64,000 bases of DNA from positions 1-64,000 of the forward strand of contig CANMML010000022.1 in NCBI GenBank assembly GCA_947499005.1, in the 5' to 3' direction. How positions within the stretch are numbered: position 1 is the stretch's first letter; every line of letters starts with the position of its first letter. The notes beneath the pieces were generated by a model. The model worked only from the letters and a program-made list of their open reading frames with translations. It was not told where the DNA came from and searched no databases. The translations under genes and the position numbers were made by a program. Positions 1 to 64,000 of the stretch are shown piece by piece. Source of the DNA: an uncultured Aquimarina sp. (lineage in GTDB: Bacteria > Bacteroidota > Bacteroidia > Flavobacteriales > Flavobacteriaceae).

Positions 1-175
1 GACCTTATGAAATAGCGTATCTGCTGTAGCAGATTCAATATGGCTACAAAGATTACATTTTCTACCAAAATCCTTTAGGGACTAATAAGCAGTATGTTAC
101 AACGACTACATTTGTAGGTTATTTTTGACTTTATTTGAGTATATAAAACCATGTACTAAGACCTAATTATTGAAT

Positions 176-1171
176 CTAAAAATATTTTGGAATCAAACTC
201 TTTATTTTATCTAAAGTTTCTGCTACTGTCAATACACTCATACCACCAGAAGCATTTGCATGTCCCCCTCCACTAAAGTGCTCTGCTGCCAATATATTTA
301 CTGGATTCTCTTCTCCTTTTGAACGAAAAGATATTTTCATAATACCGTCTCTTTCTGTAAATACAATTGCTGCCTTCATTCCTTTAATTGATAAAGCTTG
401 GTTTGCTAAGCCATCTGTATCTCCTTTCTGATAATTATATTTTGCTAACTCTTCTTTCGATAATGAAATAATAGATACCATATAATCTTCCATAATCTCC
501 AATTTCTCGGACATTGCATAACCTTGCAAACGTAAACGACTTGCCGTATTGTTATCGCTTAGTACTTCATGTACTAAATGGTGAGTTACCCCTGCACTTA
601 ACAATTTCGCCAATACCTCGTGGGTACGTGGCTTTGTAGAAGGAAATCTGAAACTACCAGTATCAGTTAATATCCCAAGGTATAAAGGGGTTCCGATTTT
701 TTCGTCGAGTAAATCTCCGTTACCCGATTGCTCTATAAACTCAACAATCAACTCTGAAGTAGAAGAAGCTGCAATTTCGGATACGGTTAATGTTGGAAAT
801 TCTTCTGGATTCAAATGATGATCAATCATTATCGTTTTACAAGTTATGGCTTCCAGTAAAGCTTGCATATCTGGCCCTATGCGATTTGTAGCATTATAAT
901 CTAAACAAAATACTAAATCTGCTGCTGAAAAAGCTGCTGCTACCTCTTCTGGTTGATCTGCCATTATAAAGAAAGATGAAGTATCTAACCAATATAAAAA
1001 ATTAGGTACCGGATCGGGATGGCAAACTATTGCTTTTTTTCCTAGCTTTTCAATAAAATATAATAGCCCTAATGAACTACCTATGGAATCTCCATCGGGA
1101 GATTTATGTGATGTAATTACAATATTTGAAGCTGCTTTTATTTCAGCCTCTATTTGTTTATATATATTCAT
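176..1171 (-). CDS. DHH-family phosphoesterase, NrnA-like (oligoribonuclease / pAp phosphatase)
   Basis: ORF with ITSHKSPDGDSIGSSLGL, DHH motif (MIDHHLNP) and C-terminal GGGHANASGG (DHHA1). Confidence 0.93.
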   Translation of the reverse strand: MNIYKQIEAEIKAASNIVITSHKSPDGDSIGSSLGLLYFIEKLGKKAIVCHPDPVPNFLYWLDTSSFFIMADQPEEVAAAFSAADLVFCLDYNATNRIGPDMQALLEAITCKTIMIDHHLNPEEFPTLTVSEIAASSTSELIVEFIEQSGNGDLLDEKIGTPLYLGILTDTGSFRFPSTKPRTHEVLAKLLSAGVTHHLVHEVLSDNNTASRLRLQGYAMSEKLEIMEDYMVSIISLSKEELAKYNYQKGDTDGLANQALSIKGMKAAIVFTERDGIMKISFRSKGEENPVNILAAEHFSGGGHANASGGMSVLTVAETLDKIKSLIPKYF

Positions 1172-1232
1172 TTCTATTATATCTTAAGCTATTACTTTTT
1201 TAGTCTAAACATGTCCTTTCGCATGGTACTGT

Positions 1233-4082
1233 TTACACATCCCTTTCCATGATAAATTGAAGTGAATCTATTCGAATTCTTGCCCCTTCAATTAAGCGTG
1301 TCAATACGTCTTTTGCATGTAATGCCGTCTGAATTTCATCGGGTCTAATGATCCCTTTATTTCGCTTGTATAAAGTTGCTAATCGACCAATTTCATGAGT
1401 TAATGTTTGATTCATACGTTCGAGACTACTATCTATTTCTTCGAGCTTTAATTGTTCTGCCACTTCTGTAGCTGTACTAATCATATCTGGAAGTATGGTA
1501 TCAATCAATGTTTCATTTTCAATTAAGTCATCTATTGGCCCTGGTATCAATTGTTTATTTAGCAAATCTACCGAGTAGTCTTCTGTTACCTCATCCCCAG
1601 AATGATTTACAACAACACGCAAAGGGGTGTTGGGCAGAAATCGATCTACATGAACACCTTGCTTATCTTCTGTTGTTCCGACTGTTTCCAACACAAATAA
1701 TACTTCCAATAAAAGCCCTCTTCCTTCCGTACCTCGTAATACACCAAAACTAGCTCCTCCAGTACCAGAACTAAGTACCTTATCTAAAGCTCCTGTAACC
1801 ATTGGGTGATCCCAGGTAATAAAGCTAATATCCTCTCTACTTAAAGCACGTTTGCGGTCGAAGGTTACCGAAATCCCTTCTTCGGGAATGTATGGAAAAG
1901 CTTCTCTATTTTCTTGTGCAGGTCGTAACAGATAGGTTCGGGCTGCCAAATCTTCCATTTCAATTCCAAAGTGTTCGAATACTTTGGTCATATAAATCTC
2001 GAGCCCTAAATCTTGATCCGCAGCTTTTATATTCGTTATTAATTTTTCTGCGACTAATGGCCTGAAAGAATTCATTTCAAGCAATTTGTCACGTCCTTGA
2101 GCTAACAACTGCTTCAGCTCTTTTTGAGATGCTGCGGTATCTGCAATTAAAGCATCTAATTTCAAACTTACATCCGCTGAAGAAGCTTCCAAAGCGATAC
2201 TTTCCAAACGCTCATTAAACAGCTGTCCTATCTGATTTCCGCCTTCTATATTTTCTTCAAAAGCATTTAAGCCTTCATGAAACCAACGCACCAATACTTC
2301 TTGTGGACTTCCCTTTAGGTAAGGCACCTGTATTTGAATATCTTTCGATTGTCCAATACGATCTAAACGTCCAATGCGCTGTTCTAATAATTCGGGATGC
2401 GCAGGCAAGTCGAATAATACTAAGTGATGTGCAAATTGAAAGTTTCTACCTTCACTACCTATTTCAGAACACAGTAATACTCTTGCGCCATCAGCCTCTG
2501 TAAACCAAGCTGCATTTCTATCGCGCTGTACAATACTTAGATCTTCATGAAATATTGCGGCCTTTACATTACTTAACTTTTTCAAGGCTTTTTCTAACCC
2601 CAATACTTTTTCTTTACTTCTACAGATTAATACTATTTTGGCTGGGGTTAGTTCTGCTAACAAAACGACTAACCACTTTACCCTTGGGTCTTCTGAAAAC
2701 CAAAATTGCTGTTTTACATCATTACCAACTTGGATTTCTTTATCAATAGTATACTCTTGTGATAAGCGCTGTATCCATTCTTCTTGATTACCTTCAACTA
2801 CTAAAGGGGTTAAATGTGCCTTTCGCTTCGGAAAACCACTCATTGTAGCACGTGTATTTCTAAACACCACACGACCTGGACCATGTTGATCTAGTAAATC
2901 TTCTATTAATTGGTTTTTAGCGATACCCCTTCCCTTCTCTATCTTAGCGATTCTTTTTGCACCAAACATAGCTATCAATAAAGCCTTTTCTTTATCCTTT
3001 AAAGAATTCCCAGAAGACAATTTCTCAACAATATTGGCAATAGGTGCATGATCTTGCGATTCTTTAATGAATGTATGGTAATCAGCATACCTTTCGGGAT
3101 CTAACAATCTTAACCTTGCAAAATGGCTTTTTACGCCTAACTGTTCTGGGGTTGCTGTTAATAATAGTAATCCTTTAGTTACTTTACTTAACAATTCGAC
3201 AATAGCATATGCGGGGCTTACTTTTTCTAAAGACCATTCTAAATGATGTGCTTCATCGACTACCAGCATATCCCAATCTGCCATAATTGCTTGTCGTGCT
3301 CGTGTTGGAGAATTTGCTAAGAATGAAGTACTACAAATAATCAGCTGATCGTCTAAAAAAGGATTTCCTTCAGGTGCTGTATCATCTAATGCAGCACATC
3401 TTTCTTCGTCGAAAATATGAAACCACAAATTAAATCGTCTAAATAGCTCAACAAACCACTGATGTATTAAAGAATCGGGCACCAATATCAATACACGTGA
3501 TGCTCGACCACTTAATAATAAACGATGTAAGATTAAACAGGCCTCTATTGTTTTACCAAGTCCAACTTGATCGGAAAGTAATACACGTGGAGCATAACGA
3601 AAACTCACTTCGTGTGCTACATATAATTGGTGTGGAATAAGATCTATACGTCCTCCGATAAATCCGTTAATAGGTGAAACACTACGCATATGGTCGTATT
3701 TCAATGTTTTTCTTCGTAAATCAAATACTTCGGGTGTATCTACGTCTCCCATAAAAAGACGGTCTTCAGCACCATGCTGTACCGAAACATCACCTAAGTC
3801 TGCCTCTGATAAAACACCTTCTTTCCCTATATATATTAATAAATCATTATTGTCTTGTACACGTTCGATAACTAATGGTCGTTTATTAGTATCTACAATC
3901 GTGTCACCTGGCTTAAAAATGATTCTTCGTAATGGAGCATTCTCTAATGCGTATAGTCTGGTTTCCCCGGCAGTAGGAAAGTTTATTTGTACACGATCCT
4001 TATTGGTTTCAATGACAATACCTACACCCAATTCAGGTTCTCCTTCACTTGCCCACCTTTGATTTGGATAAAAATCCTCCAT
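1233..4082 (-). CDS. rapA: RapA/HepA-like SNF2-family ATP-dependent helicase
   Basis: 949 aa; LSDQVGLGKTIEA Walker A, DEAHH box, QRIGRLDRIGQ motif VI. Confidence 0.92.
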   Translation of the reverse strand: MEDFYPNQRWASEGEPELGVGIVIETNKDRVQINFPTAGETRLYALENAPLRRIIFKPGDTIVDTNKRPLVIERVQDNNDLLIYIGKEGVLSEADLGDVSVQHGAEDRLFMGDVDTPEVFDLRRKTLKYDHMRSVSPINGFIGGRIDLIPHQLYVAHEVSFRYAPRVLLSDQVGLGKTIEACLILHRLLLSGRASRVLILVPDSLIHQWFVELFRRFNLWFHIFDEERCAALDDTAPEGNPFLDDQLIICSTSFLANSPTRARQAIMADWDMLVVDEAHHLEWSLEKVSPAYAIVELLSKVTKGLLLLTATPEQLGVKSHFARLRLLDPERYADYHTFIKESQDHAPIANIVEKLSSGNSLKDKEKALLIAMFGAKRIAKIEKGRGIAKNQLIEDLLDQHGPGRVVFRNTRATMSGFPKRKAHLTPLVVEGNQEEWIQRLSQEYTIDKEIQVGNDVKQQFWFSEDPRVKWLVVLLAELTPAKIVLICRSKEKVLGLEKALKKLSNVKAAIFHEDLSIVQRDRNAAWFTEADGARVLLCSEIGSEGRNFQFAHHLVLFDLPAHPELLEQRIGRLDRIGQSKDIQIQVPYLKGSPQEVLVRWFHEGLNAFEENIEGGNQIGQLFNERLESIALEASSADVSLKLDALIADTAASQKELKQLLAQGRDKLLEMNSFRPLVAEKLITNIKAADQDLGLEIYMTKVFEHFGIEMEDLAARTYLLRPAQENREAFPYIPEEGISVTFDRKRALSREDISFITWDHPMVTGALDKVLSSGTGGASFGVLRGTEGRGLLLEVLFVLETVGTTEDKQGVHVDRFLPNTPLRVVVNHSGDEVTEDYSVDLLNKQLIPGPIDDLIENETLIDTILPDMISTATEVAEQLKLEEIDSSLERMNQTLTHEIGRLATLYKRNKGIIRPDEIQTALHAKDVLTRLIEGARIRIDSLQFIMERDV

Positions 4083-4468
4083 ATTTTATACTGTTTCGCC
4101 TGTAGTCGTTCTACTGTTTTTAAATAATAAAACAGCTCAAAAAAGGTACTTCTTAAAAAAGGTGCAAGATCTTTAATTTTTAGCTTCATCACTAAGAACT
4201 AAAGCTCTTTATTTCTTTACCTCTATTCCTTTTAGTTTTATAATACTAGATATATACACGTCATACTAGGAAATACTCTCTATAAAAAATATAGTGTCTT
4301 CTTATTTAAATATTACATTTTAAACTAAATTGAATAATAGAAAACGAGAGACATCTAAGTAAAACATGAAGCCTGCTTATAATACACGTGCATATGCCTT
4401 CAAAAAACACAATGCATACAGCATATCAAATCTAAATTTAAGGAAATGTTATTGTGTGTGAAAAAAGA

Positions 4469-4494
4469 AAACCCCATGAAAAATCAAGGGGTTT
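4469..4494 (-). terminator. Rho-independent-like hairpin downstream of tRNA-Met
   Basis: AACCCC..GGGGTT inverted repeat with flanking A/T runs, directly 3' of the tRNA on the minus strand. Confidence 0.65.
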
Positions 4495-4499
4495 TGTTG

Positions 4500-4573
4500 T
4501 AGCGAGGACGGGAATTGAACCCGTGACCTCTGGGTTATGAATCCAACGCTCTAACCATCTGAGCTACCTCGCC
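4500..4573 (-). tRNA. tRNA-Met (CAT anticodon)
   Basis: Reverse complement GGCGAGGTAGCTCAGATGGTTAGAGCGTTGGATTCATAACCCAGAGGTCACGGGTTCAATTCCCGTCCTCGCTA folds as a cloverleaf; anticodon CAT. Confidence 0.95.
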
Positions 4574-4747
4574 GTTTAGCGGGTGCAAATATAGGAAGTA
4601 AGATCATTTACACCAAGAAAAAATTACTTTAAAATTAACTTTCTCTTTCTTATTTACAATTCAACACTTTACTATTCTATAAATAATATTTTTGTTTAAC
4701 ATTTTGTTTTAATAATAAGACAAAACAAAAAAATATATTTGTTAGAT

Positions 4748-5209
4748 ATGAATAAATACATTTTAGAAGACCGGTTAGAGTTGCCTGTAAGTATAGAAAC
4801 CGCATGGGATTTTATCTCGAACCCCAATAACTTAAGCAAAATTATGCCAAAGCGTTTAGGGTTTAAAATTACATCTAGATTAGAACTCCCCTTAAAAGAA
4901 GGGCAAATAATCAGTTATCAAGTAACCCCACTCCCCTTTTTTAAAACAAAATGGATTTCTAAAATCACAAATATCGATTACCCCAATCAGTTTACAGATA
5001 TTCAAACCGAAGGCCCATATAGAGCTTGGGTTCATACTCACATATTAGAGACTACAGATACAGGTTGTGTAATGATCGACCATATTGAATATGAAGTGCC
5101 TTTCGGAATCTTAGGTAAATTATTACATCCGCTAATAGTAAAGCCACAACTAGCTAGAATTTTTGAACATCGAAGAAAGCACATAACACAACAATTAGAT
5201 ATTAGATAA
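4748..5209 (+). CDS. SRPBCC family (START-like) protein
   Basis: ORF from 4739 (TTG); ATG at 4748 (MNKYILEDRLELPVSIETAWDFISNPNNLSKIMPK) is the more likely start. Confidence 0.85.
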   Translation: MNKYILEDRLELPVSIETAWDFISNPNNLSKIMPKRLGFKITSRLELPLKEGQIISYQVTPLPFFKTKWISKITNIDYPNQFTDIQTEGPYRAWVHTHILETTDTGCVMIDHIEYEVPFGILGKLLHPLIVKPQLARIFEHRRKHITQQLDIR

Positions 5210-5210
5210 T

Positions 5211-5903
5211 ATGAAAAATATAGTCATCATAGGAGGTTCACACGGAATCGGACATTCTTTAGCAACAAAACTAGCCCCAGAAGCCAATGTAATCATCCTT
5301 TCTCGCACATACGAAAACCCAATTGCTAATGCTACACATTACACGTTTGATGTATTAAATGACGATATTAATACCCTAGACTTACCCGAAACTATTGATG
5401 GTTTGGCATATTGCCCTGGGACTATTAATTTAAAACCATTCAGTATGCTGAAAACAGAAACTTTTGAGAAAGACCTTCAGCTTAATTTTATATCTGTGGT
5501 TAAAATTCTTAAAGCACTCTACAGTAAACTAAAAAACAGTAACGAAGCATCGATTGTATTGTTTAGTACTGTGGCAGTCAAAGTAGGCATGCCTTTCCAT
5601 ACTAGTGTCGCTGCTGCCAAAGGTGCATTAGAAGGTTTTGCCAAGGCCTTAGCGGCAGAATGGGCGCCAACAATACGCGTAAATACTATTGCTCCTTCTT
5701 TAACCGATACTCCTTTAGCTTCACGATTATTAGGTAATGAATCGAAAAAGGAAAAAATGGATGCTAGACACCCGCTTAAACGTGTAGGTACCACAGACGA
5801 TATTGCTAATACGGCAGCTTTTTTACTCTCTAACAAAGCTTCTTGGATTACAGGTCAGGTATTGGGTGTTGATGGAGGTATTGGAGCATTAAATCTAAAC
5901 TAA
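5211..5903 (+). CDS. SDR family NAD(P)-dependent oxidoreductase
   Basis: GGSHGIGHSLA nucleotide-binding motif, C-terminal WITGQVLGVDGG. Confidence 0.92.
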   Translation: MKNIVIIGGSHGIGHSLATKLAPEANVIILSRTYENPIANATHYTFDVLNDDINTLDLPETIDGLAYCPGTINLKPFSMLKTETFEKDLQLNFISVVKILKALYSKLKNSNEASIVLFSTVAVKVGMPFHTSVAAAKGALEGFAKALAAEWAPTIRVNTIAPSLTDTPLASRLLGNESKKEKMDARHPLKRVGTTDDIANTAAFLLSNKASWITGQVLGVDGGIGALNLN

Positions 5904-5906
5904 ATT

Positions 5907-7211
5907 ATGGCTGAAAAAATTACGCTATTTTGGTTTAGACGTGACCTAAGGCTAGAAGACAATCATGCATTCTTCGAAGCATTAAGTAACCACAAGTCTG
6001 TGTTACCAATTTTTATTTTTGACAACGAAATTTTAGAGCAATTACCTAAAGATGATGCAAGGGTTACTTTTATTTATGAAACATTAGAAGCGCTACAAGA
6101 ACGTCTTCAAGAGAAAAAAAGAAGCCTAAGTGTTTACTATGGAAATCCGATAGAAGTATTCGCTAAACTTTTAAAAGAACAACAAATAGATGCGGTCTAT
6201 ACAAATCATGACTATGAACCTTATGCTACAAAAAGAGACGAGGAAATCGAAAACTTATGTATCAATAATAAGGTAACATTTAAGACTTTTAAAGATCAAG
6301 TGTTTTTTGAACAAGATGAAATTGTAAAAGCAGACGGAACTCCTTATGTAGTCTATACTCCTTATAAAAACAAATGGAAAGAGACTTTTAAATCTACAGA
6401 AATCCCTCAATATCATTCTGAAAATTTATTAGAGCATTGTATCTCTACATTCTCATTTAACTGGGTTGCTTTAGAAGAAATGGGGTTTGAAAAAAGTACG
6501 ATAAAAGTACTTCCATATAAAGCAACGCCACAATTAATTGCCGATTATGAAGACACTCGTAATTTCCCTGCAATAGAATACGGAACTTCGAAACTTGGGC
6601 CTCATTTACGCTTTGGAACTGTAAGCGTTCGTAATATGCTTAAAAAAGCAATAGCGCAACAGAATGAAATCTTTTGGAGTGAATTAATCTGGAGAGAATT
6701 CTTTATGCAAATTCTATGGCATTTTCCACATACTGCTACAAGATCATTTAAACCTAAATATGATCATATACAATGGAGAAATAGTACAGAGGAATTTGAC
6801 TATTGGAAAGAGGGCAAAACAGGATACCCTTTAGTAGATGCAGGAATGCGTGAATTGAATGCGACTGGATATATGCATAACCGAGTACGCATGCTCGTCG
6901 GAAGTTTTCTTTGCAAGCATTTATTAATTGATTGGCGCTGGGGTGAAGCCTATTTTGCAGAAAAACTATTAGATTACGATATGTCTGCAAACGTAGGTAA
7001 CTGGCAATGGGTAGCGGGTTCTGGGGTCGATGCGGCTCCTTATTTTAGAATTTTTAATCCCACTACTCAAATTCAAAAGTTTGATAAACAGCATCAGTAT
7101 ATTCGAAAATGGGTGACAGATTTAGATGAATTAACCTACCCGCAACCAATGGTTGATCACAAAGCTGCTCGCGAGCGTTGTTTGGAAATCTATAAAGCTG
7201 CTGTTTCATAG
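5907..7211 (+). CDS. Deoxyribodipyrimidine photolyase / cryptochrome family
   Basis: FWFRRDLRLEDNHA start, DAGMRELNATGYMHNRVRM, NVGNWQWVAGSG FAD-binding motifs. Confidence 0.95.
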   Translation: MAEKITLFWFRRDLRLEDNHAFFEALSNHKSVLPIFIFDNEILEQLPKDDARVTFIYETLEALQERLQEKKRSLSVYYGNPIEVFAKLLKEQQIDAVYTNHDYEPYATKRDEEIENLCINNKVTFKTFKDQVFFEQDEIVKADGTPYVVYTPYKNKWKETFKSTEIPQYHSENLLEHCISTFSFNWVALEEMGFEKSTIKVLPYKATPQLIADYEDTRNFPAIEYGTSKLGPHLRFGTVSVRNMLKKAIAQQNEIFWSELIWREFFMQILWHFPHTATRSFKPKYDHIQWRNSTEEFDYWKEGKTGYPLVDAGMRELNATGYMHNRVRMLVGSFLCKHLLIDWRWGEAYFAEKLLDYDMSANVGNWQWVAGSGVDAAPYFRIFNPTTQIQKFDKQHQYIRKWVTDLDELTYPQPMVDHKAARERCLEIYKAAVS

Positions 7212-7284
7212 TAAACTCCCTCGGGGCAAGCTTTGGGGGTTATACCCTTTGGTGGCTCCAATAAAACGAGGGTATAATTTACTA
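7209..7284. repeat. Imperfect palindromic element after the photolyase gene
   Basis: TAGTAAA-CTCCCTCG ... CGAGGG-TATAATTTACTA arms enclosing GC-rich GGGGCAAGCTTTGGGGGTTATACCC. Confidence 0.55.
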
Positions 7285-7354
7285 TTCAAATGAAAATATA
7301 AGGTTAAAAATTTCGAATAATATTGTAGGTTTGTTTTAATGTAAAAATCATTTT

Positions 7355-8197
7355 ATGGACAGCGTGTTATCTTTAGAAACAGTAAGTAAGTACCTAGATG
7401 TAAAACTCTTAACTTCTTTAGCTTTAGAATATATCCCTAGAATACTAGGTGCTATTTTAATATTATGGTTAGGTTTTAAATTAATTAAAAAACTAGATAA
7501 GATTCTTGCCAAAAGCTTGGCTAAAATGCAGATATCTGATACGATGCGACCATTCATCATATCTTTGCTAAACACTTTTTCTAAAATTGTTACCCTATTA
7601 ATTGCCGTTTCCATTATAGGAGTTAAACTTTCTGGATTAGTAGCTGTATTTGCGGCTATGGGGTTTGCCATCGGATTATCTTTACAAGGAAGTCTAGGGA
7701 ATTTTGCTTCTGGGATTTTAATACTTTTCTTAAAACCTTATGAAGTTAACGATTGGATTCAAGTAGGAGATTCTTTTGGTCGTGTAGAAGAAATTGGCAT
7801 TTTTAATACCTTATTGATAACACCTGGGAACAAGACATTAATTGTTCCGAATGCAAAGATTACAGATGATGTTGTTACTAATTATTCAAAAAAAGGAGTC
7901 GTTCGTTTAGAATTAAATGTACATATTCCATATAGTGAAGATTTCCCTAAAATAAAGACGCTTATTGAAAATGAATTAAAGTCATTAAGCAACGTTTTAG
8001 ATGAGCCAAAACCAGAAATCGGAATCGAAAACTTTGATTCTCATAATATAGTTTTAGCCGTTCGTCCTTATGTAAAACCCGATCATTACTGGGATGCTAC
8101 CTTCGATACGCATCAAGCTATTAAAAACCTTTTCAACAAAAATAATGTTAAGGTTGCTTATTCCGAAGGTGTCGAATTAGGAACTATTGGAGCATAA
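7355..8197 (+). CDS. Mechanosensitive ion channel, MscS family
   Basis: TM helices followed by [39 protein letters not shown]-type MscS signature. Confidence 0.93.
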   Translation: [280 protein letters not shown]

Positions 8198-8201
8198 GTT
8201 A

Positions 8202-8236
8202 AATTATGAATTCTTAACTCTAAATTCTTAATTGGA
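8202..8236. repeat. Imperfect heptamer repeat (five 7-bp units)
   Basis: AATTATG|AATTCTT|AACTCTA|AATTCTT|AATTGGA. Confidence 0.6.
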
Positions 8237-8237
8237 A

Positions 8238-8942
8238 ATGTCTATCAAAATCAGAACCAATCCTGAAAACATACAAGTGCTTTACGAAGACAATCATGTT
8301 ATTGTTATAAACAAGCGCTGTGGAGATATTGTACAAGGAGATCAAACTGGGGATGAACCCTTAAGTGATGTAATCAAAAAATACATTGCGAAAAAATACA
8401 ATAAGCCCGGAGCAGTATTCTTGGGAGTAGTACATCGATTAGATCGCCCAACTTCTGGTGTTATTGTGTTTGCACGTACTAGCAAAGCCCTAACGCGATT
8501 GAATAAAGCCTTTGCTGAAAAAGAAACTCAGAAAACCTATTGGGCAATGGTCAGTCCACCCCCAACAGCACAAACGGCTACGCTAATTCATTTTTTAAAA
8601 AGAAACACCAAACAAAATAAGTCGTACGCTCACGACAAAGAAGTGCCTGAATCTAAAAAAGCAAGTCTCACCTATACTGTGCTTCAAAAATTAGATCGTT
8701 TTACTCTTTTAGAAATTGACCTTCACACAGGAAGACATCATCAAATACGAGCACAACTTCATAAAATCGGATGTTTTATTAAAGGAGATTTAAAGTACGG
8801 TTCAAAACGAAGTAATCCTGATGGAGGCATACATTTACATGCCCGTAAACTTACTTTTATACATCCCACAAAAAAAGAGCCGCTAACAATAACGGCTCCT
8901 GTTTCAAATGATGTTCTTTGGAATGCAATACAAAAAAGTTAA
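8238..8942 (+). CDS. RluA family pseudouridine synthase
   Basis: GVVHRLDRPTSGVIVFART motif. Listed ORF starts at TTG 8232 inside the heptamer repeat; ATG at 8238 preferred. Confidence 0.93.
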   Translation: MSIKIRTNPENIQVLYEDNHVIVINKRCGDIVQGDQTGDEPLSDVIKKYIAKKYNKPGAVFLGVVHRLDRPTSGVIVFARTSKALTRLNKAFAEKETQKTYWAMVSPPPTAQTATLIHFLKRNTKQNKSYAHDKEVPESKKASLTYTVLQKLDRFTLLEIDLHTGRHHQIRAQLHKIGCFIKGDLKYGSKRSNPDGGIHLHARKLTFIHPTKKEPLTITAPVSNDVLWNAIQKS

Positions 8943-8943
8943 A

Positions 8944-9816
8944 TTATAGATTACAATCTCTTCTATTGGGAGTTCCTGTAGGAGTATAAACTCGTATCCA
9001 ATCTACCCTTAACTTCGTATTATCTCCTGTTTTAATATCAGTACTATTCCAAAAATTGTCGATACTCCCATATCTCCAAACTTGAGCCGCTTGGCTAATA
9101 ATAGAATGCATTTCTCTTGCAAGCCCTTCCCCACAATGAATATACCCTAAAGGATCAATCCCATTAGCCTCATTAAGCCCATCTACTACCCTTACCCTAA
9201 CTCCGTCAACAAAATATTCTAAACGAGTAGCACTAGTCCATTTTACTCCAAAATAATGGTAATCTTCACTCCACGTAACATCATTACTTCTATCACAATT
9301 ATCTAAAGATTTTTTTCGTGACATCCAAGTATCATCTTTAGGTTGATAATCTAATCGTTCTCCATTCCTATTAATAAACGTATGATGACTTAAGTGAATT
9401 CTATCCGAAAAATAAGCTCTCTCTGCAACACTCCCATCAGGTCTTAGTCTTGGTCCATAAGCCTCTACATTATCAATCTCTTCAGTTGTCCCATTATCCC
9501 CACTAAGCATCCAAATAGCATTGGCTAATTGTGAATTACTTATTTTAATTCTTGCTTCTTGAAAAAGAGGGAAACTACTCTTTTCGAAAGTAGAAATCAT
9601 CCCACATTTTAAAGTTCGTTTTCCATCTATATTTTCTTCATCAGCTTGCAATACGACAGCTCTATTACTACCATCGATAGTTTCTATTGAAACCTGTTCT
9701 CCAGTCCATATGGTTGGTGCAGGTCCTGTAAAACTATTTACAAACCCCATTTTCCATTTATCGTTAAAATTACTGCTTGCAACAATAGTAACCATTGCAC
9801 AACCCATTAAATTCAA
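8944..9816 (-). CDS. Glycoside hydrolase family 16-like (agarase/porphyranase-type) protein
   Basis: GH16 catalytic ExDxxE (EEIDNVE) and typical C-terminal strand NTKLRVDWIRVYTP. N-terminus appears truncated. Confidence 0.78.
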   Translation of the reverse strand: MNLMGCAMVTIVASSNFNDKWKMGFVNSFTGPAPTIWTGEQVSIETIDGSNRAVVLQADEENIDGKRTLKCGMISTFEKSSFPLFQEARIKISNSQLANAIWMLSGDNGTTEEIDNVEAYGPRLRPDGSVAERAYFSDRIHLSHHTFINRNGERLDYQPKDDTWMSRKKSLDNCDRSNDVTWSEDYHYFGVKWTSATRLEYFVDGVRVRVVDGLNEANGIDPLGYIHCGEGLAREMHSIISQAAQVWRYGSIDNFWNSTDIKTGDNTKLRVDWIRVYTPTGTPNRRDCNL

Positions 9817-9942
9817 TGAAAATCTATTTCAAAAACTGCTCTTTTAGTAAGAATAATGGATTGAGTTTAGTAAGTTGTTAAATACCCCCCCTTAAAAAGC
9901 CTTTATTTAAGCCTTTAAGTGTTTTTGATATGATAAGTACTC

Positions 9943-10125
9943 CTATTTTACATGTTTTTTAATGAATTTTAGATACTTTCTTAAGTTGTAAGCCATCGCT
10001 GATAAATGCATGACTTTATTCGCCTGAGAAATACCTTGTGTATTTACTTTTCTCATACCCAAAAATTAGGTAGACGTCCCAATAATTGGTTTTACAGAAC
10101 TCCTTACACTGATTTAAAGCAAAAA
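9943..10125 (-). pseudogene. IS1182-like transposase C-terminal remnant
   Basis: Reverse-strand translation ..VKPIIGTST*FLGMRKVNTQGISQANKVMHLSAMAYNLRKYLKFIKKHVK* with internal stop; resembles the C-terminus of DDE transposases of the IS1182 group. Confidence 0.75.
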
Positions 10126-10173
10126 ATTATCAAATGAATGTTAGAATAATTTAGCATAATCCCCCATCACCAT

Positions 10174-12096
10174 TTAATGATTTTTATAAGAAACAATTAT
10201 ATCTGCTACAGCTTCTGGATTCAATAAAGTCGAAATATCTCCTAACTGATCTTCTTGCTCCGAAGCAATTTTACGTAAAATACGTCTCATTATTTTTCCA
10301 CTACGGGTTTTAGGTAAAGCTGGTGTAAAAATCACCTTATCTGGTTTTGCTATTGGACCAATTGAAGATGAAATTTGAGCTCGAATTTCTTTTACCAATT
10401 GTTCTGAACCTTTAACATCTTCATGTAAAGTGACGTAAGCACACAAGGCATTTCCTTTAATTTCATGAGGATAGCCTATAACTGCAGATTCTGCTACTTT
10501 AACATGTTCATTGATGACATTCTCTATAGGTGCTGTTCCTAAATTATGGCCAGAAACAATGATTACATCATCTACCCTACCTGTTATACGGTAATTTCCA
10601 CTAGCATCCCTGTAAGCACCGTCTCCTGTAAAATATTTCCCTTCAAACTGAGAAAAATAAACCTTTTTATAACGTTCATGATTGCCATAAACCGTTCTTG
10701 CCATCGATGGCCAAGGAAATTTAATAGCTAATCTTCCTTCTGCTTTTTCTGGCTTTCTCTCAATCTCATTTCCTTGCTCATCCATTAAAGCCAATTGAAC
10801 TCCTGGTAATGGCTGTGTTGCAAAAGTTGGACGTGTCGGTGTGATACCTGCCAAGGGAGAAATCATAATAGCCCCTGTTTCTGTTTGCCACCAAGTATCT
10901 ACAATAGGACAATTACCATGACCTATATAATCATTATACCAATGCCATGCTTCTTCATTAATAGGCTCTCCTACAGACCCTAAAACTTTCAAAGCAGATA
11001 AATCATGTTTTTCTACATAGGACAATGATTGTTTTGCCAAAGCTCTTATCGCTGTAGGAGCAGTATAGAAATGTGTTATTTTTAGTTTCTCACAAATCTC
11101 CCAAAAACGTCCATAGTCAGGATAACTTGGTACCCCTTCAAACATTACCGTGGTAGCTCCTGCTGCTAAAGGCCCATAAACAATGTAAGAATGTCCCGTA
11201 ATCCAACCAATATCTGCAGTACACCAATATATGTCATTAGGCTGCATTTGAAATACATTTTGAAATGTAAACGTACTCCCAACCATATATCCACCACAAG
11301 TATGCACCATTCCCTTTGGTTGTCCTGTCGATCCAGAAGTATATAAAATGAATAACTCATCCTCAGCATCCATGATTTCGGCATCACACTCTTTACCTAC
11401 TTTTTGTAATTCATCAAACCAAAACGTATCACGTCCTTTTTTCATAGGTGTAGGTTCAACGGTTCTTCGGTATACGATTACAGTCTCAATGGATGGTGTG
11501 CCTTCTAAAGCTTCATCACAAATAGCCTTTAATTCTACTTTCTTTTCTCCTCGATACACTTCATTAGCCGTGATTAGCATCTTACATTTTGCGTCATTAA
11601 TACGACTAGAAAGTGCAGCACTAGAAAAACCTGCAAATACCACAGAATGCACAGCTCCTACTCTAGCACATGCTAAAACAGCTATGGCTAACTCTGGTAT
11701 CATTGGCATATATAGACATACCTTATCCCCCTTTTTAATTCCATTATTCTTTAACACATTGGCAAAGTGAGATACCTTTACATAAAGTTGCCTGTAAGTA
11801 ATATGACGTGTTTCTTCATCTGGGTTATTGGGTTCCCAAATAATAGCTGTTTTATTTGGTTGTGTCTTTAAGTGACGATCAAGACAATTCTCTGTAATAT
11901 TCAATTGCCCACCTTCAAACCATTTAACTTCTGGTTTGTTAAAATCATATGACAATACATTATCCCACTTCTTTTTCCATTCAAATTGTTCAGCTACAGC
12001 AGCCCAAAAACTTTCAGGAACATTGACACTAGCTTGATACCATTCTTTATATTGAGCAAAACTTGAAATTTGTAGATTATCAGGAATTGAGATCAT
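10174..12096 (-). CDS. acs: Acetyl-CoA synthetase
   Basis: 640 aa; FILYTSGSTGQPKGMVH, WWQTETGA, PKTRSGKIMRR motifs. Confidence 0.97.
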   Translation of the reverse strand: MISIPDNLQISSFAQYKEWYQASVNVPESFWAAVAEQFEWKKKWDNVLSYDFNKPEVKWFEGGQLNITENCLDRHLKTQPNKTAIIWEPNNPDEETRHITYRQLYVKVSHFANVLKNNGIKKGDKVCLYMPMIPELAIAVLACARVGAVHSVVFAGFSSAALSSRINDAKCKMLITANEVYRGEKKVELKAICDEALEGTPSIETVIVYRRTVEPTPMKKGRDTFWFDELQKVGKECDAEIMDAEDELFILYTSGSTGQPKGMVHTCGGYMVGSTFTFQNVFQMQPNDIYWCTADIGWITGHSYIVYGPLAAGATTVMFEGVPSYPDYGRFWEICEKLKITHFYTAPTAIRALAKQSLSYVEKHDLSALKVLGSVGEPINEEAWHWYNDYIGHGNCPIVDTWWQTETGAIMISPLAGITPTRPTFATQPLPGVQLALMDEQGNEIERKPEKAEGRLAIKFPWPSMARTVYGNHERYKKVYFSQFEGKYFTGDGAYRDASGNYRITGRVDDVIIVSGHNLGTAPIENVINEHVKVAESAVIGYPHEIKGNALCAYVTLHEDVKGSEQLVKEIRAQISSSIGPIAKPDKVIFTPALPKTRSGKIMRRILRKIASEQEDQLGDISTLLNPEAVADIIVSYKNH

Positions 12097-12296
12097 TTAA
12101 TGTACTTATTTAATTATCGTGTTAAAATAATTAATTTTTATTCAAAATAAGAAGTCAAATTCTCTTTTAATCTTATTTCTTAAGGTATTAATTCTTCTTC
12201 AAAAATAAATATGAAAAAGAATCATAAAAAAATGTTATTAAAAAATGTGGTGAAGCTTTTGTAAGTTAATACATAACACTAAAAAAACTTTAACTC

Positions 12297-12940
12297 ATGA
12301 AAGTTATAAAAAAAATCACTTTCTATTATTACTCCCTCTATTTCTACTAAATTCCTGTAGTAACACCAAAAAAACTAAAAAAATACGAAGAGAATAATCC
12401 TAAAACAAAAAAAGAATCTAAATACTACTTTAATGCTCAACTTGATGGCAATAAAGGAGAAGTCAAATCCTATGAAATAGGAACTTCTAATGCCCTTAAA
12501 AAAACAAGTACAACAACTTTTGGTTTTTATTTGGATCCAAATATTTTAAAAAGATTTAGATATTAATTTTATAATGAATCAAAATGGTGGCGATACCCCT
12601 CTTAGTGTAGGAAACTATGCTATAGTAAACTTAGGAGAAGGCTCAGACGCTCAAAAACATTTCAATATAATAGGGAAACGTCTTAAGCATGAGTACCTAT
12701 AAAAATGCTCTTAATGGTGGTATACTAGACGATGTTAGTGACAGTTTCGTACTACTACCAAATGCTAATAACCATATTACAATTGATAAGGTAACTAATA
12801 CTGCCAAAGAAAACATAGATGCTTGGTATATTACTCAACCACAAGAAGCAAAAGGAACAATCTCAATACATTTGATGGAGATTAAATCTAAAAATGAATT
12901 TAATTTTAATGAAGTTTTCTCATTCCACACGAGTGGATAA
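12297..12940 (+). pseudogene. Frameshifted lipoprotein gene remnant
   Basis: ATG-Lys-rich start, then lipobox LLLPLFLLNSC, KKYEENNPKTKKESKYYFNAQLDGNKGEVKSYEIG, DLDINFIMNQNGGDTPLSVGNYAIVNLGEGSDAQKHFNIIGKRL and MSTYKNALNGGILDD.. lie in successive shifted frames. Confidence 0.75.
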
Positions 12941-12958
12941 GATCTAAAAATTAAAAAA

Positions 12959-12993
12959 ACGGCATCTGAGGTTGTTCCTCATATGCCGTTTTT
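12959..12993. terminator. Bidirectional terminator hairpin
   Basis: ACGGCAT.CTGAGG/CCTCAT.ATGCCGT flanked by A and T runs. Confidence 0.75.
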
Positions 12994-13013
12994 CATATAA
13001 CAAAAGCTATTTT

Positions 13014-14327
13014 CTAATCTATCCTAATAATCTTAGCACCAATCGCTCTTAAACGTCCATCAATATCTTCGTATCCACGATCAATTTGTTCTATATTATG
13101 GATAGTTGATGTTCCTTTGGCACTTAAAGCCGCAATCAATAGTGAAATACCTGCTCTAATATCAGGAGAAACCATGGTCGTTGCCTTCAATGTTGATTTA
13201 AAATCGTGTCCAATCACATTAGCCCTATGAGGATCACAAAGAATGATTTTAGCACCCATATCGATTAATTTGTCGACAAAGAACAAACGGCTTTCAAACA
13301 TTTTTTGGTGAATCAATACTTCTCCTTTTGCTTGTGTAGCGACTACTAAAATAATACTTAGAAGATCAGGAGTAAATCCTGGCCAAGGAGCATCGGCAAT
13401 GGTCATAAAAGACCCGTCAATGAAACTTTGAATTTGATACCCATCTTTATGAGCAGGAATGTACATATCATCTCCTCTTTTCTCGATAGTGATTCCTAAT
13501 TTTCTAAAAGTTGCAGGAATTTGCCCTAAATTTTCCCAGCTTACATTTTTGATGGTAATCTCACTTTTTGTCATTGCAGCTAAGCCTACCCATGATCCTA
13601 TTTCAATCATATCGGGTAAGATTCTGTGTTCGCAACCACCAAGAGATTCAACTCCTTCTATTACTAATAAGTTAGAACCTATACCTTTGATATTAGCTCC
13701 CATAGAAACTAACATATTACACAACTGTTGTAAATATGGTTCGCAAGCAGCATTATAAATCGTAGTAGTACCACTAGCCAAGACTGCAGCCATAACGATA
13801 TTTGCAGTACCTGTTACCGAAGCTTCATCCAAAAGCATGTAAGTACCTTTAAGCCCATTTGGTGCTTCTACCCCATAAAAGCGTTCCGATTTATTAAATC
13901 TAAATTCAGCTCCTAACTTAATAAAACCTGTAAAGTGAGTATCTAATCGGCGGCGACCTATTTTATCTCCTCCTGGCGTTGGAATATATCCTTTTCCAAA
14001 TCTTGCTAATAATGGTCCAACAATCATTATTGAACCTCGTATACCACTACCTTCTTGTTTGAATTTTTCGCTTTCTAGGTATTCTAAGTTTAAAGCATCA
14101 CTCTTAAAAGCATAGCTTCCTTTTCCTAGTTTTTGAATTTTAACTCCTAAATTTTCTAGGATGCTAAGTAATTTATTAACATCTCTAATATCTGGAATAT
14201 TATTAATTACCACTTTTTCTGGTGTTAATAATACTGCACAAAGAATTTGTAAAGCTTCGTTTTTAGCCCCCTGAGGAGTAATCTCACCTTTTAACTGATG
14301 TCCTCCTTCTATTTGAAATGTTCCCAT
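13014..14327 (-). CDS. murA: UDP-N-acetylglucosamine 1-carboxyvinyltransferase
   Basis: 437 aa EPSP-synthase fold; TPQGAKNEALQ, LLDEASVTGTANIVMAAVLA, PDIRAGISLLIAAL. Confidence 0.96.
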   Translation of the reverse strand: MGTFQIEGGHQLKGEITPQGAKNEALQILCAVLLTPEKVVINNIPDIRDVNKLLSILENLGVKIQKLGKGSYAFKSDALNLEYLESEKFKQEGSGIRGSIMIVGPLLARFGKGYIPTPGGDKIGRRRLDTHFTGFIKLGAEFRFNKSERFYGVEAPNGLKGTYMLLDEASVTGTANIVMAAVLASGTTTIYNAACEPYLQQLCNMLVSMGANIKGIGSNLLVIEGVESLGGCEHRILPDMIEIGSWVGLAAMTKSEITIKNVSWENLGQIPATFRKLGITIEKRGDDMYIPAHKDGYQIQSFIDGSFMTIADAPWPGFTPDLLSIILVVATQAKGEVLIHQKMFESRLFFVDKLIDMGAKIILCDPHRANVIGHDFKSTLKATTMVSPDIRAGISLLIAALSAKGTSTIHNIEQIDRGYEDIDGRLRAIGAKIIRID

Positions 14328-14336
14328 GTTAGTTCG

Positions 14337-15026
14337 TTAGTACTTACGGCGTTGCTTACTTTTACCGTTATTATTGTTATTCCTGTACTTCTTATTATTA
14401 TTGTTGTTGTTAGTATTACTACTACTGCTATTACTGAAGCGTTTTTTAGATTTCATCAAGCTTTGAGCATTTGATAAATCTTCTTCAGTCCCTCTTAAAT
14501 CAATTTTCCCATCACTTAATTCAAATAAATGCTCGAAAATAACATTATCCTCAACGGTATCTTTATTCCAATTCAAGAAGCACTTTTTCATATGATTGGC
14601 TACCGTATAAATCAATGCTTGCTTTAAATCACTCTCTTCCCAGCTATTAGCTACATTAATCATCCTTGTAATATTATTTCCGTAAAAACGATATTTAGGG
14701 TGACTTTGAGGGTAATCTAACGGATCGGGACGTTCTTGTAATTCTTCCTCTGAAAGTATCGGATAAGGAGAATCTACATCTAGCTGAAACTTACCGATGA
14801 TAAATAACTGATCCCAAAGCTTATGCTGGAAGTCTGCTACATCTCGCAAATGAGGTTGTAAGTTCCCCATAACTCCAATGATAGCCTTCGCTACTTTATT
14901 TCTTTCTTCTCTGTCCTCTATAGCAATGGCATGATTAACCATTTTTTGAATATGTCTACCATATTCAGGAATAATAAGATGCTCTCGCTCATTATTATAT
15001 TGTAATTCTATATTATTCTCTTGCAT
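14337..15026 (-). CDS. DUF4290-type conserved flavobacterial protein with Asn-rich tail
   Basis: ELQYNNEREHLIIPEYGRHIQKMVNHA..; C-terminal SSSSNTNNNNNNKKYRNNNNNGKSK. Confidence 0.75.
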   Translation of the reverse strand: MQENNIELQYNNEREHLIIPEYGRHIQKMVNHAIAIEDREERNKVAKAIIGVMGNLQPHLRDVADFQHKLWDQLFIIGKFQLDVDSPYPILSEEELQERPDPLDYPQSHPKYRFYGNNITRMINVANSWEESDLKQALIYTVANHMKKCFLNWNKDTVEDNVIFEHLFELSDGKIDLRGTEEDLSNAQSLMKSKKRFSNSSSSNTNNNNNNKKYRNNNNNGKSKQRRKY

Positions 15027-15076
15027 GTAGTATGTTTAAAGCGAAGTAATTTGATGATTGCAAAGTAAACAATTTA

Positions 15077-16399
15077 TCACATATTTTTTTGTTGTTTTAG
15101 CAATGCTTCTGATAAAGGGATTACTTTTTCTCCTTCGAAGGCTACTATAAAGCATTTTGGGTACCCAAAAGCAATGACTCTAGACTTTATATTTTTAATT
15201 TCACTAAATCGTTCTGTATCTCCATAAAAATACTTGTATTTACCTCCTATCTCTTTAATTTCTACTCCAGTTAGCCCTTTAAAATTCTCTGGAGATGTTT
15301 CAATTTTAGTTGACCCTGCTGCCAATTGAATTTTAAATACTGGTGATATTTTTTTAGGTATAATAGTCGGTTTGACTTTGTTTACTTTAACAACAAGTTC
15401 TTTATTATTTGTATTCTGTTTAGTAGCTGCTGTCTTTTCACTCTTTTCTCCTACCTGTTGTGTAGAAGCCTTTTCTGCTGGTTTGACCGTTTCTTTGACT
15501 GTTTCTTTGACTGTTTCTTTAGCTGTTTCTTTAGCTGTTCCTTTTGTGGGTTCTACTACTGTGATTTCTTTATTTTCTTTACTAGACGTATTCGAATCTT
15601 TAAAAATCGTCTCCAGCTCTTGATCAACTTCAAAACTTAACTCAACACTATTTTTGTAATCGTTAATAGCTTTTGAAATGGCTTTTGCCATATCGTCTTT
15701 CCCTTGCTTAGAGTTTAAGTATTTTCCTTCACTCTTATTGCTAAGAAAACCTGTTTCAATCAATACACTAGGCATAAAGGTACGGTGTAACACTAAAAAA
15801 CCTGCCTGTTTAACTCCCCTATTAGATCGCTTTAGCTGTTTTGAAAAATTTTGTTGAACAAAGCTAGCCAAACTTAAACTTTGCTCTAGATATGCTTCTT
15901 GCATCAACGTAATACCAATAATGGATTCTGGCGAATTAGGATCAAAACCATCGTATGATTTTTTATAATTATCCTCCATCAAAATCACTGAGTTTTCCTT
16001 TTTAGCAATATTAAAATTTCGCTGGTTGGCATGTAAACCTAGTACAAAAGTTTCCGTTCCTGAAGCATTGGTATGATGTGCATTACAATGAACAGAAACA
16101 AAAAGGTCTGCTTTTGCCTTATTTGCAATATCTCCTCGCTTATTTAAAGGAATAAAAACATCCGTTTTACGAGTATAAATAACTTTAATATTTGGATTCT
16201 TACTGAGGATAGCTCCCGTTTTTAAAATAATATCTAATGCGATATTTTTTTCAAAATAACCGTTCCCTCTATTCCCCGAGTCATGCCCACCATGACCTGC
16301 ATCTAAAACAACTACAAATGGTTTCTTTATATCATTCCCATACACTACTGATGAAGCCAATAGAGACAGCATTAAAAAAAGAAAGCTTAAAATTCTCAT
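15077..16399 (-). CDS. N-acetylmuramoyl-L-alanine amidase (Amidase_3)
   Basis: VVLDAGHGGHDSGNRG, VSVHCNAH, VLIETGFLSN motifs; signal peptide; SPOR-like C-terminus. Confidence 0.94.
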   Translation of the reverse strand: MRILSFLFLMLSLLASSVVYGNDIKKPFVVVLDAGHGGHDSGNRGNGYFEKNIALDIILKTGAILSKNPNIKVIYTRKTDVFIPLNKRGDIANKAKADLFVSVHCNAHHTNASGTETFVLGLHANQRNFNIAKKENSVILMEDNYKKSYDGFDPNSPESIIGITLMQEAYLEQSLSLASFVQQNFSKQLKRSNRGVKQAGFLVLHRTFMPSVLIETGFLSNKSEGKYLNSKQGKDDMAKAISKAINDYKNSVELSFEVDQELETIFKDSNTSSKENKEITVVEPTKGTAKETAKETVKETVKETVKPAEKASTQQVGEKSEKTAATKQNTNNKELVVKVNKVKPTIIPKKISPVFKIQLAAGSTKIETSPENFKGLTGVEIKEIGGKYKYFYGDTERFSEIKNIKSRVIAFGYPKCFIVAFEGEKVIPLSEALLKQQKNM

Positions 16400-16562
16400 A
16401 GGTACTACTATTTTTAAACGAAGATCGTAACTATAATCAATGTTCTTCGTTGTTATATCAAAATCTAATTAACAATCTTTTGAACCAATCACTAATTTTG
16501 TTTCAAATACAATACCAAGCTAAAAAATAAGTGTAATTTAGCGGCTTGTTGTGTAGCAAAAG

Positions 16563-19316
16563 GTGAATATTCATTTGATTGAACGTTTGAAAAAGAATCT
16601 CAATACTTTGTTAAAAAAAGGCTTACAAACTCTAATAATATGTATCGCAAGTACTTTTTGTGCTATCGCACAGCAAAATCCGCCTAGCGATAATGGTATA
16701 AAAGAGACTAAGGCTACTATTAAAGACTCCATCTCAACCAAAGAGATTACAGAAATCGCCTTAGATTCAACTCAAGCCGATTCTATTCCTAAAAAGAAAA
16801 CGTTTCTTAACGATGATGTAGTGTATAGTGCTAAAGATTATATGCGGCTTAATCGTAAAAACGGTAAAATGTACCTATACGATAATGCCAAAATAAAGTA
16901 TACTGATTTAGATATTGAATCTGGTAGCATTGTAATCCACCAAAGTAAAAAAGAAGTATACGCTAAAGGAATTATTGATACTTCTGATGTATATACACAA
17001 ACTCCTATTTTCACTCAAGGAGGTAACATTGTAGAACCCGATACTATTCGATTCAATTTTGCTAGTAAAAAAGCTTTAATTTATAATTCCAAAACATCTC
17101 AAGAAGGTTTCAATATTGTTAATGAAGTTTCTAAAAGAGAAAATGATTCTGTAGTTTACATGAAAAATGTAAAATTTACTACATCACAGAATCTAGATAA
17201 TCCTGAATACTATTTTTATGCCAGGCGCATCAAATTTGTTCCACAAAAGAAAATTGTTACTGGATTGGTGAATATGTACATCGCAGATGTTCCTACACCA
17301 TTAGGATTACCTTTTGGTTATTTTCCTTTAAAGCAAGAAGCAGTATCTGGGTTTATTATTCCTAGTTTCAATCAATCGGACGATCAAGGGTTCCAATTTC
17401 AAAATGGAGGGTATTATTTTGCGATTAGTGATCGTATGGATCTTACACTCGTCGGTGATTATTCTACCAATAGCAGCTATGCCTTACGTACAGACTCTAA
17501 TTACTCGAAGCGCTACAAATACACAGGAAATATTAGTGCTCGTTTTGAAAGCAATATTATTGGAGAAAGAGGTTTTGACGGATTTGGAGAAAGTAACAAT
17601 TATAATATTCGTTGGTCTCACCGAAGGGCTGCCAAAGCGAATCCTAATTCAAACTTTTCGGCAAATGTAAATTTTGGTAGTTCTCAATTTTTTAGGCAAT
17701 CACGAAACCAAACAAATATTGGTTCGCGACTAACCAACACACTGAGTTCTAATATTTCTTTTTCAAAGAAAATTCCAGTTGAACCACAAGTAGACTTTCA
17801 AACGGCTATTAATATTAGGCAAAATAGTAATACCGAACGAATTAATGTAAATACTCCTACTTCTATAAATATGGGACGTATATTCCCTTTTGCTCCCAAA
17901 GCAGGAAGCAAAAAAGGATTTATACAAAATATAAATTTTCAAGCCAGATCACAAATTACAAATCAAATTGAGACTGCTGAAGACTCGTTATTTACAAAAG
18001 AAACCCTTCGTAATGCTAGACAGGGGATTAGAACTTCCATTCCGATAAGTACTAATTTTAAATTATTCAAATATTTTAGTGCTAGTGCGAGTACAAATTT
18101 TGTTGAAAACTGGGTTTTCGAAACCATCGAAAGAAGATTCGATGAAGATGCGAATGATGGTAGAGGTAGTACTGTAGACGAAAAAGTAAAAGGTTTTGAT
18201 GCTTTCCGCACCTATAACTTAAGCACCTCTATAGGTACAACCGTATATGGTACCGTAAAGTTCAAAAAAGATGCTAAAATAAAAGCAATCAGACATGTAA
18301 TCAGGCCATCTGTTGGATATAGTTATACTCCTGCTTTTGATGAATTTTATGACGAATTTTTGATCCCAGCAGATCCCGATAGAAATCGAGAAGCTGAATT
18401 GGTAAGCTATACTAGATTTAGTGGAGGGCTTTTAGGAGCTCCTAGTAATCGAGAGTCTAGTGCTATGAATATTTCCGTAAGTAATGTTCTGGAAGCTAAA
18501 GTTGTAGACAAGGACACTACGAATCTAGAACCTAAGATTATTAAAATATTTAATTCATTAAACTTTAGTACTTCCTATAATTTTAAGGCCGATTCATTAA
18601 AATTAAGGCCTATTGCTGTAAGTGGTAGTATTCCTATTGTAAAAAAGCTATCTGTCAATTTTGGGGGTACACTTGATCCATACGCTTTAGACAATAACAA
18701 TAGTAGAATTAATAAATTAAACATTAAAAACGGAGGAAGTCTATTTCGATTGACGCGTGCCAATATGAATTTTGGATATTCTTTTTCTAGTAAAGATTTA
18801 AAAAAGAAGAAAAAGGACGACATCATAGATGAAGCAGATGTAGACAATGAAACGCTTAGAAATGGAGGGAGGCAAGATGATCTCTTTGGATCTCATACCA
18901 GTTTGAATAATGGTAGGCTGTTTGATGAGGAATCCGATGAAAATAAAGAGGATAAATTATACAAGAAGTTTTATAATCATACCATTCCCTGGTCGTTAAG
19001 GTTATCCTATGCTGTTAACTATTCTAATGATCGAAGGCAAGATGATATAAGTTCCCATTCCGTCAATTTTTCAGGTGATGTAGAATTAGCTCCAAGATGG
19101 CGTATCGGAGCCTCATCTGGGTATGACATTGTCCAAAAAGAATTTACATTTACCAACCTTCGTTTTCAACGAGATTTGGAAAGTTGGACAATGAGCTTCA
19201 ACTGGGTGCCTTTTAGTCAACTAAGCTCATGGAATTTTTTCATAGGTATTTCATCTTCGCTGCTTAGTGATATTAAATGGGATAAACGTCGTCAACCAGA
19301 CCAAACTGTTAACTAA
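16563..19316 (+). CDS. LptD-like LPS assembly outer-membrane protein
   Basis: 917 aa; OstA-like N-terminal domain (DDVVYSAKDYMRLNRKNGKMYLYDNAKIKYTDLDIESG) and beta-barrel. GTG start. Confidence 0.88.
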   Translation: MNIHLIERLKKNLNTLLKKGLQTLIICIASTFCAIAQQNPPSDNGIKETKATIKDSISTKEITEIALDSTQADSIPKKKTFLNDDVVYSAKDYMRLNRKNGKMYLYDNAKIKYTDLDIESGSIVIHQSKKEVYAKGIIDTSDVYTQTPIFTQGGNIVEPDTIRFNFASKKALIYNSKTSQEGFNIVNEVSKRENDSVVYMKNVKFTTSQNLDNPEYYFYARRIKFVPQKKIVTGLVNMYIADVPTPLGLPFGYFPLKQEAVSGFIIPSFNQSDDQGFQFQNGGYYFAISDRMDLTLVGDYSTNSSYALRTDSNYSKRYKYTGNISARFESNIIGERGFDGFGESNNYNIRWSHRRAAKANPNSNFSANVNFGSSQFFRQSRNQTNIGSRLTNTLSSNISFSKKIPVEPQVDFQTAINIRQNSNTERINVNTPTSINMGRIFPFAPKAGSKKGFIQNINFQARSQITNQIETAEDSLFTKETLRNARQGIRTSIPISTNFKLFKYFSASASTNFVENWVFETIERRFDEDANDGRGSTVDEKVKGFDAFRTYNLSTSIGTTVYGTVKFKKDAKIKAIRHVIRPSVGYSYTPAFDEFYDEFLIPADPDRNREAELVSYTRFSGGLLGAPSNRESSAMNISVSNVLEAKVVDKDTTNLEPKIIKIFNSLNFSTSYNFKADSLKLRPIAVSGSIPIVKKLSVNFGGTLDPYALDNNNSRINKLNIKNGGSLFRLTRANMNFGYSFSSKDLKKKKKDDIIDEADVDNETLRNGGRQDDLFGSHTSLNNGRLFDEESDENKEDKLYKKFYNHTIPWSLRLSYAVNYSNDRRQDDISSHSVNFSGDVELAPRWRIGASSGYDIVQKEFTFTNLRFQRDLESWTMSFNWVPFSQLSSWNFFIGISSSLLSDIKWDKRRQPDQTVN

Positions 19317-19326
19317 ACAATAATTT

Positions 19327-20127
19327 ATGACCAATATACTTATCATCGGTGGAGGGAATATGGGGCTAACTTATGCGCTTTCTATTCAGCAGAAAATGAA
19401 TAATGCTACTATTTCCATTTTAGAAAATAATATAGATAAAGTAAATCAGCTAAAAGCAGATACTACTCTTGAAGTTTTTCAAAATGCCAAAGATTGCATT
19501 CCTAATGCAAACAGTATTTTGTTAGCTGTAAAACCACAAATAGCTCCCATATTGTTTGAAAACATTAAAGATTTAGTTACTCCTAACCAAGTAATTATCT
19601 CTATTATGGCTGGGATGAAAATTGAGACTATTCAAAAGGGATTAGGAATAGAGAAAGTGGTGCGTGCTATGCCTAATTTACCTTCACAAATCAACAAAGG
19701 AATGACAGGTTACCTAACAACCGCATCGGTTACTACTGAGGAAGCAACACTTGTTGAGGGAATTTTAGGTGCTACAGGAGCCATTGTAGAAGTTAATAAT
19801 GAAGATGCTATTGATGCTGTTACTGCACTATCAGGAAGCGGCCCTGCTTATATTTTCTACTTTATGGAGGCTATGATTCAGCAAGGAATTCAATATGGTT
19901 TCTCTTATGAAGATGCTAAATCAATTGTAGTAAACACTTTTACAGGTACTGCAAACTTGTTTAAAGCCTCAAATGATGATGCACAAACTTGGATTGATCG
20001 TGTCACCTCTAAAGGAGGAACTACACATGCTGCAATGGAAACTTTCAAGAAAAATAAAGTTGATCAGCAAATCAAAGAAAGTGTTATTTCTGCATTTGAC
20101 AGAGCTCAAGAATTAGGTAAGCAATAA
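19327..20127 (+). CDS. proC: Pyrroline-5-carboxylate reductase
   Basis: LIIGGGNMGLTYA, MPNLPSQINKGMTG, ALSGSGPAYIFYFMEAM. Confidence 0.95.
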   Translation: MTNILIIGGGNMGLTYALSIQQKMNNATISILENNIDKVNQLKADTTLEVFQNAKDCIPNANSILLAVKPQIAPILFENIKDLVTPNQVIISIMAGMKIETIQKGLGIEKVVRAMPNLPSQINKGMTGYLTTASVTTEEATLVEGILGATGAIVEVNNEDAIDAVTALSGSGPAYIFYFMEAMIQQGIQYGFSYEDAKSIVVNTFTGTANLFKASNDDAQTWIDRVTSKGGTTHAAMETFKKNKVDQQIKESVISAFDRAQELGKQ

Positions 20128-20169
20128 ATTTTAACTATATTTCGTTATCAACGAAACTTAAACATTAAT

Positions 20170-21057
20170 ATGCAAACTGAAAACCCTAACGACTCATCAA
20201 AAACCCCTATTGTTGTTCTATTAGTCCTATTAGCTGCTACCATTATATATAGTGTGCTTAGTACTATGAAGATTAGTAACAATAAAAAGGCTTTCGAAAC
20301 AGAAAAGTTAATTAAGATTGAAGAATTAAAAGCTGTACAGAAAGACTTTGAAATACTTTCATTAGAAAATGATGAAAATAAGGATGAGATTCAACAAACG
20401 AAACAACGCCTTCAACAAGTTATTGATTCTGTATCTAACCTAAAACCAGACTACACTTTAGTAACCAAATTACGAAGTGTAAGAGATCAATTAAAAGCTA
20501 AATTAAAAAAGATCAAAGAAGAGAATGAGCGTCTAAAAATTGAAAACACACTTTTAGCGACTCAAAAAGATAGTATTTCTAGTGAATTAAGTCAAGTTCG
20601 TGTCGTTTATGATTCGGTTTCTAAAGCCAACGAAAACTTGAAAGTGATCGCTACAAAAGCCGAAAAACTATATATCAGTGACCTGACATCAAAAGCTGTA
20701 AGAATTAAAAGTTCGGGGAAAGTAGTTGAAAGTAATCGTGCGAAACGCGTTACTGGATTCGAAATATGTTATACTGTTGGCCAAAACGAAGTAACGAAAT
20801 TTGGCGATAAAGAATTTTTTATCCAGTTAGTATCCCCTAGCAAGAAAGTACTTGGGGCACGTTTTGCAATTACAGACCCTAATGGAAGAACTATTAAAAT
20901 CTCAAAACTATCGAAGTTTAGATATGATAATAAAATGATTAAAATCTGTGATTTTGCAGAGCCTCTTTCAGATGAAGAAATTACTCCTGGTACTTATTTC
21001 ATCAATATTTTTGATTCAAATAAATTGATCAGTAGTACAAAACAAACACTGAGGTAA
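20170..21057 (+). CDS. Membrane-anchored coiled-coil protein, conserved in Flavobacteria
   Basis: N-terminal TM (TPIVVLLVLLAATIIYSVL), long coiled coil, C-terminal beta domain. Confidence 0.7.
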   Translation: MQTENPNDSSKTPIVVLLVLLAATIIYSVLSTMKISNNKKAFETEKLIKIEELKAVQKDFEILSLENDENKDEIQQTKQRLQQVIDSVSNLKPDYTLVTKLRSVRDQLKAKLKKIKEENERLKIENTLLATQKDSISSELSQVRVVYDSVSKANENLKVIATKAEKLYISDLTSKAVRIKSSGKVVESNRAKRVTGFEICYTVGQNEVTKFGDKEFFIQLVSPSKKVLGARFAITDPNGRTIKISKLSKFRYDNKMIKICDFAEPLSDEEITPGTYFINIFDSNKLISSTKQTLR

Positions 21058-21078
21058 CAATCCACACATAGAAACTAT

Positions 21079-21111
21079 AAAGCGTCATAAATCAAACATT
21101 TATGACGCTTT
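21079..21111 (+). terminator. Intrinsic terminator
   Basis: AAAGCGTCATAAAT..ATTTATGACGCTTT followed by T-rich run. Confidence 0.85.
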
Positions 21112-21206
21112 TTCTTTAAATATATTTTGGTAATGTTAGCTATCTAACATTTTAAATCGGGTAGTAACTATAATTTTAAGCAATCAAAATATTAAACACA
21201 AATACG

Positions 21207-22124
21207 ATGCGATTTACAAAATTAACTTTAGCTAGTCTATTGGGGCTCTCGCTCATAGTAGCCTGTTCTGACGATGATGATAACTCATCTGCTAACAATG
21301 ACAATTTAAAACTTAACATTTCTGGGCTTGAAGCGTTAGGTAGTGATTTCGTTTATGAAGGTTGGCTTATCGTGAATGGTACACCTATGTCCACAGGACG
21401 CTTTACTAACCCTAATCTACAATCACAAAATGTATCTGATGATCTTCTAGAAGATGCAGAGGCATTTGTGCTTACTTTAGAACCTGCGAATGAAACGGGG
21501 GATGCTCTTGCGGCTCCTGCAGACAGTAAAATGTTTCGAGCAGATTTTATGGGTGATACGGCAACGATTAGTTATGTAACTATTGATAGCGAATATGCCG
21601 ATTTATCTGCTACTGAATTAACCGGATATGCTTTTTTAAGAACTCCAACGGATGAACCTGCTGGAACTATGAATAATGAAAACGATGAAGCAGGTATTTG
21701 GTTTGGTTCACCTGGTATGCCTCCTACTGCAGATTTAGACTTACCAGACTTATCAAATAGTGCTGGTTGGACCTATGAAGGATGGATCGTTGTTAATGGA
21801 ACTCCATATTCAACAGGTACATTTAATAACCCACAAGCAGCAGATGATAATGCATCTACTTCTAGCGTAAAAGGAAGTGAGAATGATGGACCTCCAATTC
21901 CTGGTGAAGATTTCATTCAAAATTTAGAGAATACGGGATTTGCTGGTGGTGCCGATTTAAGAGGAGGAACAGCTGTAATATCTATAGAACCTGTACCAGA
22001 TGATAGCCCTGCTCCATTTGCTTTAAAACCATTAACTGCTCCAATTGGACAGGCCACAGCTCCTGAAAGATACCTTTTAACTGAAAATTTTGGTAGCTTT
22101 CCAACAGGAACAATTACAAGATAA
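21207..22124 (+). CDS. Lipoprotein with two copies of a YEGWxxVNGTPxSTGxFxNP module (possibly RskA-like)
   Basis: Lipobox LSLIVAC; module repeated at VYEGWLIVNGTPMSTGRF and TYEGWIVVNGTPYSTGTF. Confidence 0.65.
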   Translation: MRFTKLTLASLLGLSLIVACSDDDDNSSANNDNLKLNISGLEALGSDFVYEGWLIVNGTPMSTGRFTNPNLQSQNVSDDLLEDAEAFVLTLEPANETGDALAAPADSKMFRADFMGDTATISYVTIDSEYADLSATELTGYAFLRTPTDEPAGTMNNENDEAGIWFGSPGMPPTADLDLPDLSNSAGWTYEGWIVVNGTPYSTGTFNNPQAADDNASTSSVKGSENDGPPIPGEDFIQNLENTGFAGGADLRGGTAVISIEPVPDDSPAPFALKPLTAPIGQATAPERYLLTENFGSFPTGTITR

Positions 22125-22163
22125 CTATTCGAAAGCAACTGCTAATATTTAGTGATTTTGCGC

Positions 22164-22205
22164 AATAAGACTGTTTTTCTAACGAAAAATGGTCTTATTT
22201 TTTTA
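22164..22205 (+). terminator. Intrinsic terminator
   Basis: AATAAGAC..GTCTTATTTTTTT. Confidence 0.7.
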
Positions 22206-22420
22206 TAGAATATTAGCAAACCTTACCAATACTTAATTGATATAAGTATGTATAGCTGGTTTAAAAAACAAAGTCAAATCTTAATGATTATCACTATATT
22301 TCTACTAGATATCGCAATACAAGCAAGCATCTAATAACCTCTCTTATTAAATTAAAACAAGATAAGTTTAAAATATAATTTAGAGTTGGAATTAAGAGCT
22401 ACTTAAACACATTAAACTAA

Positions 22421-22966
22421 ATGAAAAAAATAGTTGCACTAGCAGGTAGTAATAGCAGAAATTCTATCAATAAAAAATTAATCACTTTTGCCTCAACTCT
22501 TGTTCATTCTGCAGAAGTAATCATTATTGATTTAAACGAATTCGAACTACCTATTTATGGAATTGATTTAGAAAACTAGAATGGCATCCCTGAAAATGCT
22601 GACAAATTAAATGACATTATTACAGCTGCTGATGGGTTAATTATTTCTTTAGCAGAACACAATGCTTCCTATAGTGCAGCGTTTAAAAACACTTTTGATT
22701 GGTTATCGAGAATAGATCAAAAAGTATGGAAAAATAAGCCTATGCTACTAATGGCAACTTCACCAGGAAGAGGAGGCGGATCGAATGTATTAAATGCTGC
22801 AAAAAATGGGTTCCCTTATTTTGGTGGAAATATAGTCGCTAATTTCTCTCTGCCTTCGTTTAATCACAATTTCTCTAATAATGAAGTTATTAATGAAGAA
22901 TTAAAGAAAGAGTTAATAGAAAAAATGAATTTACTTGAAATGACTCTTAATAACGAAGGAGAATAA
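22421..22966 (+). pseudogene. NADPH-dependent FMN reductase-like protein interrupted by in-frame TAG
   Basis: MKKIVALAGSNSRNSINKKLITFA..YGIDLEN*NGIPENADKLNDIITAADGLIISLAEHNASYSAAFKNTFDWLSR..; TAG at 22577-22579, same frame continues to 22966. Confidence 0.82.
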
Positions 22967-22997
22967 ATTCAGAATAGATATAGCTAAATTTATAAAG

Positions 22998-24146
22998 CTA
23001 TTTTCTTCTAAAAAGTGCTTTTATAAAAGGTAGATAGGGTAATTGCAAAATCAACTTTAGTTCTTCTAAAAAAGTAGTTTTTTCATCTAAGAATTTGAAT
23101 AAAAGATCGATTTTAGGGCGCTTGTACATTTCGAAAAAAAGCTTCCCTCCTATGTGATTATCATACTTAAGAATATTAAGTAACAAGCTATCATAGAAAT
23201 GATACCTCTTAGGTTTATCTAATTTAATCCCTGTTTGTTTTAAGGCTAAGAGGTTTTTTGTAACATAGGCTTCCATAGCTTTAAAAGCATATCCCGATGA
23301 AGGCTTTACCCAACCTCCTGCAGTTCCTATTCTAATATGATTTTGAGTATTAAATGGAGTAAAATCAAAATCTGTCATAGGGATTTCTCCATATTCTGTT
23401 TCAAGGATTTCATAGTTTACCCCAGGATATTTTTTTTCTAAATAACTACAAATCTGTTTTTTAAAAATTTCCTTAGATGGAGTAAATGGAGCAAAAAAAG
23501 TATATTCAAAAAGTGCTTTTCTTTTTGAAAAAGGTAAAATATACATGAAACTTGTACTTCCCTCCCATTGATGGCTGTAATCCATCATAGTGCACTGCTT
23601 TTCATCAAATACATCTTCTGGCATTTCAATTTTAAATCCCAAAAATGATTGATTTACATAAGTGCTTCTCTTTTTAATTTCATCAATTGAAATAGGGATT
23701 CTACTATCAAAAACTTTTGAAGCTTTAAAAGCCTGATGATTTGTTTTTACAACAACAATACCTTCATCAACTTCATTAACCTCTAATACATCTTCAAAAA
23801 GCACTGAAATGTTTGAAGAAGCATTAATTCTTTGCAAGGATTTTGAATAGAAATCTATAGCCCTAATCGTTTTGTACTGATAGGTTCCTAAATCGAAAGT
23901 TATTTTATCATTGTCAGGAGAAATACATACCGCTGAATTCCATTTCTTAGAAACAATATCATCCCATTTACCATTACCTTCTTCCCAAAAGCTAAAGGTC
24001 TTATCATTAGATTGCTTTCTGTTCGAATCTAATAAGAGAATTCTCTTTTTTGAAAAAAACGCGTCCCCAATGAAGGCCAATGACAGTTGTAATCCTGCTG
24101 CTCCAGCTCCAACAATAATATAATCGTAAAATTTTGAAGAGGTCAA
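22998..24146 (-). CDS. crtY: Lycopene beta-cyclase, CrtY type
   Basis: FAD motif YIIVGAGAAGLQLS; lycopene-cyclase motifs; position in carotenoid operon. Confidence 0.92.
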   Translation of the reverse strand: MTSSKFYDYIIVGAGAAGLQLSLAFIGDAFFSKKRILLLDSNRKQSNDKTFSFWEEGNGKWDDIVSKKWNSAVCISPDNDKITFDLGTYQYKTIRAIDFYSKSLQRINASSNISVLFEDVLEVNEVDEGIVVVKTNHQAFKASKVFDSRIPISIDEIKKRSTYVNQSFLGFKIEMPEDVFDEKQCTMMDYSHQWEGSTSFMYILPFSKRKALFEYTFFAPFTPSKEIFKKQICSYLEKKYPGVNYEILETEYGEIPMTDFDFTPFNTQNHIRIGTAGGWVKPSSGYAFKAMEAYVTKNLLALKQTGIKLDKPKRYHFYDSLLLNILKYDNHIGGKLFFEMYKRPKIDLLFKFLDEKTTFLEELKLILQLPYLPFIKALFRRK

Positions 24147-24151
24147 AAGAG

Positions 24152-24604
24152 TTAAGACTTTTTAAAATACTTAAATGGAACGAAAAGCATTCCAAAGCAT
24201 TCCCCATGAGTTTTACCCAAATGCTTATGGTGCATTTTATGAGCTCTCCTAATACCTACGGCATACCAATTATTAGCATTCCTAAAGACCTTAAATCTTT
24301 GATGAATGAATATATCATGAACAAAGAAATAAGTCGCTCCATAAGCGAAAATACCTAAACCTATTGGCAAACCAAACCAAGCGATATCGTAACTCCAAAG
24401 AGCAAAACAGACAATACTAACAATAGCATAAAACAGAAAGAAAAAATCATTCCACTCCCACCAACTATTGTGTCTTTTGTGATGATGATCTTCGTGTAAA
24501 GACCATAAAAAACCATGCATTACATATTTATGTGTAGCCCAAGCCATTCCTTCCATCCCGATGAAAGTTCCTGTAAAAATTAAAATCCAATATAGCGTTT
24601 GCAT
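24152..24604 (-). CDS. crtZ: Beta-carotene hydroxylase
   Basis: HKYVMHGFLWSLHEDHHHKRH and RRAHKMHHKH histidine clusters. Confidence 0.94.
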   Translation of the reverse strand: MQTLYWILIFTGTFIGMEGMAWATHKYVMHGFLWSLHEDHHHKRHNSWWEWNDFFFLFYAIVSIVCFALWSYDIAWFGLPIGLGIFAYGATYFFVHDIFIHQRFKVFRNANNWYAVGIRRAHKMHHKHLGKTHGECFGMLFVPFKYFKKS

Positions 24605-24610
24605 AATCTC

Positions 24611-25450
24611 TTAAATTAACCCTAAACGATAGGTGAAATAACTATTGGCAAGTAACCCAAATTTTTGATAATCTGGAACTCGAATTCTAGTTTCTTTTAT
24701 TTTTTCTGATGGTGTTGATTTTAATTTATATAACAACTTCGAATAATATCTAAACGCTGTGTACACCCCAAAACGAGCTTCCAAAGGTAATTGACGAATA
24801 CCAACTTTTGCTACTGCAAAATCGTCCTCAATTTCACTGATGATTTGCTGTTTGCTTTCTTCTGTTAAATTCAATAAATCTGTATTGGGGAAATAAGTCC
24901 TATCAAGCCCTTCAAAATCGGCCTTCAAGTCTCGCAAAAAATTTACTTTCTGAAATGCCGATCCCAAACGCATAGCACTTGGCTTTAACAATTGATACTG
25001 TTCTTCGTTTCCATTTACAAAGACCTTTAAACACATAAGACCAACTACATCTGCCGATCCATAAATGTATTCTTTATATTCATTGTCCGTCAAATAAGTT
25101 TTTTTAGTAAGATCCATTCGCATACTGTTCATAAACGATTCGTACAATTCGGCAGGAATATTATATTTAAATACAGTCTCTTGAAAAGCATTTAAAATTG
25201 GATTGAGACTAATTTGATGATCTATCGCATCCTTTAATTGTCTTTCAAAATCTTCAAACAGAAAATCTTTAGGATAATTATGAAATGAATCTACAATCTC
25301 GTCTGCAAAACGTACAAAACCATAAATATTATAAATATCTTGACGAATGGAAGTCCCTAACATTCGCGTAGCTGAAGCAAATGAAGTACTATATGATTGG
25401 GTTACTTCTTTACTACATTTTCGTGCAACGGTGTCAAAAATGGATTTCAT
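24611..25450 (-). CDS. crtB: Phytoene synthase
   Basis: VRFADEIVDSF and LGSAFQKVNFLRDLKADFEGLDRTYFP motifs. Confidence 0.95.
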   Translation of the reverse strand: MKSIFDTVARKCSKEVTQSYSTSFASATRMLGTSIRQDIYNIYGFVRFADEIVDSFHNYPKDFLFEDFERQLKDAIDHQISLNPILNAFQETVFKYNIPAELYESFMNSMRMDLTKKTYLTDNEYKEYIYGSADVVGLMCLKVFVNGNEEQYQLLKPSAMRLGSAFQKVNFLRDLKADFEGLDRTYFPNTDLLNLTEESKQQIISEIEDDFAVAKVGIRQLPLEARFGVYTAFRYYSKLLYKLKSTPSEKIKETRIRVPDYQKFGLLANSYFTYRLGLI

Positions 25451-25471
25451 GAATATATCGTTGTTGTATTG

Positions 25472-26923
25472 TTAATCTATCATCAATCCTGCTACTAATT
25501 TACCTGAAATTAGTGCTGGAGGTACTCCTGGCCCAGGTACGGTCAATTGCCCTGTAAAAAATAAATTTTTCACCTTCGAGCTACGTAAATTAGGCCTTAA
25601 AAAAGCAGTTTGTAATAATGTGTTTGCCATTCCATAAGCATTCCCTTTATAAGAATTGTACCTTGACACAAAATCATTTACACAAAAGCTTTTCTTAAAA
25701 TTAATGTTATTCTGTATAACATTTCCTGTCTTTTCCTCGAATCTCGTTATAATTTTGTTAAAATACTGAGATCTCAATGCTTCAGTATCCTCTACCCCAG
25801 GTGCTAATGGCACTAGAAAGAAACCATTTTCGCAACCCTCAGGTGCTGTTTTGGGGTCTGTTATTGAGGTGAAATTTGCATAAAACAAAGGTTCTGTAGG
25901 CCATTTGGGGTCATCATAAATCTCATAAGCATGCTTTTCGAAATCTGTATCGAAAAACAAATTATGATGACTTACATTTTTCAATTTCTTATCAAAACCT
26001 ACGTAAAACAATAAGCTCGATGGAGCAAATATTTTCTTTTCCCAATATTGCTCGCTATACTGCTTGTTTTCTACTTCCAATAAGGTTTCCGTATGATGGT
26101 AATCAGCACCACTAAGCACTTTATCAAATGCGTTAAAATCACCGTTAACCGTTATCCCTTTCGTAATTTTGTTTTCTACATGAATTCTATCGACATTAGC
26201 ATTCACTACAAATGTTACGCCTAATGATTTGGCTAATTTCACCATTCCCTCTACTACAGCATGCATTCCTCCTTTAGGTTGCCAAGTACCAAGACCAAAA
26301 TCTGCATAGTTCATAAAGTTGTAAAACGCAGGAGTATCTTTTGGTTTTGCTCCTAAAAACAAGACCGGAAACTCTAAAATAGAAACCAATCTAGGATCTT
26401 TTACTTTTTTCCGAACCTCCTTGGAGACATTACTAAAAAACTGTCCAAGCTTCGTTACTGTTTTAGGAGTAACTAGCTCTAAAGGGGATATCCCAGGCCG
26501 GTATACCAAATCTTTAATGGCTACATCATAATTGCTTTTTGCATCAGCTATAAATACTTCTAAAGCTTTTGCACTTCCTTTCTCTATTTTTTCGAAAGCA
26601 GCATAGATATCGTCCAATGTATCTGGTATATCAATTTTACTATTTTCAAAAAAAACCGAATATGCTGGATTTAGTTTTTCAATACTGTAAAAATCAGAAG
26701 ATTTGTATCCGAAATCATTAAAAAAGCGCTCAAATACATCTGGCATCCAATACCATGAAGGCCCCATATCGAACGTATAGCCTTCAACTTTTAGCTGACT
26801 TGCTCTTCCGCCTAAACTTTCATTTTTTTCAAAAACAGTTACTTGATAACCTTCTTTTGCCAAATAACAAGCTGCAGATAAAGAAGAAAATCCAGAACCT
26901 ATTACTGCTATTGTTTTCCCCAT
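25472..26923 (-). CDS. crtI: Phytoene desaturase
   Basis: VIGSGFSSLSAACYLAKEGYQVTVFEKNESLGGRA; C-terminal FTGQLTVPGPGVPPALISGKLVAG. Confidence 0.95.
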   Translation of the reverse strand: MGKTIAVIGSGFSSLSAACYLAKEGYQVTVFEKNESLGGRASQLKVEGYTFDMGPSWYWMPDVFERFFNDFGYKSSDFYSIEKLNPAYSVFFENSKIDIPDTLDDIYAAFEKIEKGSAKALEVFIADAKSNYDVAIKDLVYRPGISPLELVTPKTVTKLGQFFSNVSKEVRKKVKDPRLVSILEFPVLFLGAKPKDTPAFYNFMNYADFGLGTWQPKGGMHAVVEGMVKLAKSLGVTFVVNANVDRIHVENKITKGITVNGDFNAFDKVLSGADYHHTETLLEVENKQYSEQYWEKKIFAPSSLLFYVGFDKKLKNVSHHNLFFDTDFEKHAYEIYDDPKWPTEPLFYANFTSITDPKTAPEGCENGFFLVPLAPGVEDTEALRSQYFNKIITRFEEKTGNVIQNNINFKKSFCVNDFVSRYNSYKGNAYGMANTLLQTAFLRPNLRSSKVKNLFFTGQLTVPGPGVPPALISGKLVAGLMID

Positions 26924-26925
26924 TC

Positions 26926-27816
26926 TTAATTTATCAATTTTTCAAAATCTTCAAATGAATGAATGGTTTTTATTTCCACAGAATAAGGTATCGACACATG
27001 CTGCAAATGCCTTCCCATTACCCACAATTGATGATCTGTACCTTTACATATTTTCTCTTTAAAGTCATCGATATAGGATAACGTACCATCTAGTTTTGGA
27101 GCAACTGTAAAATATGATGCAAATACTAAATGATTTTGCAAACCTGCCAAATTCTCTAAATATTCTGTAGATATATTACCACCTAAATAGATTGATTTAT
27201 ATCCTTCTTCGAGTACAATACTATTTAAGAATAATAGACTTAAATCATGAATCTCTCCAGCAGGTAAAAACAATACAAAAGTTTTATCTTTTCGTACAAC
27301 ATCTTTCTTTTGTAACTCTTCGATATACGTAATTAACTTCTGCTTGATAAGGTTTGATATGAAATGTTCATGAGTACTATTAATACTATTGGTTTGCCAA
27401 AGCATCCCAATTTCATTTAAAAAAGGTATAAATACATCTTGAAATATCTTTCTAAAACCAAATCGCTGAGACATTTTATCATAGGTATCATGGAAATTAG
27501 AAGCACTGTAATTGAGCATTGCCATTTTAAGATCATTAAATGACCTATCAATCGTAGTTTGATCAGATACTATACTATTCACATATTGATCAACTTCTTC
27601 CTGTGATAACTTTGAAATCCTAGAAATTTTATAACCACAGTTTACTAAAAACGAAACATTTAGTAACTTCTGTAAGCTCTGTAGGCTATATAAGCGAATA
27701 TTCGTATCCGTTCGCTCTGGATTCAACAAACTATAACGTTTCTCCCAAATTCGAATCGTATGCGCTTTTATCCCACAAATATTCTCCAAGTCTTTGATAC
27801 TGTAAGCCTGATTCAT
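26926..27816 (-). CDS. MerR-family regulator with B12-binding-like C-terminus (CarH/LitR type)
   Basis: MerR HTH (YSIKDLENICGIKAHTIRIWEKRY) plus C-terminal W-x9-EH (WQTNSINSTHEH) and GEIHDLSLLFLN. Confidence 0.88.
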   Translation of the reverse strand: MNQAYSIKDLENICGIKAHTIRIWEKRYSLLNPERTDTNIRLYSLQSLQKLLNVSFLVNCGYKISRISKLSQEEVDQYVNSIVSDQTTIDRSFNDLKMAMLNYSASNFHDTYDKMSQRFGFRKIFQDVFIPFLNEIGMLWQTNSINSTHEHFISNLIKQKLITYIEELQKKDVVRKDKTFVLFLPAGEIHDLSLLFLNSIVLEEGYKSIYLGGNISTEYLENLAGLQNHLVFASYFTVAPKLDGTLSYIDDFKEKICKGTDHQLWVMGRHLQHVSIPYSVEIKTIHSFEDFEKLIN

Positions 27817-27836
27817 TTTGTTTACTTATTGAGATT

Positions 27837-27858
27837 AAACATTAAACAAATTTAAACA
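27837..27858 (-). promoter_or_regulatory. Candidate merR-crt promoter/operator
   Basis: Three AAACA (minus TGTTT) repeats at 27837, 27844, 27854 overlapping minus-strand TAAATTTG (27847-27854), a match to TAnnTTTG. Confidence 0.4.
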
Positions 27859-27973
27859 AATAATCGAGTTATGAAAATATTTTATTTGTGCTTTACATTT
27901 ATTTAAGATGCTTTTAACGAAAACAATAAGAGTGTAAACTTCTTCATTAAATGATTTATTGAACACAATCATA

Positions 27974-27999
27974 CTGACATTTTTAAGACAGTTTGTCAG
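27974..27999 (+). promoter_or_regulatory. Candidate heat-shock operator upstream of htpG
   Basis: CTGACA-N14-TGTCAG with inner GACAGTTTGTC palindrome. Confidence 0.45.
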
Positions 28000-28062
28000 A
28001 TTCTAATAATTGGTATTTTTTTTGGACAACGTACAAAACATTAAACATAAATTATAACACTT

Positions 28063-29946
28063 ATGGCTACAGGAAATATTAATGTTTCGGTTGAAAACAT
28101 TTTCCCGTTAATTAAGAAATTTTTATACTCGGATCACGAAATTTTCTTACGTGAATTAATCTCTAACGCTACAGACGCAACTTTAAAGTTAAAACACCTT
28201 ACTAGTATTGGTGAAGCTAAAGTTGAATATGGAAATCCATTTATTGAGATAAAAGTCGATAAAGAAGCAAAAACGATTCGTATTATTGATCAAGGACTTG
28301 GTATGACTACTGAGGAAGTTGAGAAATACATCAATCAAGTAGCTTTTTCTGGAGCAGAAGAGTTTCTAGAAAAATATAAAGATAGTGCTCAAGATTCTGG
28401 AATCATCGGACATTTTGGACTTGGATTTTACTCTGCCTTTATGGTAGCTGAAAAGGTTGAAATTATTACCAAATCTTATAAAGATGCTCCTGCAGCTCAT
28501 TGGATTTGCGATGGTTCTCCTACATTTACTTTAGAAGAAGCGGATAAAACCGAAAGAGGAACTGAAATTGTTCTTCATGTAAGCGAAGATGAGACCGAAT
28601 TCTTAGAAGAGTCTAAAATTAGTGAGCTTTTAACGAAGTATAACAAGTTTATGCCTGTTCCGATTAAGTTTGGAACGAAAACAGAAACACTTCCTAAACC
28701 AGAAGATGCTAAGGAAGAAGACCCTGCTCCTACTCAGGAAGTAGATAATATCATCAATAATCCTACACCTGCTTGGACTAAAAAACCAGCTGATCTAGAA
28801 GAAGAAGATTATAAGAGTTTCTACAGAGAATTGTATCCTATGCAATTCGAAGAGCCTTTATTCAATATTCATCTAAATGTTGATCACCCATTTAACTTAA
28901 CTGGTATTTTATATTTCCCAAAATTAAGTGGAGATATGAGTATGCAAAAGGATCGCATTCAATTATACCAAAATCAAGTTTTTGTAACAGACAATGTTGA
29001 AGGAATCGTTCCTGAATTTTTAACCATGTTACGCGGGGTTATCGATTCTCCTGATATTCCATTAAATGTATCTCGTTCTTATTTACAGGCTGATGGAGCT
29101 GTAAAGAAAATTTCGGGTTACATAACGCGTAAGGTCGCTGACAAATTGAGTTCTTTATTCAAAAATAATCGAGAAGATTTTGAAGCTAAATGGAATGATA
29201 TCAAAGTAGTTATCGAATATGGAATGCTATCGGAAGATAAATTCTATGATAAAGCTGACAAATTTGCTTTATACCCTACTGTAGATAATAATTTCTTCAC
29301 TTTTGAAGAATTAAAAGAGCAAATTAAAGATGCTCAAACAGACAAAGACGGGAAGCTTGTTGTGCTTTATGCTTCAAATAAAGATGCACAACACAGTTAT
29401 ATACAAGCTGCAAAAGACAAAGGATACCAAGTAATTTTATTAGATTCTCCAATTGTTTCTCACTTAATTCAAAAGCTAGAAACTTCTCATGAAAATACTA
29501 CATTCGTTCGCGTTGATGGGGATCATATCGATAATTTAATTAAGAAAGACGACAACGTAATTTCTAAATTATCAGATGAAGAAAAAGAGCAATTAAAAGA
29601 AACTATCGAAAAAGTGGTTCCTAAAGAGACTTTTACTGTTCAAGTAGAAGCTATGGATAGTAAGGCTGCTCCTTTCTTAATTACGCAATCAGAATTTATG
29701 CGTCGTATGAAAGAAATGCAAGCTACTGGTGGTGGAGGTATGAATATGTTTGGAAATTTCCCTGAAACATACAATTTAGTAGTAAACGGAAATTCTGATT
29801 TCATAGGAAAAATAAACGCTACAGAAGGTGAAGAAGCTAAAGAAGGGTTAATTAAACAAGCCTTAGATTTAGCTAAATTATCGCAAAACCTATTGACAGG
29901 AGAAGATTTAACGAACTTCATCAAGCGTAGTTTCGAGTTAATTTAA
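28063..29946 (+). CDS. htpG: Molecular chaperone HtpG (Hsp90)
   Basis: EIFLRELISNATDATLKL, GHFGLGFYSAFMVA. Confidence 0.98.
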   Translation: MATGNINVSVENIFPLIKKFLYSDHEIFLRELISNATDATLKLKHLTSIGEAKVEYGNPFIEIKVDKEAKTIRIIDQGLGMTTEEVEKYINQVAFSGAEEFLEKYKDSAQDSGIIGHFGLGFYSAFMVAEKVEIITKSYKDAPAAHWICDGSPTFTLEEADKTERGTEIVLHVSEDETEFLEESKISELLTKYNKFMPVPIKFGTKTETLPKPEDAKEEDPAPTQEVDNIINNPTPAWTKKPADLEEEDYKSFYRELYPMQFEEPLFNIHLNVDHPFNLTGILYFPKLSGDMSMQKDRIQLYQNQVFVTDNVEGIVPEFLTMLRGVIDSPDIPLNVSRSYLQADGAVKKISGYITRKVADKLSSLFKNNREDFEAKWNDIKVVIEYGMLSEDKFYDKADKFALYPTVDNNFFTFEELKEQIKDAQTDKDGKLVVLYASNKDAQHSYIQAAKDKGYQVILLDSPIVSHLIQKLETSHENTTFVRVDGDHIDNLIKKDDNVISKLSDEEKEQLKETIEKVVPKETFTVQVEAMDSKAAPFLITQSEFMRRMKEMQATGGGGMNMFGNFPETYNLVVNGNSDFIGKINATEGEEAKEGLIKQALDLAKLSQNLLTGEDLTNFIKRSFELI

Positions 29947-29974
29947 GATACAATAGTAATTTTCACAAAAAAAT

Positions 29975-30007
29975 AAAGGCTACTTCCATCAAAAAGGAGT
30001 AGCCTTT
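29975..30007 (+). terminator. Intrinsic terminator of htpG
   Basis: AAAGGCTACT..AGTAGCCTTTG. Confidence 0.8.
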
Positions 30008-30110
30008 GTTTATTTTATCCTAAAGATATGCAACTTATCGAAAAACATATCATTATTCTGATTTTCAGATACTTAAGTTTTATTTTAGCGAAAAATTAAC
30101 TTTCACTAAA

Positions 30111-30566
30111 ATGAATCAAACACATATTGTTTCTAAAATAAATGTCTTAATTAATAGTTTAGATCTACTTAAAACAAATTACTATCGTCTGTCATTGCAG
30201 CTTGATAATCCTACATTTGATTATTTAAGACAAAAAATAACAGATTTACAATTGATCTTTGAAAAAGAATACACTAATTACAGTGGTAATAAAATTTCAA
30301 AACAACAACATTTGATTACAGCATTAGTAAGCGATAAAGAAAGACTCGCACAAAACATATCTAGTTTACACCAAATTAGAACATCCATTTCGGAAATTAC
30401 GAATACTGTAATCGCTTCAAATAGTTTCAAAAATTCATTAATACAGATTTCTAAGTTATGTGCTAGAGAAATTGTCTTAATACAAAATGAAATTAGGGAG
30501 CTTGATAATGATTATACCAATATTGCGCTCATTAATAAAGAGAAACTCTTAACACTACAATATTAG
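30111..30566 (+). CDS. Hypothetical helical protein
   Basis: ORF with normal codon usage, no recognised motif. Confidence 0.55.
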   Translation: MNQTHIVSKINVLINSLDLLKTNYYRLSLQLDNPTFDYLRQKITDLQLIFEKEYTNYSGNKISKQQHLITALVSDKERLAQNISSLHQIRTSISEITNTVIASNSFKNSLIQISKLCAREIVLIQNEIRELDNDYTNIALINKEKLLTLQY

Positions 30567-30816
30567 AGACTAAATATAATTACAGGGGGGCTTTGACTCC
30601 CTTTTTACATTCTTAAAACGTATTCTAATCGTTATGATGGACTCATTTCAACATCGAACATCAGCTATTAGAAACTATAAAAAACAATTATATTTTTAAA
30701 TTATAACCCAATATTAAGACGATCATCGATAGTTAATTCTAAAAAATCCATAAACTTTAGGTGTCGCTTATATTTTATATTAACTTGAAATAAATAATTA
30801 AAATAGTAAACCAAAA

Positions 30817-31296
30817 ATGAAATTTTCGAAAATTATTTTAAGTGTAATTATTATAGCCTTTAGTGCTATTGGATGTAAAAGCACTCAACCTATACGGCAA
30901 GCAGAACGTACGCTTAAAGGAAATTGGACATTAACTAATGTCAGTTATAGTCGACCTGGAAAGTTTAATGTAAAACTATACAATGATGCTGGGTCAGATT
31001 GTTTTGAAAATAGTGTATGGGCTTTTGTTCCTAATAACAATACAGGGACTTACCAGTTTACAAATTCAGGATGTGATCAAACACTTAAAAATGTTAAATG
31101 GACCATTCCAATCCCTGATGGAGACAGCTACAGTTTTTTAATGAAACCATTAACTGTTAAAAAGAAATCAATTGAAGGGAATAAAGGATTCCGTACAGGT
31201 TTGAACACATTAACGGAAACGACTATGGTATGGACTCAAAAATTACAATTTGAAGGACAACCATTTACAATTACTATGAACTTTGCAAAAAATTAA
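30817..31296 (+). CDS. Lipocalin-like lipoprotein
   Basis: Lipobox FSAIGC; LKGNWTLTNVSY lipocalin-like start. Confidence 0.8.
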   Translation: MKFSKIILSVIIIAFSAIGCKSTQPIRQAERTLKGNWTLTNVSYSRPGKFNVKLYNDAGSDCFENSVWAFVPNNNTGTYQFTNSGCDQTLKNVKWTIPIPDGDSYSFLMKPLTVKKKSIEGNKGFRTGLNTLTETTMVWTQKLQFEGQPFTITMNFAKN

Positions 31297-31299
31297 AAA

Positions 31300-31998
31300 A
31301 TGAAAGGATCTATAAAAAATATTGCTGTAGTAGGATTATCATTCTCTTTACTAGTAGGGTGTAAAGCTGTAGAAAATTCAAATAAAACTCAGCGAGGTGC
31401 TGTTATAGGTACAGCTGCAGGTGCTATACTAGGTGCTGTTATTGGCAACAATACTGGAAATAAAGGTGACGGAGGTGGAACCGGGGCAGTTATCGGTGGT
31501 GTCCTTGGTGGTGTTGTCGGTGGTGTTATCGGTCGAAAAATGGACAAACAAGCCGAACGTATTGAAGAAGAAATCCCTGGTGCAGTCGTAGAACGTGTAG
31601 GAGAAAGTATTAATGTAATCTTTGATGAAGAAAGTGGAATATACTTTGACACTAACAAATCGAATATCAATGCTGCCTCGAAAACAACTCTTGACAGATT
31701 AGAAAAGATTTTAGAAGATTATGCAGACACTAATATCTCTGTTACAGGTCATACAGACAATAGTGGTGCTGACGCCTACAATATGACATTGTCACAAAAA
31801 AGAGCTCAATCTGTAGCAGAATATCTTTATACTCATGGTCTAGACCCGAACCGATTTACAATTCAATGGTTTGGAGAAACAAAACCTAAATATGACAATG
31901 CTACAGAAGAAGGTAGAAAAAGAAATCGTCGCGTAGAATTAGGAATCGTTGCAAATGAAAAGATGATTGAAGATGCTAAGCGTGAAGCTGGGCAATAA
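31300..31998 (+). CDS. OmpA family lipoprotein with glycine zipper
   Basis: GTAAGAILGAVIGNNTG glycine zipper; IYFDTNKSNINAASKTTLDRL.., VTGHTDNSGADAYNMTLSQKRAQSVAEYL. Confidence 0.95.
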   Translation: MKGSIKNIAVVGLSFSLLVGCKAVENSNKTQRGAVIGTAAGAILGAVIGNNTGNKGDGGGTGAVIGGVLGGVVGGVIGRKMDKQAERIEEEIPGAVVERVGESINVIFDEESGIYFDTNKSNINAASKTTLDRLEKILEDYADTNISVTGHTDNSGADAYNMTLSQKRAQSVAEYLYTHGLDPNRFTIQWFGETKPKYDNATEEGRKRNRRVELGIVANEKMIEDAKREAGQ

Positions 31999-32226
31999 TT
32001 CTAATAAATTAAAAAGCTTACTAGTTTTTTAAAACATAGCTTTTATACGATTTACTAACAAAAATTTCGCATATCTGTCGTTTTTTTTTCACTATTCTTT
32101 CGTTAAAAAAAGCAACCGTAACTTAGGCTACGCTTGATTTTTTTGCCTTAGACTAGTAAAAAATAATTCAGCATATTAATACGAAATTCTTATCAGCAAA
32201 TCGTATTAAGACAACATTAGAAAGTA

Positions 32227-32259
32227 AAAAAGGGAAGCCGTTTGGCTTCCCTTTTTTTT
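32227..32259. terminator. Intrinsic terminator
   Basis: AAAAAGGGAAGCCGTTTGGCTTCCCTTTTTTTT. Confidence 0.85.
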
Positions 32260-32280
32260 GAACTAGTCAAATCCTTATGA

Positions 32281-33369
32281 CTACATCATAGATTTACCTT
32301 CCATTGGCTGAGCTGGTTGTACTTTAATATCAATAACAATAAAGTCATCATTATCAAAACCTGGCTTTATCTCTTTCACTAAAATTAAACCTTTATCACC
32401 ATAATTATCTACGAATTCAATTACATCACCTTCACTTAAGTTTATGATGTTTGTAGCTGTAGATTTAATGATATCATCTAAATCACTAGAAATAGATACT
32501 GCATCAAAATCAGCGCTAGTTCTATTAGATTCAGAAAAATAAGCTTGATTTAAAGTTTCATTTTCTGCATCTTCCTCATCATCACCTGGCTCTAATCCTT
32601 CTACTGGAAAACCAAAAGTAGCATCGAAATCTTGTACAGAAACTAAACTTGCATTATGATTAGCCGAAACTCCTGAAGCCCCATAATAGTAACCGAAGTC
32701 CCATAATGCTCTAAATTCTGGTCCATCAATAATTTTATGTGCTTGACCTGTTAATAAAGAAAAGAAAGTATCGAATTTACCTTCAGAATCTGGTGCAAAT
32801 AATTTTATATCAGAAAATGATCTAACCGCAGAAGCTGGATTCACTCCGGTACCTACTTTCACGGTAATAGAACCAACTCCCAATAACAAACGCTTTGATG
32901 CATCTCTAAAATCTCCTTTTCCTGTAGTTGACCAGAAATTATAAACAATCTCTCCATTTGCATCTGTTGGAACATCAAGATTAAAAGTAAAATCTAATGT
33001 ACTTCTTGTATCTCCATCTATATCGATTGATCCATCTGCCTTGGTTGCTCTATTCCCTAATTCAGGAATAACAAATGGCTCAGGTGTACCTCCCAATTCA
33101 GACCTAGTAACATAAAGTCTCCTTTGTTTTTTATCTGTTGTAGTAAAGATTACTCTTGCTTCAGTAGTTGTTCCTGCACTCCCTGTTGCTTCCGCTACGA
33201 AAATATCATCATCACTACCCCCTTCTGTGATACGAATTGTAGGAGTAGATGCATCCCCTCCTCCATTATTTCCTGTACCCAATACGTCATCAGAGTCACC
33301 GTCTCCTCCACAGCTTACAATTGCTAATGCCCCTAATACAGCAAATAAACTTAATTTTAATCTTTTCAT
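32281..33369 (-). CDS. Hypothetical lipoprotein
   Basis: Lipobox ALAIVSC with acidic Gly-rich spacer. Confidence 0.7.
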   Translation of the reverse strand: MKRLKLSLFAVLGALAIVSCGGDGDSDDVLGTGNNGGGDASTPTIRITEGGSDDDIFVAEATGSAGTTTEARVIFTTTDKKQRRLYVTRSELGGTPEPFVIPELGNRATKADGSIDIDGDTRSTLDFTFNLDVPTDANGEIVYNFWSTTGKGDFRDASKRLLLGVGSITVKVGTGVNPASAVRSFSDIKLFAPDSEGKFDTFFSLLTGQAHKIIDGPEFRALWDFGYYYGASGVSANHNASLVSVQDFDATFGFPVEGLEPGDDEEDAENETLNQAYFSESNRTSADFDAVSISSDLDDIIKSTATNIINLSEGDVIEFVDNYGDKGLILVKEIKPGFDNDDFIVIDIKVQPAQPMEGKSMM

Positions 33370-33536
33370 ATTGATTGATTTTTGTGTTATTTAATTTCAA
33401 AAATAGATTACTTCGCTCACATTACAAACAGTATACCAAAATTTGATTTTTCAAACTTTAACTATAATGTTTTAGTAGGCATTATTTTAGTATAAAACTG
33501 AAAAACAACACTATAAAACCTAAATTCCATATCAAA

Positions 33537-33567
33537 AAAAGTCTCACCTATTTTAAGTGAGACTTTT
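33537..33567 (-). terminator. Intrinsic terminator
   Basis: AAAAGTCTCACCTATTTTAAGTGAGACTTTT. Confidence 0.8.
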
Positions 33568-33587
33568 ATATTAGAAAACTTTAGTGC

Positions 33588-36500
33588 TTATAACCTAGTG
33601 ATCATATATCCACTAAACCCACTTTCAGATTGTACACTCCAAGATGTATCTGCACTAGAATATACAACACAAGTTACTACCTCATCTTTTGCTAATTTCA
33701 TTACACCAGAAACATTTAATGTATGGAAATCTGTTCCTGAATCCCCTTCAGCAATGGCATGCATTCCATTATCTAAACTCAATTTGCCTTTAATTCCAAT
33801 TAGTAAACGCATAAAACCAGAGTTAATACCATCAAAACGTACTTGAGCTGAGAAATAATATAATCCATTTTCAGGCGCTGTAAACTCACCTGTGGTTTCA
33901 TTAAAATGATTTCCGTTATCATGTAAGTTGGTCAAGGTAGCATTACTTGTAGTCCATGTAGGTACATCTAAAAAGCTTCCTGCTCCAGATAGTACTAAAG
34001 TATTCGTTAAATCTGCAGAGAAACTAGGTAAGCTAGTTACTTTTAAGGCGTTTGTTGTAACAGAATTTGTAGTAACATCAGAAGTCCATTGCGAATCTCC
34101 CGCCCCATCACTAATTAAAATTTGCCCTGAAGTTCCTCCTGTTGGTAATTCAATCTCATTGGTTGGGTCATTATCAGCATCATTCACATTATCATTTACC
34201 CATGCATAAGCTCCATTACCATTAGTACGTAAAATTTGTCCATCAGTTCCTCCAACAGGTAATTCGATTTCATTTGTTGGGCTATCATCTGCAATTACCT
34301 CATCAGCATCAAGCCATTGGACTCCTGCTGCACTAACTCCTAATAATTGTCCATTCGTTCCTCCTGCAGGTAAATTTGAAGGGGCATTTGTCCATGATAC
34401 ATTCCCACTACCATCCGTAGACATTACTTGGTTTACTGTTCCGTCTTGTGCAGGCAAAGTATAAGATCGCCCTGCAGCAATATTATCCGCATCAATCGTT
34501 AATCTACCATTTAAGGTCGTATTTCCATTTTTACGCATTACCAATGCATTACTTCTAGTACCGTCACTGGTACCATTTCCTATAACAAACAACGCATCTG
34601 TAGCAACATAGCTATTATGTGTTCCTAAAATTCCTTCACTAAACAACCCTAATGTATGCTGACCATAACTAGTAGCTTGTGAACCTGCTCCTAAACCAAC
34701 AGCATAAATACCAGAAACACTATTACCGGATCCTAATGCTATTGAAGCAAAACGAGAAGCTAGATTGTTATGTCCTACTGCAAATGCATTTTCTCCACCC
34801 GCATTGTTATGACTACCAAATGCAGTCGCTGCTATACCAGAAACTAAAGACCCTCGTCCCATTGCTACAGAATAGTCTCCGATAGCACCAGAGTTCCAAT
34901 CGCTTTCAACACCATCACTGGCAGTGGCATCTCCTGCTCTAAAAGCTGCTTTACTTTTATCAAAGAACATACGTACTTCATCTCCTGAATTCACAACACC
35001 GTCATCATCTAATCGTATACTCCCAAACACAAAATCATCTGTTGCTATATTTCCTGAAGCATTACTTGTTACATTCGAGATTGTAGAAAAAGCTCCTGAA
35101 TTAGCTGCAGTTATCCAACTTACATTCCCCGAACCATCCGTAGACATTATCTGGTTTGCAGTTCCATCTTGAGCAGGAAGTGTGTATGAAGCACCTACTC
35201 CTTTATTATCCCCATCAATAGTTAGAGTTCCATTTAATTGTGTATTTCCGTTACGAAGCATAACTAACGCATTACTTCTTTCACTAAAATCTCCATTACC
35301 TATAATAAAATAAGGATCTGTAGCTGAAAGTCCACCTGTATTTGGTACTGTGGCTTCATTAAAAAGTCCTAAAACCATTTGACCTCTACGATTGGCAATC
35401 AAATCGTACCCCATAGCAAACGTTAACCCTACACTAAGGTTGTTGCTAGCACCAAAAGCAAAGCCAAATACATTATTTGATGGTGCGTTAAAAATATTCG
35501 ATTCTCCAAAAGCGTATGACGAGCTCATATTGTTGAATCTATTTGAGGATCCAAGAGCTACAGAATTACTTGCTGTAGATTCAAGAGTATTGAATCCTCC
35601 GATAGAAATACTACCCGTTCCTTTCGCAATACCTCCTCTACCCATAGCAATTGAAGCAAAACCTATATTAGTATCATCCCATTCTTTACCTGCATCAGAA
35701 CCTCCCTCTGCATTATCATCTAGGAAACCTACTCGAAAAGCAGCATTACTTTTATCAAAAAACAAACGCCCATTATCGCTAAAGTTATTAGGAATATTAT
35801 CCAATTGTGAACTTCCTATTACGAAGTCTTCATTAGCAAAATCTCCTGAGCCATTTGAAATCACTTGACTATTTATAGAGAATACAGGATTTGCCACAGA
35901 AGGCTTGTCTACCCATTGTAGGGTTCCATTACCATCTGTTTCTATAATTTGATTGGCACTTCCGTCTTGGGCTGGTAACGTATAAGCATCACCAGAGCCA
36001 TTGACATTATCTCCATCAATGGTTAATGTACCATTCAAAGTTGTATTTCCGCTTTTAAGCATTACTAAGGCGTCACTAGGATTATCATTTGAAATATCTC
36101 CATTACCAATTACTAATAAACGATCTTCAGGATAAATAAGATTAGCACTATTAGACTGACTACCTGAATTACGAGTATTGAAATTCCCTAAAGTAATTTG
36201 CCCTCTAGTTTCGGCCGTCAAATGCTCTCCATGTGCAAATGCATAGTTACCCGTAACCGTATTTTGATCTCCAAAAGCCACCCCATTAGAAGCTCTTACC
36301 CTAAGTAAAGAACCTGCTGCAAATCCATTGAATCCATCAGTCACAATATTTTGATATCCAAATGCAGCTGAACCAATTCCTAAGTTTTCTTCATCCCATG
36401 AGCTATCATCTGATGTACCTGATCGAAATGCTCCTTTACTTTTATCAAAGAAAAATCTTCGGTCATCATCATTTGTAGTATTATCATTAGCTAATTGACT

Positions 36501-36977
36501 ACTCCCAAATACAAAATCGTCTGTAGCTATATCCCCTATTGAATTACTAGTTACATTACTAACCGTACTAAAAGACTTATCTCCCGAAGTAGCTGCATAA
36601 TTCGCATAAGGCACCGATTGAAGTTTTGAAGTTCCGATGACCATATAATTAGTACCTCCTGTAATATCTATACTTACTTCCAACCAGTGATTTCTGATAG
36701 ACCAATTCACACTAGTTATAACATTATTCCCTGTAGTATTACCATTTCCAATAGATAATGAAATAACTCCTTGTGCATTTGAAGTTACAGTATGCGTCTC
36801 TAAGTAAACGGATTCTCCATCCGCTGCACTTTCTCTGATCTTAATTTCAACACCAATAGCTTGACTTGTTATAGGCTCTCCATTGGTATCTCTAACTACT
36901 GCTTGATAATTGAAGCTTTGAGAAAAACCAACGATAACACAGAAAAAAGCCAATAGGTTAGGTATTATTTTTTTCAT
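33588..36977 (-). CDS. Repetitive secreted fibre-like protein with three head-like modules and a C1q/TNF-like C-terminus
   Basis: Signal peptide; three homologous modules (FDKSKGAFRSG..AFGYQN..LTIDGDN..YTLPAQDG); C-terminal GEFTAPENGLYYFSAQVRFDG..GFSGYMITRL. Confidence 0.8.
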   Translation of the reverse strand: MKKIIPNLLAFFCVIVGFSQSFNYQAVVRDTNGEPITSQAIGVEIKIRESAADGESVYLETHTVTSNAQGVISLSIGNGNTTGNNVITSVNWSIRNHWLEVSIDITGGTNYMVIGTSKLQSVPYANYAATSGDKSFSTVSNVTSNSIGDIATDDFVFGSSQLANDNTTNDDDRRFFFDKSKGAFRSGTSDDSSWDEENLGIGSAAFGYQNIVTDGFNGFAAGSLLRVRASNGVAFGDQNTVTGNYAFAHGEHLTAETRGQITLGNFNTRNSGSQSNSANLIYPEDRLLVIGNGDISNDNPSDALVMLKSGNTTLNGTLTIDGDNVNGSGDAYTLPAQDGSANQIIETDGNGTLQWVDKPSVANPVFSINSQVISNGSGDFANEDFVIGSSQLDNIPNNFSDNGRLFFDKSNAAFRVGFLDDNAEGGSDAGKEWDDTNIGFASIAMGRGGIAKGTGSISIGGFNTLESTASNSVALGSSNRFNNMSSSYAFGESNIFNAPSNNVFGFAFGASNNLSVGLTFAMGYDLIANRRGQMVLGLFNEATVPNTGGLSATDPYFIIGNGDFSERSNALVMLRNGNTQLNGTLTIDGDNKGVGASYTLPAQDGTANQIMSTDGSGNVSWITAANSGAFSTISNVTSNASGNIATDDFVFGSIRLDDDGVVNSGDEVRMFFDKSKAAFRAGDATASDGVESDWNSGAIGDYSVAMGRGSLVSGIAATAFGSHNNAGGENAFAVGHNNLASRFASIALGSGNSVSGIYAVGLGAGSQATSYGQHTLGLFSEGILGTHNSYVATDALFVIGNGTSDGTRSNALVMRKNGNTTLNGRLTIDADNIAAGRSYTLPAQDGTVNQVMSTDGSGNVSWTNAPSNLPAGGTNGQLLGVSAAGVQWLDADEVIADDSPTNEIELPVGGTDGQILRTNGNGAYAWVNDNVNDADNDPTNEIELPTGGTSGQILISDGAGDSQWTSDVTTNSVTTNALKVTSLPSFSADLTNTLVLSGAGSFLDVPTWTTSNATLTNLHDNGNHFNETTGEFTAPENGLYYFSAQVRFDGINSGFMRLLIGIKGKLSLDNGMHAIAEGDSGTDFHTLNVSGVMKLAKDEVVTCVVYSSADTSWSVQSESGFSGYMITRL

Positions 36978-37038
36978 GGGACTAGTATTAAAATTTATGC
37001 TTATACTTTTAATACAGGTAAACTCAAAAGTACCCTAT
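36978..37038 (-). promoter_or_regulatory. Conserved leader element (copy 1)
   Basis: Minus strand ATAGGGTACTTTTGAGTTTACCTGTATTAAAAGTATAAGCATAAATTTTAATACTAGTCCC; 9-bp stem GTATTAAAA/TTTTAATAC; shared with 46291-46345. Confidence 0.6.
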
Positions 37039-37044
37039 AAAAAA

Positions 37045-37074
37045 ATCCACCTTTTTAAAAATTAAAAGGTGGAT
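37045..37074 (-). terminator. Intrinsic terminator of the 3058-aa gene
   Basis: ATCCACCTTTT..AAAAGGTGGAT. Confidence 0.8.
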
Positions 37075-37100
37075 CATTACAATTCTTATCATTTTTAAAA

Positions 37101-40100
37101 TCAATCTTTCAAGAACTTTCTAAGGATACTATTGGAACTATTACCGTAGTTTACTTCTATCAAATAAGTTCCCGAAGCAAAATTGCTTACATCCAAAGCG
37201 GTATTCTCAATATAATTTGATGCAACAATTAAAGGCTTTCCATTTATATCATAAATCGTCACTACTGCATTTGGTGAAATATTTTTTAAATAAATAACAT
37301 CAACTGTTGGATTAGGGTATGCAATCCATGCAGCTATATTTTGGACTGTTTCTATTGAAATTACTTGTGTTTCTCTAGTTACAGACAAAGCCCTGTTATA
37401 ATTAGTACCTCCTTGCTGTTTTGCTGTAATACGAACCTTACCTGAACCTACTATGATTGCTTTACCTTCCTCAATACGAACAATGCTTTCATCGGAACTT
37501 GAAAACGTAATAGGCAATCCTGAATTCGTATTAGCATTCAGATCCCATGCTCCAATACGAGCATCTATTGTTATAGGTAAATTAAAAACAAGTTCTTGAT
37601 CTGACTTTAGAATTTCAAAATCTCCTTGAACATACGCTATTTCATAATTAGAGTTATTAAGTGTTCCTTGTTGAATAGCATAAAGTCCTACTTCTTCTCC
37701 AACGGATCTTTCTAAATTTCCTGATAAAGTATCTCCAGTTACTAGATTATCTGAAATGATTTCATAGGTTAGCAACGGATCGGCATTCCCAAAAGTTTTA
37801 CTAAGTCCTAAAGTGGGAGATACTGTAATCATCCTTGGGTGTACAACTAATGTTTGTTGCACAGGAATAGCCGAATTTTGATTTCCATTTCCTGATTGAA
37901 AAGCCGTAATTATTGCTGTTCCTGCTCCTCGTATCAAAATGGTATTCCCACTTACTTGTGCAATATTCTCATCACTACTACTAAAATTCACTGCTAAACC
38001 ATTAGAAGAAATTGCACTTATATTAAAATTAGTATCACCATAAACTACATCATTTAAACTATTGAAAGTAATCGTTTGATTTGCTCGAATAATTTCGAAT
38101 GCATCTCCAACAAAAATAATATCGTAATTAGTATTCGCTAAGCTTCCTTGGTTGATTGGATATAAACCTACATCCTCTCCTGCTGTTCTTGCCAAACTTC
38201 CATTCAACACATCATTACCAACTAAACTCCCCGAACTAATTGAATAAATTAACGTAGGATCTACATCTCCAAATACTTTGCTTTGATCTGCATTGGCAGT
38301 TACCGTAATCGCTCTTGCAGCTACATTCAATACTTGTGACACATCAATCGCAGCATTGTAATTACTATTTCCTATTTGACTTGCCGTAATCGTTGTACTT
38401 CCAACTCCGACAATCGTTACAGTACTTCCTGAAACTGTCGCCACTGAAGTATCAGAACTCTCATAACTAACTTCTAAACCTGATGAAGCAGTTCCATTTA
38501 AATTGAAATCTAGATCTCCATAAATAACATCTGCCAAAGGATTAAACGTGATCGTTTGATCTGATGGTGTGATCTCAAAAGAAGTACCTATAAAAGTAAT
38601 ATCATAGTTAACATTTGCTAAACTTCCTTGATGGATTGGATACATCCCAACATCTTCTCCTAATGTTCTTTCTAAAGCTCCAGTAAACACATCGCTACCC
38701 ACTAAATTTCCTGTAGTAATCGAATATTCTAACGTAGGCTCTGTTTCTCCAAATACTTTGCCTTGACCTGTATCTGCTGTTACACTAATCGCTCTAGCAG
38801 TTACATTCAATACTTGTGGAATATCAATCGCGCCATTGTAATTACTATCTCCGATTTGACTTGCCGTAATCGTAGTACTTCCAATACCTATAATCGTTAC
38901 TGTGTTTCCTGAAACTGTAGCTACTGAAGGGTCTGAGCTACTATATGAAATCGCTAAACCTGAATCGGAAGTTGCATTCAAATTAAAATCTAAATCGCCA
39001 TAAATAACATCTGCCAAAGGATTAAACGTGATCGTTTGATCTGATGGTGCAATTTCAAAAGAAGTGTCAATAAAAGTAATGTCATAATTAGCATTTGCTA
39101 AACTTCCTTGATGGATTGGATAAAAACCTACATCTTCTCCTGATGTTCTTTCTAAACTTCCATTCAATACATCACTCCCCACTAAATTTCCTGAAGTAAT
39201 CGAATATTCTAATGTGGGCTCTGTTTCTCCAAATACTTTGCCTTGACCTGTATCTGCTGTTACACTAATCGCTCTTGGATTAACTATTAATGTTTGTGGA
39301 ATAGCAATCGCAGCATTGTAATTAAGATTCCCTAATTGGCTGGCTGTAATTGTAGTACTTCCAACTCCGACAATCGTTAAAGTACTTCCTGAAACTGTCG
39401 CTACTGAAGTATCGGAACTCTTATAACTAACTTCTAACCCAGATGAAGCTGTTCCATTTAAATTGAAATCTGCATCGCCATAAATAACATCTGACAAACC
39501 ACTAAACGTAATCGTTTGATCTGCTGGTATAATTTCAAAAGAAGTACCTACATAAGTGATATCATAATTAGTATTTGCTAAACTTCCTTGATGGATTAGG
39601 TACATTCCAACAGCTTCTCCTGCTGTTCTTGCTAAACTTCCGTTTAAGACATCACTACCCACTAAATTTCCTGTAGTGATAGAATATCCTAGCACTGGGT
39701 CTGCTCCTCCAAATACTTTACTTTGACCTGCATCTGCTGTTATACTAATGGCTCTTGGATTAACTGTCAAGGTTTGTGGAATAGTAATCGCAGTATTGTA
39801 ATTGCTATTTCCTAATTGACTGGCTGTAATCGTTGTGCTTCCAACTCCGACAATCGTTACAGTACTTCCTGAAACTGTCGCTACTGATGTATCGGAACTC
39901 TCATAACTAACTTCTAAACTTGATGAAGCTGTTCCATTTAAATTGAAATCTACATCGCCATAAATAACATCTGACAAACCATTAAACGTAATCGTTTGAT
40001 CTGATGGAGTAATTTCAAAAGAAGCTCCAATAAAAGTGATATCATAATTAGTATTCGCTAATGTTCCTTGATTGATTGGATATAAACCTACATCTTCACC

Positions 40101-43100
40101 AGCTGTTCTTGCCAAACTTCCATTCAATACATCACTACCAACTAAACTACCTGAAGTAATCGAATAGGTCAATGTAGACTCTGCATCTCCAAAGACTTTA
40201 TTTTGACCTGAATCTGTTGTCACTGTAATCGCTCTAGTAGTTACATTCAATACTTGCGGGACATCGATCGCGGCATTGTAATTACTATTCCCTAATTGAC
40301 TTGCCGTAATCGTTGTGCTTCCAACTCCTACAATCATTACTGTATTTCCTGATACCGTTGCCACTGAAGTATCTGAACTTGTATAACTAACTGACAATCC
40401 AGAAGTACTGGTAGCTCGAAGCTCGAAGCTCGAAGCCCCGTAAATAACATCACTCAAACTATTGAAAGTAATCGTTTGATCAGCTTTAGTTATTTCAAAA
40501 GAAACCCCAATAAAAGTGATATCATAATTTGAATTTGCTAAACTTCCTTGGTTGATTGGATACAAACCTACATCCTCTCCTGCTGTTCTTGACAAACTTC
40601 CATTCAACACATCACTACCAACTAAACTCCCCGAAGTGATCGAATAAGCCAACGTAGGATCTGCATCTCCATAGACTTTGCTTTGACCTGCATTGGTAGT
40701 TACTGCGATTGCTTTTGGATTTACAGTTAATATTTGATTAACCGGACTTGCAGCAAAGTAATTATTATTCCCCGATTGACTTGCAATAATAGTAGTACTT
40801 CCAACTCCAACAATGGTTACTATATTTCCTAACACCGTTGCTACTGAAGGATTCGAACTCGTATAGCTTACCATTAAACTAGCGTCTGAAGTCGCACTTA
40901 AATTAAAATCTGCATCTCCATAAGTGACATCATCTAAAGTATTAAAAGTAATCAATTGCACAGCAGGTGTAATTTCAAATAAATCTGTTACGAAAGTAAT
41001 ATCATAATTGGGGCTATTTAAAGTTCCTTGATTAATCGGGTAAAATCCAACATCTTCTCCTGCCATTCTAGCTAGGTTTCCATTTAAAGTATCACTACCT
41101 ATTAAACTACCGGAAGTAATTACATAAGTTAGTGTTGGTTCTGTATGTCCAAATACTTTTCCTTGTCCAAAGTTCGCCGAAACCGTGATGCCTTTAGCAT
41201 TTACGATTAATGTTTGAACAGATCTTCCAGCAGGGTTGAAATTTCCATTTCCTCTTTGTATTGCTGAAATAGTTGTTTGACCAGCTCCTACAATAGTTAC
41301 CGTATTCCCTAATATGGTTGCTACTGAAGTATCTGAACTAGAATAACTAACCTCTAAACCAGAGGAAGCTGTTGCATTCAAATTAAAGTCAGCATCACCG
41401 TAAGTGACATCGCTTAGTATAGGAAAATCAATCGTTTGATCGGCTTCAATAATTGTAAAACTCTCCGAAATAATATTGATATCGTAATTAGTATTGTCTA
41501 AAGTTCCTAATAAAATCGGGTAAGTTCCGGTATCCTCCCCTGACACTCTTGTTAGACTTCCAGAAAGTACGTCTCCATTAATTAACCTAGTACCTACTAT
41601 ATCATAGGTAAATACAGGATCTGATGTACCAAATACCTTTTCTTGATCTGCATCTACACTAACTATAAGTCTTCTTTGAAGTACTTTTAATTCCTGCAAA
41701 ACGGTAATCGCTGCATTGTAATTCCCATTTCCTACCTGACTTGCTGTAATCGTTGTTGTTCCTGCTCCTACGATAGTTATTCTATTTCCAGAAACAGTCG
41801 CCACTGAAGGATCGGAACTACTATATGAAACCGTCAAACCTGAATCGGAAGTACCATTTAAGTTGAACTCTGCATCTCCATAAGTAACATCACTTAAACT
41901 ATCAAAAGTAATAGTTTGGTCTGCTTTAATAATTTCAAAATCAGCTCCTATAAAAGTGATATCGTAATTTGAATTTGCTAAACTTCCTTGATCAATTGGA
42001 TACAAGCCTACATCTTCACCTATTGTTCTTTCTAAACTACCATTCAATACATCACTACCTACTAGACTTCCTAAAGTAATCGAATAATCTAGTACTGGAT
42101 CAGCCCCACTTCCAAATACTTTTCCTTGACTTGAATCTGCTGTTACGGTTATCTCTTTAGCAGTTACATTCAATACCTGTGGAACATCAATAGCTTCATT
42201 ATAATTCCCATTTCCTGTTTGACTTGCCGTAATCGTAGTACTTCCAACCCCTACAATGGTTACTGTATTTCCAGAAACTGTCGCTACTAAAGGATCTAAA
42301 CTTGTATATAAAATCGCTAAACCTGAATCGGAAGTTCCATTCAAGTCAAAGTCTATATCTCCATAAATGACTTCACTTAGACTATTGAAAGTGATCACTT
42401 GATCGGCTTTCAATATTTTAAAATTATCCTCTTCAAATGTGATATCGTAATTAGTATTCACTAAGCTTCCTTGAGTGATTGGATACAAGCCAACATCTTC
42501 ACCTACAGTTCTTGCTAAAACTCCAGTGAACACATCACTATTTATCAAGCTTCCTGTAGTAATTGTATAGGTAAAAACAGGTTCCGCATTTCCAAATACT
42601 TTTGATTGTCCAGCATCTGCGGTTATCGTAATTTCTCTTCCGTTAACTTTTAAATCTTGAAGAACCTCTATAGCTGGTTTAAAATCATCGTTTCCTACTT
42701 GTGAGGCTGTGATCGTCGTCATTCCTGCTCCTACAATGGTTACCGTATTTCCTGAAATGGTAGCTACAGAGGTATCAGAACTAGAATAACTCACAGGTAA
42801 GCCTGATGTGCTGACAGCTCGAAGCTCGAAGCTTGAAGCCCCATATGTAACATCGGTTAAAGCACCAAAAGTAATCGTCTGTTCTGCTTGTCCGAATTCA
42901 AAAGCACCAATGTCAATGGTTTTAGTACTGTCGTTATCTCCATCGATAATACGCTCTTTTCCTCCTAAACCTTTGGCTGCTGTGTTATCGGAATTATTTC
43001 CTTTATCAATTAATAGGGAACTTCCTTGTAAAGTATAATCATTATTGGCCACATCTTTAAAAAGGACATCTGTAATCGTTGTTCCATCAATATTTCCTGT

Positions 43101-46100
43101 TCCTGATGGGTTTTCTCCTTTTAGGTAACTATAGGTTGAAACTAGGCTTCCTGTTCCTGTGGTATTAAAATTGGTGGTATGACTTCCGTCTACAACACTA
43201 TTGATTAGGGTGATAGTGGCATCTTTTGACCCTAGAATCCCGTTACTAGAAGTAGCTGTATTATTGACTAGGGTACAGTTTATAAAACTAGCTGTCCCTT
43301 CTTCTATAAAGAAAGCATTGGTTTGTTGACCTTCGTTACCATAAAACAAACAGTTAATGTATTTATTATTATTTCCTGAAGTATGGTAAATGGCTGCTCC
43401 TTCTTGTCCTAAATTGTTTCTAAAAATACAATTAGCAAATGTATTGTTATTTGCATTTCTTAAATATGTTCCTCCTCCTCGAGTATCTTTCAAATCATCG
43501 ATATCATTATCAAATTCAGCATTCGCTTCTTCAATAATAAATCCATCAATAACTACATTATCTGTACGTTCTAAATTCAATAGAGTAAATGTATTTCCAG
43601 AAATGACATTTGGAATTCCAATATCTCCATTAAGGATCGTAGCATTTGTTTTCCTATCTCTTTCATTCAATGTGGTTTCTGTTCCTGCAAAACCTCCATA
43701 TATTTTAATATTATCAGGAATAGAAAAGGTCTCGTATCGATTAACCCCTGGCACATAAGTTCCCCCTTGCACCCATATCTCTTCAATTGAGGCACATGTT
43801 TTGGCTAGCTTTAGCGCACTATTTAAAGTTGTTGCTGCTCCCCAACTAAGACCACTATTCGTTTCATTTCCTGAAGGACTTACATATAAAATAGTAGATG
43901 TTAACGTACTACAATCGAAAGGTTCGAAAGCCCACACTTCTTCTTGAAAAATACCGTCATCCGCATTAAAAAACAGCCTATTCCCAACTACTACCATATC
44001 ATCAAGGGAAGAGCCACTAGATCCAGGTCTCATATCTGCGACCAAAGAAGTTCCTTCAGGTGTTCCATCACTTTCCCATAACTCTGTACCAAATACCCCA
44101 TCATCGGCTCTTAAATACATTCGATTTTGAAACACCGTAATCTCCCTAACACTAGAGCCACTAGTACCTTCTCTAATTTCTACCGCTAATTGTGTTCCTG
44201 ATTCGGTACCATCACTTTCCCATAACTCATATCCATGTACCCCATCATTCGCTCCAAAATAAAGTTTGTTTTGGTATACTTCTAACCATTGTACCTGGGA
44301 ACCAGAAGTTCCTGGAAGTATATCTTTGAATAATTGTGTTCCTGCTTCTGTACCATCTGAAACCCATAATTCATTTCCGTGTGTTGATGTCCATGCATTG
44401 AAGTACAACTTATTATCGTAAACTTCGAAATATCTTGGAGAAGAGCCATTCGTCCCTATATTAACATCTTTTACTAAATGGGTTCCAGCTTCCGTACCAT
44501 CACTCTCCCAGAGTTCAACACCATGAATTCCATCATTCGCTCCGAAATAAAGTTTATTTTTAAATACTGCTATTTGAGATATAAAACCATGATCTGTTCC
44601 CAGATTAATATCTTTAACCAATTGTGTTCCTGATTCCGTACCATCACTTACCCACAACTCGGTACCATGTACAGGTTCGTATGCTGTAAAATAGAGTTTA
44701 TCGTTCCATACTACTGCATTATAAGGACCAGAACCATCGCTCCCTGGGTTTATATCTTTAACCAGTTTCGTCCCTGCTTCAGTACCATCTGTTTCCCATA
44801 GCTCTCTACCATAAACTCCCTCATTTCCTACAAAATAGAGTTTACCACTCATTACCCCTAGCATTCTTCCTGCTCCTCCTGCACTTCCTGGATTATTATC
44901 ATTCACCATGTAAGTACCTATTTCCGTACCATCGCTTCGCCATAATTCTGTCCCGTGCATATTATCTCTTGCTTGGAAGTAAGCTATTCCATCATAATTT
45001 ATAAAGTAACGAGCATTGGAAGAAGTGGTGCTTTTATTTATTCTTAAAAACTGACTTGTTCCTATCTCAGTACCGTCACTCACCCATAATTCATCTCTCC
45101 CTTCTGGGCTAGAAGCTCGAAAAAAAAGCCTATTACCAAAAGCATAAAACTCTCTAATATTAGATCCTCCTGTTCCTGGGTATATATCTTTCAATAATTG
45201 TGTTCCAAGTTCAGTTCCATCACTTATCCATAGCTCATTCCCAATCCCACTTCCATCATTCGCACTGAAGTATAATTTATTTTGAAATGCATAAAGATTA
45301 AAAGGGCCAGATCCGTTAGAACCTGGATAGATATCTTTAACTAAATTAGTACCAGAAGGAGTTCCATCACTTTTCCAAAGCTCCCATCCGTATACAGGAT
45401 GTAGCACCCTAAAATAGAGGGTATCATTCAAAACCGTTAATTGAGAAACAAAAGAATATCCAGAAGGAGTTACATCCACCACCAATTTAGTACCTGCTTC
45501 TGTTCCATCACTTTCCCATAACTCTGTATTATTCGTCGAATCTTGAGCCGCGAAGTACAATTTATTATTAAACACTGTTAATTCTGAAGGGCTACTCCCT
45601 CTATTCATTTCAGGAAAGATATCTGCTACTAATTTAGTCCCTGTTTCCGTTCCATCACTTTCCCATAATTCTGTTCCATGAATCCCATCGTCAGCAGAAA
45701 AATAAAGTTTGTTATTAAACGCTACAAGAGAAAAAGCATAAGAACTTCCTGATCCTGATCGGATATCTTTCACCAGTCTTGTTCCTGCTACAGTTCCATC
45801 ACTTTCCCATAACTCTACTCCATGAATACCATCATCTGCTGCAAAGTATAGCTTATTATTTAGCACCGTAAGATGAGAAACCCGAGAAGAATTTACCCCA
45901 GGGTTGATGTCTGTAATTCGTCGAGTTCCAGCAGGAGTACCATCCGTTACCCATAACTCGGTACCAAAGGCGTCATCGCCTGCACTAAAATATAACTGAT
46001 CTCCCAGTACAGTTAAATAGCTCGGGGAAGAACTGAGTCTCCCTGATTCAATATCTACGAATAAATGCGTCCCATTAGGTGTTCCATCACTTACCCATAT

Positions 46101-46277
46101 TTCATTTCCATGGGTATCATCATCCGCTCTAAAGTATAAACGCCCTTTGAATTCGACGAAGTCTCCAACATTAGAACCACCACTAGCTCCTGTATTAATA
46201 TCCTTGACTAAGTAGGCTTGTTGGGCCAATAAGTAGGTAACGCTTAAAAATAATAGTAGGGTAAATATCTTCTTCAT
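37101..46277 (-). CDS. Giant modular T9SS-type secreted protein: ELWxxDGT repeats, parallel-beta-helix-like region, MBG/Ig-like repeats, C-terminal sorting domain
   Basis: Signal peptide; 15 ELWxxDGTxxGT repeats; choice-of-anchor-Q-like region; 11 KVFG MBG-type repeats alternating with 12 QTITF Ig-like repeats; C-terminal AYPNPTVDVIYLKN..LIEVNYGNSSNSILRKFLKD. Confidence 0.92.
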   Translation of the reverse strand: MKKIFTLLLFLSVTYLLAQQAYLVKDINTGASGGSNVGDFVEFKGRLYFRADDDTHGNEIWVSDGTPNGTHLFVDIESGRLSSSPSYLTVLGDQLYFSAGDDAFGTELWVTDGTPAGTRRITDINPGVNSSRVSHLTVLNNKLYFAADDGIHGVELWESDGTVAGTRLVKDIRSGSGSSYAFSLVAFNNKLYFSADDGIHGTELWESDGTETGTKLVADIFPEMNRGSSPSELTVFNNKLYFAAQDSTNNTELWESDGTEAGTKLVVDVTPSGYSFVSQLTVLNDTLYFRVLHPVYGWELWKSDGTPSGTNLVKDIYPGSNGSGPFNLYAFQNKLYFSANDGSGIGNELWISDGTELGTQLLKDIYPGTGGSNIREFYAFGNRLFFRASSPEGRDELWVSDGTEIGTSQFLRINKSTTSSNARYFINYDGIAYFQARDNMHGTELWRSDGTEIGTYMVNDNNPGSAGGAGRMLGVMSGKLYFVGNEGVYGRELWETDGTEAGTKLVKDINPGSDGSGPYNAVVWNDKLYFTAYEPVHGTELWVSDGTESGTQLVKDINLGTDHGFISQIAVFKNKLYFGANDGIHGVELWESDGTEAGTHLVKDVNIGTNGSSPRYFEVYDNKLYFNAWTSTHGNELWVSDGTEAGTQLFKDILPGTSGSQVQWLEVYQNKLYFGANDGVHGYELWESDGTESGTQLAVEIREGTSGSSVREITVFQNRMYLRADDGVFGTELWESDGTPEGTSLVADMRPGSSGSSLDDMVVVGNRLFFNADDGIFQEEVWAFEPFDCSTLTSTILYVSPSGNETNSGLSWGAATTLNSALKLAKTCASIEEIWVQGGTYVPGVNRYETFSIPDNIKIYGGFAGTETTLNERDRKTNATILNGDIGIPNVISGNTFTLLNLERTDNVVIDGFIIEEANAEFDNDIDDLKDTRGGGTYLRNANNNTFANCIFRNNLGQEGAAIYHTSGNNNKYINCLFYGNEGQQTNAFFIEEGTASFINCTLVNNTATSSNGILGSKDATITLINSVVDGSHTTNFNTTGTGSLVSTYSYLKGENPSGTGNIDGTTITDVLFKDVANNDYTLQGSSLLIDKGNNSDNTAAKGLGGKERIIDGDNDSTKTIDIGAFEFGQAEQTITFGALTDVTYGASSFELRAVSTSGLPVSYSSSDTSVATISGNTVTIVGAGMTTITASQVGNDDFKPAIEVLQDLKVNGREITITADAGQSKVFGNAEPVFTYTITTGSLINSDVFTGVLARTVGEDVGLYPITQGSLVNTNYDITFEEDNFKILKADQVITFNSLSEVIYGDIDFDLNGTSDSGLAILYTSLDPLVATVSGNTVTIVGVGSTTITASQTGNGNYNEAIDVPQVLNVTAKEITVTADSSQGKVFGSGADPVLDYSITLGSLVGSDVLNGSLERTIGEDVGLYPIDQGSLANSNYDITFIGADFEIIKADQTITFDSLSDVTYGDAEFNLNGTSDSGLTVSYSSSDPSVATVSGNRITIVGAGTTTITASQVGNGNYNAAITVLQELKVLQRRLIVSVDADQEKVFGTSDPVFTYDIVGTRLINGDVLSGSLTRVSGEDTGTYPILLGTLDNTNYDINIISESFTIIEADQTIDFPILSDVTYGDADFNLNATASSGLEVSYSSSDTSVATILGNTVTIVGAGQTTISAIQRGNGNFNPAGRSVQTLIVNAKGITVSANFGQGKVFGHTEPTLTYVITSGSLIGSDTLNGNLARMAGEDVGFYPINQGTLNSPNYDITFVTDLFEITPAVQLITFNTLDDVTYGDADFNLSATSDASLMVSYTSSNPSVATVLGNIVTIVGVGSTTIIASQSGNNNYFAASPVNQILTVNPKAIAVTTNAGQSKVYGDADPTLAYSITSGSLVGSDVLNGSLSRTAGEDVGLYPINQGSLANSNYDITFIGVSFEITKADQTITFNSLSDVIYGASSFELRATSTSGLSVSYTSSDTSVATVSGNTVMIVGVGSTTITASQLGNSNYNAAIDVPQVLNVTTRAITVTTDSGQNKVFGDAESTLTYSITSGSLVGSDVLNGSLARTAGEDVGLYPINQGTLANTNYDITFIGASFEITPSDQTITFNGLSDVIYGDVDFNLNGTASSSLEVSYESSDTSVATVSGSTVTIVGVGSTTITASQLGNSNYNTAITIPQTLTVNPRAISITADAGQSKVFGGADPVLGYSITTGNLVGSDVLNGSLARTAGEAVGMYLIHQGSLANTNYDITYVGTSFEIIPADQTITFSGLSDVIYGDADFNLNGTASSGLEVSYKSSDTSVATVSGSTLTIVGVGSTTITASQLGNLNYNAAIAIPQTLIVNPRAISVTADTGQGKVFGETEPTLEYSITSGNLVGSDVLNGSLERTSGEDVGFYPIHQGSLANANYDITFIDTSFEIAPSDQTITFNPLADVIYGDLDFNLNATSDSGLAISYSSSDPSVATVSGNTVTIIGIGSTTITASQIGDSNYNGAIDIPQVLNVTARAISVTADTGQGKVFGETEPTLEYSITTGNLVGSDVFTGALERTLGEDVGMYPIHQGSLANVNYDITFIGTSFEITPSDQTITFNPLADVIYGDLDFNLNGTASSGLEVSYESSDTSVATVSGSTVTIVGVGSTTITASQIGNSNYNAAIDVSQVLNVAARAITVTANADQSKVFGDVDPTLIYSISSGSLVGNDVLNGSLARTAGEDVGLYPINQGSLANTNYDIIFVGDAFEIIRANQTITFNSLNDVVYGDTNFNISAISSNGLAVNFSSSDENIAQVSGNTILIRGAGTAIITAFQSGNGNQNSAIPVQQTLVVHPRMITVSPTLGLSKTFGNADPLLTYEIISDNLVTGDTLSGNLERSVGEEVGLYAIQQGTLNNSNYEIAYVQGDFEILKSDQELVFNLPITIDARIGAWDLNANTNSGLPITFSSSDESIVRIEEGKAIIVGSGKVRITAKQQGGTNYNRALSVTRETQVISIETVQNIAAWIAYPNPTVDVIYLKNISPNAVVTIYDINGKPLIVASNYIENTALDVSNFASGTYLIEVNYGNSSNSILRKFLKD
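40414..40434. repeat. Perfect 7-bp tandem repeat, 3 copies, inside CDS
   Basis: GCTCGAA x3 followed by GCC. Confidence 0.9.
42817..42837. repeat. 7-bp tandem repeat, 3 copies, inside CDS
   Basis: GCTCGAA GCTCGAA GCTTGAA followed by GCC. Confidence 0.9.
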
Positions 46278-46290
46278 ATCTACAAGATTT

Positions 46291-46345
46291 GGGATTAGTA
46301 TTAGGTTGTTTATATCTAATACAGGTAGACTTGCTGTTACCCTAT
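46291..46345 (-). promoter_or_regulatory. Conserved leader element (copy 2)
   Basis: Minus strand ATAGGGTAACAGCAAGTCTACCTGTATTAGATATAAACAACCTAATACTAATCCC; 7-bp stem GTATTAG/CTAATAC. Confidence 0.6.
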
Positions 46346-46421
46346 TTTTAGCTCTTAATTTTTTGCATAAAAAAACCTAATACAATTTCTTATATCAGGC
46401 TAGTAATAATTTTAATGAATT

Positions 46422-46504
46422 GCTGTAAGCTATAGGCTTTAAGCCATAAGCTACATTAATATGCACAAGGCCTACTGCTTAAGGCTTAACGCCTATTGCC
46501 GTAG
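46422..46504. repeat. Imperfect intergenic heptamer repeat (about 11 units in two phases)
   Basis: GCTGTAA GCTATAG GCTTTAA GCCATAA GCTACAT, 6-nt break, GCACAAG GCCTACT GCTTAAG GCTTAAC GCCTATT GCCGTAG. Confidence 0.75.
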
Positions 46505-46578
46505 ATAAAATTTTTAGAAACTAAAAGTGAGATGTACTAAAGTACATAGCTTTAATTATTATTGAGACCAATAAAAAC

Positions 46579-47433
46579 TTAAGACAGAATTTGATTTCTA
46601 TAGTAATCTATAATTCCATCAATAGGTCTTCTAATAATATTTCCTAGTGTTAAATGGTATGGTAATAAAGCATCACGAATAATATCTTGACTAAAGTGAG
46701 CAATAGAACCTATAAAATGAATCGGTACATTTTGCGCTTCTGGGAAACATAATACTCGATCCTCAACAAAACGCTTGATTCCTTCGGTAATTAATAAATA
46801 GAAGTACCCATTTCTTTCTTCACTTGTGAAAATAAATTCGGCAAAACTCGCCAAATAAGTATTTGGGTTTTCCTCTTGGTATACTTTATATTTTATAGAA
46901 TCTGGCGAAAGGTCATATCGCTTTTCAAATTCTTCAGCAATTGGTTTTGGCATGCGTTTGTAGTAATAATCTCTTATCAAACGCTTCCCAAAATAATTAC
47001 CACTAGCTTCATCCATCAAAACATACCCTAGAGATTCTACCTCCATCTGAATGTTTTCTCCGTCATAAAAACAACTGTTAGATCCAGTTCCTAAAATACA
47101 AACAATACCAGGTTCTGTAGTAGCGGCAAAAACGGCTGCTACCATATCTTCTTTCACAACAATCTCTGGAGCCGTAAAATAGCTTCTAAATATATCATCT
47201 AAAACTTTAGTAGGTCCAGGAGTACCACAACCTGCTCCATAAAAATGTACACTTTCAATTTGATCCTTATAAGCACGAAGCTCATCATTTGCGAGTAAAC
47301 GCTCTTTTAATACTTCTTCGGGGAATACTGCTGGATTTAATCCTTGTGTACGAGTTTTAAATACCTGCTCACCGTTATGGTCTAGAAGGATCCAGTCACA
47401 TTTCGTAGAACCTCCATCTGCTAATAGAATCAT
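46579..47433 (-). CDS. BadF/BadG-type ATPase / N-acetylglucosamine kinase-like
   Basis: LADGGSTKCDWILLD and GIVCILGTGSNSCFYDG. Confidence 0.88.
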   Translation of the reverse strand: MILLADGGSTKCDWILLDHNGEQVFKTRTQGLNPAVFPEEVLKERLLANDELRAYKDQIESVHFYGAGCGTPGPTKVLDDIFRSYFTAPEIVVKEDMVAAVFAATTEPGIVCILGTGSNSCFYDGENIQMEVESLGYVLMDEASGNYFGKRLIRDYYYKRMPKPIAEEFEKRYDLSPDSIKYKVYQEENPNTYLASFAEFIFTSEERNGYFYLLITEGIKRFVEDRVLCFPEAQNVPIHFIGSIAHFSQDIIRDALLPYHLTLGNIIRRPIDGIIDYYRNQILS

Positions 47434-47541
47434 AGTAATTGTTTTTTTATAGTATTACATTTTTAAAATAAAAGTTGTTTGTGAGTAGTGTTTAAAGCCA
47501 AAAAAGCCCCATATTAAAATAACATGAGGCTCTAATTGATA

Positions 47542-48546
<1,005 letters not shown>

Positions 48547-48575
48547 TTAAAGTTTAATTTAATAATTATAATTAT

Positions 48576-49562
48576 TTACAATGAAGTAATATCCGCTACA
48601 CGAAGTAACTCCTTGTCTAATTCTCTTTCTTTGGACAATGCAACTGAAAAGTCAACACATACTGCTTTTCTATGGCTTACACCAATCATTACATTTGTTT
48701 GTCCATCTAATAAGGCATCTACAGCTTTAACACCTAGTTTACATGCTAATACTCGATCGGCACAACTTGGTGCTCCTCCGCGTTGCATATGTCCTAAAAC
48801 GGATACACGAACATCATAATCGGGTCTATGTTCGCAAACATAGTCTCTCATTTCAAGGATATTCATACCTGTATTTCCTTCGGCAACGATCACAATACTA
48901 GATGTCTTCCCCGATTCTCTACTGGTATCTAATGAATGCATTAGACGTTCGATCCCCAAATTTTCAATCTCAGGGATCAGAATTTCTTCTGCTCCTGCTC
49001 CAATTCCTGCATTTAAAGCAATATCCCCTGCATCTCTACCCATTACTTCCACTAGAAATAATCGATTATGTGAGCTTGCTGTATCTCTAATTTTATCTAC
49101 TGCTTCTACTACAGTATTTAATGCCGTATCATAACCAATTGTATAATCGGTTCCACATATATCATTATCGATAGTTCCTGGTACACCAACTACTGGAAAG
49201 TTATGTTCTTTACTTAACTTCTGAGCTCCTGTAAAACTTCCGTCTCCTCCAATTACTACTAAGGCATCAATATTATTTTTCTTAATATTTTCGAAAGCTT
49301 TAACACGTCCTTCTGGTTCGATGAATTCTAAACAACGTGCCGAACGAAGAAAAGTTCCTCCTTTATTAATAGTATTTGCTACCGAGCGCGCATCTAAGGA
49401 AATCATATTGTTTTCTATAAGACCTTTGTAGCCCTCATAAATTCCTAAACATTCTATTCCTTGATTCGAACACGAACGAACTACTGCTCTTATTGCAGCA
49501 TTCATTCCTGGAGCATCTCCTCCTGAGGTTAATACCCCTATTTTTTTAATTTCTTTAGCCAT
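48576..49562 (-). CDS. pfkA: 6-phosphofructokinase
   Basis: IGVLTSGGDAPGMNAAIRAVV, VVGVPGTIDNDI, VLGHMQRGGAPS. Confidence 0.97.
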   Translation of the reverse strand: MAKEIKKIGVLTSGGDAPGMNAAIRAVVRSCSNQGIECLGIYEGYKGLIENNMISLDARSVANTINKGGTFLRSARCLEFIEPEGRVKAFENIKKNNIDALVVIGGDGSFTGAQKLSKEHNFPVVGVPGTIDNDICGTDYTIGYDTALNTVVEAVDKIRDTASSHNRLFLVEVMGRDAGDIALNAGIGAGAEEILIPEIENLGIERLMHSLDTSRESGKTSSIVIVAEGNTGMNILEMRDYVCEHRPDYDVRVSVLGHMQRGGAPSCADRVLACKLGVKAVDALLDGQTNVMIGVSHRKAVCVDFSVALSKERELDKELLRVADITSL

Positions 49563-49675
49563 TAGAGGTCAAAAGTATTTTAAACTTATCAATTTACCTA
49601 ATACGACGCTCAACTACATCGTTTTCGATTTATAAATTATCAGAAATACATCAAAATCTTGATTTCATTATCAAA

Positions 49676-49710
49676 AACAAAAGGCATGAATCAAATTCAC
49701 GCCTTTTGTT
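49676..49710. terminator. Intrinsic terminator
   Basis: AACAAAAGGC..GCCTTTTGTT. Confidence 0.75.
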
Positions 49711-49745
49711 AAATTATATGTTGCTTAATTTGGTTTTTATGTTTT

Positions 49746-51743
49746 TCACTTACGCTTTATCCCATTTTTAAGCCATTTATAGAACGTATTTGAATCTGGA
49801 GTATAGCCTACGGGAGTCGATAACACATTAAAGTTGGCATCCATCAACACATAATGTGGCTGAGAATTATTCTCAAAATTAATACTTTGCAAACTTGCCC
49901 ATTTATCTCCAATTGTTTTTACTTTCTTGATAACATCACTATTAGGGTACTTCACTGTAAATTGTTTTTCTTTGGGTAATGCTTTACGATCATCTACATA
50001 AAGTGATACTAAAATCACTTCATCTTTAATTACTTTATTCACTTCTGGATCTACCCAAACTTGCTCTTCCATTTTCCTGCAATTGACACAAGCCCATCCT
50101 GTAAAATCTATTAACATCGGTTTTCCTTCTTTCTTTGAAGCTTCTATTGCTTCTTCGAGACTATTATAACTATCGTGATGTCCCTTTTCTATCGCATTAT
50201 TATAAATACTATAAAATGTAGGAGGTGGAAAACCACTTAGCCATTTTAATGAAGCGTGATAAGGACTTGATGCTGGTAATACCCCTGGAGCTAAGCTTAA
50301 AGCAAATATCAAGGCAATAGCACCTAATGCTTTCCTTGTCCACGATATTTTCTGACCCGGTGCGTCATGCGGCATTTTATAAAATCCAAATAAATACACC
50401 GCCAACGCCAATGCTATCAAAATCCAAATTCCTATAAACACTTCTCTCTTTAACAAGCCCCAGTGTTCTACCAAATCTGCATTTGATAAGAACTTTAATG
50501 CAAAAGCTAACTCGGCAAATCCTAATACTGCTTTCACCGTACTCATCCATCCTCCACTTTTGGGAAGTTTTTTCAATAAACTAGGAAACAATGCAAAAAA
50601 AGCAAATGGTAAGGCTAAGGCTAATCCAAATCCTGCTAAACCATAAGTCAATTGGATAGCTCCTCCGTCGTTACTTAATGAACCTCCCAGTAAAGAACCT
50701 AAAATTGGCCCTGTACACGAAAAAGACACCAATGTTAAGGTTAACGCCATAAAGAAGACTCCAACAATTCCTCCTACTCTCGATGCCTTAGCATCCATAG
50801 CGTTACTCCAACTACTTGGTAATGTTATTTCAAAAAAACCAAAGAATGATATTGCAAAAACGATAAATATCACAAAGAACAACACATTCAACCAAGTATT
50901 TGTAGATATGTTATTAAGACTATCTGGACTTACCGTATCTAATAAATGAAATGGTACACTGACTAATATATAAATGACCAAAATAAAAAGTCCGTACAGT
51001 ACCGCTTTAAAAATACCTTGAGCTCGCCCTCCTGCACTATGTGAAAAGAAAGACACTGTTAACGGGATCATAGGAAATACGCATGGAGTCAAAAGAGCTA
51101 TTAAACCACCGATAAACCCTAAAACAAATAAATTCCAAAGGCTTTTTTTCTCTGTAATAGATAACACTACACCTTCCTTTAACTTAATAGGTAAAATGAT
51201 TCCGTTAGATAGTTCTAAATCTTTATTGGATACTTTTAAGATTTCTGACGAAACAGATAAATTCTCTAAATCGAATTCATAAGATTTCGTTTCTGGAGGG
51301 AAACAAGTTTTATCATCACAAGCCATAAAAGTTATCGATGCCTTTAAAGGAGATTGAAAGCCTGGCAATACTTTAATACGCTGTCTGAAAATAGCATCTT
51401 TTTCAAAAAACTTAATCTTCATGTCCCATGTCGGGTCAAATTCTTCATGACCTTCAGGTTCTTCTACTTTTCCTATTCGCTTGTATGCTCCTTTTTCAAA
51501 AGTAAAGGCCGTAGGGATTGGCCCCAGCTGATCCTCATCTAGAAACTGAGAATAAATATGATACTTCCCTTCCATACTCGCCTTGAAAAACAAATCATAT
51601 TCTGTATCTGATATTTTCTTGGCACTTACCTCCCATTTTACTGGATCGATAATCTTTGCTTGAACAGAAAAAAAGGTAATTGTAAATAGAAATAAACTAA
51701 AAAATATATTCTTAAATCGAAGTAAAGGTGATCTGTATCGCAT
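49746..51743 (-). CDS. DsbD-like protein-disulfide reductase (CcdA domain plus thioredoxin)
   Basis: FIGGLIALLTPCVFPMIPLTVSFF, DFTGWACVNCRKMEEQVW. Confidence 0.93.
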   Translation of the reverse strand: MRYRSPLLRFKNIFFSLFLFTITFFSVQAKIIDPVKWEVSAKKISDTEYDLFFKASMEGKYHIYSQFLDEDQLGPIPTAFTFEKGAYKRIGKVEEPEGHEEFDPTWDMKIKFFEKDAIFRQRIKVLPGFQSPLKASITFMACDDKTCFPPETKSYEFDLENLSVSSEILKVSNKDLELSNGIILPIKLKEGVVLSITEKKSLWNLFVLGFIGGLIALLTPCVFPMIPLTVSFFSHSAGGRAQGIFKAVLYGLFILVIYILVSVPFHLLDTVSPDSLNNISTNTWLNVLFFVIFIVFAISFFGFFEITLPSSWSNAMDAKASRVGGIVGVFFMALTLTLVSFSCTGPILGSLLGGSLSNDGGAIQLTYGLAGFGLALALPFAFFALFPSLLKKLPKSGGWMSTVKAVLGFAELAFALKFLSNADLVEHWGLLKREVFIGIWILIALALAVYLFGFYKMPHDAPGQKISWTRKALGAIALIFALSLAPGVLPASSPYHASLKWLSGFPPPTFYSIYNNAIEKGHHDSYNSLEEAIEASKKEGKPMLIDFTGWACVNCRKMEEQVWVDPEVNKVIKDEVILVSLYVDDRKALPKEKQFTVKYPNSDVIKKVKTIGDKWASLQSINFENNSQPHYVLMDANFNVLSTPVGYTPDSNTFYKWLKNGIKRK

Positions 51744-53043
51744 GTTTGGTTTCTGTAGTTGCTATAAATCTTTGATCTGCTCGATGACCGATAATCCATA
51801 TAATCTCATCATTAGAGCATAACAATAATGTTTTTTCTTTCTGTGGAAGAGAGAATTTTTCATCCTTAAAGTATTTACCTACTTTTTTCTTCCCTTTCAT
51901 TCCACTAGGATAAAAATAGTCGCCAATTTCCCAACTTCTTACGCTTAAAGGAAATTTTAACCTGTTTTTATCAACAACGATAGTATGAGTACTATGTTGC
52001 TCTTTTTCAAAATTCAATTCATTAAAATGAAGGGTGCCTTGGGGTAATACAACTTCAACATCAAGTCCCTCTATTTCTTTTAAAGGAATACCTTCTTGAA
52101 CAGATGGATATAACAATACGTCTGTACGATCCTTTAATAACGTATAGGTAGGTGAATATATTTTTTTACCTGACTGAGCGTCTAATAATTGTTGAATATC
52201 ATCCCAAGCTGTAAAACCATACTCTTTAAGAATCTCAAATAATACGATATCTAAAAAGCTTTCTTGTTTTAAAGCTTTAATTGAAATCTTATATCCCTTA
52301 GTCAATGAATCATATACGAAATAAACATCCCTAAATTGTTGAACTTTATCCTTGATGTATGCTTGACTACGTTGCAGAAAATTGATCGTACTATTAAAGT
52401 TCTCTAATACTTCGGGGTGTAGCTCTTTTAAAACAGGAACTATCTTATGACGTATTTTATTTCTCAAATATTTAGTCTCGGCATTCGAAGCATCTTCTCT
52501 CCATTGCAACTGATGCTTTTCTGCATAGTCTATAATATCTTGTTTTGAAAAAGGAAGTAATGGACGCACAAAAAGGTTATTTATTTTAGGGATTCCTGTC
52601 AATCCTTCTAATCCTGTACCTCTAGAAAGGTTAATGATAAAAGTTTCTAGGTTATCATCGTTGTGATGTGCTGTGACGATGACATCAAGTTTGTACAAGT
52701 CTGCCATTTGTTCAAACCATCGATAGCGAAGTTCTCTTGCCGCAACCTGAATAGACATCTTATGTGCTTCTGCGTAGTTTTTAGTATTGAACTCAATCGT
52801 ATAAAACGGTACTTTGAATTCTTCTGCCAAACGCTTTACAAAAGATTGGTCTCCATCACTTGCAACACCTCTCAACATAAAGTTACAATGCAGCAAACTG
52901 ATCTTAGCTCCACAACAATGTAATAAATGAGCGAGTACTACACTATCTACTCCCCCACTGATGGCTATTCCTATTTTTTGTTGAAGCAAATCTAGGAATG
53001 TATTATCAAGATGTTTTTTAAAATCAAATAACATAATGCACAA
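51712..53043 (-). CDS. tilS: tRNA(Ile)-lysidine synthase
   Basis: IAISGGVDSVVLAHLLH PP-loop; C-terminal TilS domain. Confidence 0.95.
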   Translation of the reverse strand: MCIMLFDFKKHLDNTFLDLLQQKIGIAISGGVDSVVLAHLLHCCGAKISLLHCNFMLRGVASDGDQSFVKRLAEEFKVPFYTIEFNTKNYAEAHKMSIQVAARELRYRWFEQMADLYKLDVIVTAHHNDDNLETFIINLSRGTGLEGLTGIPKINNLFVRPLLPFSKQDIIDYAEKHQLQWREDASNAETKYLRNKIRHKIVPVLKELHPEVLENFNSTINFLQRSQAYIKDKVQQFRDVYFVYDSLTKGYKISIKALKQESFLDIVLFEILKEYGFTAWDDIQQLLDAQSGKKIYSPTYTLLKDRTDVLLYPSVQEGIPLKEIEGLDVEVVLPQGTLHFNELNFEKEQHSTHTIVVDKNRLKFPLSVRSWEIGDYFYPSGMKGKKKVGKYFKDEKFSLPQKEKTLLLCSNDEIIWIIGHRADQRFIATTETKHAIQITFTSI

Positions 53044-53130
53044 TCTAAATCAGAATAGTATTAAAGATAGTAAGCTTGATTCATTTTCTAAAAAAGATCA
53101 TTGCATTTATAATTAAACCCTATTACTTTA

Positions 53131-54747
53131 TTATTTTATTATTTTTCTATAAATTAATCCTTGTTCACTTTCAATGCCTACCAAATAAATCCCTGAAGCA
53201 ACATTTTCCATATTCACTATAGAGGATTGTGTTTCTATAAGTTGAATTCCGTTTAAATCATATAATTTTATATTTGTAAAGGGAATGGAAACTCTGAAAT
53301 AATTCGTTATTGGATTTGGGTAAATGAATATTTTTTTATCGTTTAGAGAAGTAATATTATTGGAAATCGACAATGTTTCATCAAAACTAATTACAACATC
53401 GTCTGTAGCAATGGGACAAACCCCATTATCAACCGTCCATCTCAATGTATATGAAAAGCCTTTTGTTCCTGTAAAAGTAGAGGATGGACTACTTACCTCT
53501 CCAATCACTTCATTACCATCTCCAAAAACTATACTCCAACTACCTGATTCATTCAATCCTAAAACTTCATTTGCATCTAATATTGCAATATCGAGTACAT
53601 CTTGATCCGAACCTGCATTCACATTTCTTGGGGTTTCATAAAAAGTAACAATTACGTCATCTGTAGCATCTATACATATACCATTACTTGCTGTATATCT
53701 AAGTACATAACTTTCTCCTGCAACTCCGCTGAATCTTGTACTAGGACTTGATTCATTACTAAAAACCCCTCCTGATCCACTGACAATACTCCAACTTGAT
53801 GAAAGACCATTAAAATCTCCTCTTAAAGAGATAGATGTACCGCAAACAGTTTGATCATTACCCGCATTACTACTTGGATTTTCTAATATATCTATAAAAA
53901 CATCGTCTGATGCTATAGAACAAACCCCATTACTAACTGTCCATCTTAACGTGTAAGAAACTCCTCGTCTTCCACTAAAACTAGATACTGGACTGTTTAC
54001 ATCACCAAAAGTCCCTCCTGCTCCACTAACAACACTCCATCTTCCTGACTCTCCTAAGCCAGAAGGAGCTGTTGCTGACAAAACAGTAGCTCCACAAGCA
54101 GATTGATCCGAACCTGCATTCACGTTTCTTGGGAGTTCATAAAAAGTAACAACTACGTCATCTGTAGCATCTATACATATACCATTACTTGCTGTATATC
54201 TAAGTACATAACTTTCTCCTACAACTCCACTGAATCTTGTACTAGGACTTGATTCATTACTAAAAACGCCTCCTGATCCACTAACAATACTCCAACTTGA
54301 TGAAAGACCATTAAAATCCCCTCTTAAAGAGATAGATGTACCGCAAACAGTTTGATCATTACCCGCATTACTACTTGGGTTTTCTAATATATCTATAAAA
54401 ACATCGTCTGATGCTATAGGACAAACCCCATTACTAACTGTCCATCTTAACGTGTAAGAAACTCCTCGTCTTCCACTAAAACTAGATACTGGACTGTTTA
54501 CATCACCAAAAGTCCCTCCTGCTCCACTAACAACACTCCATCTTCCTGACTCTCCTAAGCCAGAAGGAGCTGTTGCTGACAAAACAGTAGCTCCACAAAC
54601 AGATTGATCCGAACCTGCATTTGCTACTATTGCATCATCACAATTATTAATAAAACAAAAACGATCATAAAAACTCTTCGCTTCCAATTCAAAATTCAGA
54701 AAAGAAAAAAGTCCAAAAAATAAGAATAAACAATAGTTTTTATTCAT
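53131..54747 (-). CDS. T9SS-type secreted Ig-like repeat protein with near-identical internal duplication
   Basis: Listed ORF starts upstream (54837); MNKNYCLFLFFGLFSFLNF signal peptide begins at 54747. C-terminal YPNPITNYFRVSIP..LVGIESEQGLIYRKIIK sorting domain. Confidence 0.85.
   Translation of the reverse strand: MNKNYCLFLFFGLFSFLNFELEAKSFYDRFCFINNCDDAIVANAGSDQSVCGATVLSATAPSGLGESGRWSVVSGAGGTFGDVNSPVSSFSGRRGVSYTLRWTVSNGVCPIASDDVFIDILENPSSNAGNDQTVCGTSISLRGDFNGLSSSWSIVSGSGGVFSNESSPSTRFSGVVGESYVLRYTASNGICIDATDDVVVTFYELPRNVNAGSDQSACGATVLSATAPSGLGESGRWSVVSGAGGTFGDVNSPVSSFSGRRGVSYTLRWTVSNGVCSIASDDVFIDILENPSSNAGNDQTVCGTSISLRGDFNGLSSSWSIVSGSGGVFSNESSPSTRFSGVAGESYVLRYTASNGICIDATDDVIVTFYETPRNVNAGSDQDVLDIAILDANEVLGLNESGSWSIVFGDGNEVIGEVSSPSSTFTGTKGFSYTLRWTVDNGVCPIATDDVVISFDETLSISNNITSLNDKKIFIYPNPITNYFRVSIPFTNIKLYDLNGIQLIETQSSIVNMENVASGIYLVGIESEQGLIYRKIIK
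53604..54605. repeat. Approximately 501-bp direct tandem duplication within CDS
   Basis: GATCCGAACCTGCATT boundary recurs at 53604, 54105 and 54606; intervening ~501-bp units differ at only a few positions. Confidence 0.88.
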
Positions 54748-54772
54748 TGTCAGAAATTGTGTTAAATCAACT

Positions 54773-54816
54773 ACCTCTGCGCAAGCAAACGAGGTATGTA
54801 GCTGAAAACTACCTAT
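54773..54816 (-). promoter_or_regulatory. Structured leader of T9SS gene, topologically similar to the 36978/46291 leaders
   Basis: Minus strand ATAGGTAGTTTTCAGCTACATACCTCGTTTGCTTGCGCAGAGGT; AGGTA/TACCT and ACCTC/GAGGT pairings overlap. Confidence 0.45.
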
Positions 54817-55040
54817 GCTAAAATTCAATACAAGCATCGGTGAATTCGCCCCACAATGTGGGATTAAATTTATAAAATTACAATAAAAGAGTCACTAAAA
54901 CTAAGAAACTCAAACAGCATTACACTCTAAACAAAGTTAATTAACAAAGGATTTACAGACTGTAACGTCTTATTTCACTAACTTATACTCAAGTACGTAT
55001 TTTAAGTATAAAGTATATCTAATTTTAAAACTACCATATC

Positions 55041-56309
55041 ATGAGCTCAGCAACCAGCCTTTTGAAAAGGTATTCTCTAATAGCAGTACTCTTTTTAATC
55101 ACTCAAGTATCTTTTGCACAAACTGAAAATGATTTTTTTGAAATAAGTGGTGTCGTTGAAGATGTTGAAACGAAAAAACAAATACCGCAAACAGGTATTC
55201 GTATCAAGGATACCAATATTGGTACTATATCAAATAGTGATGGAGAATTTTCTCTTAAAATTCCTAATGAATATAGGTCTTTCGATATTGAAGTTGCTCA
55301 TTTAGGTTATATCTCTAAATCTGTACCTATTTCCAAAATTACTACCAATGATTATACGATTTCCCTTCAGCCTGTAGCGCAAGATTTGGATGAAATAAAC
55401 TTAACGGTTTTTAAAAACGCTTCTGATCTGGTTAAAAAGACTTTTGAAAAAAAAGCTGCAAACTATTCGGAGCAACGCAATCTATTAACCTCTTTCTACA
55501 GAGAAACGATCAAAAGAAGAAGACAAAATGTTTCCTTATCCGAGGCCGTAGTTAATCTTTACAAGCAATCTTACGACAGCGAAAAAATAGATTTTATAAA
55601 ACTAATCAAATCTCGTAAGGACACCGATTACAGAAAATTAGATACTGTAGCATTAAAATTACAAGGAGGACCTTACAATACATTATACATGGATGTTGTA
55701 AAATATGCTGAGTATGTTTTTGATATGCCCAATATCAATAATTATGAGTTTTCTTATGATAAATCCACTGAAATCAATGATCAGGTAGTTTACGTGGTTA
55801 ATTTTTTACAAAAACCAACGATAAAGGAACCTTTGTATCACGGCAAATTATTTATCAATAGTGAAAATTATGCTCTTGTTCGTGCTACTTATAGCTTGAA
55901 TTTAGAAAACAAAAAAGAAGTCATTTCATACTTAGTAAAGAAAAAACCTATTGGTGTTAAGATAGAACCGTTAAAAGTCGATTATCAAGTAGACTATACC
56001 TTCCAAAATGGTAAATGGTTTTACAATTATAGCAAGTCCGATCTTAGCTTTAGGGTAAAGCGGAAACGAAAGCTCTTTAACTCTGTATACACCCTATCTA
56101 TGGAAATGGCGGTTACAGATAGAAATTCGATTATTGATGAGCTGGTTTGGACGAAGAGAGACCGCCTTAAAAAATCTATTGTACTTGCGGATGAAGCTTC
56201 TGGTTTTTCGGATCCTCAATTCTGGGGAAGCTATAATGTAATTGAACCTGAAAAATCTATAGAATCTGCCATACAAAAGATCAGGAAGAAATTAGAGAAA
56301 TTAAATTGA
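55041..56309 (+). CDS. CarboxypepD_reg-like domain protein (DUF5686-like), secreted
   Basis: Signal peptide; ISGVVEDVETKKQIPQTGIRIKDTNIGTISNSDGEFSLKIP. Confidence 0.82.
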   Translation: MSSATSLLKRYSLIAVLFLITQVSFAQTENDFFEISGVVEDVETKKQIPQTGIRIKDTNIGTISNSDGEFSLKIPNEYRSFDIEVAHLGYISKSVPISKITTNDYTISLQPVAQDLDEINLTVFKNASDLVKKTFEKKAANYSEQRNLLTSFYRETIKRRRQNVSLSEAVVNLYKQSYDSEKIDFIKLIKSRKDTDYRKLDTVALKLQGGPYNTLYMDVVKYAEYVFDMPNINNYEFSYDKSTEINDQVVYVVNFLQKPTIKEPLYHGKLFINSENYALVRATYSLNLENKKEVISYLVKKKPIGVKIEPLKVDYQVDYTFQNGKWFYNYSKSDLSFRVKRKRKLFNSVYTLSMEMAVTDRNSIIDELVWTKRDRLKKSIVLADEASGFSDPQFWGSYNVIEPEKSIESAIQKIRKKLEKLN

Positions 56310-56330
56310 TTTACCCTCACTGTGCTATTT

Positions 56331-56366
56331 GTTATCACCTCTGGCTTAAACCAGAGGTCTTATAAC
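56331..56366. terminator. Hairpin between convergent genes (1)
   Basis: GTTAT-CA-CCTCTGG-CTTAAA-CCAGAGG-TCTT-ATAAC. Confidence 0.6.
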
Positions 56367-56380
56367 ACTTACTTTGAATA

Positions 56381-56416
56381 AACTAATACATGATTATCAA
56401 TAATCATGTATTAGTT
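56381..56416. terminator. Perfect 16-bp-arm palindrome between convergent genes (2)
   Basis: AACTAATACATGATTA TCAA TAATCATGTATTAGTT. Confidence 0.7.
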
Positions 56417-56488
56417 ATTCCTCGTCATCTTAATTTTATAATTACAACATTGACAATAGGCTATCAAATTCAATAAAACACTACGTCC

Positions 56489-57103
56489 TTACTGTTTCAC
56501 CTTCGAAAAAGCATAAAATAGTTCCGAAGCAATCTGTAAACTTCTTTCTTCGTACTTCGATGCTTGTTGTGGTGTATTGTCAAATGCCTTAGGATCATCG
56601 AATGTTAATGCGATTCTTTGGTCGCACCCTGATACAAATGGACAGCCTTCATCTGCCGAAGAGCAAGTCATGATTGCCGCAAAATTTGTCGCGGGATTAA
56701 ATGTATCATCAAACGTCTTTGAGAATCCTATAATAGGATGTGCATTCTCTGCATATTTAATCGCTTGAATTGGATTGTTTCCTTCTGAAATGGCTTTGAT
56801 CTCAAAACCTTGCTTAACTAATGTTTTTGCCGCCATATGAAACATGGCTGTAGCTTCTGTTCCGCCAGAATAACAAAACACATTGGGAACTTTAAAATAC
56901 AATGCTAAGGCTTGAGCCCATACTTGCGATAAATGACTTCTTCGAGAGTTATGCGTACAAATAAAGTTTAGGTTAACTGGTAATCCTTGTTCTACTTTCT
57001 TTTGAATATAAAATGATAAGGTTTCTAAAAGTGCTTTTCTTTCTTTATCTATTTTAGAAGTATCTAAGGTTTTTATGGTGTTTTGAATGCTTTCGAATAA
57101 CAT
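56489..57103 (-). CDS. Low-molecular-weight phosphatase / arsenate reductase-like protein
   Basis: NFICTHNSRRSHLSQVWAQ and MTCSSADEGCPFVSGCDQRIAL. Confidence 0.88.
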   Translation of the reverse strand: MLFESIQNTIKTLDTSKIDKERKALLETLSFYIQKKVEQGLPVNLNFICTHNSRRSHLSQVWAQALALYFKVPNVFCYSGGTEATAMFHMAAKTLVKQGFEIKAISEGNNPIQAIKYAENAHPIIGFSKTFDDTFNPATNFAAIMTCSSADEGCPFVSGCDQRIALTFDDPKAFDNTPQQASKYEERSLQIASELFYAFSKVKQ

Positions 57104-57325
57104 AGATAATATAATTAAAAGCGCAAATGTAATACATCACATCACTTCTAATGTTTTGTGAATATTAAATCTGATAAGTGTGAATCTAACTTTTGTTAGC
57201 TTCTTCCAATATGAGAATCTACCTTGAAAATTTACCATATTTATCTATATTTGAGATATATACCACATTAGTGGTCTAAGCAATTTTGTTGCTCAAAAGT
57301 TGAATAAACGTTTACTAAAAAATAA

Positions 57326-58018
57326 ATGGCCGAATTTTTAACAACAAACGGAACATCTTACCATATTGAAAAGATAATTACTGGAGCAAATAAAAAGCTA
57401 GTTTTAGTTTCACCATATTTACAAATTTCAAAGACATTTTATGAAAGATTATTGGATGCTTCCAAACGGAATGTTTCAATCAAAATAATTTATGGAAAAG
57501 ACGAGTTGAAACCGAATGAAAAAAAATCACTTGATGGATTAAAAAACTTGGAACTACTCTACTTTGAAAACTTACACGCAAAGTGTTATTTCAACGAATA
57601 TGAAATGGTGATTACATCAATGAATATGTATGAGTTTTCAGAGAAAAATAATCGCGAAATGGGGGTTTTCGTTACCCTAAATAATGACAAAAGTTTATTT
57701 GACAACGCTGTAAATGAAACGCTTTCAATTATTCAGTCATCAGAAATAATTCAATTATCTAAAACTAAACAAAGGCTGTTTCAACTAAAGAATTCAAATG
57801 GAACTAATAAAAAGATAAAACAAGGTTATTGTATTAGATGTGAGGAACAAATTGAATATGATGTAGAAAAACCATATTGTAGGAATTGTTTTGCAATTTG
57901 GTCTAAATTTGAAAACTCTGAATACGAAGAAAATATTTGCCATAGTTGTGGAGAATTTGAATCAACTTCTATGATTAAACCTGAGTGTTACAAATGCTAT
58001 AAAAAAACAAATACATAA
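57326..58018 (+). CDS. PLD-like nuclease-fold protein with C-terminal zinc ribbons
   Basis: LHAKCYFNEYEMVITSMN (HxK..N) and CIRCEEQ..YCRNC, CHSCGEF..ECYKC. Confidence 0.8.
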   Translation: MAEFLTTNGTSYHIEKIITGANKKLVLVSPYLQISKTFYERLLDASKRNVSIKIIYGKDELKPNEKKSLDGLKNLELLYFENLHAKCYFNEYEMVITSMNMYEFSEKNNREMGVFVTLNNDKSLFDNAVNETLSIIQSSEIIQLSKTKQRLFQLKNSNGTNKKIKQGYCIRCEEQIEYDVEKPYCRNCFAIWSKFENSEYEENICHSCGEFESTSMIKPECYKCYKKTNT

Positions 58019-58026
58019 ATTTAGAC

Positions 58027-58325
58027 TAAAAACCTTTTTCAAAAACTTCTTCTGGAAACAGTTGACCAGTACAACTAATCGTAGAATGCCAAGGAAGCTT
58101 CTTCATCAATATCATAACCTAAAAAATAGAGATGTCCAATCGCAAGCTACAATGCTCTACTAAACGACGATCACTGATGATATTTTCTAAATAACCTACC
58201 AAGCACATTTTGAAAAACTCTACTGGATCAATGCTCTTTTGACCACTCAATCCATAGTATTTCTTGGTAGTATCATAAAGAAAATCTAGGTGTAACACTA
58301 TGCTAAGTAATCTTTTGATCTAATG
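58027..58325 (-). pseudogene. IS1182-like transposase N-terminal remnant
   Basis: Minus strand IKRLLSIVLHLDFLYDTTKKYYGLSGQKSIDPVEFFKMCLVGYLENIISDRRLVEHCSLRLDISIF* then, frameshifted, YFLGYDIDEE / LPWHSTISCTGQLFPEEVFEKGF*. Confidence 0.85.
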
Positions 58326-58403
58326 TATGGTTTCTTTTTGCTAAGCCGTGCATATAATGTTGATTAGTCGCTGGTATGAATTAAGTTAGCAAATAACAAA
58401 AAG

Positions 58404-58450
58404 TATGTGCTAGTGCTAATCTTGAAATTCTCTGAATTTCTGCTCGCTCT
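58404..58450. repeat. Dispersed repeat copy A (ATGTGCTAGTGCTA..GAAATTCTCTGAATTTCTGC)
   Basis: Shared with 61919-61965; contains GAAATTC-TCT-GAATTTC perfect hairpin. Confidence 0.7.
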
Positions 58451-58704
58451 ATCGCATATATTTGCCGTTGTAATAAATTCAAAAAAGTCTAATTAAACGA
58501 TAAATTGATTTCGATACTCTATTATTATAATAAAAATCACTTACAATAACAAAAGACAAAGCAAATATCTCTTTGGTTTGTTGTAAGTTATGTGACTAAT
58601 TAGTACTTTGCTTAGCAAGAGATTGAGTGGTAGTTTCTCTATTATAGCTACGGACTAAGTATGAAGTTCATTTTATTCAGCAGTTCAACAGTAAAATTTT
58701 AAAT

Positions 58705-60024
58705 ATGTCAACAATAACAATTTCAGGAAAAACCTTAGATCAAAATGGTAATCCCATAGAAGGTGTTACCATTATTTTAATAGGAAATACGCCTGGAGAT
58801 TCAAATAAAAAGATTAATGATTCTACAGAATCAGATTCAAACGGAAATTATTCTTTCAATGTAGATGAGTCTGTAGATCCAACAAACTGTTTTGTTTCTC
58901 TAAAGCCAGAACCAATTTTTGATATCAATACCCCCCCATCATCTAATGAATCAGTTTATTTCTCCAGTCCATCACAGTACTCTTCTGGAGTAAAAAAACC
59001 TAGTTCATTAGATTTCAAGGTATGGTCTTCCTATTTAATTTATGGAACTATTACAGATTCAAATTCTAACTCTATTCCTAATGCAAATATCAGTGTAAAC
59101 GGGTACTGGGAACCAGGAACCGCTACAGCAAATATAAATTCGTTGTCGGACTACTATTATTTTTATGCGCAAGAAGGACAAAGCTACACCTTAACGCCTA
59201 CTTCTGCTGGATATTCTGAAAATGGACAACCACTAAATATCTCTTCATTAAATCAAAATACACAGGCTAATTTTTTAATGACTGAGGATCCAGAAATGAT
59301 TAACATAACAGATTGGCTTCAAACATTTTTTGGCGGTGCAGAAGTAACTGTTGGAGTATTGGCGGCAACGGCTGGTTTCTTTTACTTCTTAGCTAAAATG
59401 AAAGGCTGGAGCTGTGCTACTTCTTCTGAAACAGATACAACGATGAGTGGAATTGAAATGCAGGACATTACAAGCTTTGCGGCTTCTCAAGGGACAAGCG
59501 TCCCTCCGGATATGACTAGTGTATCCAGTACTATTACACTGGAAGAGATTCAAAGTGGGGATGCTGGACAGGGCAATCAAAATATTGTAGAACAAGGACT
59601 ACAATCTATGAATCCAAGCTCCTCAGAAAACGCAACTGCGGCTGATAATGTGGTAAATAATTCATCTAATTTAAGTGATAGTACAAACGTTTTAAATAAA
59701 GTTGCAGTTGATTCAGTTGATGACGTATTTAACGAAGCATCTACAAGTAGATTTTTTCAAAGTAACGTGAATGATGCTATGGCTTCAGCACAAGAAGGAC
59801 AAGAAGATGTGGTTGTTTTATTTCCTGCAGATTCAGGTTCAGTTCAGGTAACTTTTGGAACAGGTGAAGGGACTTTAGCAGAATCAGCAGAAATGGCAGA
59901 AAATGGAGAGGCTACACAAGTTGCATCAGAAATGCTTACCACCTTGTATGGAGAAGCAGCTGCAGAAATTGGAGAGGCCGTTCAGTTTGTTTTAGACATC
60001 GGATTAGTAATTGACTTAGCTTAA
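58705..60024 (+). CDS. Uncharacterised protein: two carboxypeptidase-regulatory-like domains, TM segment, low-complexity C-terminus
   Basis: ISGKTLDQNGNPIEGVTIILIG.., YGTITDSNSNSIPNANISVNG.., TM VTVGVLAATAGFFYFLA. Confidence 0.75.
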   Translation: MSTITISGKTLDQNGNPIEGVTIILIGNTPGDSNKKINDSTESDSNGNYSFNVDESVDPTNCFVSLKPEPIFDINTPPSSNESVYFSSPSQYSSGVKKPSSLDFKVWSSYLIYGTITDSNSNSIPNANISVNGYWEPGTATANINSLSDYYYFYAQEGQSYTLTPTSAGYSENGQPLNISSLNQNTQANFLMTEDPEMINITDWLQTFFGGAEVTVGVLAATAGFFYFLAKMKGWSCATSSETDTTMSGIEMQDITSFAASQGTSVPPDMTSVSSTITLEEIQSGDAGQGNQNIVEQGLQSMNPSSSENATAADNVVNNSSNLSDSTNVLNKVAVDSVDDVFNEASTSRFFQSNVNDAMASAQEGQEDVVVLFPADSGSVQVTFGTGEGTLAESAEMAENGEATQVASEMLTTLYGEAAAEIGEAVQFVLDIGLVIDLA

Positions 60025-60036
60025 AAAGTAATAGAG

Positions 60037-60447
60037 ATGAGTGATAAAATTCATATAAAAACAAAATTAAAAGCGAATAATTTCGCAGAACAAGGCTGGG
60101 TAGCAGAAACTCAAGAGGGAACCTTAACTTTAATAAGACAAAATGATGATACTAGTGTTGGATGCTCTCAAACAATAACTTTGCAGGGAGATGATTCAAC
60201 AGATTCAACTCCAAATCATTTTTATTGTTCAACGGATGCCACTTGGGATATTTCAGTTGGAGCTCCCGGAGTCCAAACCATTACAGGATCTGTATATTTA
60301 AAAGGCGGACAAACTATTGAATTCTCTTATGATTACGATAAAGATTTCCCCATGGCAGCTCAGATCAACTATTATTATCAAATTGATTCCGATTCAAAAG
60401 TTTTATTAGGCTTTTGCATGTACGGAATTTACTCATCAAATAATTAA
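60037..60447 (+). CDS. Uncharacterised small beta-rich protein
   Basis: 136 aa, no signal peptide; starts 12 nt after the preceding stop. Confidence 0.65.
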   Translation: MSDKIHIKTKLKANNFAEQGWVAETQEGTLTLIRQNDDTSVGCSQTITLQGDDSTDSTPNHFYCSTDATWDISVGAPGVQTITGSVYLKGGQTIEFSYDYDKDFPMAAQINYYYQIDSDSKVLLGFCMYGIYSSNN

Positions 60448-60451
60448 TAGT

Positions 60452-60949
60452 ATGGACACAAACGCAAATCCTCCAAACAATCCTCCTACCATAGAAATTG
60501 TAAATGAAATCAGTAAACAACTGCAGTATTTTGGAACCAACTTAAATAATTGGCCAGTTGTATTATATGATGGAACATTAACAAATATACAAGTCACCTA
60601 TGCCTATGCAAATAGCACTGAGGCCGGAAATACTACTGATACATTAAACGATATAAAATCAGGAGATAATTATACTTACAACCCTGGTACTATTAATATG
60701 TTCCAATTATATGAGAGCATTGCCATTACAGTTTTTGCTCCTGGGAATAAGAGTAATGGAGATGTCTCTAGCAGTATGTCCATTAGCATAGACCTTTATT
60801 CTATATCTCCCAACGATGATATTAAAATCACCATCGGTTACCAGGACGATGATGCTCAAAACTCTTGGAATTATGTAGCAACAGTTGAATATGCAAATAC
60901 CAGTCAACAATATGTGTTCGATGGGCCTTGTCAGAATTTACCTAGTTAA
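60452..60949 (+). CDS. Uncharacterised small beta-rich protein
   Basis: 165 aa, starts 4 nt after the preceding stop. Confidence 0.65.
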   Translation: MDTNANPPNNPPTIEIVNEISKQLQYFGTNLNNWPVVLYDGTLTNIQVTYAYANSTEAGNTTDTLNDIKSGDNYTYNPGTINMFQLYESIAITVFAPGNKSNGDVSSSMSISIDLYSISPNDDIKITIGYQDDDAQNSWNYVATVEYANTSQQYVFDGPCQNLPS

Positions 60950-61344
60950 CACAAGATCGATAGAGTAATTTTATTAGACCACTTTTGGAAGGTAAGTTTC
61001 AACCCTCTCATCTAAAATAATAGTAAGAGGTATTTTGAAAAATGAAAGGTAAAGCAGACTGCCTTTCAAAAGTGAATCATAGTAGATCCACCCTAATAAT
61101 GCACAAACCTTCTATTCATTGATATCTATTTAATTAGATACTAAAACACGCAACAAAACCTTCACCTTTTTGAGTTGTGATGAAAACATCTACAATAAAC
61201 CAATGTAAGTGTTTACAAAGCCCCTACTCTATTTCTTAATAAAAAAACAGGCATCTAAAGTTTAAAAAAGTGATTAAAAAAACGTAAAATCTCATTGCCC
61301 AAAATCCCAACTGTTTTCCATAAATGCTAAAAACTGATCTTACT

Positions 61345-61437
61345 GCGGATTTCCAATCTGAGCACAACTGACTTTTACTCAAACGCAGCTGACATTCACT
61401 CGGATTTTGACAAAATTGTGCAGCGGATTTCCAATCT
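61345..61437. repeat. Degenerate repeat patch
   Basis: GCGGATTTCCAATCT at 61345-61359 and 61423-61437; CTGAC(T/A)TT(T/C)ACTC at 61368 and 61389. Confidence 0.65.
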
Positions 61438-61519
61438 CGACGAAATAATTAGTGACCGCGACGGCGAAATGTTCATTAAGAGTTTTTATATGTGATCAAT
61501 TAGGTAAAGTGTTTACCTG

Positions 61520-61920
61520 TAATCTATAGAAAATAACGACTTATAGTCGATTAGACGGCTATAACAGTACTAGAAAACTATCCTTAGCATACTACTACTC
61601 CTATTCTCATCAAAGACCATTAACGTTCAGCCCTTCCTTATTTGTGAGTCCTCATTGCTTTTTTTTCCTTTTCGCAATGCTCGTTTCCCATAAGTACTAT
61701 GGCTTCTGCTGACTTCTCTAATAGGCTAACTCGTAGCTATAGAGACCTCCCTTGGTAAGGTAAACACCCTTTGGTCAATATCTGCTGAATCTACTGCTTC
61801 GGTTATCGTTTAAAAAACGTTTGGGACGTTGCAGTTATGTGCCTGCTTATCCAACCTTACAGCCTCGTATCTACCAGCCACATCACCGCTTTATTTATTC
61901 AAGGTAGACACAATATATAT
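61520..61920 (-). mobile_element. Possible group II intron fragment
   Basis: Minus strand ..GAGAAGTCAGCAGAAGCCATAGTACTTATGGGAAACGAGC..CACAAATAAGGAAGGGCTGAACGTTAATG resembles sequence preceding intron-encoded reverse transcriptases; no RT ORF present. Confidence 0.4.
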
Positions 61921-61965
61921 GTGCTTGTGCTAGCTCTGAAATTCTCTAAATTTCTGCAACGCACG
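61919..61965. repeat. Dispersed repeat copy B
   Basis: ATGTGCTTGTGCTAGCTCTGAAATTCTCTAAATTTCTGC, diverged from copy A. Confidence 0.65.
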
Positions 61966-62001
61966 AAAACATACATACACGTTATACCCAATTAAACGAG
62001 A

Positions 62002-62685
62002 ATGAATAGACTAACTCGAATAACAGCAATTCTAATTCAATTACAATCTAAAAAGATTGTTACTGCAAGTGAAATAGCTGGAAGATTTGAAATTAGCTTA
62101 AGAACTGTTTATAGAGATATTAAAACGCTACAAGAATCCGGAGTTCCAATAGGTTCAGAAAATGGTACGGATATTTTATTGTTGAAGGATATTCATTACA
62201 CCAATAATGATTACTCAAGAAGAAACAAATGCTCTAATTGTTTCAGAAAAATTAATTCTAAACCAAGGAGACACTTCCTTGATTAAAGATTTCAATTCCT
62301 TATTAATTAAAATAAAATCGACTCTTAGGCTTTTGAAAAAGAAGGAATTTCAAAACTATAGAATAGAATAGAGCCCTCAACGAAAAACGAAAAAAATAAA
62401 AGTAATTGGCTGTCTTCAATTCAAAAGTCAATTACCAATTCAAATGTTATTAAAATCAATTACTTCTCAATTTACAAAGATGAACATACAACTCGTAAAA
62501 TTGAACCTCTTGCCATTTATTTCACTGAGAGCTCTTGGATTTTAGTCGCATTCTGTCGCTTACGAAACAACCTACGTGAATTTAGATTAGATAGAATTTC
62601 AACACTCTTTATTACTTCTTAAATATTTGATTTTCAACCAGATTTTTCATTAAATGATTATTTCAAGAAATTTATTGAAGTATAG
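62002..62685 (+). pseudogene. YafY-type HTH/WYL transcriptional regulator, decayed
   Basis: HTH RLTRITAILIQLQSKKIVTASEIAGRFEISLRTVYRDIKTLQESGVPIGSENG intact to 62286; WYL part NWLSSIQKSITNSNVIKINYFSIYKDEHTTRKIEPLAIYFTESSWILVAFCRLRNNLREFRLDRIS in another frame with stops. Confidence 0.85.
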
Positions 62686-62744
62686 TTGACATAGGGTTGT
62701 CACTCCTCCCATTTACATTTGTCTCATAAACTTAAATATATCAA

Positions 62745-63134
62745 ATGAAGCATTTATTAATTGGTATTATAGCTATCGTATTGATTAGCTGTAACTCTCA
62801 AAACAAAACAAATATGAGCGAACAAAGTAAAAAAGTAGGGACAATTGAATTGGTTATTTTTGACACCTATCCTCAATATTCCAAAACAGAAGTGATAGCA
62901 GCAGCAAAAGCCGTCAATCCTGTAGCAGAAAAATTTGATGGCTACATTGGAAGGAAGCTAGCTGTGGACAAAAACGGTAAATGGACTGATATTGTTTATT
63001 GGACAGACCTTAAATCAGCTGAACATGCTGCACAAGAAATTTTGAAAAGTGAAACTTGTCAAAAATTCTTTGGAATGATAAATCAAGAAACTATGCAATT
63101 TATGCATCTTGAACCTGTAATTGATGTCAAATAA
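62745..63134 (+). CDS. Small lipoprotein, dimeric alpha/beta-barrel-like
   Basis: Lipobox VLISC; ELVIFDTYPQYSKTEVIAAAKAVNPVAEKFDGYIGRKLAVDKNGKWTDIVYWTDLKSAE. Confidence 0.7.
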   Translation: MKHLLIGIIAIVLISCNSQNKTNMSEQSKKVGTIELVIFDTYPQYSKTEVIAAAKAVNPVAEKFDGYIGRKLAVDKNGKWTDIVYWTDLKSAEHAAQEILKSETCQKFFGMINQETMQFMHLEPVIDVK

Positions 63135-63140
63135 AAAGAT

Positions 63141-63623
63141 ATGACTAAAAACGACATAATTGAAAGGGTTCAGGGAGAATTTGATGGTCTTGTCCTAAAT
63201 AAAAATTGGGGAGAAGTCGGACTATTTTACAATCCAGAAAATAAACTAAGTAAGGGAATCTATCTATTGACATTCAAGGAAAAAGATGGTTTAAATGATA
63301 AAGCTTCAAATACGGATAGAAATGGAGTATTTAGGTTAAACGTTGGAATATCAAAAGATACCTTTTTTAGGTTATTTGGAGAAAGACCCAAAAGACCAAA
63401 GGCAGGCCAAATAATTGATATGCCTTATGACTTTTCAGAACTTAATAAAATAATGCCTCATCCGATTTATGGTTGGATGAATTGGATTTGTATTTTAAAT
63501 CCGACAAGGGAAACTTTTGATAAATTATTTCCACTAATCGAAGAAGGATATTATTTAGCTTTAAAGAAATACGAAAAGAAAAGAAAAGGGCTTAACAACG
63601 TAAAAAAACATAGGGCGGTCTAA
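63141..63623 (+). CDS. DUF6194-like protein
   Basis: WGEVGLFYNPENKLSKGIYLLTFKEKDGLNDKASNTDRNGVFRLNVGISKDTFFRLFG..HPIYGWMNWICILNP. Confidence 0.75.
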   Translation: MTKNDIIERVQGEFDGLVLNKNWGEVGLFYNPENKLSKGIYLLTFKEKDGLNDKASNTDRNGVFRLNVGISKDTFFRLFGERPKRPKAGQIIDMPYDFSELNKIMPHPIYGWMNWICILNPTRETFDKLFPLIEEGYYLALKKYEKKRKGLNNVKKHRAV

Positions 63624-63783
63624 GGTTGTTCGAAAGGTTTGGGATAATCAACAATGTCGCCAAATATAAAATTTGGCGTTTATGAGAAAAAAGATAAAAG
63701 CAAAATATTTATATTTGGCTTAGTACCAACCCGAAACGTATCGCTTATCATCTGCCCTACGTTTCTTATACTGAACGTTGGGC
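63590..63783. other. attC-like imperfect palindrome (integron-cassette-like boundary)
   Basis: GCTTAAC (RYYYAAC) at 63590-63596 and GTTGGGC (GTTRRRY) at 63777-63783; arms share AAAC(A/G)TAGGGC(G/A)G and CCAAATATAAA in inverted orientation. Confidence 0.55.
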
Positions 63784-63796
63784 ACAAAAATCAACT

Positions 63797-64000
63797 ATGA
63801 AAATCATAAAACTATTAAGCATCATATTAATTTTATCTTTTGAAGCTACTTATTCACAAAATATAATCATTAATAGAGAACCATTTATATTAAAACTTCC
63901 TGTTGATGGTAAACAATATTATAAACAAGAAATAAAAACTTCTCCCTATTTTGTTAAAGAAAATGATCTTCAGATATACCCAGGAGAAAAATTATTGATT
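63797..64000 (+). CDS. Secreted protein, 3' truncated by window end
   Basis: Open frame MKIIKLLSIILILSFEATYSQNIIINREPFILKLPVDGKQYYKQ.. with signal peptide; not in the ORF track because it runs off the window. Confidence 0.65.
   Translation, partial: MKIIKLLSIILILSFEATYSQNIIINREPFILKLPVDGKQYYKQEIKTSPYFVKENDLQIYPGEKLLI

Follow-up and report, generated by a model that had tools for sequence, protein, structure and literature searches.

Two large genes preceded by the same element

The window, which is the whole stretch of 64,000 nucleotides analysed here from an uncultured Aquimarina sp., contains two genes for large surface proteins of 1129 and 3058 amino acids (Table 1). Each is preceded on the minus strand by one copy of the sequence ATAGGGTA-N10-TACCTGTATTA, the 3' end of which lies 32 nt from the start codon of the 1129-aa gene and 39 nt from that of the 3058-aa gene. 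An earlier note on this DNA had described this shared leader core with its constant spacing, and the sequences are found exactly where it placed them; it was also right in taking them for one regulatory element common to two unrelated surface-protein genes. A 27-nt gapped pattern with at most three mismatches has 2 matches in the window, where 0.13 are expected by chance. When the window is scanned with a weight matrix trained on other genomes only, with the own genome excluded, the two copies take ranks 1 and 2, copy 2 with 37.8 bits and copy 1 with 16.0 bits, while the next match in the window reaches 2.9 bits and the best of 10 shuffled windows 11.2 bits. Copy 1 has no A-tract upstream, and from this follows its lower matrix score (16 versus 38 bits). 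The terminator-like hairpin of the 3058-aa gene fits with the start of a new transcription unit at copy 1.

Table 1. Coordinates of the features in the window and of the sigma gene
Feature	Position	Strand	Remarks
1129-aa secreted protein, predicted target	33588..36977	-	C1q and YadA-head domains, FNYQAVVRD N-terminus
TAATACTAGTCCC, 3' arm of stem 2, copy 1	36978..36990	-	outside the conserved element
Copy 1	37038-37010	-	ATAGGGTACTTTTGAGTTTACCTGTATTA, then AAAGTATAAGCATAAATTTTAATACTAGTCCC; ATG at 36977
Copy 1, putative -10 box CTGTATTA	37010..37017	-	TGTA invariant in 72 copies; fixed 13-nt spacer to -35
Copy 1, putative -35 box TAGGGTA	37031..37037	-	TAGGGT invariant in 72 copies
Terminator-like hairpin of the 3058-aa gene	37044..37075	-	directly upstream of copy 1
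3058-aa protein, predicted target	37101..46277	-	MBG repeats, type IX secretion sorting tail
TAATACTAATCCC, 3' arm of stem 2, copy 2	46291..46303	-	outside the conserved element; ATG at 46277
Copy 2	46345-46317	-	ATAGGGTAACAGCAAGTCTACCTGTATTA
Copy 2, putative -10 box CTGTATTA	46317..46324	-	window sequence and 72-copy logo
Copy 2, putative -35 box TAGGGTA	46338..46344	-	window sequence and 72-copy logo
173-aa ECF sigma gene	G000:C20, L121:11921-12442		on a contig other than the window's

A weak resemblance to NF053851 (28.2 bits, cut-off 60), the mosaic adhesive trimer family chimeric fiber protein, is seen in the N-terminus of the 1129-aa protein; the name is used for the prey-recognition fibres of Bdellovibrio (PMC10769870).

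Architecture of the element

The logo of 72 homologous copies is asymmetric and consists of an A-rich stretch, TAGGGTA, a spacer of 13 nt and CTGTAtTA. TAGGGT, in the position of a -35 box, and TGTA, in that of a -10 box, are invariant, and the preferences in the spacer are weak. When TAGGGT[AG] and TGT are held fixed and the length of the gap between them is varied inside the sigma loci described below, a single gap is populated: in Aquimarina it has 48 matches and each other gap 0-4, and in other genera the same gap has 47 and each other gap 0-2. The element is thus made of two boxes at a fixed spacing, and it stands upstream of genes and is directed toward them. What the 72 copies conserve does not include the stem-2 complement or the TARTCCC tail of the window copies. 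TAATACTARTCCC, tried as a separate element, occurs exactly 3 times in the genome and 20 times with at most one mismatch versus 13 for its reversed control, which is little above chance. The exact core pattern is also present in 88 stretches of viral contigs.

At loci of paralogous sigma factors (L211-L234), TAGGGT[AG]...TGT has 27 matches with a gap of 15 and 15 with a gap of 18, which suggests a second ECF promoter class that shares the -35 box and has a longer spacer. Paralogous ECF sigma factors thus seem to use the same -35 sequence, so that cross-recognition is possible.

Copies in the own genome and the genes behind them

Pattern searches of the own genome with at most two mismatches return 7 copies, 2 in the window, 4 on contig C20 and 1 on C8, and none for the reversed control pattern. 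All 7 lie on the same strand as the gene that follows, with 21-47 nt between the end of the -10 box and the ATG. The gene is in one case that of a FecR-like protein and in six cases that of a secreted protein with a signal-peptide-like N-terminus. A type IX secretion tail is matched in four of these six proteins (351, 1021, 375 and 3058 aa) and has no match in the other two (289 and 1129 aa); over all genera, the type IX sorting domain is recognized in 24 of 37 target C-termini.

Relatives of the window genes are preceded by the motif as well. For the 1129-aa protein this holds in L128 and in L124, where 776 aa align at 60% identity; in L200, L202 and L210 the motif is present in clade-specific versions. 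For the 3058-aa protein it holds in L184, L190 and L191, three Aquimarina genomes in which the relatives, 55-64% identical over the compared parts, are encoded near the sigma-FecR-receptor operon. Both window genes are therefore predicted, from this pattern of conservation, to be members of the sigma regulon.

The sigma-FecR-receptor operon

The C20 copy at L121:12442 is situated between the 173-aa ECF sigma gene and the FecR-like gene, after which comes a gene for an 888-aa TonB-receptor-like protein. The sigma factor has both region 2 (Sigma70_r2, 1e-7) and region 4 (Sigma70_r4_2, 2.4e-15) and scores 126.3 against the cut-off of 126.4 for TIGR02985 Sig70_bacteroi1, and its neighbour is a FecR-family regulator (FecR 2e-18, FecR_C 2.7e-7). 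In the own genome's receptor the plug domain is matched and Pfam STN is not called, unlike in most of the aligned orthologues: STN is matched in 21 of 32 orthologous receptor N-termini (best 2e-9), from which follows that all three components of Fec-type signalling are encoded in the operon. The own sigma factor is more divergent than the others, with 58-64% identity to the other orthologues and a long branch in the tree.

Divergent from the sigma gene and adjoining it in the own genome is a gene for a 150-aa LuxR/GerE-domain protein (L121:11211-11663, minus strand). On G000:C4, two near-identical minus-strand sites, TAGGGTATTTACAAGTTCA[AT][TC]TGTTTTA at 158666-158693 and 164202-164229, flank another ECF sigma gene (C4:162958-163449, minus strand); they probably serve a paralogous system as promoters whose -10 box is TGTTTTA.

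Co-occurrence and co-variation with the sigma factor

Among 69 Aquimarina genomes (GTDB), 18 have an orthologue of the sigma factor, set apart by a gap in score (223.9 versus 206.8 bits). At least two copies of the motif occur in 17 of the 18 sigma-bearing genomes and in 0 of the 51 others (Fisher P = 3e-15). The motif is present at the ECF sigma/anti-sigma locus in all 18, at a distance of 0-10 nt past the sigma stop codon on the FecR side. A single match is found in 15 of the 51 genomes without the orthologue; by inspection, some of these lie in coding sequence, and some before other genes or after a paralogous sigma gene. In six Aquimarina genomes (L005, L007, L014, L018, L019, L027) there is a single related site, TAGGGTA...CTGTTTTA, which precedes a gene starting MLKRIVEKYRLE or similar, and these genomes carry a 51-54% identical sigma factor elsewhere.

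Further relatives come from Tenacibaculum, Flavivirga, Winogradskyella, Lacinutrix, Bizionia, Psychroserpens, Kordia and other genera, where the orthologous sigma factors have the element in the same place with a different -10 box. This box reads CTGTATTA in Aquimarina and C[TG]GTACA[AG] in Tenacibaculum; in the other genera it is mostly NTGTCTWA. When the corresponding types GTAT, GTAC and GTC are placed on a tree of 41 sigma factors, 5 changes are needed versus 18.0 in shuffles. Promoter and sigma factor thus vary together across species, but the clustering partly reflects species relatedness; the argument draws its force from the combination with spacing, position and co-occurrence. The genes near the sigma factors of other genera mostly carry the -10 type that matches their sigma factor. 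The kinds of gene are the same as in Aquimarina: some encode FNYQAVVRD fibre proteins that resemble the 1129-aa protein, others large repeat proteins, and a further one, divergent from the sigma gene, codes for a small secreted protein. Genome-wide searches at one mismatch or less with the -10 boxes exchanged between clades give counts at background level.

Promoter, RNA or operator

The element is most probably, at roughly 93%, a promoter of an ECF sigma-factor regulon, composed of an A-tract, a -35 box TAGGGTA, a 13-nt spacer and a -10 box CTGTATTA. Comparative sequence analysis supports this reading strongly: it establishes the element with its spacing and position, shows that it occurs and varies together with the sigma factor, and reveals the gene content around it.

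The earlier note had placed another reading in its headline, namely that the leaders of mRNAs for large surface proteins contain a riboswitch-like regulatory RNA with two conserved hairpins. Both stems can indeed be drawn in both window copies, where stem 2 is extended differently in each, but the pairing is lost when the 72 copies are compared. Stem 1 is complete in 14 of them, and one of its pairs sets an invariant G against a near-random base, so that there is no compensation; what the homologues display is conserved sequence without pairing covariation. Nor is the pairing of stem 2 kept while its sequence changes, as had been proposed: a stem of at least 6 bp forms in 3 of 72 copies, which is the rate in shuffled downstream sequence, and two of these three are the window copies themselves. 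In the relatives of the 3058-aa gene in L184, L190 and L191, TAGGGT...CTGTA is kept and the TAATAC arm is absent. Dinucleotide-shuffled sequences fold just as well as the two leaders (z = 0.04 and -0.67), and the comparison with Rfam that the note had recommended, flavo-1 and the riboswitch classes included, gives no family match to them. Under the promoter model, furthermore, neither stem would have its 5' arm transcribed, since these arms overlap or precede the putative -10 box. The arms that look paired stem from the -10 box plus chance, and the two-hairpin leader is almost certainly a DNA start signal rather than an RNA structure, which leaves a regulatory RNA very improbable. A shared operator or promoter was among the alternatives that the note itself had offered.

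Which kind of DNA signal is concerned can be judged from the same copies. A housekeeping promoter read by sigma-A through a TAnnTTTG -7 box had been considered on account of TACTTTTG inside copy 1. TAnnTTTG occurs in just this one of the 72 copies, within the variable spacer, and is absent from copy 2; the match is therefore coincidental, and such a promoter is the least credible of the readings. Slightly less improbable than either, though still most unlikely, is an operator for an ordinary transcription factor that is linked to the sigma operon by chance, with the true promoter elsewhere. A dimeric factor could bind a pair of conserved blocks separated by about two helical turns, and the LuxR/GerE-type gene adjoining the sigma gene could be taken as a candidate. 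Against this, the element is non-palindromic, always points toward the gene at 21-47 nt before the ATG in the own genome, has a -10-like half that varies with the sigma clade, and is surrounded in the named loci by genes for sigma factor, FecR and receptor.

A model for the regulon

To describe how the promoter may work, consider RNA polymerase with the 173-aa ECF sigma factor, which we infer to be the reader of the element. The holoenzyme would bind the -35 box TAGGGTA and the -10 box CTGTATTA, and transcription would start a few bases downstream of the latter, giving short leaders. The sigma factor is presumably restrained by the FecR-like protein encoded beside it. When the STN-domain TonB receptor of the same operon senses an outside ligand, the signal would pass through FecR, and the sigma factor would be freed or activated, as the domains suggest by likeness to Fec-type cell-surface signalling. 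The active sigma factor would then switch on FecR, and probably also the receptor behind it, as feedback, and would turn on the secreted surface proteins, including both large window genes. In marine flavobacteria it thus appears to switch on surface proteins that are exported by the type IX secretion system (T9SS) or are fibre-like, together with its own regulator.

Within 25 nt before the ATG, a tract rich in C (CCC, frequently CCCCT) is present in 28 of 38 surface-protein targets, in 0 of 19 FecR genes and in 33 of 170 background ORFs, several of these being targets that were encountered again in another locus. The survey covered the window (36978-36990 and 46291-46303) and the target leaders in L121-L140 and L172-L193; the TARTCCC of the window may be a version of this tract. 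More tentatively, and with the odds rather against it, one may imagine a Fec-type system common to the family in marine Flavobacteriaceae, serving arrays of T9SS adhesins and trimeric fibre-like proteins instead of nutrient uptake, with a second, post-transcriptional layer of control at the C-rich tract before the target start codons.

Relation to known systems

Bacteroidota possess many ECF sigma factors with a FecR partner, and the promoters and regulons of these sigma factors are largely unassigned. The present case supplies a concrete promoter consensus together with sigma clades that have matching -10 types, and a predicted surface-protein regulon in Aquimarina, Tenacibaculum and relatives, by which sigma-promoter specificity in the phylum becomes directly testable; a plausible but wrong RNA annotation is corrected at the same time. 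The element would belong to a known type, the ECF promoter, and in the open-access papers searched neither this consensus nor a paper naming the sigma factor or the motif was found. The prediction of ECF-controlled promoters has been called a challenging task (PMC3878776).

With the Fec-type systems (FecA-FecR-FecI of E. coli, FpvA/FpvR/FpvI-PvdS of Pseudomonas) the locus shares the grouping of a sigma factor, a FecR-family regulator and an STN-like TonB receptor, as well as a promoter whose -35 and -10 boxes are of the ECF type. In E. coli, fecIR is transcribed with sigma-70, and FecI has the fecA promoter as its one target (PMC9249621). Here, by contrast, the target promoter sits between the sigma and FecR genes, and the predicted regulon comprises genes for large surface proteins that are secreted, spread over several loci, instead of one iron-uptake operon. 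The ECF sigma factors and FecR-type anti-sigma factors beside SusC-like glycan-uptake genes in Bacteroides, in the same phylum, follow the same three-part logic; they serve glycan uptake, whereas the present system has a definable promoter and surface proteins as its targets. SigP-PorXY of Porphyromonas gingivalis is likewise a case of an ECF sigma factor controlling type IX secretion genes (PMC4800418), but SigP acts together with PorXY, a two-component system, and the motif proposed for it is a different one; the SigP paper makes no mention of FecR or an anti-sigma factor. SM6 of Flavobacterium psychrophilum, which is of ECF type with a CGT box in the -10 region (PMC9723704), has in common with the present system the flavobacterial ECF promoter class and the link both to type IX secretion and to a single sigma/anti-sigma pair. 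The products of the SM6 genes are components of the secretion machinery, while the genes predicted here lie behind the boxes TAGGGTA and CTGTATTA and code for exported surface proteins.
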